From contig CAITMK010000015.1 in the NCBI GenBank assembly GCA_903893485.1, positions 1 to 39,567 of the forward strand: a DNA stretch of 39,567 nucleotides, in the 5' to 3' direction. Below, in pieces: positions 1 through 39,567 of the stretch. The notes under the pieces are model-generated. The model had not been told where the DNA came from, ran no database searches, and saw nothing but the letters and a program-made list of their open reading frames with translations. Source of the stretch: Candidatus Magasanikiibacteriota bacterium (GTDB lineage: Bacteria > Patescibacteriota > Patescibacteriia > Magasanikbacterales > 2-02-FULL-50-9b). Each line of letters starts with the position of its first letter. The stretch's first letter is position 1. The translations under genes were made by a program, and so were the position numbers.

Positions 1-529
1 CATTTGCGATCCCTTCTTCCAAGTTTACCTCAACCACTGCGTCGCCGAACGTCTCGCGGATGTCGCGGTCGTCGGCGCGATGTGGCGTTGCTGTCATGCC
101 GAGCAGTGTGCGCGGCGTGAAATACTCGATCACCGGCTTGAAGGTGTTCGCTTCGCTGTGATGCGCCTCGTCGACGAGCACAAAGGAAAACTCGTCCGCA
201 AAGAACGCATGCTTCCACGTGTGGAACGTCTGAAAGGTCGCGAAGAGAATGTCGACCTGCTCAAAATCCTTTTGCTCTCCGTAAAAAATGCCGAAGGAAT
301 ACTTTTCCCCGAGCACCTCACGAAACACGGCCAGATTCTGTTGCAGAATATCGATGTCGTGACAGAGGAACAACCCACGACCATGCGCAATGAGTTCATT
401 TTTGGTGAAATGCGCCGCGATGTGGGTTTTTCCGAGTCCTGTTGCCATGACCATCAGTAACCGGACCTGTTCCAGTGCTGCCTGTTTGAGCCGACGATAC
501 GGCTCCGTTTGGTGGACCAAAAGCTCCAT
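1..529 (-). CDS. Superfamily II DEAD/DEAH-type helicase, N-terminal part (continues past left edge)
   Basis: Reverse strand from ATG at 529 reads MELLVHQTEPYRRLKQAALEQVRLLMVMATGLGKTHIAAHF...FVLVDEAHHSEANTFKPVIEYFTPRTLLGMTATPHRADDRDIRETFG...: Walker A ATGLGKTHIA, DEAH box VDEAHH, motif III-like MTATPHR. Open to position 1, so absent from the ORF track. Confidence 0.9.
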   Translation of the reverse strand, partial: MELLVHQTEPYRRLKQAALEQVRLLMVMATGLGKTHIAAHFTKNELIAHGRGLFLCHDIDILQQNLAVFREVLGEKYSFGIFYGEQKDFEQVDILFATFQTFHTWKHAFFADEFSFVLVDEAHHSEANTFKPVIEYFTPRTLLGMTATPHRADDRDIRETFGDAVVEVNLEEGIAN

Positions 530-567
530 GATAGCACCTCTTTCTGCAAAATTGTTGATGAACTGGT

Positions 568-616
568 ACCGCCTCGGCGGTGCGAAAAAAATACCATTTT
601 TTCGCCAAAATGTCAA
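568..616 (-). promoter_or_regulatory. Promoter and leader hairpin of the helicase gene
   Basis: Minus strand TTGACA (616-611), 17 nt, TATTTT (593-588), then hairpin ACCGC-CGAG-GCGGT (581-568) and AGGTG ahead of ATG 529. Confidence 0.5.
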
Positions 617-641
617 CGTCGAGAACGCCACCTACCCACAT

Positions 642-670
642 TTGACAAAAACACACGCATTTGATAGAAT
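642..670 (+). promoter_or_regulatory. sigma70-type promoter of rplU
   Basis: TTGACA (642-647), 17-nt spacer, TAGAAT (665-670). Confidence 0.75.
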
Positions 671-690
671 TCCAGCATCTTTTTACTACT

Positions 691-999
691 ATGATTGCAG
701 TCATCGAAACCGGCGGAAAGCAATATCTTGTTTCCCCAAAAACAAAACTCCAGATCGATAAGCTCGTCGCCGAAGCAGGTGGCACTCTTGAATTCGACAA
801 AATCCTCCTCATTGCCGACGAAAAAGGCATGATCGAGATTGGCGCCCCAATGGTGGACGCAAAGGTTACCGCTACGGTGGAACGTCAGCTCCGCACCCGC
901 AAAATCTTGGTTCGCAAGTTTAAAAACAAAACTCGCTACCACCGCACCCACGGTCATCGTCAGCACAAGACTGAGATCACTGTTGAAACCATCAAATAA
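691..999 (+). CDS. rplU: 50S ribosomal protein L21
   Basis: MIAVIETGGKQYLVSPKTKLQIDKLVAEAGGTLEFDKILLI...; L21 family. The track start at 661 is upstream of the likely ATG at 691. Confidence 0.95.
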   Translation: MIAVIETGGKQYLVSPKTKLQIDKLVAEAGGTLEFDKILLIADEKGMIEIGAPMVDAKVTATVERQLRTRKILVRKFKNKTRYHRTHGHRQHKTEITVETIK

Positions 1000-1013
1000 T
1001 TTCAGCGATACTC

Positions 1014-1047
1014 AAAAAAATCCCTCGGTTCGCCGGGGGATTTTTTA
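1014..1047 (+). terminator. Intrinsic terminator after rplU
   Basis: AAAAATCCCTCGG-TTCG-CCGGGGGATTTTTT: strong stem with TTCG loop and T-tract. Confidence 0.9.
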
Positions 1048-1059
1048 TTTGCCAATTAA

Positions 1060-1542
1060 TTACTGGGCATCTTTTATCTCATCACCAATTTTAACTCCAA
1101 GCCGATCAACGGTCCCTGAGACCACCTCAACAACAATATCCGCATCAAGACGCGACGTGTATTTTTGAATCTGATCATCCGGCGCACCAATTGGCGCAGG
1201 CGGCACCCGCGGAGCCATATCAACAATCGTATTACCCTTCAGCCACAAAATATCTAACGGATATTGCATATCTTTCATCCAAAATGAATACCGATTTAAG
1301 CCTGGCATTTTAAAAACCATGGCTTCATTTTTTCCAAGGCCGCTGGTGCCCGACAATCCTAACGTCCTTTTGTCATCAGTATCTGCAATGCGCGCGGTAA
1401 AAATTTCATCGTGCAGCAAAAACTTTGCGGTTGCATATGACGTCCCGCGAAAATAAAGAAAAACAAAAAAAATAAAAACGAGCCCCGCCCCGATAGCAAT
1501 TCCGGTTGGCGAAAATATAATTATTTTTTTATCTTTTGCCAT
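1060..1542 (-). CDS. DUF192 family membrane-anchored protein
   Basis: N-terminal TM; IADTDDKRTLGLSGTSGLGKNEAMVFKMPGLNRYSFWMKDMQYPLDILWL matches the DUF192 pattern (F.M......FWMK.M..PLDI.W). Confidence 0.85.
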   Translation of the reverse strand: MAKDKKIIIFSPTGIAIGAGLVFIFFVFLYFRGTSYATAKFLLHDEIFTARIADTDDKRTLGLSGTSGLGKNEAMVFKMPGLNRYSFWMKDMQYPLDILWLKGNTIVDMAPRVPPAPIGAPDDQIQKYTSRLDADIVVEVVSGTVDRLGVKIGDEIKDAQ

Positions 1543-1543
1543 A

Positions 1544-2581
1544 TTATTTTTTGGTCAGCCGTTTTTCAAGATATGCGGCAAGCATCCATTCGCCAGCAAG
1601 GAGCGCGATGAGCAATAAAATTTTACCAACCGTTGGTAAAAAAAGTGCGAGCAATCCGCACGCAATGCCGCACACATAATATAGTAGCACCGCCTTGCGA
1701 TGTGACACGCCGCTACGCAGCAATAAATGATGCAGGTGGCGCTGGTCCGCGGCGAACGGTGTTTTGCCATGCGACATGCGCACTAAAATTAAACGTATCA
1801 CATCAAATACGGCCAAACCCATTACCAAAAGCGCGGTTGCAATTTTACTGCCGCTTAAAATTGAAAGCACCGCTAAAACAAAACCTAAAAATAATGAGCC
1901 CCCCTCGCCCAAAAATGCGCGCGCGGGATAAAAATTAAAAAATAAAAAACCCGCGCAGCAGCCGGCAAACACAAGCGATGCAAAACCTAATCTCGGTTCA
2001 AAAAATTGCGCGGTTTGCGTGAGTGCAAAAATCATGACCGCACCAATGCCTGATAAACCCGTGGTGAGCCCATCAAGGCCATCGAGTAATTTGGTGCCAT
2101 ACATCATGGCGAGTAGCCACACGCTGGTTAAAAAAATCGTAACGCCAGACCCGGCAGAAAATAAAATAATGCCGCCAAGTGGACGCGTTACCGAATGAAT
2201 TTGTATGCCCGCCAAAACAACGATTGCGGTGGCAACGAGCGGCCCCACAAGCTGCACTGCGGGCGGCAATCCAAAACGATCATCAATAATACCAACAAAA
2301 AATAAAACAAGTGACGCAAATATCAGCGCCTGCCATTGCATCGCTGGCAGCTGCGGCACATAGGTTGGCGCAATAAAAGTAGCTGCCCAAATCACTAAGC
2401 TAAACGAAACCGCAATAGCAACACCACCCACAAGCACCATGGGCCGCGCATGAATTTTGCGGCCGCTCGTAAACGGAACATCAACAATTTTTAGATATCG
2501 AAAGACGGGTAGTAATAATTTTGTCAGCAGCATCGCGCCAATCATTCCAACAATTCCACCCAGCACTTGCGGCATCCACAT
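1544..2581 (-). CDS. Undecaprenyl-phosphate sugar-1-phosphate transferase (WecA/TagO/MraY superfamily)
   Basis: Polytopic; GIIDDRFGLPP, KLLDGLDGLTTGLSGI, FLGEGGSLFLGFVLA, DQRHLHHLLLRSGVSHRKAV motifs. Confidence 0.88.
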   Translation of the reverse strand: MWMPQVLGGIVGMIGAMLLTKLLLPVFRYLKIVDVPFTSGRKIHARPMVLVGGVAIAVSFSLVIWAATFIAPTYVPQLPAMQWQALIFASLVLFFVGIIDDRFGLPPAVQLVGPLVATAIVVLAGIQIHSVTRPLGGIILFSAGSGVTIFLTSVWLLAMMYGTKLLDGLDGLTTGLSGIGAVMIFALTQTAQFFEPRLGFASLVFAGCCAGFLFFNFYPARAFLGEGGSLFLGFVLAVLSILSGSKIATALLVMGLAVFDVIRLILVRMSHGKTPFAADQRHLHHLLLRSGVSHRKAVLLYYVCGIACGLLALFLPTVGKILLLIALLAGEWMLAAYLEKRLTKK

Positions 2582-2582
2582 A

Positions 2583-5276
2583 TTATGTTTTTTCCACGGT
2601 TACGCCAGTTTCGCTTACCACGATTGTATCTTTACGCTGCACCTTATTTTCCAAAAGTAATCCCGCAATTGCATTTTCAACTTTATCTTGGATTACACGG
2701 CGCAGCGGACGCACCCCAAACGCTGGATCATACCCAGCTTCGGCAAGATTTGCCAGCGCCTCATCGGTAACACGTAGCCCAATGCCACGTTCTGATAATT
2801 TTTTGGCAACACCCAAAACCATAAGTCGTGCCACGGACACAATTTGCGCTTGTGTAAGTGGTTGAAACAAAACAATCGCATCAAAACGGTTCAAAAATTC
2901 TGGGCGGAACTGATCTTTTAATTCCTGGTGGATGAGCGCATTTTTTATGTGATCCATGCTCGTGCCGCGCGCAATTTCATCTTGCACATATCGCGTGCCG
3001 GCATTTGAAGTTGCAATTAATATAATATTTGTAAAATCAATCACACGACCAACTGAATCGGTCAGGCGGCCATCATCCATGACTTGCAAAAAAATGTTTA
3101 ATACATTTGCATCTGCTTTTTCCAGCTCGTCCAAAAGTAAAAGTGAAAATGGTTTTTGACGGACCTGCTCGGTAAGCATGCCCGTGCCCTGCTCGCCCGG
3201 TCGACCAATCAAACGATAAATTGAATTCGTATCTTGATATTCAGACATGTCCAAGCGAATCATCTGAGCCTCATCACCAAAATACACATCCGCGATGGTT
3301 TTGGCTAATTCAGTTTTACCAACACCGGTTGGACCTAAAAACAAAAAGTTCGCAAGCGGACGTTTGCCACTTTGCAGTTCCGCGCGCGCACGACGAAGTG
3401 CATTTGCCACCACGGTGACCGCCTCTTCCTGACCAATCACGCGTTCATGCATGGCACTTTCAAGACGCATTAATTTTTCTGATTCATTTTCTGAAACCGC
3501 GGTCACGGGAATTTTTGTTTTTTCCGCAACGATAGCCGATACATCTTCGGCGGTTACAAACTGATTTTTACCGCGGCGATTGCGCACATATAATGCCGCT
3601 TCACTTGCAATCTGAATTGCTTTTTTTGGCAAATAATCATCGTGCAAATATCGATTTGAAAGCTCAACCGCGCGATCAAGCGCCTCGTATGAAAACCACA
3701 CATCATGCTGATATTCAAACTGATTTGATTTTGCTTCGAGCACCTGGATCGCGGTATTCACATCCATTTCATCAACAACTACTTTTTGAAATAGCGCACC
3801 CAGCGCCTGATTTGCGATAACTTTATTAAAACTTTCAGTGGTGGTTGTTGCAATGCAAAGCAAATATCCTTTTGAAAGTTCGTTTGCGAGCACACCCGCC
3901 ACATCCATACTCTGCCCCGTGCCCATGGAAATGCCGATCATTTTTTCAATGTTTGGAATCACCAGTACGATATTTCCCGCACGCGCAATATCATACAACG
4001 CTTCAAGCAGGCGGTCTTCAGCTTCTGCCGCAGAGGCGCCAGACAAAAGGCGCGCCACATCTAATTCCATGAGGCGCTTGTCCGCAAGTTCTGGCGGCAC
4101 TAGTTCGGCAACCATGAGTTCTGCGATGCCATTCACAATGGTGCGACGTCCAACACCAGGGTTTCCAACCAACAAAACTCCATGCGCACCGCTTTGCAAT
4201 ACGCGAAAAATTGATTCGAGTTCGGCACCGCGGCCAACCATTGGTTCTAAATGTCCATACCACGAAGCCTTGGTTAAATCAGAACTTACTGAATTTAAAA
4301 ATGGTGTGGCAAGCGCGGTCATAGATCGATTCGTATCGCCCTTACCGCGACCACGGCTGCCAGATACACGTGCCGCACGTGCACGCTGCATGCGCGATCG
4401 AACCCGTTCCCATTGAAGTGCGTTTGCAAATTTTTCTTGTGATACTTCAAAGTCATCGTAAATTGTTTGAATTGATTCGTCGACGCTGATAATTACTGCC
4501 GCCAAATCTGCTATATCAACAACGGGTTCATGAGATTCCCATGCGATTTCGTAGGCGCCAAATAATAATTGCCACGTCTCGCGTGGAATTTGTGGTTCCG
4601 TGTCTTTTGGTGCTGCGCCAACTAAATGGGGTTGCAACGCTTGCAAAAAATCTTTTGGGCGAATGAGCAAACGCATTGAAAGTGTTTCCATGCGATGATT
4701 TTCTAAAATCGCGGCAAATAAATGTGATGAAGTTACAAACGCAGAATGATTTTGTTCAGCAATTAAAAATGCGCGCTCAATAGCATGCAACAAATCGGCG
4801 GAAAAAGCGGTGGTAATATTTTGTTTTGCAGCGCCAGATAATCGACGCGCTTCACTCCACGAGGTTGCTGTTGGCCCAACTGAGGAATCCGATTGCAGAT
4901 ACGTGTGCGGAATAACTTCCGTTTGCACCGAGGTATGCCGAATCATGCGCGCAACAAGCAGCATTAAAAAAATAAGCCACACCCCGCCAATGAGTGGCAA
5001 AAACTTTGTTTGATTTTGAAAAAATAATAATCCCGCGCCCGCAATGCCAAAAACTAAAATTGTGCCAAAAATCATTACAAACAAACGGTGTACTGATTCA
5101 CTGCTTTGGCGATACGCAATTTCCGTGCCATTTACTAAACGCTCCCAAAATAAAAATCTACCGTGCGATTGCATGCCAACCGCGGCGCCGCCACAGGTGC
5201 GACATGCACCGCCCTGCACCGCACCAGCGCCCTGGCATGACTCGCAAACAATAATCGGCAAAGAATGTACATCCAT
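2583..5276 (-). CDS. Membrane-anchored ClpA/B/C-like double AAA+ protein with N-terminal Zn-ribbon-like CxxC pairs
   Basis: CESCQGAG...CRTCGG, two TM segments, Clp_N-like region, D1 (GNPGVGRRT), D2 (GPTGVGKTELAKTIA, LLLLDELEKA, SNAG, FRPEFLNRFD, GVRPLRRVIQ). Start at 5276 (MDVHSL) is preferred because it sits 1 nt after the upstream stop. Confidence 0.88.
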   Translation of the reverse strand: MDVHSLPIIVCESCQGAGAVQGGACRTCGGAAVGMQSHGRFLFWERLVNGTEIAYRQSSESVHRLFVMIFGTILVFGIAGAGLLFFQNQTKFLPLIGGVWLIFLMLLVARMIRHTSVQTEVIPHTYLQSDSSVGPTATSWSEARRLSGAAKQNITTAFSADLLHAIERAFLIAEQNHSAFVTSSHLFAAILENHRMETLSMRLLIRPKDFLQALQPHLVGAAPKDTEPQIPRETWQLLFGAYEIAWESHEPVVDIADLAAVIISVDESIQTIYDDFEVSQEKFANALQWERVRSRMQRARAARVSGSRGRGKGDTNRSMTALATPFLNSVSSDLTKASWYGHLEPMVGRGAELESIFRVLQSGAHGVLLVGNPGVGRRTIVNGIAELMVAELVPPELADKRLMELDVARLLSGASAAEAEDRLLEALYDIARAGNIVLVIPNIEKMIGISMGTGQSMDVAGVLANELSKGYLLCIATTTTESFNKVIANQALGALFQKVVVDEMDVNTAIQVLEAKSNQFEYQHDVWFSYEALDRAVELSNRYLHDDYLPKKAIQIASEAALYVRNRRGKNQFVTAEDVSAIVAEKTKIPVTAVSENESEKLMRLESAMHERVIGQEEAVTVVANALRRARAELQSGKRPLANFLFLGPTGVGKTELAKTIADVYFGDEAQMIRLDMSEYQDTNSIYRLIGRPGEQGTGMLTEQVRQKPFSLLLLDELEKADANVLNIFLQVMDDGRLTDSVGRVIDFTNIILIATSNAGTRYVQDEIARGTSMDHIKNALIHQELKDQFRPEFLNRFDAIVLFQPLTQAQIVSVARLMVLGVAKKLSERGIGLRVTDEALANLAEAGYDPAFGVRPLRRVIQDKVENAIAGLLLENKVQRKDTIVVSETGVTVEKT

Positions 5277-5277
5277 A

Positions 5278-5649
5278 TTATGCAACAAGGCGTACGACGC
5301 CTACGTATAAAAGAACGAGCGCTGCAAGCGGCCCGGCGCACCACACAATGGCGCACGCCATGAGCACCACCATCCACAGCGCCATGCCAATGAGCCGAAA
5401 AATAACATTTACAAAGCGCACAATAAAACTAATGATGCGGCCCCAAATGTCTGACTGCCCGTACATGGGCACAAATAAGTTGCGCGCCCACAAACCAACG
5501 CCCAAGTGTTCCCACGTTGCAACCGCCGAATTTTTAACGGCGCCCAAGAGCCACACAATACCAAAAGAATACCACCAGAGTGGCGTGGTAAGCGTTTCAA
5601 AACCTTGTGTTAAAAATGCCCGACTCGTGACAGTTGCACCGCGAATCAT
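5278..5649 (-). CDS. Small polytopic membrane protein, possible partner of the Clp-like protein
   Basis: Two or three hydrophobic segments; TAA-T-ATG junction with the Clp-like gene; own -10 upstream (TGGTATAAT, 5666-5658). Confidence 0.65.
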   Translation of the reverse strand: MIRGATVTSRAFLTQGFETLTTPLWWYSFGIVWLLGAVKNSAVATWEHLGVGLWARNLFVPMYGQSDIWGRIISFIVRFVNVIFRLIGMALWMVVLMACAIVWCAGPLAALVLLYVGVVRLVA

Positions 5650-5667
5650 ATGGGCGAATTATACCAT

Positions 5668-5982
5668 TTATTTAAATGCAACGGAATTTTCTGTTGGCGC
5701 TGCGGCATATTGCACCGCTGCGTTTGGATGCAAGCCTAACGTTTCGGTTCGCTTTTGCAACTCCGACGCAGACCCTTGCTCCGCAACTTGCAAATCCAAG
5801 TCGCGCGTTTCAGTGGCAAGCGATGCGCGTTCGTCTGACAATTTTTTTAATTCGTATCCACGCGATGAGGCGACGGTAATTTGAAAAAAGTAAGCAATCG
5901 CTAATGATGCGGCGGCCGCGATCATAAGAATGCGAAGCTTTGATGGTTTTGAAGAAGAACGAATGTGCGAATGTCGGTTCAT
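5668..5982 (-). CDS. ftsL: FtsL-like cell division protein
   Basis: Short bitopic protein with heptad-like coiled coil (YELKKLSDERASLATETRDLDLQVAEQGS), directly after rsmH with overlapping reading frames. Confidence 0.65.
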   Translation of the reverse strand: MNRHSHIRSSSKPSKLRILMIAAAASLAIAYFFQITVASSRGYELKKLSDERASLATETRDLDLQVAEQGSASELQKRTETLGLHPNAAVQYAAAPTENSVAFK

Positions 5983-6845
5983 ACTTTTTGAAATACGCGA
6001 AGTTTACTGCTTCGCGAACGTGGATTTTGTTGAATTTCAGCTTCTGTCGGTACGATCGGTTTTTTGGTGAGTGCGGCGCAATCTTTGCGACCCGCCACAA
6101 ACTGTTTTACGATCCGATCTTCGAGTGAATGAAATGTGATGACCGCTACCCGTGCGCCTGATGGCATCCATTCGGTGATGCGTTCTAAGGCGGTGTGCAA
6201 AATTTCAAGTTCATCGTTTACTGCAATGCGCAGCGATTGAAAGACCTGCGTTGCGGGATGAATTTTCCCCGTGCGTGGCGCCACTTTCATGACCGTGAAT
6301 GCAAGTTCCTGAGTCGTGTTAATGGGTTTTTCTTTTCGCGCTTCGCAAATTGCGGTTGCGATTTTATCAGCGCGTGGCTCTTCGCCAAAACGGCGAAAGA
6401 TGCGAACCAATTCTTCGTGCGTGTATGTGTTCACAATTTCTGCTGCGGTTGGACGATCGCTGGTTGGATCAAATCGCATGTCGAGCGGTTCATTGGTGAG
6501 GAAACTGAATCCCCGACCACGAACCATGAACTGCGTTGTTGACCAGCCAAGATCCATGAGAATTCTGTCTGGCTTTGCGGTAACCAGCGATGGCATGTCT
6601 ACAAAATTTCCGTGCACGGCGTGGAAATTTTTGAACTGCACCAAGCGTTCGCTTGCCAATTTTACAGCTTCTGGATCTTGATCAATGCCAATCACCTGCC
6701 CGCCATCGCCCACTAGCTCGCAAAACATTTGGCTATGCCCGCCGTCGCCTAAGGTGCCATCAATCACAACCATTCCTGGTTTGATTTCAAGCCAATCCGC
6801 TACTTCTTGCAAAAGCACCGGGGTGTGTAGGCTGGTATATGGCAT
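5979..6845 (-). CDS. rsmH: 16S rRNA (cytosine1402-N4)-methyltransferase
   Basis: HTPVLLQEVADWL...VVIDGTLGDGGHSQMF...IGIDQDPEAV...DLGWSTTQF...FSFLTNEPLDMRFD...VITFHSLEDRIVKQF. Confidence 0.97.
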   Translation of the reverse strand: MPYTSLHTPVLLQEVADWLEIKPGMVVIDGTLGDGGHSQMFCELVGDGGQVIGIDQDPEAVKLASERLVQFKNFHAVHGNFVDMPSLVTAKPDRILMDLGWSTTQFMVRGRGFSFLTNEPLDMRFDPTSDRPTAAEIVNTYTHEELVRIFRRFGEEPRADKIATAICEARKEKPINTTQELAFTVMKVAPRTGKIHPATQVFQSLRIAVNDELEILHTALERITEWMPSGARVAVITFHSLEDRIVKQFVAGRKDCAALTKKPIVPTEAEIQQNPRSRSSKLRVFQKV

Positions 6846-6847
6846 AG

Positions 6848-7276
6848 TTATACGCCGAGATTATGCAGCTGCTCTGCGATTGCGCCACTTTCTTTTTCGG
6901 TGCGTGCAGTATAAGCGGCCCATGCGGCTTCGTCCCAGATTTCAACGTGATTGTACAGGCCTGCAACAACCACATTTTTTTTGAGCGATCCGTATGTGCG
7001 CAAATATTCCGGCACCACGACGCGACCTTGGCCATCCACTGACACTTCCATAGCACCCGCAAGCATGAACCGGGCGAACGCACGCGCGTTTGATTGTGTG
7101 AGTGGAAGAGCCGCTAACTTTTCCGCAATAATTTTCCATTCGCTGGCTGAATAAAGGAACAAACAATTATCCAGGCCACGAGTGACCACTGCCTTTTTTA
7201 AGGGCGCGCGAAATTTGACCGGTATTGCGATCCGGCCTTTGTCATCAATCGAATGGTGAAATTCACCGATAAACAT
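6848..7276 (-). CDS. mraZ: Transcriptional regulator MraZ
   Basis: MFIGEFHHSIDDKGRIAIPVKFRAPL...DGQGRVVVPEYLRTYGSLKKNVVVAGLYNHVEIWDEAAW; first gene of the dcw-type cluster. Internal ATG at 7276 preferred. Confidence 0.93.
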   Translation of the reverse strand: MFIGEFHHSIDDKGRIAIPVKFRAPLKKAVVTRGLDNCLFLYSASEWKIIAEKLAALPLTQSNARAFARFMLAGAMEVSVDGQGRVVVPEYLRTYGSLKKNVVVAGLYNHVEIWDEAAWAAYTARTEKESGAIAEQLHNLGV

Positions 7277-7310
7277 TGTGTTTTGATGCGGGTGGGCTGA
7301 GGATTTCGTG

Positions 7311-7365
7311 TTCCCCACTTTTCCCCACTTGAAACCATTATAAACCACTTTACCTAGAAAAACAA
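7311..7365 (-). promoter_or_regulatory. mraZ promoter with MraZ-type direct repeats
   Basis: Minus strand TTGTTT (7365-7360), 17 nt, TATAAT (7342-7337), then exact tandem 10-mer AAGTGGGGAA x2 (7330-7311) plus a degenerate AAGTGG copy at 7350-7345, all in 10-bp phase. Confidence 0.75.
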
Positions 7366-7435
7366 TGCAAATAGTGGGTGTGGATAAATAAAAGCGCATG
7401 TACGAACAGTCTAAAATCTTCTATACTACGATCCT

Positions 7436-8167
7436 ATGGCGAATTCTGATAAAACAATGAGTCGCTTCGGTGCGATGATGCAAACGATTCCTGATGCACC
7501 CACCCGTAGCCGTGTTGCGCAATTAGCTGAAGCATTTACTGCGCCAAGAAAAGTTGGATTTGATCGACTCATTGAGCTTGGACTGCCGCACTATGAAATA
7601 AAATATTGCACCTTAGATTATTTTCTAATACATCCTAATGAAATTATTAATTCAGATGCTGCACACTTATGGTTTGCGCTCATCGAAAAACCCGGAGATA
7701 GTAAAACCCGGTATCGACGAGGCGGTATGCGCGGCGCAGAAGTATTACCATTTATTCAAAAAACAATTTCTGAAAATCAACTTGATTCGCATGAATTCGA
7801 AATGACTGTTACCGAAAATTATGTGCAAGAATATGGTGGAAATATTTTAATTGATGCTGATGGAAAAATTTTTGTTGAATGTATTAAAGGCAATCAAGGA
7901 ATTATGGCGGATGGATCATACTCACGTAGCGAACATGGTGAATTATTCACTGTAACATGTGATTCACATTTTGGAAGTTTCAAATATTCATGGGAGGATG
8001 CCGATGTGCCGCTTCGGCACTATATTTTAGACACACTTATGCATATTCCCCACGATGGATCGGGTCGCAACATGAAGTTTATGCCAGGTTACTACGAATT
8101 CACCCTAGTTAAAAAAGATGGAAAAAATTTAGAACCTATTTTTTTAGATGCGCGCAAGGGAATTTAA
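7436..8167 (+). CDS. Hypothetical protein (243 aa)
   Basis: Long ORF divergent from mraZ; TATACT (7422-7427) 8 nt before ATG. No family recognised. Confidence 0.75.
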   Translation: MANSDKTMSRFGAMMQTIPDAPTRSRVAQLAEAFTAPRKVGFDRLIELGLPHYEIKYCTLDYFLIHPNEIINSDAAHLWFALIEKPGDSKTRYRRGGMRGAEVLPFIQKTISENQLDSHEFEMTVTENYVQEYGGNILIDADGKIFVECIKGNQGIMADGSYSRSEHGELFTVTCDSHFGSFKYSWEDADVPLRHYILDTLMHIPHDGSGRNMKFMPGYYEFTLVKKDGKNLEPIFLDARKGI

Positions 8168-9435
8168 TTTTTACCAAAGTCCCGCATTTGTCGTTTTTTT
8201 CGTTGATAAGTAATTGCAAACCGATGCGACTCATTGCGCACTTTTACAAAAATGTGTCCGTATAATCGAATCGCACGATCGAGCGCCACATTGCGCCGAT
8301 CAAACACGTATCGAATATTTTTTCGCTGCGCACCTTTGGCAATACCAACAACCGGCCGCGCGACGCCGTGCTCTTTTAATAATTTCACAATTGCATTTAC
8401 TTGGCCCTCGCCGCCATCGATGAAAAAAATCTCTGGCAGTGGCCATTCACTGTGCGCCAAACGACGCGTTAACGTTTCGCGCAATGCGCCGACATCATTA
8501 CTTTTCGTAAATCCTTTAATTTCAAACTTGCGATATTGTGATTTATCCGCCTCACCTGCGTTAAATACCACCATGCTCGCAACCATGCCAGTGCCACCCA
8601 AATGCGAAATGTCGTATCCTTCTACGCGCTTAAATGGGTTGACCGTTAAATTACTTGGCGGCGCTTCGTCATCGGTTTGATTAATGAGCGCAATGTCTTG
8701 AATATGCTGCAACGCAAATAATTGATTGCGCAGAAGCGCTGCTTGTTCAAAATCATGAGCCGTCGCGGCGCGCGTCATTTCCATGTGTAAATTTTTTTCA
8801 ACGGAATTGCGCTTGCCATTTAAAAACATGGCCATACGCGCCAAAATTTTTTTATATGCAGCTGGCGTGATGGCACGCGTACACACGCCCGGGCAACGGC
8901 CGATCTGCGCGTTAAAACACGGACGTTTTTGATCCGGAAAACAATCGCTCCACGGAAAAATTTTGCGCATCAAATCGAGCGCCTGCCGCACCATTTTGGC
9001 ACTCATGAACGGGCCCCACCGTTTTGGATACAACTTCCCCGCGCCCGACAAATCCAAATCCTTACCACGCACCAGCACCACGCGCGGATATTCATCGGCG
9101 GTAAAACAAATCCACAAAAAACTTTTGTCGTCTTTCAGCAAAACATTGTACGGCGGTTTATGCTGCTGAATCATTTTTGCTTCGAGCAAAAGCGCTTCCA
9201 AAACCGTTGGCGTTTCGTGATATTCGATGTGCGCAATTTCTGAAGCAACTTCTTCGATGGCGCGCGTTGGGCCATTTTTGCCAGGCGCACGAAAATATGA
9301 TGCCACGCGCGAGCGGAGCGATGTTGCTTTGCCCACGTACATTAAGATGCCTTTACTATTAAAAAATAAATACACACCAGGCGCCTCTGGCAATTTTGAC
9401 CGCTCTGAAACCAAAAGCTTTGGCGATTTATTCAT
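8164..9435 (-). CDS. uvrC: Excinuclease ABC subunit C, C-terminally short form
   Basis: GIY-YIG region LPEAPGVYLFFNSKGILMYVGKATSLRSRVASYF; UVR-like segment; YDISHLGGTGMVASMVVF; IDGGEGQ; RNESHRFAITYQRKKR. Confidence 0.95.
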   Translation of the reverse strand: MNKSPKLLVSERSKLPEAPGVYLFFNSKGILMYVGKATSLRSRVASYFRAPGKNGPTRAIEEVASEIAHIEYHETPTVLEALLLEAKMIQQHKPPYNVLLKDDKSFLWICFTADEYPRVVLVRGKDLDLSGAGKLYPKRWGPFMSAKMVRQALDLMRKIFPWSDCFPDQKRPCFNAQIGRCPGVCTRAITPAAYKKILARMAMFLNGKRNSVEKNLHMEMTRAATAHDFEQAALLRNQLFALQHIQDIALINQTDDEAPPSNLTVNPFKRVEGYDISHLGGTGMVASMVVFNAGEADKSQYRKFEIKGFTKSNDVGALRETLTRRLAHSEWPLPEIFFIDGGEGQVNAIVKLLKEHGVARPVVGIAKGAQRKNIRYVFDRRNVALDRAIRLYGHIFVKVRNESHRFAITYQRKKRQMRDFGKN

Positions 9436-9436
9436 A

Positions 9437-10435
9437 TTATTCGATACCAACAGTTACGGCGCCCGTGCAAACACCCGCGACCAAATCGGATGGAAATTGC
9501 AACCGCATATATACCGGCTTCGTTGATGAAGCGGTTGTCGTTGCAACCGGAATATTTAATCCAAATTGCAGTGGCGTGGACGATGAAAGTGCGGTCATAC
9601 TTCCGATTTCCGCGGGACTTCCTGCCGCATACACGTTTTCAGGTGGAATCGTTCCACTTGCGCCAGGCGATTCACTATCATTATGCCGACAAAGCAATGG
9701 TGATGATTCGACTGAAATATTTGTAAGCGGTGTATTTCCTGCATCTTCAACATCAAGCGTTTGCTGCGCCGAAACCGCACCGAACGCGAGCGATCCAAAT
9801 GAGACGCTATGCCCTGCCGCAATCCCCGGCGATAACGCGACTTCAAAGTGCGCTGACGTATAGCCAGGTGATGTGTTATCGGTTGAGCCAGAACTTAACA
9901 TTGTTTGATCGAGCGGCGAAACAAACGCGGTCCACTGATCCGCAGAATACTCTCCAAGGTCCGTTGCATCCGCGTTATATGCTACATTAAAATCACATTC
10001 AAAATTTGCCGTGGTGCCAGAACAATCGGTAATGGTGCAACCTTGCACAGCATAACAACTGTTACCACCATCTGAAACCATAAACCCGCTTGAAATGCAG
10101 GAGGTGACCGATCCGCGTTGCAATAAGGCATCCACGCGGCCTCCGGTGGTTACCTGAGAACATCCATCGGCATCAACAAAACTACCAACTACTTTAACCG
10201 GCACCGTGGCGCCGGCAACTAAGGTAAGCGGCGCATCAACCGACACGGTGCTTGAGGTTGCGGTGGCGACAATTGAGGTGATTGTTGCGGTTGGTGCATT
10301 GTTATTTGGATTATCAGGCGTGGTGACATCCGCATGCGTTCGAATATTTACGAAAATAAAAATCGCCAGCATGCTCGCGCCGCCTAAAAATATTTTAAAA
10401 ATGGTATGGGGGAATTCTGAAAAATTGTGTTTCAC
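9437..10435 (-). CDS. Secreted Cys-rich surface protein, paralog A
   Basis: Signal-like N-terminus ending RTHA|D; eight Cys shared with 15149-16114 and 16402-17964. GTG start, immediately downstream of the exosortase gene. Confidence 0.8.
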   Translation of the reverse strand: MKHNFSEFPHTIFKIFLGGASMLAIFIFVNIRTHADVTTPDNPNNNAPTATITSIVATATSSTVSVDAPLTLVAGATVPVKVVGSFVDADGCSQVTTGGRVDALLQRGSVTSCISSGFMVSDGGNSCYAVQGCTITDCSGTTANFECDFNVAYNADATDLGEYSADQWTAFVSPLDQTMLSSGSTDNTSPGYTSAHFEVALSPGIAAGHSVSFGSLAFGAVSAQQTLDVEDAGNTPLTNISVESSPLLCRHNDSESPGASGTIPPENVYAAGSPAEIGSMTALSSSTPLQFGLNIPVATTTASSTKPVYMRLQFPSDLVAGVCTGAVTVGIE

Positions 10436-10443
10436 ACAGTTTT

Positions 10444-11355
10444 TTACTTCTTTAGCATAACATATTTTACTGCCCAGGTCATGTACGTCATGAAAAAAAA
10501 TAGGAACAAAATAGAACCTGCAAAACTATGAAATGTGGTGACTGCAAAAGTGGGTGAAATATATGCGCCAATCAGCAATAACAAAAAAATACGTAAAAAA
10601 TTTACTATTGCGGCGCCAATGATACCGCTAAAAAATACAATCGCGATTCGCCGCGCGGACAGCTGCTTTCCCAAATTGAGCAATAAAAAATATGAGGCGA
10701 TACTGAGCATGATGAATGCGCTCATGGCGCCCAGCCCCGCACATTTTGAACCAATAAAAACGGTAAAATTATTAATCGTAATTTGAAATGTCGAGACGTT
10801 GATTACCTGTGCAATATGCAACAGCGAAAAAATATTGCCGAGCACCCATAAAATGACGCGGCTCATTTGCTGCCACGCCTGATCCATATAAAATGAAAAT
10901 AGGGTAAGCAAGATGGTGCACACCACAACAACTTGAAAAAATTCAGCTTTTTTCTTAAAAAATGAAACTGGAAAAAAATAAAGAAAAATAAAAATGGTTC
11001 GCAAACCATTCAGAAAAAATTCGAAGAAAACACGATCAACTGAATGTGCAAAAAAAGATACGCGCGTTGGAAACAGCATACAGAGTACTGCGAGGCATCC
11101 GAAGAAAAATCTTTTTTTTATTGCGATCGATTCACTTTGGTGCTTTTGCCATGTACCCCATTGCACCCCAACCATAAAAATCATCAGCGCATAAAAAAAA
11201 TAATCGATGACCGGATCGGTGGTATGAAGTGCATAGCCAAAAAAGTGCTGCGTATAGGCTGTGCGCGCGATTCCTGCCACCAAACTCACTGCCAGGGCAA
11301 CCAAAACCTTCATGCCGTCAAAATAATTTTGTTTTAAAATCTCGTTGAACTTCAT
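10444..11355 (-). CDS. Exosortase/archaeosortase family protein (membrane transpeptidase-like)
   Basis: 303 aa, polytopic; Cys205 in VFIGSKCAGLGAMSAFIML, Arg255 in AAIVNFLRIFLLLLIGAY, His276 in TTFHSFAGSILFLFFF: the Cys/Arg/His arrangement of the exosortase superfamily. Confidence 0.88.
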   Translation of the reverse strand: MKFNEILKQNYFDGMKVLVALAVSLVAGIARTAYTQHFFGYALHTTDPVIDYFFYALMIFMVGVQWGTWQKHQSESIAIKKRFFFGCLAVLCMLFPTRVSFFAHSVDRVFFEFFLNGLRTIFIFLYFFPVSFFKKKAEFFQVVVVCTILLTLFSFYMDQAWQQMSRVILWVLGNIFSLLHIAQVINVSTFQITINNFTVFIGSKCAGLGAMSAFIMLSIASYFLLLNLGKQLSARRIAIVFFSGIIGAAIVNFLRIFLLLLIGAYISPTFAVTTFHSFAGSILFLFFFMTYMTWAVKYVMLKK

Positions 11356-11373
11356 ACGCTGTCATGATATCAT
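11345..11373. promoter_or_regulatory. Symmetric bidirectional promoter between exosortase and its putative substrate
   Basis: Perfect palindrome ATGATATCAT (11364-11373) gives TGATATCAT (extended -10) on both strands; plus-strand -35 TTGAAC (11345-11350) with 17-nt spacer. ATGs lie 8 nt (minus) and 9 nt (plus) from the -10 hexamers. Confidence 0.65.
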
Positions 11374-11382
11374 ATTACCATT

Positions 11383-12825
11383 ATGTGGCATAAAAAGTTT
11401 GGCGTAATTTTTGTTTTTTTACTCGCACTTTTTTTAATGCCGCGACATGCCTTTGCAACCGCACCAACCTGGACTGCTTACGATGCGGGCACTGATTATT
11501 CAAGTCCTGAAGGCGTTCAAATTCGATTTAATAGTAGCACCAACGAGTTTGGATTTCTTTATTTTCAAAATGGTGCAACTTGCTGTACTTCAGATGGTTA
11601 TTTTAGATTATTTTTCTCCACTTCAACTGATGGAAGCAGTTTGAGTTCACGCACTACCGTTGAAACAATTGATACAAATGTTTGGGCCATGCAGGAATCT
11701 GCTTCAAACCTCGCGGTTTCAGAAACCGGCCAATATGTGTATCTCCGCCCGAGCGTCACACGCGGCGTTTCGGATGGTTCCTATTTTGGACAACGTCAAT
11801 CGGATGGCACGTGGGTTAATTATTCGCCATCAGGATTATCAAACGCGTTTGGGCGAGGCACCCTGTTAGATGCGTCCGGTGGAGTTTATGCATTTGCAAC
11901 TGAATATCAAGATCAAGAAAATAGCGCGAATCGCAAAATTATTTTTGCAACCTCTAACGACAACGGCATTACCTTTACGCCCGTTACAGTTGCATCAGAC
12001 CTCAGTGCGCAAGCAAGTGAAGCCGATCTTTTAAAAACCGCGTCTGGTTATGCCATTGTGTGGCTCAGCGAAGACGCTAAAATTCACATAACTTTTAGCA
12101 CCAACAATGGCGCCACCTGGTCAACACCGATTGATCATGTGGCATCAACGCTGCCGCTCGCCATGATCAGCAGCATTTCATCAGCAGTTGATACGTCAGG
12201 CAACATATGGGTGGCCTATCCGATTGCATCTGGTTCTGATGTTGGCGCCATTTCAGTTGAGCTGCGCCTATTAAAATTTCCCTCTGGCGGAACCGAGTGG
12301 AATTCCCCCGAGAGCATTGATAACGTACTTGCTGACGGTATCACGAGCTGGAATCCTGCATGGACGTCAATACAAGCCGCGGGACTTCAGTTGGTTAACG
12401 GAACCACGCCAATTATTGGCTACTACAAACTTGGATCCCAGGCGGGATTAAGTAAACCAGGATCAATTAATTATGCCCTTCGCGAACCCGGAACCGGCTG
12501 CAGCGGCACTGATGGTACAAATTTTAGATGTGGTATTATCGACTCCACTCTTACCGAAACGATCAATAGTTTTGATTCAGGATTTGCGGCGCCAATGGGA
12601 ATGGCTGTTCACGGCTCTCGCGTTGTCGTTGGATACCCGCAAATTGGAGATAACGCTCGATTTCGCGTTGCATACACTGATGTTACTCTCGATGCCAGCT
12701 CAAGCACGCCTACATCAACTAGCGGCGGTGGTATTCCAGAATTTTCAACCTATGTCTATATCGCCACCATGTGCGGTGGACTTATTTTTCTTATCAAAAA
12801 ATCAGAATCTTGGAAATCGTTATAA
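11383..12825 (+). CDS. Secreted Asp-box (BNR-like) protein with PEF-CTERM-like C-terminal sorting signal; candidate exosortase substrate
   Basis: Signal peptide MWHKKFGVIFVFLLALFLMPRHAFA; Asp-box-like FATSNDNGITFTP and FSTNNGATWSTP; C-terminus SSSTPTSTSGGGIPEFSTYVYIATMCGGLIFLIKKSESWKSL (S/T/G linker, PEF, TM, basic tail). Confidence 0.88.
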   Translation: MWHKKFGVIFVFLLALFLMPRHAFATAPTWTAYDAGTDYSSPEGVQIRFNSSTNEFGFLYFQNGATCCTSDGYFRLFFSTSTDGSSLSSRTTVETIDTNVWAMQESASNLAVSETGQYVYLRPSVTRGVSDGSYFGQRQSDGTWVNYSPSGLSNAFGRGTLLDASGGVYAFATEYQDQENSANRKIIFATSNDNGITFTPVTVASDLSAQASEADLLKTASGYAIVWLSEDAKIHITFSTNNGATWSTPIDHVASTLPLAMISSISSAVDTSGNIWVAYPIASGSDVGAISVELRLLKFPSGGTEWNSPESIDNVLADGITSWNPAWTSIQAAGLQLVNGTTPIIGYYKLGSQAGLSKPGSINYALREPGTGCSGTDGTNFRCGIIDSTLTETINSFDSGFAAPMGMAVHGSRVVVGYPQIGDNARFRVAYTDVTLDASSSTPTSTSGGGIPEFSTYVYIATMCGGLIFLIKKSESWKSL

Positions 12826-13326
12826 CTCCTTAGCGAGTGCCGCGGCAGTTGCTGCATCAACATCGCCTGTTTGTTTCAGCCGGATCTTTTTTTGATAAGC
12901 AATAACAGCTGCTTTGGTTCGCGGACCATAAATCCCATCCTGACCGCGCGGCACCACTAACATTTTTTTGCGAGTTAAAATTTGTTGTATCACTAATACG
13001 GCAGCGCCACGAGATCCATTTTTTACTGGCAGTACCGTCACTTTTGCTGGCGCAGGTACTGTGTTTGCGGGAACCACTACAGGTTGTTTTATCGGCAAAA
13101 TATTAGGAGGTAATACCGGACCGATAAAAGGTTTTGATTTAACACCGGTCGTTGGATCGGTACTTGATCGTGCAGAAGAACTTATGTAATGCTGTGGGGG
13201 TGTTGCGGGCTGTGGCGGCGTGATGCCAATCGTAACCGAAGTATGAACCGTCAAATCATTTGCAAAAACAATAGAGGGCAAAAAAATAGTTCCTAAAAAA
13301 ATTACGCCAACCGCAATCGGCTTCAT
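12820..13326 (-). CDS. Secreted peptidoglycan-binding domain protein
   Basis: Signal peptide MKPIAVGVIFLGTIFLPSIVFA; C-terminal PG_binding_1-like VKNGSRGAAVLVIQQILTRKKMLV...GIYGPRTKAAVIAYQKKIRLKQTGDVDAATAAAL. Confidence 0.85.
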   Translation of the reverse strand: MKPIAVGVIFLGTIFLPSIVFANDLTVHTSVTIGITPPQPATPPQHYISSSARSSTDPTTGVKSKPFIGPVLPPNILPIKQPVVVPANTVPAPAKVTVLPVKNGSRGAAVLVIQQILTRKKMLVVPRGQDGIYGPRTKAAVIAYQKKIRLKQTGDVDAATAAALAKEL

Positions 13327-13327
13327 A

Positions 13328-13672
13328 TTAATGTTGAAACTTAAAGATCGACGCGATAATAAGTCCGCCAGCAATCAAAAAAACAATCGTAAATAAAAGC
13401 CTAATCGCAAAATATATTTTCAAAAAATGATCGAACGAAAGCGCGGTCCGGCCATATCTTTTTTTGTCATGTGTACCAATTTTATCAAATGAATCCGCTA
13501 CCGAATACCGTAAGATAAACGGTACATGGCGCGGATTAATGCTGAGGGTGAATCCCGCAAGCACGGTTGCAAACAAAAAACCACACACAAAGCCAATTAA
13601 TAAATCGCTATGAAAAAAATCAATAACAAAAATTCGTGCTTCTGCTAAAAGTGGTATAATGCTGTCCAACAT
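13328..13672 (-). CDS. Small membrane protein
   Basis: Two hydrophobic segments; TAA-T-ATG junction with the PG-binding gene. Confidence 0.6.
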   Translation of the reverse strand: MLDSIIPLLAEARIFVIDFFHSDLLIGFVCGFLFATVLAGFTLSINPRHVPFILRYSVADSFDKIGTHDKKRYGRTALSFDHFLKIYFAIRLLFTIVFLIAGGLIIASIFKFQH

Positions 13673-14216
13673 GAACTCAGTATATCACAACGAAAAATAT
13701 CCTCGCCACCCGCATGAACGTGGTGCGATTATTTTTGAGCGATTTTTTTTGTGGATGCTCACGGGCGCCGCGACTTTTTTTATCCTTTGTTTACTAACCA
13801 AATTTTTTATCGTTGACGGCGGCATTATCGAAGGACCTTCCATGGAGCCGACATTTACATCAGGATCTTACTTTATAATCAATAAAACCGCATTTTATTT
13901 TGCCCCGCCGAAACGCGGCGATATTGTACAAATAATTCGTGATAATCGATTAATTATCAAGCGCATTATCGGTGTGCCGGGCGATGTAATTACCATAAAA
14001 CAAGGAGCTGTTTGGGTCAATGGCATTCGGCTGCCAGAGCCGTACCTGCCACCATTCACCGACACCTCACTTTTGGGCCAACACGGCGAAAAAGACTATA
14101 CCCTTCATGCGAAAGAATATTTTGTACTTGGTGATAATCGTATTCAAAGTTCTGATTCACGCATTTTTGGACCAATTCTTCGCAGCACGATTATCGGCAA
14201 AATTATAAAGCTTTAA
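13671..14216 (+). CDS. lepB: Signal peptidase I
   Basis: IIEGPSMEPTFTSGSYFIINK (catalytic Ser), RGDIVQI...LIIKRIIGVPGDVI (catalytic Lys), FVLGDNRIQSSDSRIFGPI. Confidence 0.96.
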   Translation: MNSVYHNEKYPRHPHERGAIIFERFFLWMLTGAATFFILCLLTKFFIVDGGIIEGPSMEPTFTSGSYFIINKTAFYFAPPKRGDIVQIIRDNRLIIKRIIGVPGDVITIKQGAVWVNGIRLPEPYLPPFTDTSLLGQHGEKDYTLHAKEYFVLGDNRIQSSDSRIFGPILRSTIIGKIIKL

Positions 14217-15135
14217 AATATCCTACAAAGTGAGTCTGAGGATCCTGAGTCGTAAAAACTGCGCGCGTATTATTTGTAACATTTAATAGTTCGTATACGC
14301 CTCGGGTTCGGAGCATAAGCGCGTTTTCCGACACCGGCCGTACTTCCGTCCAAGGCCAGACTAAGAACGTTTTCTTTACGTGCGTTGCCAGATTCTCTGC
14401 GCGGATAAATGGCCCAAATCGTGCATAATGAAATGCGTTTGGCGTTGCAACAAGCTGCTTTACTGCGGCAGTAACATAATCGCTGGAAACTGATTTTGGC
14501 GCGTCATCCCATGGATCAAATGAAAAATAATGACGCGTGGTTTGATCAGCAATTAGTAATTCTCGAGGCATCTGTTTGTTCCAAAAAGCAAGTATGTGCG
14601 GTGAAGTACTTGTTGGCGCATGTAAAATACCGGTTAGTACATCCGCGCAAGGAAATCCTGGCGCTGTTATATCCGCCACACAAGAATAATAATCATTTTT
14701 TTTGTCCGCACGAATCCCCGTTACGAGCGCGTAGGTGCCCAAAGGGTTCATACCAACTTGCGTAATTCTGCCTGGCAATTGTGAAATCGCAAACTGTTTT
14801 CCAGATACTCCGTCTAATACATACAATCGCTGTTCATTTTTTTGCGTTTCTGTTTCGCCAAAAACAGCTACCACTTGTGGCGACACAAAATTTGCCTGCC
14901 ACTGCCCGGGAAATGTTTGCGCAACTCCATCGGTGATTCTCAGCAAGGTAAGCGTTGACGATGCAGCATTAGGTGATGAATAAATCCCGATAAGCGGCGA
15001 TCGGCCGCCATCAGCCGCGGAAATTCCTGTGACGCGCGCCACATGATGCGGAATTTGAATTCCTAGTCCAAAAAATAAGGCGGCGCACAAAATAATAAAA
15101 CCACCTATGCTAATAAGTGGTTTTATATGGTTCAT
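14203..15135 (-). CDS. Membrane-anchored protein, possible beta-propeller-like ectodomain
   Basis: N-terminal TM (LISIGGFIILCAALFFGLGI) and repeated beta-rich segments; no family recognised. Confidence 0.65.
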   Translation of the reverse strand: MNHIKPLISIGGFIILCAALFFGLGIQIPHHVARVTGISAADGGRSPLIGIYSSPNAASSTLTLLRITDGVAQTFPGQWQANFVSPQVVAVFGETETQKNEQRLYVLDGVSGKQFAISQLPGRITQVGMNPLGTYALVTGIRADKKNDYYSCVADITAPGFPCADVLTGILHAPTSTSPHILAFWNKQMPRELLIADQTTRHYFSFDPWDDAPKSVSSDYVTAAVKQLVATPNAFHYARFGPFIRAENLATHVKKTFLVWPWTEVRPVSENALMLRTRGVYELLNVTNNTRAVFTTQDPQTHFVGYFKAL

Positions 15136-15148
15136 AAGTCCGCGTAAA

Positions 15149-16114
15149 TTACTCCGTGCTAAACGTGAGTGTGCCCGTACAAGTACCATTTACATCAGAT
15201 GCAGGTGTTTTTAAATTGAAGTAAGTTGTTGACGCCATGACGGTAGATGTTGCAAAACTAGAGCCAATACTAAGTCCTGTAGAAACAGCGGTGACATGAT
15301 CTGAATTAAGTGCGGTCATGCTATCGTACGAGACATTCGTTGTTGCAAATTTGATGTTCTGTACAGGAATAACGCCGGGTGTACAAGTCATATCGGTACC
15401 CGTAATTGCAACACCTTCACCTTCTTTATTGCCAGTATTTGTAATAGATAATGCAACACTGCTCGTAGTGGCATTGAGCCCCATGGATCCAAACGCAATG
15501 TCGCCACTTAAACTAATTGCAGTAAGTTGTGCAATTTCAAAGGTCCGCGGAGAAGAAAGATTCGCGGAACCACCACCTGCCCCTATCATTGTTGCGTCCT
15601 GCGTATTCACAATTGCTTTCCAAGTATCTGCTTCATATAAACTTCCGGTATTTGTTGGATCCGCATTAAACCAAACAGGAACGGAACAGTCGAACTGACC
15701 CGTGGTTCCGCTACAGCTACTCAATGAGCAACTTGTTGCGAGAAAACAATGCGCACTTTCTGGACTGCCACCGACGCAGTCAGGACTTGATCCATGATAA
15801 ATTACGCCGTCCATTCTGCCACCTGATGTTACATCGGTGCAGCCATTGTCATCACTGAAAGTTCCCTTAATATGCACGGTTGTTACGGTTCCGTCCGTCA
15901 ATGTAAGTGCTGAACCATCTGATTCAATCGTTGAACTTGTGGCATTCGTTATGTAATTGATTGTTGCAGTCGGGATTGCATTAGTTGTTGACGCAGACAC
16001 GTTTATGGTTTTGTCCGCACTGGTTTTCATGACCACGAATACCACGATCACCAATAAGGCGCCCAGGCCAAGGAGTGTCGCAGCGATCCAATGCTGTTTA
16101 ATTTCTTTGTCCAT
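15149..16114 (-). CDS. Secreted Cys-rich surface protein, paralog B
   Basis: Signal-like N-terminus ending MKTSA|D; eight-Cys pattern; C-terminal domain LTAISLSGDIAFGSMGLN...CTGTLTFSTE closely matches paralog C. Confidence 0.82.
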   Translation of the reverse strand: MDKEIKQHWIAATLLGLGALLVIVVFVVMKTSADKTINVSASTTNAIPTATINYITNATSSTIESDGSALTLTDGTVTTVHIKGTFSDDNGCTDVTSGGRMDGVIYHGSSPDCVGGSPESAHCFLATSCSLSSCSGTTGQFDCSVPVWFNADPTNTGSLYEADTWKAIVNTQDATMIGAGGGSANLSSPRTFEIAQLTAISLSGDIAFGSMGLNATTSSVALSITNTGNKEGEGVAITGTDMTCTPGVIPVQNIKFATTNVSYDSMTALNSDHVTAVSTGLSIGSSFATSTVMASTTYFNLKTPASDVNGTCTGTLTFSTE

Positions 16115-16118
16115 ATAT

Positions 16119-16352
16119 TTATTTCTTAATGATCTGGACCTCGGTCCGGACAATTGGTGGCGCGCTAATATGTTGCACCTCTGTAGAATTTTGTTGTATC
16201 GCCGGAGTATTCAAATTAGCAGCTGCAATAAATTGTGTGCGATGGCTAAGCTCATAAATTGTATAAATAGTTACGGCGCATACCGCGATCCATGCAACGA
16301 TGTATGGAATCACTGCCTCTTTCCAATTTGGACGATACAATTTTTTTGCCAT
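16119..16352 (-). CDS. Small bitopic membrane protein (77 aa)
   Basis: MAKKLYRPNWKEAVIPYIVAWIAVCAVTIYTIYELS...; AGGAAAAT before ATG; lies between paralogs B and C. Confidence 0.6.
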   Translation of the reverse strand: MAKKLYRPNWKEAVIPYIVAWIAVCAVTIYTIYELSHRTQFIAAANLNTPAIQQNSTEVQHISAPPIVRTEVQIIKK

Positions 16353-16401
16353 ATTTTCCTATGAGAAATAGTATACACTATTTTAATTGGATGTGCGATT
16401 T

Positions 16402-17964
16402 TTATTCTGTACTAAATGTTAAGGTACCAGTACAATCACCTGCAATTCCTGATGGTGGCGTATGCAAATTAAAATAGGTACTTGATGTCATGATCGTTGA
16501 GGTTGTGGCCAGCGGCGAAAGACTTAAGCCCGAACTTACCGCAGAAGCATCATCATGTAGCGACGTCATGCTATCAAACGCAACATCCGATGTTGCAAAA
16601 TGAATATTAGACGCTGAAATAGACCCTGGGGTACACGTCATACCAGCAGTTGCAATACTTACGCCTTGCCCGTGTTTATTCCCCGTATTTTCAATTAAAA
16701 TTGGAACGCTACTGGTGGTGGAATTTAAATCCATTTTGCCAAACGCAATATTACCGCTTAAGGAAATTGCGGTAAGCGAGGCGACTTCAAATGGACGCGC
16801 AGTTGATATGATCGGAGAATCATTATTCATGCTAGATTGAAGATAGGTATCAAGCGGGGCCACAACCGCATTCCACGAATCACTTTCATAATCCCCACCC
16901 GTGCCCGTTGAATCTGCATTAAACCAGACTGGTACGGTGCAATCAAACTGCCCGGTGGTTCCACTACAGCTACTAATCTGACATCTACTCCCCGTCGCAG
17001 CTGCGCAGTGACCGTTGTCCGTTGCCCCTGGAGAAAAATCCCCGCCCGAACCTGCCATAGTCATTGAATAATCATCGAGGTAAGATATAAATGCACCACC
17101 CCCACTTGGAATACCAATCGCGAGCATTTCAATTGTTCCATTTGCAGGAATTGGTAGTGTCCCCGTGAATTGAACCCATGCTCCCGAAGGACTTGGAGAC
17201 TGAATATAGTCAGCTGGATTTCCTCCAAATGCTGTTGACCATGGATTTCCCATTGATATAGAGATCCACGTGGATGACGCAAAATCATACATCTCGGTTG
17301 CAGTTGAAACAGCCCCATTCAAAAAAAACGCACCACCACTACCATTACCACTGTCTCCATTATTCGTTACCCAACCGGAAAATGTAACCGTGTCTCCTGG
17401 ATTTTTACCAGATAAATAACTACTTTCAAGTGCCAATATATCCGGTCCAGATCCTGTACCAGTTATTTTTGCAGCATAAGCGCCAGAATGAATAATGGTT
17501 GATTCACGATCCAGCGTTGGTGCACCGACCGCTACCGTTTTTGCCCAATCCGAAGGCGTCGATGCGTCTGACCAGTGCTCAAAACCACCGTCCGCTAACA
17601 GCTCCGAAGAACCTCCACCATGACCAACGCAATCAACAGTTTCTTGCGACCCATGATAAATTACCGCGAGCATCCCGACCAAATCAGCACAACCATTTAA
17701 ATCAGTGACGTTACCCTTTACATGAACCGGCGTTGCCGCACCGTCAGTAAGTGTTAAAGCGGTTCCATCTGATTCGACTGTTGAGTTTGAGTCATTAGTA
17801 ATTGAAGTAATTTCTGCGGTTGGCAACACATTAGCGGCCGATGCCGTAATCATTGCGGTTTTATCCGCGTGCGTCTTAACAACCACGAACGTGGAAACAC
17901 CGCTAATTGCAAGAAGTCCTAACACACTCAATGCAATTCCATGTTGTTTAAAACCAATACCCAT
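16402..17964 (-). CDS. Secreted Cys-rich surface protein, paralog C, with inserted CBM-like beta-sandwich
   Basis: Same signal-like N-terminus (VVVKTHA|D), eight Cys and C-terminal domain as paralog B, plus about 195 extra residues between Cys2 and Cys3. Confidence 0.85.
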   Translation of the reverse strand: MGIGFKQHGIALSVLGLLAISGVSTFVVVKTHADKTAMITASAANVLPTAEITSITNDSNSTVESDGTALTLTDGAATPVHVKGNVTDLNGCADLVGMLAVIYHGSQETVDCVGHGGGSSELLADGGFEHWSDASTPSDWAKTVAVGAPTLDRESTIIHSGAYAAKITGTGSGPDILALESSYLSGKNPGDTVTFSGWVTNNGDSGNGSGGAFFLNGAVSTATEMYDFASSTWISISMGNPWSTAFGGNPADYIQSPSPSGAWVQFTGTLPIPANGTIEMLAIGIPSGGGAFISYLDDYSMTMAGSGGDFSPGATDNGHCAAATGSRCQISSCSGTTGQFDCTVPVWFNADSTGTGGDYESDSWNAVVAPLDTYLQSSMNNDSPIISTARPFEVASLTAISLSGNIAFGKMDLNSTTSSVPILIENTGNKHGQGVSIATAGMTCTPGSISASNIHFATSDVAFDSMTSLHDDASAVSSGLSLSPLATTSTIMTSSTYFNLHTPPSGIAGDCTGTLTFSTE

Positions 17965-17966
17965 AG

Positions 17967-19190
17967 CTACCGCTTTTTGTGTTTCTTATGTTTTTTGTGT
18001 TTTGAAATATACATCCAAACAAGACCGATGCAGGCAATCAGCGCTGCAATGGCGCACACAATAAATATTGCAATTGTTATTTTGCTCATTGCCAAAGAAA
18101 ATTGCAGTATTTTTTCTGGTGTGCGACTGACACCGTATTCAAGCCACGCGTGCGCATCGTATGATCCAGAGTTTTTTGGTGCATACACGAGTGATAAGTG
18201 CCCCGAGGCGCCGCGCACTAACACTTGATTTTCAGTTCGAAGCGTATCAATAATTTTGCCGCCCTGATACAAATCAATATTGAGCAGAACCGTTGCATTG
18301 CCGGAGCCGGTATTACTCATGCCCGCATCAAAACGAATATTATTTCCCGCATCAACAGACGTTACATTTGACGTGAAAGAATCAAGCGCAACAGATTGAC
18401 TTAAGGTACCTGGTGCAAACACACGAAACGTCGCATCTTTTTTTGATGCAATTTCTTTTTGCGCATCAGTAACGCTAATACTTCCCACATACGTACCAAT
18501 CGTTGGCGCAGGATTTGGCGTTGTTTTAACCACAATAGTTTGTGTTTCAAGCGGTGGCACGGCCGTTAAGTCTGATCCATTCACGTGGGCCGTAAGCGTA
18601 TGTTTTGGATCAGTTGTGTCAGCCAGCGAAACATCGATGCCTTCTGGCAACGCGTCCACATTGCCGTTATTGGTAATCGCAATGGTGAAAACCAATGGCT
18701 GGCCAACTTCTGAATCCGTGGTATCAATACTACCAACGCTAAAATCACGCACTTGTTGATCGGTGATCACAAAATGCACGTGCCCCGTGATTGAAAGCAA
18801 TGTGGATAAACTATTCGAGCTGCCCGGCCCGGTTGGCAACTGCTCGGTAAAATGAATGACCGCATCGTGCGGGCCATTTGGTGCGGCCACTGGTGCGATA
18901 TAAAAAGTATAGGGCGTTTGCTGCTGGCCTTTTGGCAATACTAATGTTGGGGTTGGTAGCTGTAAATATTTCCCCCCTTCTCCGCCCGCGGTAATCGAAA
19001 GCGTTTCATCGTGCGATGGATTAGCGCGTGTTACCGTGATTACGCGCTTAATTTGTATACCGTTAATTACATTGGTTGCAACCACAACCCCTGGCGAAAT
19101 GCCCAGTGCAAATGCGGTGCGTGGTAATAAAAAAATTACACTAATGAGTAATAGGCTTATTGGTGTAAATTTGTTGATTTTAAAAGACAT
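17967..19190 (-). CDS. Exported multi-Ig-like protein with C-terminal TM (possible assembly chaperone/anchor)
   Basis: Signal peptide ending RTAFA; N-terminal LGISPGVVVATNVINGIQIKRVITVTRANPSHDETLSI; later Ig/CARDB-like repeats (VFTIAITNNGNVDALPEGI); C-terminal TM and KHKKHKKHKKR tail. Confidence 0.72.
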   Translation of the reverse strand: MSFKINKFTPISLLLISVIFLLPRTAFALGISPGVVVATNVINGIQIKRVITVTRANPSHDETLSITAGGEGGKYLQLPTPTLVLPKGQQQTPYTFYIAPVAAPNGPHDAVIHFTEQLPTGPGSSNSLSTLLSITGHVHFVITDQQVRDFSVGSIDTTDSEVGQPLVFTIAITNNGNVDALPEGIDVSLADTTDPKHTLTAHVNGSDLTAVPPLETQTIVVKTTPNPAPTIGTYVGSISVTDAQKEIASKKDATFRVFAPGTLSQSVALDSFTSNVTSVDAGNNIRFDAGMSNTGSGNATVLLNIDLYQGGKIIDTLRTENQVLVRGASGHLSLVYAPKNSGSYDAHAWLEYGVSRTPEKILQFSLAMSKITIAIFIVCAIAALIACIGLVWMYISKHKKHKKHKKR

Positions 19191-19191
19191 A

Positions 19192-19214
19192 ATACGGCTC
19201 GAGGTAAGCCGTAT
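19192..19214 (-). promoter_or_regulatory. Perfect 8-bp hairpin ending 1 nt before the start codon
   Basis: Minus strand ATACGGCT-TACCTCG-AGCCGTAT then T-ATG (19190); TGATATACT just upstream. Confidence 0.6.
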
Positions 19215-19221
19215 AAGTATA

Positions 19222-20445
19222 TCACACTTTTGTCTTTTTTTGCTTCAGCAATTTTAATTTGAAGATAAGTTCAATGTGCGGCGTGTGCGGAAACATGTCA
19301 ACTGCAGAAAGCGAATCGATCACGTAAGTTTTTTTGAGCAGCCCGTATTCGCGGACAAACTGCTCGAAATTACACGAGACATAGATAAGTTCTGGCGCTG
19401 TTTGCTTGGTCACCCACTCGAGCACGCGTGGATGCAGGCCCATGCGTGGTGGATCAAGCACGATGGTGGCAGGTTTAAAAGCCTTTACCAAATCATCGCC
19501 ACCCGTTTTGAGCCACTCTTCAACACTGCTTGCATGAAAGTCGGCTTTCACTTTATTTACAAGTGCATTATCGCGTGCAACTTCAATCGCGCGTTCATCA
19601 ATTTCAACACCCAACACTTTTTTGCCACGCGCTGCAAAATCGATCGAGAAAAAACCCATGCCACAATACAAATCTAACACTTTTTTCCCCGTAATAATTT
19701 CGCCCACGGCATTTTGGAGTAGTGCCGCACCATTTGAATTGGTCTGAAAAAAAGATGACGGATAAATTTTATAGGTGAACGCGTTAATTTTTTCCGTTAA
19801 AAATTCTGGGCCATACAGCGTGCGAATATCTTGTGGAATTGAAAGATCCGTAATTTCTGGATTAATTCCCCACATGATACTCGTGCATGAAGATTTTAAA
19901 CGACGCACCAATTCTGGCCAAATTTTTTCATCATGCTCCATGGCGCTGGTCACAATCATCACCATGCGTTCGTTGGTATTTTTTCCTTCGCGAATCACCA
20001 CGTAGCGAATAAATCCGGCGTGACGCACCGCATTCCACCCTTGCAGTTCATATGCATTCATCCAATCGCGCACCAATTGCAAAATTTTTGGCGCTTCACG
20101 CGACATGATATAACAATCTTTTAAATCAAGAACATCGCGCCATTTGCCGTAGGGCTTCATGCCGATTTCACCATCTTCACCAACTGGAAAATCCATGCGA
20201 TTGCGGTAATACCAGGTTTCGGGGCTGAGCAACACATCTTTTTTTAACAAGCGCTCAGTCATTCCGGCAGTTTCAAATGCGCGGTTCACCAGTGCACGTT
20301 TTAATTCAACCTGATCCGGATATTCCAAATCCTGCATTAAGCAGCCACCACATTCGCCAAAATATTGGCACTTAGCTTTAATTTTTTTATAGCCCGTTGC
20401 CAATTCTTCTAACCGCGACATTTTTTCTCGTTTACCTTTTTTCAT
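19222..20445 (-). CDS. 23S rRNA/tRNA (uracil-5-)-methyltransferase, RlmD/TrmA family
   Basis: CQYFGECGGCLMQDL Fe-S cysteines; SFFQTNSNGAALL; VLDLYCGMGFFSI; VLDPPRMGLHPRV; YVSCNFEQF. Confidence 0.93.
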   Translation of the reverse strand: MKKGKREKMSRLEELATGYKKIKAKCQYFGECGGCLMQDLEYPDQVELKRALVNRAFETAGMTERLLKKDVLLSPETWYYRNRMDFPVGEDGEIGMKPYGKWRDVLDLKDCYIMSREAPKILQLVRDWMNAYELQGWNAVRHAGFIRYVVIREGKNTNERMVMIVTSAMEHDEKIWPELVRRLKSSCTSIMWGINPEITDLSIPQDIRTLYGPEFLTEKINAFTYKIYPSSFFQTNSNGAALLQNAVGEIITGKKVLDLYCGMGFFSIDFAARGKKVLGVEIDERAIEVARDNALVNKVKADFHASSVEEWLKTGGDDLVKAFKPATIVLDPPRMGLHPRVLEWVTKQTAPELIYVSCNFEQFVREYGLLKKTYVIDSLSAVDMFPHTPHIELIFKLKLLKQKKTKV

Positions 20446-22967
20446 AAAACTTTCTTTAAATACTTACCCGTCAAACTATTTTTATTTTTCGCAATATCTT
20501 CTGGCGTGCCGGTTGCAACCAATTGTCCACCCTCATCGCCGCCGCCCGGGCCAAGATCAATAATCCAATCTGCTGATTTGATAATATCCAAGTTATGCTC
20601 AATTACCAGCACCGTATTACCACGATCAACAATATGCTGCAACACATCTAATAATTTTTGAATATCCGCAAAATGCAAACCCGTTGTTGGTTCATCAAAA
20701 ATATATAACGTGCGGCCTTGTGTACGTTTTGCAAGTTCCGTTGCTAATTTTACGCGCTGCGATTCACCGCCCGATAATGTCGGTGCTGATTGACCAAGCT
20801 CCAAATATTCTAAACCAACTTGATTCAACATTTTTAATTTATCATTGATCTGCGGAATGTCTTCAAAAAACTTTTCCGATTCTTCAATAGTCATTTTCAA
20901 AACATCTGAAATATTTTTTTCTTTATACGTCACCTCAAGTGTTTCGCGATCAAAACGTGCGCCCTTGCACACTTCACAAGGCACCCACACGGTTGGTAAA
21001 AAATGCATTTCAATTGCAAGTTCGCCATGACCTTCACAATGTTCGCAGCGGCCACCGGCAACGTTAAAACTAAAACGCGATGGGCGATATCCGCGCGCTT
21101 TTGCTTCAGGCGTTGACGCAAATAATTCACGAATTGGCGACCATGCGCCGGTGTATGTTGCTGGATTACTACGCGACGTGCGGCCAATTGCAGACTGATC
21201 AACCATAATTACGCGTTCAACGTATTCCAAACCAAGTAACTGTTTGTGGCGGCCTGGGAGTGGGCCAGAATTATTGAGGCGACGATGCACCGCGCGATAT
21301 ACAATATCATGCACCAAGGTTGATTTACCCGAACCCGAAACACCCGTGACACACACAAAACGGCGCAGCGGAATTTCGACGGTGATATCCTGAAGATTAT
21401 GTTCAGATGCGCCAATAATGCGAAGTGTATCGTGCACTTTCACGCGACGCTTTTCTGGAACGGGAATTTTTTTCTCGCCGTTTAAATATTGTACGGTCAA
21501 TGATTTTGATTTTTTTTCTTTAAGCATTTTTGCGGTCTCGCCTGCTGCGACCACATAACCGCCGTGCACGCCAGCGCCCGGGCCAATTTCCACCATGTAA
21601 TCTGATGCACGAATCGTGTCTTCATCGTGCTCCACTACAATAATCGTGTTACCAATATCGCGAAGCTCCAAAAGCGTGTTAATTAATTTTTCATTATCAG
21701 CTTGATGCAACCCAATCGTTGGTTCATCCAAAACATACAGTGCGCCCACCAATCGAGAACCAATTTGTGATGCCAAACGAATACGCTGCGCTTCCCCGCC
21801 CGAAAGCGAGCCTGCTAAACGACCGAGTGTTAAATAATGCAAACCAACATTTAGTAAAAATTGCAGACGCGCTAAAATTTCACGCATCGCTGGTTCTGCA
21901 ATTTCGTGGCGCAGCTCATCAAGTTCGTTGAAATACCACTGCTCCAAATGTTTTTGCGCTTCACGAATGGTGTACGAAGTAATATCAACAATGCTTTTGC
22001 CAGAAATTTTAACCGCAAGCGCTTCAGGGCGCAACCGTTTTCCTAAACACGTTGGACATGGCTTTGGCGAAAACAATGATTCAGTGCCAAGCCCCGTACA
22101 CGTTGGACAATACCCGTATGGCGAATTAAAACTAAACAGGCGCGGTTCGATTTCAGGAAACGAAAATCCATCGCGCGGACAGGCAAACGTGGTTGAAAAT
22201 AATTTTTCTGTTTTATCGGGAAAAATAACCGTGATGAGGCCTGAACTTTTCAACAGCGCCGCTTCAACGCCTTCGGCCAAACGCTGACGTTCTGATTTTT
22301 GCATTTCCAAATCTTTTGTTTGCGTCATGCCAAGCACGGGAATCGTATCCACCACCACTTCAATAGTGTGCTGTTCGTAGCGTTCCAGATTAATTCTTTT
22401 TTTCAAAGAATTAAATTCACTATCAACGCGCACTTCCATGAAGCCGGCGTTATATAAATCGTACAGCAACTGATAATATTCACCTTTGCGGCCGCGCACC
22501 ACGGGCGCCATTAATTTAATTTCACCTTTTTTTGGCAAGCTGCCCAAAATTAAATTTACAATTTGTTCGGCGGTTAATCGTTGAATCGGATCGCCACACA
22601 AAATACAATGCGGCGTGCCAACACGCGCAAAAAGTACGCGCAAATAATCGTACATTTCGGTAATCGTTGCAACGGTTGAACGCGGATTTGCACTATGCGC
22701 TTTTTGATCAATGGCAATTGCCGGCGATAATCCTTCGATTTCGTCAACATCTGGTTTTTGCATGCCGCCCAAAAATTGGCGCGCGTAGGCACTGAGTGAT
22801 TCGATATAACGGCGTTGCCCTTCTGCAAAAATGGTATCAAATGCAAGTGATGATTTGCCTGAACCCGACAACCCCGTAAAAACAATCATCTTGCCACGCG
22901 GCAAGTCCAAAGAAATATTTTTTAAATTGTGTTCGCGTGCACCGCGAATTTTAATTTGATCCTGCAT
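20442..22967 (-). CDS. uvrA: Excinuclease ABC subunit A, short form lacking insertion domain
   Basis: IKIRGAREHNLKNISLDLPRGKMIVFTGLSGSGKSSLAFDTIFAEGQRRYIESLSAYARQFL...LSGGEAQRIRLASQIG...GVSGSGKSTLVHD...SGGESQRVKLATEL; 841 aa. Confidence 0.97.
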   Translation of the reverse strand: MQDQIKIRGAREHNLKNISLDLPRGKMIVFTGLSGSGKSSLAFDTIFAEGQRRYIESLSAYARQFLGGMQKPDVDEIEGLSPAIAIDQKAHSANPRSTVATITEMYDYLRVLFARVGTPHCILCGDPIQRLTAEQIVNLILGSLPKKGEIKLMAPVVRGRKGEYYQLLYDLYNAGFMEVRVDSEFNSLKKRINLERYEQHTIEVVVDTIPVLGMTQTKDLEMQKSERQRLAEGVEAALLKSSGLITVIFPDKTEKLFSTTFACPRDGFSFPEIEPRLFSFNSPYGYCPTCTGLGTESLFSPKPCPTCLGKRLRPEALAVKISGKSIVDITSYTIREAQKHLEQWYFNELDELRHEIAEPAMREILARLQFLLNVGLHYLTLGRLAGSLSGGEAQRIRLASQIGSRLVGALYVLDEPTIGLHQADNEKLINTLLELRDIGNTIIVVEHDEDTIRASDYMVEIGPGAGVHGGYVVAAGETAKMLKEKKSKSLTVQYLNGEKKIPVPEKRRVKVHDTLRIIGASEHNLQDITVEIPLRRFVCVTGVSGSGKSTLVHDIVYRAVHRRLNNSGPLPGRHKQLLGLEYVERVIMVDQSAIGRTSRSNPATYTGAWSPIRELFASTPEAKARGYRPSRFSFNVAGGRCEHCEGHGELAIEMHFLPTVWVPCEVCKGARFDRETLEVTYKEKNISDVLKMTIEESEKFFEDIPQINDKLKMLNQVGLEYLELGQSAPTLSGGESQRVKLATELAKRTQGRTLYIFDEPTTGLHFADIQKLLDVLQHIVDRGNTVLVIEHNLDIIKSADWIIDLGPGGGDEGGQLVATGTPEDIAKNKNSLTGKYLKKVL

Positions 22968-22968
22968 A

Positions 22969-23613
22969 TTATAGTGCAGGCCCCTTTTTAATCAGCTCGA
23001 TACCGCGCACATCTAAATATGCAAATGGCGATGCAAGAAAATCGCGAAACCAATACCAGGTGTTACTTAAATACCAATGACGATCAGCAAGTGCACCATT
23101 CGCTTTCACGCCAATTTGATTACACAAATATAATGCACGTGGCATGTGAAATCGCTGCGTAATCAGTAATACATTATTAAATCCGCGACGTGACAAATTT
23201 TCGCAGCTCATGAATGTTCGATATGCGCCGCCATCGGTTACGATCACATCATCCGGCACACCCTGCTTATGCAAATAGGTTACCATCGATTTAACTTCGT
23301 CAGATTTCCAATTGCCATCATCGCCAGTTACCACCACGCCCATGATCACATGTTTTTTGAGCAAATCGATTGCAGTATCGAGGCGATCACGCAAAACATC
23401 GCTTGGCTCAAGAGTGTCGGGCTTCATGGCGGCGCCCAAAACTACGCCATACACTGTATGAGGCGCGGCGTCCGGTTCGTATACATTGGCATTATATTTG
23501 TTGCGCACCTCGAGCCCAAAAATGGTGCATAACACAAAAAGGGCCGCAAAAAGCGTGCCTAATGCCATGCCAACGATGTGTAGCCAAAGTCGTGGACGAG
23601 AGAACAATTTCAT
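22969..23613 (-). CDS. SanA/YdcF-like DUF218 membrane protein
   Basis: N-terminal TM; VVLGAAMKPDTLEPSDVLRDRLDTAIDLLK...VVVTGDDG...LITQRFHMPRALYLCNQIGV. Confidence 0.88.
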   Translation of the reverse strand: MKLFSRPRLWLHIVGMALGTLFAALFVLCTIFGLEVRNKYNANVYEPDAAPHTVYGVVLGAAMKPDTLEPSDVLRDRLDTAIDLLKKHVIMGVVVTGDDGNWKSDEVKSMVTYLHKQGVPDDVIVTDGGAYRTFMSCENLSRRGFNNVLLITQRFHMPRALYLCNQIGVKANGALADRHWYLSNTWYWFRDFLASPFAYLDVRGIELIKKGPAL

Positions 23614-25694
23614 GTAGGTAGTGTAGCACCCTTTCCCTTCTTTTTCAACTGTCGGTTCTGCTCCTTGGTGAGGGTCACAATTTCATCGCGCAAAATGGCC
23701 GCCAGCTCAAACTGGAGCTCTTTTGAGGCCTGGCGCATCTGCATCTCTTTTGCCTTAATAATATCCGGAATTGAACGGCCCTCATCTGCCAATAAATCCA
23801 AATTTGGCAGGTCTGGATGCTCACCTTTTTTCGGTTTTTTGTTTTTATCTTTCACCGAAGTCAATCCAAAATCCTTCAAAATATCGCGAATGTTTTTCTT
23901 GATTGTTTGTGGTGTAATGCCATGCTTTTTGTTGTACGCCATTTGAATCGTGCGGCGACGTTCGGTTTCGGCCATCGCGCGCTCCAGTGAATTGGTCATG
24001 TGGTCGGCGTACAAAATAACTTCACCCGCGGCATTACGCGCAGCGCGACCAATCGTTTGAATGAGCGATGTTTCGCTACGTAAAAAACCTTCTTTGTCTG
24101 CATCCAAAATTGCAACAAGCGAAACTTCTGGCACATCCAAACCTTCACGAAGCAAATTCACACCAACCAAAACATCATAAATACCCCGGCGAAAATCACC
24201 CATGATTTGAATGCGTTCGATGGTATCGATATCCGAATGCAAATATTGCACCTTGATTTTTTTCTGCTTCAAAAAGTCAGTTAAATCTTCGGCCATTTTT
24301 TTGGTTAGCGTTGTTACCATCGTGCGTTCATCTTTTTTAGCACGTTCAACCGCACGCTCAATTAAATCATGCACTTGGCCCTGATAGTCGCCAATGGCCG
24401 TAACTGGTTTAACAATTAATACCGGATCAAGCAAACCGGTTGGACGAATAATTTGCTCCACCACTTGCGCTGATTTTTTGCGTTCAAATTCTGCTGGCGT
24501 TGCGGACACAAAAATAATTTGTGGGGCGCGCGCCAAAAATTCTTTATCATTGAGCGGACGATTATCCGCGGCGCTTGGCAACCGAAAACCGAAATCAACC
24601 AAGCTACGTTTACGTGCACTATCGCCACCCGACATGGCGCCAATTTGCGGCAAGGTGACATGTGATTCATCAAGCACACACAAAAAATCTTTCGGAAAAT
24701 AATCCATGAGCGTGTATGGCGGATCGCCTTCTTTGCGGCCATCAAAGTAGCGCGAATAATTTTCAACGCCATTCACATACCCAATTTCTTTGAGCATGGT
24801 GATGTCGTATTTCGTGCGACGACGCAAACGATCTTCTTCGACCAACATGTTTTTTGATTGAAAATATTTTAATCGCTCATCTAATTCTTTTTGAATTTGC
24901 GCAAGTGCTTTTTCACTCGTTTTACTATCTGCCAAATAATGTTTCGCAGGGAAAATCCAGGCGTCATTACTTTTTCCCATGGCTTTGCGCGTTACTAAAT
25001 CAAACAGTTCAATGGATTTTATGTTGCCGCCCATGCCGTTGATGCGATAGATGCGCCCTTCTTCAACCGGTACAATATCAAGCACCTCGCCTTGCAACCG
25101 AAAGGTGCCGCGCGCCAATTCCACGGTGGTGCGTGTAAATTGCATGGCAATTAATTTTTTTAAAATTACCGGGCGCGAAAAAACATCACCAACTTTTAAC
25201 TGCAAAACATTTTCCAAATAATTTTGCGGCGAACCCAAACCATAAATACACGAAACTGACGAAACGATAATCGTGTCGCGGCGCGTCAAAAGCGCTTGCG
25301 TTGCGGCGTGGCGCAAACGATCAATTTCCTGATTGATCATCGCTTCTTTTTCAATGTATGTGTCCGTGCCTGGCATGTACGCTTCTGGCTGATAATAATC
25401 GTAATACGAAACAAAATATTCCACGGCGTTTTCCGGAAAAAATTCACGGAATTCGTTGCAGAGCTGCGCCGCTAATGTTTTGTTATGCGCAATCACCAAG
25501 GTTGGGCGCTGCGTTTGTTCAATTACATTTGCAATGGTAAATGTTTTACCCGTACCCGTTGCACCAAGCAGTGTTTGCATGCCATCGCCGCGCGTGGTGC
25601 CCGTTACCAACGCCGAAATAGCCTCGGGCTGATCACCCGCAGGCTTATATTCGGAATGTAATTTAAATTTTTTATCGCCAACCTTTTCTAACAT
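23610..25694 (-). CDS. uvrB: Excinuclease ABC subunit B
   Basis: GDQPEAISAL...LLGATGTGKTFTIANVI...EYFVSYYDYYQPEAYMPGTDTYIEKEA...LREGLDVPEVSLVAILDADKEGFLRS; C-terminal UVR motif. Confidence 0.98.
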   Translation of the reverse strand: MLEKVGDKKFKLHSEYKPAGDQPEAISALVTGTTRGDGMQTLLGATGTGKTFTIANVIEQTQRPTLVIAHNKTLAAQLCNEFREFFPENAVEYFVSYYDYYQPEAYMPGTDTYIEKEAMINQEIDRLRHAATQALLTRRDTIIVSSVSCIYGLGSPQNYLENVLQLKVGDVFSRPVILKKLIAMQFTRTTVELARGTFRLQGEVLDIVPVEEGRIYRINGMGGNIKSIELFDLVTRKAMGKSNDAWIFPAKHYLADSKTSEKALAQIQKELDERLKYFQSKNMLVEEDRLRRRTKYDITMLKEIGYVNGVENYSRYFDGRKEGDPPYTLMDYFPKDFLCVLDESHVTLPQIGAMSGGDSARKRSLVDFGFRLPSAADNRPLNDKEFLARAPQIIFVSATPAEFERKKSAQVVEQIIRPTGLLDPVLIVKPVTAIGDYQGQVHDLIERAVERAKKDERTMVTTLTKKMAEDLTDFLKQKKIKVQYLHSDIDTIERIQIMGDFRRGIYDVLVGVNLLREGLDVPEVSLVAILDADKEGFLRSETSLIQTIGRAARNAAGEVILYADHMTNSLERAMAETERRRTIQMAYNKKHGITPQTIKKNIRDILKDFGLTSVKDKNKKPKKGEHPDLPNLDLLADEGRSIPDIIKAKEMQMRQASKELQFELAAILRDEIVTLTKEQNRQLKKKGKGATLPT

Positions 25695-25697
25695 ACT

Positions 25698-27059
25698 TTA
25701 GATATCTGCAATTTCGCCAAAGCGTGCAACTTGCACAGGAATTTTTAATCGAACCGTGACTAATTCTGCAAACGTACTTGCCGATGATGGATCTGCATGC
25801 ACAATAATAATTCGTCCTGGTTTGTGAGGCGCACTGCCGGCCCATGCTAACAACTTATTTTGATCGCCATGTGCGGAATACGAATCCAGGCGTTCGATAT
25901 GACAGCGCACGGGAATTTGCTCGCCGTTAATTGTTACCATTGGTGCACGATCTTGCACGCGACGGCCGAGCGTTCCTTCGGCCTGATACGAAACCAACGC
26001 AACCGTTGAATTAGGATCCGACAAATAACGCATCAGGTGATGCATAATGCGCCCTCCAGACATCATGCCGCTGCCCGCGATAATCACTTTTGGATTTGGC
26101 GTACTATTAATCGTCTTTGATTCTTCGGTGGTTAACGTGACTTTGAGCCCCGGAAAATCGAGAAAATCATCGCCCGCCTTCCACTTAGCCGCCGCTTCGG
26201 AATCGTAATACTGTGGAAACGCACGATACACTGCATTTGCATGTATGGCAAGGGGTCCGTCAAGGAAGATTGGAATGCGTGGCAACGCGTGTTCAAATTC
26301 AATGAGCTGGTTAAATTCAAACAAAATTTCCTGCGTACGTTCAATGGAAAACGCGGGGATTAATAATGCCCCGCCGCGCTTCACTGACTCAATAATAATT
26401 TTACGCAAATCTTCGCGGCGCTGACGTGGCGATCCATGCAAACGATCACCATACGTCGCTTCCATTACTAACACATCGCAATCAACTAAATTTTCTGAAT
26501 TTTTTACAATTGGCACATCGTCGTTTCCCATGTCACCTGAAAACACCGCGACTTTCCCGTGCACATGCAGTTCAATAAATGCAGAACCAAAAATATGTCC
26601 CGCGTCGTGGAAGATCGCAAAAAAATCTTCGCCTGGCGCTCCTAACAAAATTTTCTCGCTGTATTTTTTTGGTACTAATTTTGTATTTGCGCGATCCACA
26701 TCTGGCTGCTGGTACAACATCGGGTTGCCATGTTTACGATGTTCCGTGGTCATGACGCCGAGCATGTCATCCCACTGCAAACGGATTAATGCCGCGCCCG
26801 GCTCGGTTGCATACACGGGCCCGCGAAACCCGCGTTCAAAAAGTAATGGCACGCGACCACAATGATCGATGTGTGCGTGCGTTACCAACACCGCAGAAAT
26901 TTCGGTTGCATCAAATAAAAATGGATCCGTATTGCTTGTTGCCGCATGTTCAGATCCTTGAAACATACCGCAATCGACCAGAATTTTTTTACCTTCTGAT
27001 TCGACCATAAAACAGGAACCCGTAACTTCGCCCGAGGCGCCGCAAAATTGAATGTGCAT
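25698..27059 (-). CDS. Beta-CASP metallo-beta-lactamase fold RNase (CPSF/YSH1-like)
   Basis: VTHAHIDHCGRVPLL, DAGHIFGSAFIEL, FSGDMGNDDVPIV, ATYGDRLHG, AGSGMMSGGRIMHHL, IERLDSYSAHGDQ. Confidence 0.93.
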   Translation of the reverse strand: MHIQFCGASGEVTGSCFMVESEGKKILVDCGMFQGSEHAATSNTDPFLFDATEISAVLVTHAHIDHCGRVPLLFERGFRGPVYATEPGAALIRLQWDDMLGVMTTEHRKHGNPMLYQQPDVDRANTKLVPKKYSEKILLGAPGEDFFAIFHDAGHIFGSAFIELHVHGKVAVFSGDMGNDDVPIVKNSENLVDCDVLVMEATYGDRLHGSPRQRREDLRKIIIESVKRGGALLIPAFSIERTQEILFEFNQLIEFEHALPRIPIFLDGPLAIHANAVYRAFPQYYDSEAAAKWKAGDDFLDFPGLKVTLTTEESKTINSTPNPKVIIAGSGMMSGGRIMHHLMRYLSDPNSTVALVSYQAEGTLGRRVQDRAPMVTINGEQIPVRCHIERLDSYSAHGDQNKLLAWAGSAPHKPGRIIIVHADPSSASTFAELVTVRLKIPVQVARFGEIADI

Positions 27060-27108
27060 AGATGTGGTCAGTATACCTAATATATGGTACACTCGTCACA
27101 TATCAAGT

Positions 27109-27807
27109 ATGCGCGCTGATCAACAAGCATCAAATACCGTACAAATTCAGGAGCCAACACTTAAAGAAATTAACAAACGGAGCAGTTGGATTCGTGGAAG
27201 TTGCCTCACCGGCGCTGGCTGTATTGTCTTTTTTTTCGCGGGCCTTTATTTTGTTTTTCGTCTTGTCGTGGGCAGCGGCCCCGCGGTGCTTTCTGAATTC
27301 CCCGATGACTTCCCTCGCGACATTCCTCAATCAAATCCCGACAAATTAATTCGTGTGACCTACGTTGATGCAACCACGAAATCTCGTGCAATGTGGCTTG
27401 CAACCGCGATTCCAGAAATCATGCTTGCGCCGCTTTTGGGCGAAATCGATCCGAATGCGCGCATCACCGAAACGCATGATAGTTTAGGGCGCGTTGATTT
27501 TGAGCGCTCGATCGATCGTTCAGACTTACTCCGCTATATCGCGTGGCCGATTGGCGCATCAAATACAAAAACCGTTGTAGCGACCTGGAGCGGCATCAAC
27601 TCATACCCTTCAATTTTGGCAGATAATTTAGAACGCAGCTTAAAACAAAAAGGTTTTACCGTTGCTGAAGATGCACACCCCGCAGACAATGCCGCTGACT
27701 TTTCATTCAACCGCGCCGACAATATCTCCGGAACATTTCGCGCCATAGATTTGCATTCAGACCAATCTGGTGTAGAATTCGTAGAACTGATCGTGAACTA
27801 TCCGTAA
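27109..27807 (+). CDS. Hypothetical membrane-anchored protein
   Basis: N-terminal TM (GCIVFFFAGLYFVFRLVVG) and soluble domain; upstream of murJ; TGGTACACT -10-like element 15 nt before the ATG. Confidence 0.65.
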   Translation: MRADQQASNTVQIQEPTLKEINKRSSWIRGSCLTGAGCIVFFFAGLYFVFRLVVGSGPAVLSEFPDDFPRDIPQSNPDKLIRVTYVDATTKSRAMWLATAIPEIMLAPLLGEIDPNARITETHDSLGRVDFERSIDRSDLLRYIAWPIGASNTKTVVATWSGINSYPSILADNLERSLKQKGFTVAEDAHPADNAADFSFNRADNISGTFRAIDLHSDQSGVEFVELIVNYP

Positions 27808-27812
27808 TTACT

Positions 27813-29441
27813 GTGATGATGCTGAAAAGATTGTTTAACCACACATCCGAAACCATAACGGCTGCTGCCGTAGTGCTTGGTGGCGCTGCGCTCATGAGCC
27901 GTATTTTAGGTTTGCTGCGTGATCGACTGCTTACTTATACATTTGGTGCTGGCCCAACACTTGACGCCTATTATGTTGCGTTCAAAGTGCCGGATTTATT
28001 ATATAATTTATTAATTTTGGGCGCGCTGTCTTCAGCGTTCATTCCAATTTTTTCAGAATATTTGGCCAAAAAAGACACCGATGGCGCCTGGAATTTCATG
28101 AACAAAAGTATTAGCACCATGGGAAGTATTTTTTTATTGCTTGCAATTGCCTGTAGTGTTTTTGCACCGTGGTACACGCACCTTACGGCGCCAGGTTTTG
28201 TTGGCGCGCAATTTAATTTAGCGGTGCTACTCACGCGCATCATGTGTTTTTCGCCAGTGCTCATGGGTTTGTCCGCTGCGGTGGGCGGCGCGCTACAATC
28301 ATTAAAAAAGTTTTTGCTGTATGCGCTCGCGCCAGTACTTTATAATGTTGGTATCATCGTTGGCATTTTAATTTTTGTTCCGTTGTTTGGAACAGTTGGT
28401 TTGGCGCTTGGCGTTTTACTTGGCGCACTCATGCATCTTGGTATTCAATTGCCCGCGCTTATTTCGTCTGGTTTTAAACCTGCGTGGAGTTGGGGGTGGA
28501 AAGATAAAAATGTTCGCGAGATGTTCATGCTCATGGGACCACGCACCATCGCGCTCGCTGCGGTGCAAATTAATTTAGTGGTGATCACGGCGCTTGCATC
28601 AAAACTGCCGGTTGGCTCTGTTTCGATTTTTACCCTTGCCGACAATATTCAATCCATGCCAGAAGGTGTCATTGCGGTTTCATTTGCCGTTGCCGCGTTT
28701 CCACTCATGACCCATTTTGCGGCCGAAGGAAATCCCGATGGCGTTGCAAAAACAATTAACCAAACCATGCGCACCGTGCTTACGTGGATGCTGCCAATTT
28801 GTATTTTATTTGTGGTGCTGCGTACGGAATGGGTTCGTATTATTTTGGGCGCGGGTAAATTCGATTGGGCCGCAACCGTTGCAACTGCCGACACGCTTGC
28901 ACTTTTTGCAATCGGTTTATTTGGCCAAGCAGCGGTGCATGTTTTGGCGCGCGGTTTTTACGCCATCAAAGACACGCGCACCCCAGCCACGGTTGCAATT
29001 GCCGCAACGGTGATTGGTCTTGGCAGCGCACTCTGGCTCATGGGTCCACTTGGTGTTCGTGGACTTGGCTTGGCCGCAAGTATTGAATCAATTATTAATG
29101 CACTGGTGCTGTATGCATTACTCATTCGTCGCCTCGGCAGCACCTACGTTGCAGACACATTAAAAACAATTTATAAAATCAGCATTGCCGGCCTTGTCAT
29201 GGCGCTTTTAGTGCAAGGGCTAAAAGAACCAATCGGCACCTACGTAAACATGCAAACTTTTTTTGGCGTTTTAATTAAAGCGGGCGGTGCATCACTTGGC
29301 GGACTTATTGGATTCGTTGCGATTGCGCTTTTACTTCGCGTTCCCGAAATGTACGAAATTTTAGAAATGTTTAAAACGCGTTTACGCGGCGTCACCAAAT
29401 TGCTTCCTGCGGACGTCACCGATATCGATAGCTCCCATTAA
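27813..29441 (+). CDS. murJ: Lipid II flippase MurJ
   Basis: AAAVVLGGAALMSRILGLLRDRLLTYTFGAGPTLDAYYVAFKVPDLLYNLLILGALSSAFIPIFSEYL; polytopic MviN family. Confidence 0.96.
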   Translation: MMMLKRLFNHTSETITAAAVVLGGAALMSRILGLLRDRLLTYTFGAGPTLDAYYVAFKVPDLLYNLLILGALSSAFIPIFSEYLAKKDTDGAWNFMNKSISTMGSIFLLLAIACSVFAPWYTHLTAPGFVGAQFNLAVLLTRIMCFSPVLMGLSAAVGGALQSLKKFLLYALAPVLYNVGIIVGILIFVPLFGTVGLALGVLLGALMHLGIQLPALISSGFKPAWSWGWKDKNVREMFMLMGPRTIALAAVQINLVVITALASKLPVGSVSIFTLADNIQSMPEGVIAVSFAVAAFPLMTHFAAEGNPDGVAKTINQTMRTVLTWMLPICILFVVLRTEWVRIILGAGKFDWAATVATADTLALFAIGLFGQAAVHVLARGFYAIKDTRTPATVAIAATVIGLGSALWLMGPLGVRGLGLAASIESIINALVLYALLIRRLGSTYVADTLKTIYKISIAGLVMALLVQGLKEPIGTYVNMQTFFGVLIKAGGASLGGLIGFVAIALLLRVPEMYEILEMFKTRLRGVTKLLPADVTDIDSSH

Positions 29442-29490
29442 AAAAATGCCGCTCTCCCCTTGTCGCCGTATGGTGACTTGGGGAGAACGG
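29441..29490 (-). terminator. Intrinsic terminator of orphan gene 1
   Basis: Minus strand CCGTTCTCCCC-AAGTCACC-ATAC-GGCGACAA-GGGGAGAGCGG then T-tract. Confidence 0.8.
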
Positions 29491-29507
29491 ATTGAGGCGC
29501 CAGCGAA

Positions 29508-30278
29508 CTACGGATGCTCAAGCGGAATTTCAGTGGCATCGCGCTTACGCTTCTGTTCGTCGGCCCAGGCGTCCAAAATTTTCACCCGGCTCGCCTGCAC
29601 GCGCTCGTTGATTTCACTTGCGCGAAAACCATGACTCACGCCATACAGCACGTCAACCGTGCGGGCGTGCGCCAGTTTTTTCCAGACGCTTGCCGGAATC
29701 TGATGGCTGATGCCTCGCCACACCAAATCCTGGTAGCCGTTGCGGCAGTTGCCGGTGTTTTCACACTGGATCTGCATGAGCGGCGCCGGTTTGTATTCGG
29801 GAATTGGATCAAGCGGCCGACAAGCATCCTCCGGAACTCGTGCGTGCGTCGTACGGTATTCGTAACAGGCCTTCTCGTACGCAGCTTCGTTGGCAACGAT
29901 CTTCGCAACGCCGAACGCGCGTTGATCCGGCGTCTTTCCGAGCCATGCCGCCGCGATCACTTTCGGATAGCTGGGAACGACCTGCGGTGTACCGTCGTCG
30001 ATCATGCCCATCATGTGCGCGGACAAGCACCGCTTCGGGATCGGATAGCCAAGCCGCGCTTTGAACAACTGGTACCACCGCTCCGGACACTTCCCACGCG
30101 AGTTCTGCCAGGCCCGCTTCTGCGCTTCGGACGGCGGCGTACGCACCTCATACTCAACGCTATGCGGCACTTTCGTACCATCGGGCGCTGTGTATGTGCA
30201 GGTGTTACCCTCGCACTCGAGCGAGTCATTGCTCACATTGACCGCGGCCAGCGCAGCCAAGAAAATAACACCGATCAT
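29508..30278 (-). CDS. Orphan secreted Cys-containing protein (orphan gene 1)
   Basis: AGGAGG Shine-Dalgarno upstream of ATG 30278; signal-like MIGVIFLAALAAVNVS; own promoter and terminator. Confidence 0.75.
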   Translation of the reverse strand: MIGVIFLAALAAVNVSNDSLECEGNTCTYTAPDGTKVPHSVEYEVRTPPSEAQKRAWQNSRGKCPERWYQLFKARLGYPIPKRCLSAHMMGMIDDGTPQVVPSYPKVIAAAWLGKTPDQRAFGVAKIVANEAAYEKACYEYRTTHARVPEDACRPLDPIPEYKPAPLMQIQCENTGNCRNGYQDLVWRGISHQIPASVWKKLAHARTVDVLYGVSHGFRASEINERVQASRVKILDAWADEQKRKRDATEIPLEHP

Positions 30279-30297
30279 CGGACCTCCTGATAGCAAT

Positions 30298-30345
30298 CCC
30301 GCACGCGGGTGCCAAAACGATAGCGTTTAGTTCACATTTTGTCAA
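30298..30345 (-). promoter_or_regulatory. Promoter and leader hairpin of orphan gene 1
   Basis: TTGACA (30345-30340), 17 nt, TATCGT (30322-30317), then CCCG-CGTG-CGGG hairpin (30309-30298). Confidence 0.65.
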
Positions 30346-30385
30346 TAGTATTAATTCGAGACAACCGCTAAAATTAGCTAAAAAC

Positions 30386-30414
30386 TTGATTTATTTTAGG
30401 AGGCCCGGTATAAT
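30386..30414 (+). promoter_or_regulatory. lepA promoter
   Basis: TTGATT (30386-30391), 17 nt, TATAAT (30409-30414); ATG begins 12 nt later. Confidence 0.75.
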
Positions 30415-30426
30415 CCCCTCACTTAT

Positions 30427-32238
30427 ATGGACCAAATCCGCAATTTTTGCATCATCGCCCACATTGACCACGGCAAGTCGACCCTCGCGGACCGACTTCT
30501 TGAAGTTACCGGCACCGTGCAAAAACGTGACATGCAAGCGCAGCTGCTTGATTCCATGGATTTGGAGCGCGAACGCGGGATTACCATTAAATTGGCGCCA
30601 GCGCGCATGAAACACGTGGTTGATGGCCGCGAATACGAATTAAATTTGATTGATACTCCAGGACACGTGGATTTTTCATACGAAGTTTCACGATCGCTTG
30701 CCGCGGTCGAAGGCGCGCTATTAGTCGTTGACGCATCGCAAGGCATGCAAGCACAAACGCTCGCAAATTTATATTTGGCCATTGAACAAGATTTAACCAT
30801 CATCCCGGTTTTAAATAAAATTGATTTGCCAAATGCGGACATCGAAAAAACAACCGCTGAAATTATTTCCGTGATTGGTTGCAAAAAAGAAGATATTATT
30901 TTAGCGAGCGGCAAAACGGGCGCCGGTGTGCCAGCAATTTTAGACGCAATCGTCGCGCGTGTTCCAGCGCCAGTTGGAAATATTAATGGCCCGGTGCGCG
31001 CATTAATTTTTGATTCCATTTACGATGACTATCGCGGCGTGGTTGCAAAAGTAAAAATCGTTGATGGCATCTTGCGCCCAACCACCAAAATTAAATTTAT
31101 TGCAACACAAAGTTTAGGCGAAGCGCTAGAAGTTGGTTTTTATAATCCAAAATTAGTTTCAACACCCGCGCTGCATACCGGCGAAATCGGATATGTGGTC
31201 ACGGGCCTGAAAGAAATTGTTGGCGTGCGCGTTGGTGATACAATTACGTCCGCAGCAGATGGTGCAACCGAGGGTTTGCCTGGCTACAAACCTGTTGTAC
31301 CGATGGTGTACGCCGGTGTGTATCCAAAAGATGGCTCGCAATTTTCGCGTTTGCGCGATGCGATGGAGCGTTTAAAATTAAATGACTCGTCGCTCGTGTA
31401 CGAAACAGAACAATCCCCTGCGCTTGGCATGGGTTTTCGTTGCGGTTTGCTCGGCCTCTTGCATTTAGAAATTGTCCAGGAACGTTTGTCGCGCGAATTT
31501 AAAATTGATGTGGTTGTGACCACGCCTTCCGTTGCGCTCACGGTGCACAAAACAAATGGCGATGTGATTACGGTTCATTCGCCAATGGAATATCCAGATC
31601 CAACTTTTATTGAAGAAACTTTAGAACCGTGGGTTAAAGTTGATGTGGTCACGCCAGCAATTTCACAAGGTGCGATCATTCAGCTCGTACACGAAAAACG
31701 TGGCCGCTACAAAAACGCGGAATATTTATCTGTCGGCGAGGTACACTCACGCGTGCTTTTGCATTTTGAATTACCACTATCTTCCATTTTGGTTGATTTT
31801 TATGATCGCTTGAAATCGATTTCGAGCGGGTACGCTTCCCTTTCATACGATTTGCTCGACGAAGAACCGGCCGATATTATTCGGTTGGAAATTTTAGTTG
31901 CCGAAGAATCTGTTGAAGCGCTTGCCGCGTTGGTGCCGCGTGAAGACGCCTATCGCCAAGGTAAACGCGTGTGTGAAAAATTAAAAGAACATTTGCCACG
32001 CCAAATGTTTGAAGTAAAATTACAAGCCGTGATCGGCGGCAAAATTATCGCGTCAGAGCGCATCAGCGCAATGCGTAAGGATGTTACATCTGGTTTGTAC
32101 GGCGGCGATGTAACCCGTAAAAATAAATTACTCGACAAACAAAAGAAAGGTAAAGAAAAAATGAAAGCCATGGGCCGTGGATCTGTCGATATTCCACCAG
32201 AAACTTTTTTGGCTATTTTGAAACCGGACGCGAGCTAA
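30427..32238 (+). CDS. lepA: Elongation factor 4 (LepA GTPase)
   Basis: MDQIRNFCIIAHIDHGKSTLADRLLEVTG...DTPGHVDFSYEVSRSL...NKIDLP; C-terminal GSVDIPPETFLAILK. Confidence 0.98.
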   Translation: MDQIRNFCIIAHIDHGKSTLADRLLEVTGTVQKRDMQAQLLDSMDLERERGITIKLAPARMKHVVDGREYELNLIDTPGHVDFSYEVSRSLAAVEGALLVVDASQGMQAQTLANLYLAIEQDLTIIPVLNKIDLPNADIEKTTAEIISVIGCKKEDIILASGKTGAGVPAILDAIVARVPAPVGNINGPVRALIFDSIYDDYRGVVAKVKIVDGILRPTTKIKFIATQSLGEALEVGFYNPKLVSTPALHTGEIGYVVTGLKEIVGVRVGDTITSAADGATEGLPGYKPVVPMVYAGVYPKDGSQFSRLRDAMERLKLNDSSLVYETEQSPALGMGFRCGLLGLLHLEIVQERLSREFKIDVVVTTPSVALTVHKTNGDVITVHSPMEYPDPTFIEETLEPWVKVDVVTPAISQGAIIQLVHEKRGRYKNAEYLSVGEVHSRVLLHFELPLSSILVDFYDRLKSISSGYASLSYDLLDEEPADIIRLEILVAEESVEALAALVPREDAYRQGKRVCEKLKEHLPRQMFEVKLQAVIGGKIIASERISAMRKDVTSGLYGGDVTRKNKLLDKQKKGKEKMKAMGRGSVDIPPETFLAILKPDAS

Positions 32239-32284
32239 ATAAAATGACCGCCCCGTCTGCATCGCTGCAAACAAGGCGGGTCAG
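32236..32284 (-). terminator. Terminator of orphan gene 2
   Basis: Minus strand TGACCCGCC...TGCAGCGATGCA...GGGGCGGTCA followed by TTTTATTT. Confidence 0.7.
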
Positions 32285-32309
32285 TGGCGCAAGTACGGTA
32301 CACGTGAAA

Positions 32310-32882
32310 TTACGGCGTGTATAACTCGCGATTGAACGAGACAACCATTTGGCAGCGAGGACCGAGATGGATCTCGTTGGCATCGCACACTTCCTGGAAG
32401 CCTTTAGTGTTCCACAAGAACACGCGGCAAGATCCGCTTGACGTCACGCCACTCTCCGCGAGCGCGCGCTCGAGGCCGTTGCCCACAACATCAAGCTTCG
32501 CAACGTAGAACGCATGATGGCTGGTGTAGCCGTTTTGCTGCGCCGTTTGATTTACCTGCAGGCGCAACGATTCGCACCCGTCTTTGCGAAGCTCAACGAG
32601 CACTGTCGCGGGACCATGCTGCGCGTTGAACGCCGTGGTCGCCGCATCGAATTGCTTGATGAGGCACGTCTGCCACAGCGGCGCACCTTTCACGGCGACT
32701 GGCGCAGCATCAACTTGTGGCGGCCACACGCCCCTGTGGAAAGCGATGGCCGCGATCCCCAAAAGAAGCAGGCCGATCAAATTCTTCCAGTAGCCCATAG
32801 ACGGCTCACTGGATTGTGCCCGCCAAAAAGCTAACAGCGCAAGGATCACGAAAATAATACCGAGAACAACCATTCCGTTCAT
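32310..32882 (-). CDS. Orphan membrane-anchored Cys protein (orphan gene 2), paralog of 33050-33655
   Basis: Two TMs then ATVLVELRKDGCESL...SCRVFLWNTKGFQEVCDANEIHLGPRCQMVVSFNRELYTP. Confidence 0.75.
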   Translation of the reverse strand: MNGMVVLGIIFVILALLAFWRAQSSEPSMGYWKNLIGLLLLGIAAIAFHRGVWPPQVDAAPVAVKGAPLWQTCLIKQFDAATTAFNAQHGPATVLVELRKDGCESLRLQVNQTAQQNGYTSHHAFYVAKLDVVGNGLERALAESGVTSSGSCRVFLWNTKGFQEVCDANEIHLGPRCQMVVSFNRELYTP

Positions 32883-32927
32883 TGAGCACTCCGAGAGATC
32901 TGGCTTTGTTTCTCCCTCACTTTCTAG

Positions 32928-32956
32928 AGACTACTCTGGGTTTGCCGTTTTGTCAA
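32928..32956 (-). promoter_or_regulatory. Promoter of orphan gene 2
   Basis: TTGACA (32956-32951), 17 nt, TAGTCT (32933-32928). Confidence 0.6.
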
Positions 32957-32973
32957 CGCCTTTTACGTGATTA

Positions 32974-33025
32974 AATAAAAAAAACAGCCCGCCTCCCAAT
33001 CACGAATCGTGAAGGAAAACGGGCT
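32974..33025 (-). terminator. Terminator of orphan gene 3
   Basis: Minus strand AGCCCG...TCACGATTCGTGA...CGGGCT-G-TTTTTTTT. Confidence 0.8.
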
Positions 33026-33049
33026 CGCCGAACGCTTGCGTGTAGCGCG

Positions 33050-33655
33050 TCAGGGCTTGTACAAATCGATCATCCACTGCACCGCCGCGTGGCATTGCTC
33101 GCCGTCGAGCGCGTTGCAGATCTCCGTGTAGTTGTCGCCGCGGAGCAGGAGCACCCGACAGTCGGGCGTGGCCGTGGCGCCGCTTTCTTCGAGCACCTCA
33201 TCCAATTTGTCGACCTTGTTCACGTCGGCAATGATGAAAAGGTGTTTTTCTGCGAAGCCGATTTTCTTGGCCGTTCCCTCCATGATGTCGTGTTCCGCGT
33301 TGCAGCCGCCACTGCGCCCTTCAACCAGAATGGTTGTGTTGCCGCCTTCGCCCAGCTCCTGCCGCGCCTTGTAGATCTGCGGGCCGGAGACGTGCTGCGC
33401 GACGTGGCGCCACGGCAGCAAGTCGTTGGGATTCTTCGTAGGAGAAGGTACAACAGCTAATGATGTATTCTGATCCGGCGTCGTCTCAAGTGCGTCAGAC
33501 ACAATTCCACCACCCATGATCGCAATCAGCACTGCTGACGCCATAAAACGTGGAAGCTTACCGTGAGACTCCGTCGACAAAAACAACGCCACCCAGATCA
33601 AGAGCAGCAGCGCGACAGCAATCAAACTCAACCCAACAATCATTTCGACAGACAT
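33050..33655 (-). CDS. Orphan membrane-anchored Cys protein (orphan gene 3), paralog of 32310-32882
   Basis: Two TMs then TTILVEGRSGGCNAEH...DCRVLLLRGDNYTEICNALDGEQCHAAVQWMIDLYKP; GGAGGT before ATG. Confidence 0.75.
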   Translation of the reverse strand: MSVEMIVGLSLIAVALLLLIWVALFLSTESHGKLPRFMASAVLIAIMGGGIVSDALETTPDQNTSLAVVPSPTKNPNDLLPWRHVAQHVSGPQIYKARQELGEGGNTTILVEGRSGGCNAEHDIMEGTAKKIGFAEKHLFIIADVNKVDKLDEVLEESGATATPDCRVLLLRGDNYTEICNALDGEQCHAAVQWMIDLYKP

Positions 33656-33755
33656 CTCACACCTCCAAGGAATTTGGTTTCGTTCCCTCTTGTCAAGATC
33701 CTCTCATTTTTCCGCCATTTTGTCAACGCTTCAGGTGTGGTAGAATACACCCGCT

Positions 33756-33845
33756 ATGAAACAGAAAACACGTCGCATCTTTTCCGCAATCTTTGCACTC
33801 TTTGTGCTTATTTCAATGGTTTTGGCATTTACGCTCCGCGTGTGA
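33756..33845 (+). CDS. 29-aa membrane microprotein overlapping the recJ start
   Basis: ATG (33756) reads MKQKTRRIFSAIFALFVLISMVLAFTLRV* ending in GTGTGA; TGGTAGAAT (extended -10) ends 9 nt before the ATG. Confidence 0.6.
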   Translation: MKQKTRRIFSAIFALFVLISMVLAFTLRV

Positions 33846-35596
33846 AAAAAACTCTTTGGGCGATTTCCGAGGATGCCGAAAAACATGACGCCGCTGCCAT
33901 GCCGGGCGTGCACCCCGTGATTGCGCAGCTCCTGTGGAATCGCGGCCTGCGCACTGCCGCCCAGGCGCAAGCTTTTTTGGAACCAAATTACGAGCGTGAT
34001 ATTCACGATCCTTTTTTGTTTCGCGATATGCATAAGGCGGTGGATCGCCTGCGCGAAGCGATTATCGCGAAAGAATTAATTATTGTGCACGGCGATTACG
34101 ACGCTGATGGAATTTCTGCTTCCGCGATTTTAATGCACACGCTTCGTACACTTGGCGCCAACGTCGATGGCTTTATTCCCCACCGCGAACTTGATGGCTA
34201 TGGCCTGCGCACATCGACTGTTGAAAAACTTGCGGCGCGCGATACCAAAATTTTAATCACGTGCGATTGCGGAATTTCGAACCTCGCCGAAATTACACGT
34301 GGTAATGAATTGGGAATTCAGACGATCATCACCGACCATCACACCGTACCTGCAGATTTGCCGCCCGCATTCGCGACGCTTCACCCAAAAGTTCCAGGCG
34401 AAACATATCCTGACCAAACATTATCTGGCGGCGGCGTTGCATTTAAATTAATGCAGGGGCTCATGCAAGATCCGGAAATTCAAAAATTATTGCCGCCGAA
34501 TTTTAATACAGCGGCGTTTCAAAAATGGCAACTCGATTTAGTTGCAATTTCCAGTGTTGCCGACATGGTGCCGCTCGTTGGTGAAACACGTACGCTGGTT
34601 TATTTTGGTTGCAAAGTTTTGGGAAAAACAAAACGCCATGGTCTTCGTGCACTTTTAGCACACGACAAAATCATGATCACAGATTTAGGTCCATCATCGC
34701 CCATCACGCCGCAAACCATTGGTTTTAAAATCGCGCCACGCATTAATGCCGCGGGTCGCATGGACCACGGCAAATACGCGTTCGAAATGCTGCTTGCCGA
34801 AACGCCCGAAGAAGGCGCGCGCCTTGCAGACCAACTTTATAATCACAATACGGACCGCCAAAAATTAACTGAATCAATTTTAAAAGAAGCAATTGCGAAA
34901 ATAAAAAAAGATAGTCTCGATCGATTCCCCGCACTCGTCGTTGCGGGCGAAGGCTGGCCCGCGGGCCTCGTTGGCCTGATCGCATCGCGCCTCAAAGATA
35001 AATTTTATAAACCAACATTTGTGATTGGTATTAACGAAGATCGCGTCGTTGGTTCGGGTCGCAGCATCACGGAATGGAATATGATCGCTGCCATGCAAAC
35101 CGTGCCGGAGGTATTCACCAAATTTGGCGGTCATCCACAAGCGTGCGGATTTTCGCTCGCCACGCCCAACCACATTCAGCCGTTCGCCGACACGATGCAT
35201 CGCCTCGCGGATTCACACGTTGAAAAAATCCAAGAACTCATTCCAACCGTCACCATCGACGCGCGCATCCCGCTCGATAAACTCGATTGGGAACTGCAGC
35301 GTCACCTTGAAAAATTTGAGCCATTTGGCATTGGCAACCCAGAGCCAACCTTTTTAACTGAAAATATTTCGATTGTCGGCGTCGTACCCGTTGGCGCAAC
35401 TGGCAAGCACATTCGCCTCATGGTACAAAGTGATTCGCCGCAGATTAAAAAAATGATGGGATTTGGCATGTCCGAATTTTTAGACGATTTGCAGGCGGGG
35501 AAAAAAATTAATAGCGTCGTGTGCCTGAGCGTAAACGAATGGAACGGCGCGCGAGAATTGCAATATACGCTCCAAGACTTTAGAATCGCTAATTAA
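33842..35596 (+). CDS. recJ: Single-stranded-DNA-specific exonuclease RecJ (DHH family)
   Basis: VHGDYDADGISASAILMHTL, ITCDCGISN, IITDHHTVPADLP, GRMDHGKYAFEMLLA, GGHPQACGFSL. GTG start at 33842 proposed; the track start at 33563 runs through the upstream antisense gene region. Confidence 0.93.
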   Translation: MKKTLWAISEDAEKHDAAAMPGVHPVIAQLLWNRGLRTAAQAQAFLEPNYERDIHDPFLFRDMHKAVDRLREAIIAKELIIVHGDYDADGISASAILMHTLRTLGANVDGFIPHRELDGYGLRTSTVEKLAARDTKILITCDCGISNLAEITRGNELGIQTIITDHHTVPADLPPAFATLHPKVPGETYPDQTLSGGGVAFKLMQGLMQDPEIQKLLPPNFNTAAFQKWQLDLVAISSVADMVPLVGETRTLVYFGCKVLGKTKRHGLRALLAHDKIMITDLGPSSPITPQTIGFKIAPRINAAGRMDHGKYAFEMLLAETPEEGARLADQLYNHNTDRQKLTESILKEAIAKIKKDSLDRFPALVVAGEGWPAGLVGLIASRLKDKFYKPTFVIGINEDRVVGSGRSITEWNMIAAMQTVPEVFTKFGGHPQACGFSLATPNHIQPFADTMHRLADSHVEKIQELIPTVTIDARIPLDKLDWELQRHLEKFEPFGIGNPEPTFLTENISIVGVVPVGATGKHIRLMVQSDSPQIKKMMGFGMSEFLDDLQAGKKINSVVCLSVNEWNGARELQYTLQDFRIAN

Positions 35597-35635
35597 AAAA
35601 AATCATCCCGACTCGCAGCATTGCGAATCGGGATT
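35596..35635 (-). terminator. Terminator of orphan gene 4
   Basis: Minus strand ATCCCGATTCGCA-ATGC-TGCGAGTCGGGAT then TGATTTTTTTT. Confidence 0.8.
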
Positions 35636-35658
35636 TGATCTACTCAGCTGCTCACCTT

Positions 35659-36561
35659 CTACCAGTTCAGGATGAAGGCGCTGAGCTTGCTAGCCTTGCA
35701 CGTCGTGGTGAGCGGCGTGTAGGTGTAGCCGTTCAACTCGCCGCAGGCAGGCATGTCGGAAAAGGACAGCTGCTGGGCCACCTCGGTCGCGCCAGCCTTT
35801 TCACTCATGAACCAGCTCGTGAAATACTCCATGATGCCGGGCGACACGCCGAGGCGCACGTGAGTGTGCTTGGCGTCCGCCGAAATGATCGTGCACCAGC
35901 GCGTGCCGTCACCATCGGTGAGCGTCGGCTGCCACGCGACGTACGAGCTGATGTCCGGGCAATCATCTTCGACACGGCTTCCGGTGAAGTTGCAGCTCAC
36001 GACGGTCGTGGCCTGCACCTTTTCAGCCAGATCAATGCAGAAAATGGTCGCCGGCGCGGATGACACGATCGGGTTACACGTGATCGTGTTGTCCTGGTTT
36101 TGCTGACACATCTGACCGGACGGGCACGATACCGACTTGCTGAAGTGATGTCCGGAGCAGCTCGTCGCCTTTGTGCCGTCCAGAAGCATGACGATCTGCA
36201 TCCAGCCTGGCATGACTGGCGTGCCGGTGCGATGGTCGCTGATCGACACACTTTCACACAACTCCTCGGTCGTGTCGCAGTAGCCGTTGCCAGCCGCGAT
36301 CCAATCGCCGACTTTCGCGGCAGCCACGCGCTCGCTCAAGGTGCCCGCAAGCGCGTTCTTGCCGTGAATGCACTGCGGCTGATCCGGGGAACCTGCGGCC
36401 GGCGTGTGCCACAGATCGTCCGTGGTAGGATCGCCATCGTCGCAAGGATCCACCTGCGGCTGCCCAGACGTGTCAGCTTCCCCCGCCATCGTTGCCGAAG
36501 GGCTCACAGATTCAACTGAACAACCCACCAAGACCACCAGAAACGCGTAGAAGATCTTCAT
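35659..36561 (-). CDS. Orphan Cys-rich putative lipoprotein (orphan gene 4)
   Basis: MKIFYAFLVVLVGCSVES lipobox-like; DPCDDGDPTTDDLW motif; GGAGG upstream of ATG 36561. Confidence 0.75.
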   Translation of the reverse strand: MKIFYAFLVVLVGCSVESVSPSATMAGEADTSGQPQVDPCDDGDPTTDDLWHTPAAGSPDQPQCIHGKNALAGTLSERVAAAKVGDWIAAGNGYCDTTEELCESVSISDHRTGTPVMPGWMQIVMLLDGTKATSCSGHHFSKSVSCPSGQMCQQNQDNTITCNPIVSSAPATIFCIDLAEKVQATTVVSCNFTGSRVEDDCPDISSYVAWQPTLTDGDGTRWCTIISADAKHTHVRLGVSPGIMEYFTSWFMSEKAGATEVAQQLSFSDMPACGELNGYTYTPLTTTCKASKLSAFILNW

Positions 36562-36656
36562 CTGTCCTCCAAGACACAGCTCGCACGCGAGCAAAAGGCT
36601 GAAATTAGCCAAGAACCGTTCGTGTGACCCTACACGATTGTGCAGGTCTGGCGCAG

Positions 36657-36707
36657 AATATAGCACATTTTGGGGGTTTTGTCAATCCTCACCCTACATG
36701 CTACAAT
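36657..36707. promoter_or_regulatory. Divergent promoters with overlapping -35 elements (orphan gene 4 minus; RNase HI plus)
   Basis: Minus TTGACA (36685-36680)-17-TATATT (36662-36657); plus TTGTCA (36679-36684)-17-TACAAT (36702-36707). Confidence 0.7.
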
Positions 36708-36718
36708 TCTCATATTCT

Positions 36719-37129
36719 ATGAAATTCATCACCTACACCGACGGCGGATCACGCGGCAATCCAGGGCCGGCAGCAACCGGCACGGTCATTAAAAATGCCC
36801 AAGGCGAAACAATTGCGGCTTTTGGCCGTTATATTGGCCACACCACAAATAATCAGGCGGAATATCAGGCGCTGGTTGCCGCGCTTGAATACGCCACCGA
36901 ACATGGCGCCACGGAGGTACAATGTTTTTTGGATTCAGAATTGATTGTAAAACAAATGAACCGCGAATATCGCGTGAAAGATGTTGGCTTGCAAGTGCAT
37001 TATTTAAAAATTTATAACATGGCGGGCCGCATTGGCCGCGTTACGTTTACCCATGTGCCGCGTGAAAAAAATAAGGAAGCTGATGCCGAAGTTAACAAAG
37101 CGCTCGATGCGCATGCCCGCAATCAATAA
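36719..37129 (+). CDS. Ribonuclease HI family protein
   Basis: YTDGGSRGNPGPAATG, NNQAEYQALVAAL, FLDSELIVKQM, HVPREKNKEADAEVNKAL. Confidence 0.95.
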   Translation: MKFITYTDGGSRGNPGPAATGTVIKNAQGETIAAFGRYIGHTTNNQAEYQALVAALEYATEHGATEVQCFLDSELIVKQMNREYRVKDVGLQVHYLKIYNMAGRIGRVTFTHVPREKNKEADAEVNKALDAHARNQ

Positions 37130-37683
37130 TTGCGACCCAAAACTTTTGTACCAAAACTTTCGATTGAAATGCCAACAATAAGCAGCCCAAAAATTGGTGC
37201 GACGACCCATGCAAACGCGCCCCATGGTGATGCAAAAATGATTTGTAAAAATGGTGAAATTTTAGAGAGCCAAAGCGTTGGCAAAAAACTCATGATCACG
37301 GATATAAGCATGCCCACTTGCAAAAACGAAAGCACGATAACGTGCCACCAGCTACCCATGGGCCCATCTGACGATAGTGCATGATTTAATGCGCTGCGTG
37401 TGAGCATGAAAAACAAAATTGCAAAAAGCCCCACAAACGTGCCAATACGGAATGCAAAACCGTTGGTAAGTTGCACGGTGGCGCCAAACGAAGGCAGCGG
37501 CGGCAACGTGTGCACCGCGGCCACGGCCATATACACCGCAACCATAATCATAATGGTGCGGCCACGGCCAAGCGAAAATCCGTACACCAGCGTGCCGACC
37601 ACCAAAAACAACAAAATAAACAAGTCCCAACTTGGGTGTGACCACGAGAGTGAGTGGATAAAATCGAGGAAAAGCGGGTACAT
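37123..37683 (-). CDS. Polytopic membrane protein (CvpA-like?)
   Basis: Several hydrophobic helices; weak resemblance only. Confidence 0.6.
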   Translation of the reverse strand: MYPLFLDFIHSLSWSHPSWDLFILLFLVVGTLVYGFSLGRGRTIMIMVAVYMAVAAVHTLPPLPSFGATVQLTNGFAFRIGTFVGLFAILFFMLTRSALNHALSSDGPMGSWWHVIVLSFLQVGMLISVIMSFLPTLWLSKISPFLQIIFASPWGAFAWVVAPIFGLLIVGISIESFGTKVLGRNY

Positions 37684-37713
37684 ACGGATACTAGTATAGG
37701 CCGGGCCCTACTT

Positions 37714-38790
37714 TTATTCAAGTTCTTTTTTGAGCTCTTCCAGTAATTTTTTCGCGGTGCGCGATAATTTTTTTGGCGTCTCAACGGTCACGCGGACCAA
37801 ATGATCTGCGCGTGCGCCGCCGCGGCGCATACCACCCTTGCCTTTCAAGCGAATGAGTTCACCAGTTTGTACGCCATCAGGAATTTTAATTGTTACTTCA
37901 CCTTCCACGGTGTGTGTTTTTGCTTCACCACCAAGCGCGGCCATTGGAAATGAAATGTGTACTTCGGAATAAATATCATCGCCCTGCACCTGCAAATTTT
38001 TGTCGCGCGCCACATGAATGCGCACATATAAATCGCCGGCCTGGCCACCATGCGGCGCTGCGGCGCCACGACCAGTCACACGAATGGATTCGCCATCATG
38101 AATGCCAGCTGGAATTTTAATTTTAATTTCATCAATTTTTTTGTGTGTGCCGGTTCCGCGGCAATCCTTACATTCTTTTTCTGGTTTTTTGCCCGTACCG
38201 CGACAATCGCCACACGTGCTTGCTGTTTGCATGGCACCTAAAATCGTGTGTTGAATGCGCACCACTTGGCCACGACCGCCGCAAGTTTTACATGTATCAA
38301 CTTTGGTACCTGGCGCGCCGCCGGATCCGTGGCAGGTGTCACACTGTCCTAATTTATTTAAACTAAATTCTTCTTCGATACCAAAAACCGCGTCGCGCAA
38401 TTTTAATTCAACGTCCACCGCGATATCTTCGCCGCGTTGTTCACGTCGTCCGCCGCCGCGGCCACCACCAAAGCCAAACATATCGCCCATGTTACCAAAA
38501 ATATCACCAAGGTCTTCGCCGCTAAAATCAAAACCACCGGCGCCACCAAACGGATTGCCACCTGCGCCCGGTTGATTTACATGTTCGGATCCAAACTGGT
38601 CGTACTGCGCGCGCTTTGATTTGTCAGACAAAACTTGATTTGCTTCGTTGATTTCTTTAAATTTTTCAGCGTTGCCTGATGGTTTATCCGGATGATGCTG
38701 ATGCGCTAATTTACGAAATGCTTTTTTGATTTCGTCATCGGTTGCATTTTTATCAACGCCTAAGGTTTTGTAGTAATCTTTTTGAGCCAT
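37714..38790 (-). CDS. dnaJ: Chaperone DnaJ
   Basis: J domain with HPD ([10 protein letters not shown]), G/F region, four CxxCxGxG-type Zn motifs. Confidence 0.98.
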
Positions 38791-38811
38791 ATCATTTTAT
38801 GAAGAACACTA

Positions 38812-38852
38812 AAGTGCCGAGTCGCCTCGGCACTTCAAGCTCGTCACGAGAG
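38812..38852 (-). promoter_or_regulatory. Two hairpins in the dnaK-dnaJ intergenic region
   Basis: Perfect AAGTGCCGAG-TCGC-CTCGGCACTT (38812-38835) and CTCG-TCA-CGAG (38842-38852). Confidence 0.65.
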
Positions 38853-38853
38853 A

Positions 38854-39567
38854 TTAAACAACTTCGCCTTCGATAGGACCTTTTTCTTCGCCTGCTGGTG
38901 GTGGAGTTCCGGCGCCAGCATCAGCTCCTGGCTGTTGGTACATTGCAGCGCCAATTTTCTGTGCGATTTCACCAAGCTCGTCGCCAGCTTTTTTGATCGC
39001 ATCAACGTCGTCAGAATCTTTAACTGCTTTTAATGCAGCTAATTTTTCTTCAACAATTTTTTTATCATCAGCATTTACTTTTTCGCCCGCGTCCTTCAAC
39101 ATTTTTTCTGTGGTGTACATCATGGTATCTGCAATATTGCGCGCTTCGATAAGTTCCTGTTTTTTCTTATCTTCGTCGGCGTGCAATTCTGCATCTTGTT
39201 TCATCTTTTCAACTTCTTCCTTTGAAAGACCCGACGATGCAGTGATCGTAATTTTCTGTTCTTTGTTTGTACCCTTGTCCTTGGCACTCACAGACAAAAT
39301 GCCGTTCGCATCAATATCGAATGACACTTCGATTTGTGGCACGCCGCGTGGTGCTGGTGGAATACCGTCGAGCATAAAACGACCTAATGTTTTGTTGTCG
39401 CCTGCCATTGGACGTTCACCCTGGAGCACATGAATTTCAACGCTTGGCTGCGAGTCAGCTGCGGTTGAAAACACCTGCGACTTGCTGGTTGGAACAGTTG
39501 TGTTGCGCGTAATCAGTGCGGTCATTACACCACCCATGGTTTCAATACCAAGTGAAAGTGGAGTTAC
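38854..39567 (-). CDS. dnaK: Chaperone DnaK, C-terminal part (continues past right edge)
   Basis: [64 protein letters not shown]...GPIEGEVV. Confidence 0.97.

Follow-up and report, generated by a model that had tools for sequence, protein, structure and literature searches.

Gene C, from a Candidatus Magasanikiibacteriota bacterium, encodes a protein in which 207 residues lie between Cys112 and Cys320, whereas the corresponding gap in the product of its tandem paralogue, gene B, contains nine (VGGSPESAH). The question raised by this locus is what the additional segment is, how it came to lie within another protein and what it may do there. The window analysed here is a whole contig of 39,567 nucleotides, belonging to a genome of 948 kb with an estimated completeness of 98.9%, whose size, gene content and roughly 1-Mb relatives point to the Patescibacteria (CPR). 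A sequence-only reading of this DNA had proposed that the segment is a carbohydrate-binding module (CBM) of the CBM_4_9 type, inserted into a loop of a parent fold, and that C is a glycan-binding variant of a surface subunit; the residue counts on which it was based, 207 and nine, were confirmed by counting the cysteines.

Architecture of gene C and its paralogues

The genes and the parts of the C protein are as follows.

16402..17964, minus strand: gene C (520 aa), beta protein, likely secreted, made of two domains plus the nested one; intact open reading frame, no internal stop
15149..16153, minus strand: gene B (334 aa), tandem paralogue of C, without the insert
9437..10435, minus strand: gene A (332 aa), paralogue more distant from C, without the insert
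17866..17964, minus strand: signal peptide or membrane helix, C residues 1-33 (helix 2-33 in the model)
17617..17865, minus strand: first part of the parent domain, C residues 34-116, including Cys92 and Cys112 (family alignment)
17629..17631, minus strand: codon of Cys112, insert flank; nearly invariant cysteine across the parent family (alignment)
17047..17610, minus strand: nested CBM-like beta-sandwich, C residues 119-306 (predicted from the fold model, Foldseek, PF02018-matching relatives and its absence from 13 family members)
17266..17289, minus strand: aromatic segment YDFASSTW, C residues 226-233 (alignment; extra beta hairpin in the model)
17005..17007, minus strand: codon of Cys320, insert flank; invariant cysteine across the parent family (alignment)
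16405..17028, minus strand: rest of the parent, C residues 313-520; the first beta domain is completed here, followed by the C-terminal one

Outside the insert, C shares 57.7% identity with B and 58.6% with its orthologue in G003, a genome of the same genus. The cysteines of C are residues 92, 112, 320, 328, 333, 342, 444 and 511, and Cys112 and Cys320 possibly pair in a disulfide. The boundaries originally proposed for the insert, 17029-17616, correspond in frame to C residues 117-312, within which residues 119-306 form the folded part, flanked on each side by Gly/Ser-rich linkers. In the full-length model, the first part of the parent contains strands 49-56, 77-87 and 95-104, the insert sits between strands 95-104 and 320-324, and residues 313-520 have pLDDT values of 70-95 in most blocks.

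Origin of the nested arrangement

The parent family was found by profile search in 39 of the 383 genomes of the class (one genome per species), often in two copies. Among these, C was the only family match split at the Cys112-Cys320 loop with up to five candidates scored per genome, a procedure in which rarer split cases may be missed. In the parent-family alignment, for which a clean sequence set was picked by test, 13 members align cleanly on either side of the C insert and none has it (0/13); they include the same-genus orthologue (L032:17419-18420). The parent fold thus occurs widely without the domain and these relatives have nothing at that position, so that the proposed nesting in a loop of the parent holds. 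The module profile, which includes C's own segment, matches C residues 119-304 (2e-54), with the parent profile matching in two halves on its flanks, at 5e-20 and 4e-59. One alignment, which combined parents and isolated domains, was rejected because the domains fell in the wrong columns, as was one further parent set, which was misaligned at the insert border.

The G003 orthologue of C is a protein of 333 aa encoded in the same gene order and without the segment. The phylogenetic tree joins C to this insert-free orthologue (support 97/95), with B outside. The segment was therefore most likely gained by C, the split between B and C having most likely come first. Two other members of the parent family have extra terminal parts, one of 493 aa with approximately 180 additional N-terminal residues (L036:8740-10221, G074) and one of 1254 aa with a long N-terminal portion rich in Pro and in beta structure (L039:13632-17396, G030), and the family therefore accepts added domains.

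Scanning genome contigs with the whole of C revealed no relative. The relatives of the module that were found occur in long proteins, next to one another or as single copies, none of them within a loop, and the papers searched contained no description of the nested architecture. The nested arrangement is a new combination of known parts.

Fold and family of the nested domain

Modelled as a separate domain with AlphaFold2, C residues 119-306 are all beta (pLDDT 83, pTM 0.83). The best solved matches of this model in Foldseek are CBM22, CBM61, CBM4 and CBM16 (E 1e-8 to 1e-5, probability 1.00), among them 4xuo (CBM22, E 1.2e-8), 2xom (CBM61), 1k42 and 2y6j (both CBM4-2) and a CBM16, and the TM-scores against solved CBMs are moderate, at about 0.5-0.6. 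Of the matched modules, CBM22 is xylan-binding and CBM61 is galactan-binding. The predicted structure is that of a CBM4/9/16/22-type beta-sandwich; the alignment behind it comprised ten sequences, including rows that match CBM_4_9, and hence the fold result is not entirely independent of the family link. The segment thus has a folded model with CBM matches, in place of predicted disorder and the lack of any CBM or jelly-roll match. In the full-length model of C, much of the parent is well predicted but the insert is not (block means of pLDDT 21-47), as would be expected with a single sequence covering the insert in that alignment.

These data bear on whether the insert might be an assembly chimera or unfolded filler. 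It is known from one assembly only and is of low confidence in the full-length model. However, the reading frame is kept at both joints, where there are flexible linkers and no long repeat at the borders, a homologous domain occurs elsewhere in the order, and the domain model is confident once relatives are aligned. Such an artefact is accordingly very improbable, and the fold and the nesting of the module, taken together, are regarded as highly likely.

By sequence, the link to CBM_4_9 runs through intermediates. PF02018 did not match the segment or gene C, even at E values up to 10, and searches of Pfam, NCBIfam and the PDB with the insert alone gave no match to a CBM family. Of the CBM_4_9-type module that had been proposed, the beta-sandwich of the CBM4/9/16/22/61 kind therefore stands, while no direct match to a CBM family was found in Pfam, NCBIfam or the PDB. 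The nearest relative of the insert (39% identity, E 5e-27) is part of a 2587-aa protein in a genome of the same order (G040, L033:10623-18386). A profile of these two sequences (A3) recovers additional copies, sometimes as tandem pairs, from giant and probably surface-located proteins throughout the phylum. Three of the relatives (L044, L048 and L050) exceed the PF02018 cut-off. A3 compared with a set including these three gave a probability of 98.4, and the insert alone scored 64.5 against the same set, compared with 20.4 or less for 100 shuffled sequences; A3 scored 11.3 against the unrelated parent family. The insert is thus homologous to CBM_4_9 member sequences, via intermediates. PDB searches with profiles of the closest relatives only, including a five-relative profile, found no CBM chain.

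The segment resembles CBM_4_9 (PF02018; families 4, 9, 16 and 22) in its NGGFE..W N-terminal layout, HSG.YA.KI core and closing iDD.S motif, in its predicted beta-sandwich fold and in having relatives, one step away, that pass the cut-off of the model. It differs in falling below the model itself, in approximately 35 extra residues that include (Y/W)(N/D)Fx4W, and in being set into a loop of a protein that is not an enzyme, instead of lying beside a glycosidase domain. The segment contains six Trp and six Tyr residues as well as this conserved aromatic segment. The motif is common to five aligned sequences (C, G040, two from G022 and one from G010) and is missing from the CBM_4_9-matching relatives; it marks a subfamily. 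In C, it is modelled as an extra hairpin (strands 106-109 and 114-117 in the numbering of the separate domain) and is a candidate for the binding face. Domains in the giant proteins (L033:10623-18386 of G040; L043, L045 and L049) belong to the same subfamily as the C module and have the aromatic segment, but they are serial or single in long proteins, whereas the C module interrupts a loop of the C/B family fold.

Two side observations concern such long proteins. The G040 protein also has seven LVIVD repeats and S74-like 'YIGIGTSSPSYKLDV' repeats, and in the same genome as C there is a weak CBM_4_9-like stretch (G000:C12:146779-147093; L055, L088) in an open frame of 2955 aa (E 2.4e-4 with PF02018).

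Domains of the same predicted fold are also found in tail fibres of Caudovirales (E down to 2e-8), where some phage tail and fibre proteins are named carbohydrate-binding ('CenC-like') and the setting is likewise one of surface recognition. The domain could have been taken from a phage tail-fibre gene, or from another surface-protein gene, and be a passenger with no settled role as yet. C alone carries it, the module has a weak match to a PHROG tail-fibre family (E 1.9e-4), and many phage tail proteins share the fold. The third-position GC of the insert (0.303) is lower than in any stretch of equal size sampled across the window from 15 genes on the minus strand (mean 0.422, sd 0.043, minimum 0.319), which hints at a later arrival, although the adjoining parent parts partly share the low value (0.345 and 0.380). 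Against a passenger, the nearest of the relatives found belongs to a giant cellular protein from a different genome of the order and not to a phage, and the core residues and the open frame have been kept, which suggests use. Unlike the tail-fibre domains, C is no virion protein and its neighbour genes are cellular. A passenger is therefore improbable, though less so than an artefact of assembly.

Putative role at the cell surface

Two further genes lie in the neighbourhood of C.

13659..14216, plus strand: signal-peptidase-I-like gene (read from the translation)
17967..19190, minus strand: companion gene; its product (407 aa) is exported and weakly matches CARDB and DUF11-type families

The N-terminal helix of C ends in THA followed by DK, which is a signal peptidase I site of the A-x-A type at which the protein would be cleaved, and the same type of ending is seen in A, B and several relatives in the family alignment. 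Based on this ending and the nearby signal-peptidase-I-like gene, export of C is likely. Genes similar to the latter lie near the parent family in L032, L036 and L037. The companion protein carries a membrane helix at its C terminus and a tail rich in Lys, and a similar neighbour gene is present in L032, L034, L035, L036, L037 and L039. Adjoining the parent family in the same six loci are genes similar to one at 14203-15189 (minus strand), which encodes a 328-aa membrane-anchored protein with no family match.

The window also encodes a membrane protein of the exosortase/archaeosortase family (10444-11355, minus strand; TIGR04178 above cut-off), the only one found in the genome. Head to head with it is the gene for a 480-aa protein (11383-12825, plus strand) whose C-terminal end, IPEFSTYVYIATMCGGLIFLIKKSESWKSL, resembles a PEF-CTERM sorting signal. 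Both genes are conserved as a pair in G003 (L032:12656-13594 and 13586-15022), suggestive of a sorting system dedicated to a single target.

The parent fold resembles donor-strand pilus subunits and TasA in its Ig-like beta domains and in the signal-peptidase-I-like gene nearby. Foldseek matched it to several FimA, FimI, PapA and TasA chains (probability 0.89-0.98), with E values of 0.02-0.09 that are not significant, and a PDB sequence search with the parent found no match. Assignment of the parent as a TasA-like or donor-strand pilus subunit thus has neither a significant structural nor a significant sequence match behind it, and the 'subunit' of the sequence-only reading is reduced to a weak lead. 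It is conceivable, though doubtful, that a CBM-like subfamily specific to the CPR and bearing the aromatic hairpin moved into a fibre subunit resembling TasA or a pilus protein, so that the filament would mix plain B with glycan-binding C for recognition of host cells.

Exported modules with a CBM-type fold most often bind polysaccharide. From the fold and the setting, binding of a glycan by the C module is slightly favoured. The main rival is that the CBM-type fold does not bind sugar and serves in protein-protein contact, or as a spacer altering the packing of C against B or against a surface-protein partner. The beta-sandwich class includes protein-binding domains, with MAM and ephrin-receptor domains among the Foldseek matches; none of the canonical ligand residues was mapped in the C module; and the tandem pairs of relatives in giant proteins are arranged as spacers would be. 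Yet most of the best structural matches are modules that bind sugars, the closest Pfam family to which the relatives lead is a carbohydrate-binding one, and the common aromatic segment would fit a binding face. A contact or spacing role is considered unlikely, though a good deal less so than a passenger domain.

Overall, glycan-mediated adhesion via C is the best explanation and a reasonably probable one. C and B would be secreted beta proteins encoded in tandem, each with two domains and with cysteines, of which C, after its split from the same-genus relative, would have received a CBM4/9-like beta-sandwich in the Cys112-Cys320 loop. The Gly/Ser-rich linkers, possibly together with the disulfide, would hold the module without disturbing the parent fold and the module would be displayed at the cell surface, where the polysaccharide that it most likely binds may be a host envelope glycan, the matrix or a self-made exopolysaccharide. 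C would then be a glycan-adhesive version of the scaffold, with B remaining plain.

The organism is probably host-dependent, and how very small bacteria of this kind attach to their hosts is largely unexplained. A module of a sugar-binding type on a conserved, uncharacterised surface protein would be a concrete candidate for host attachment that can be expressed, with paralogue B and the G003 orthologue, the same protein without the module, as natural controls. For the parent family, the arrangement in C means that the Cys112-Cys320 loop can take a whole domain.
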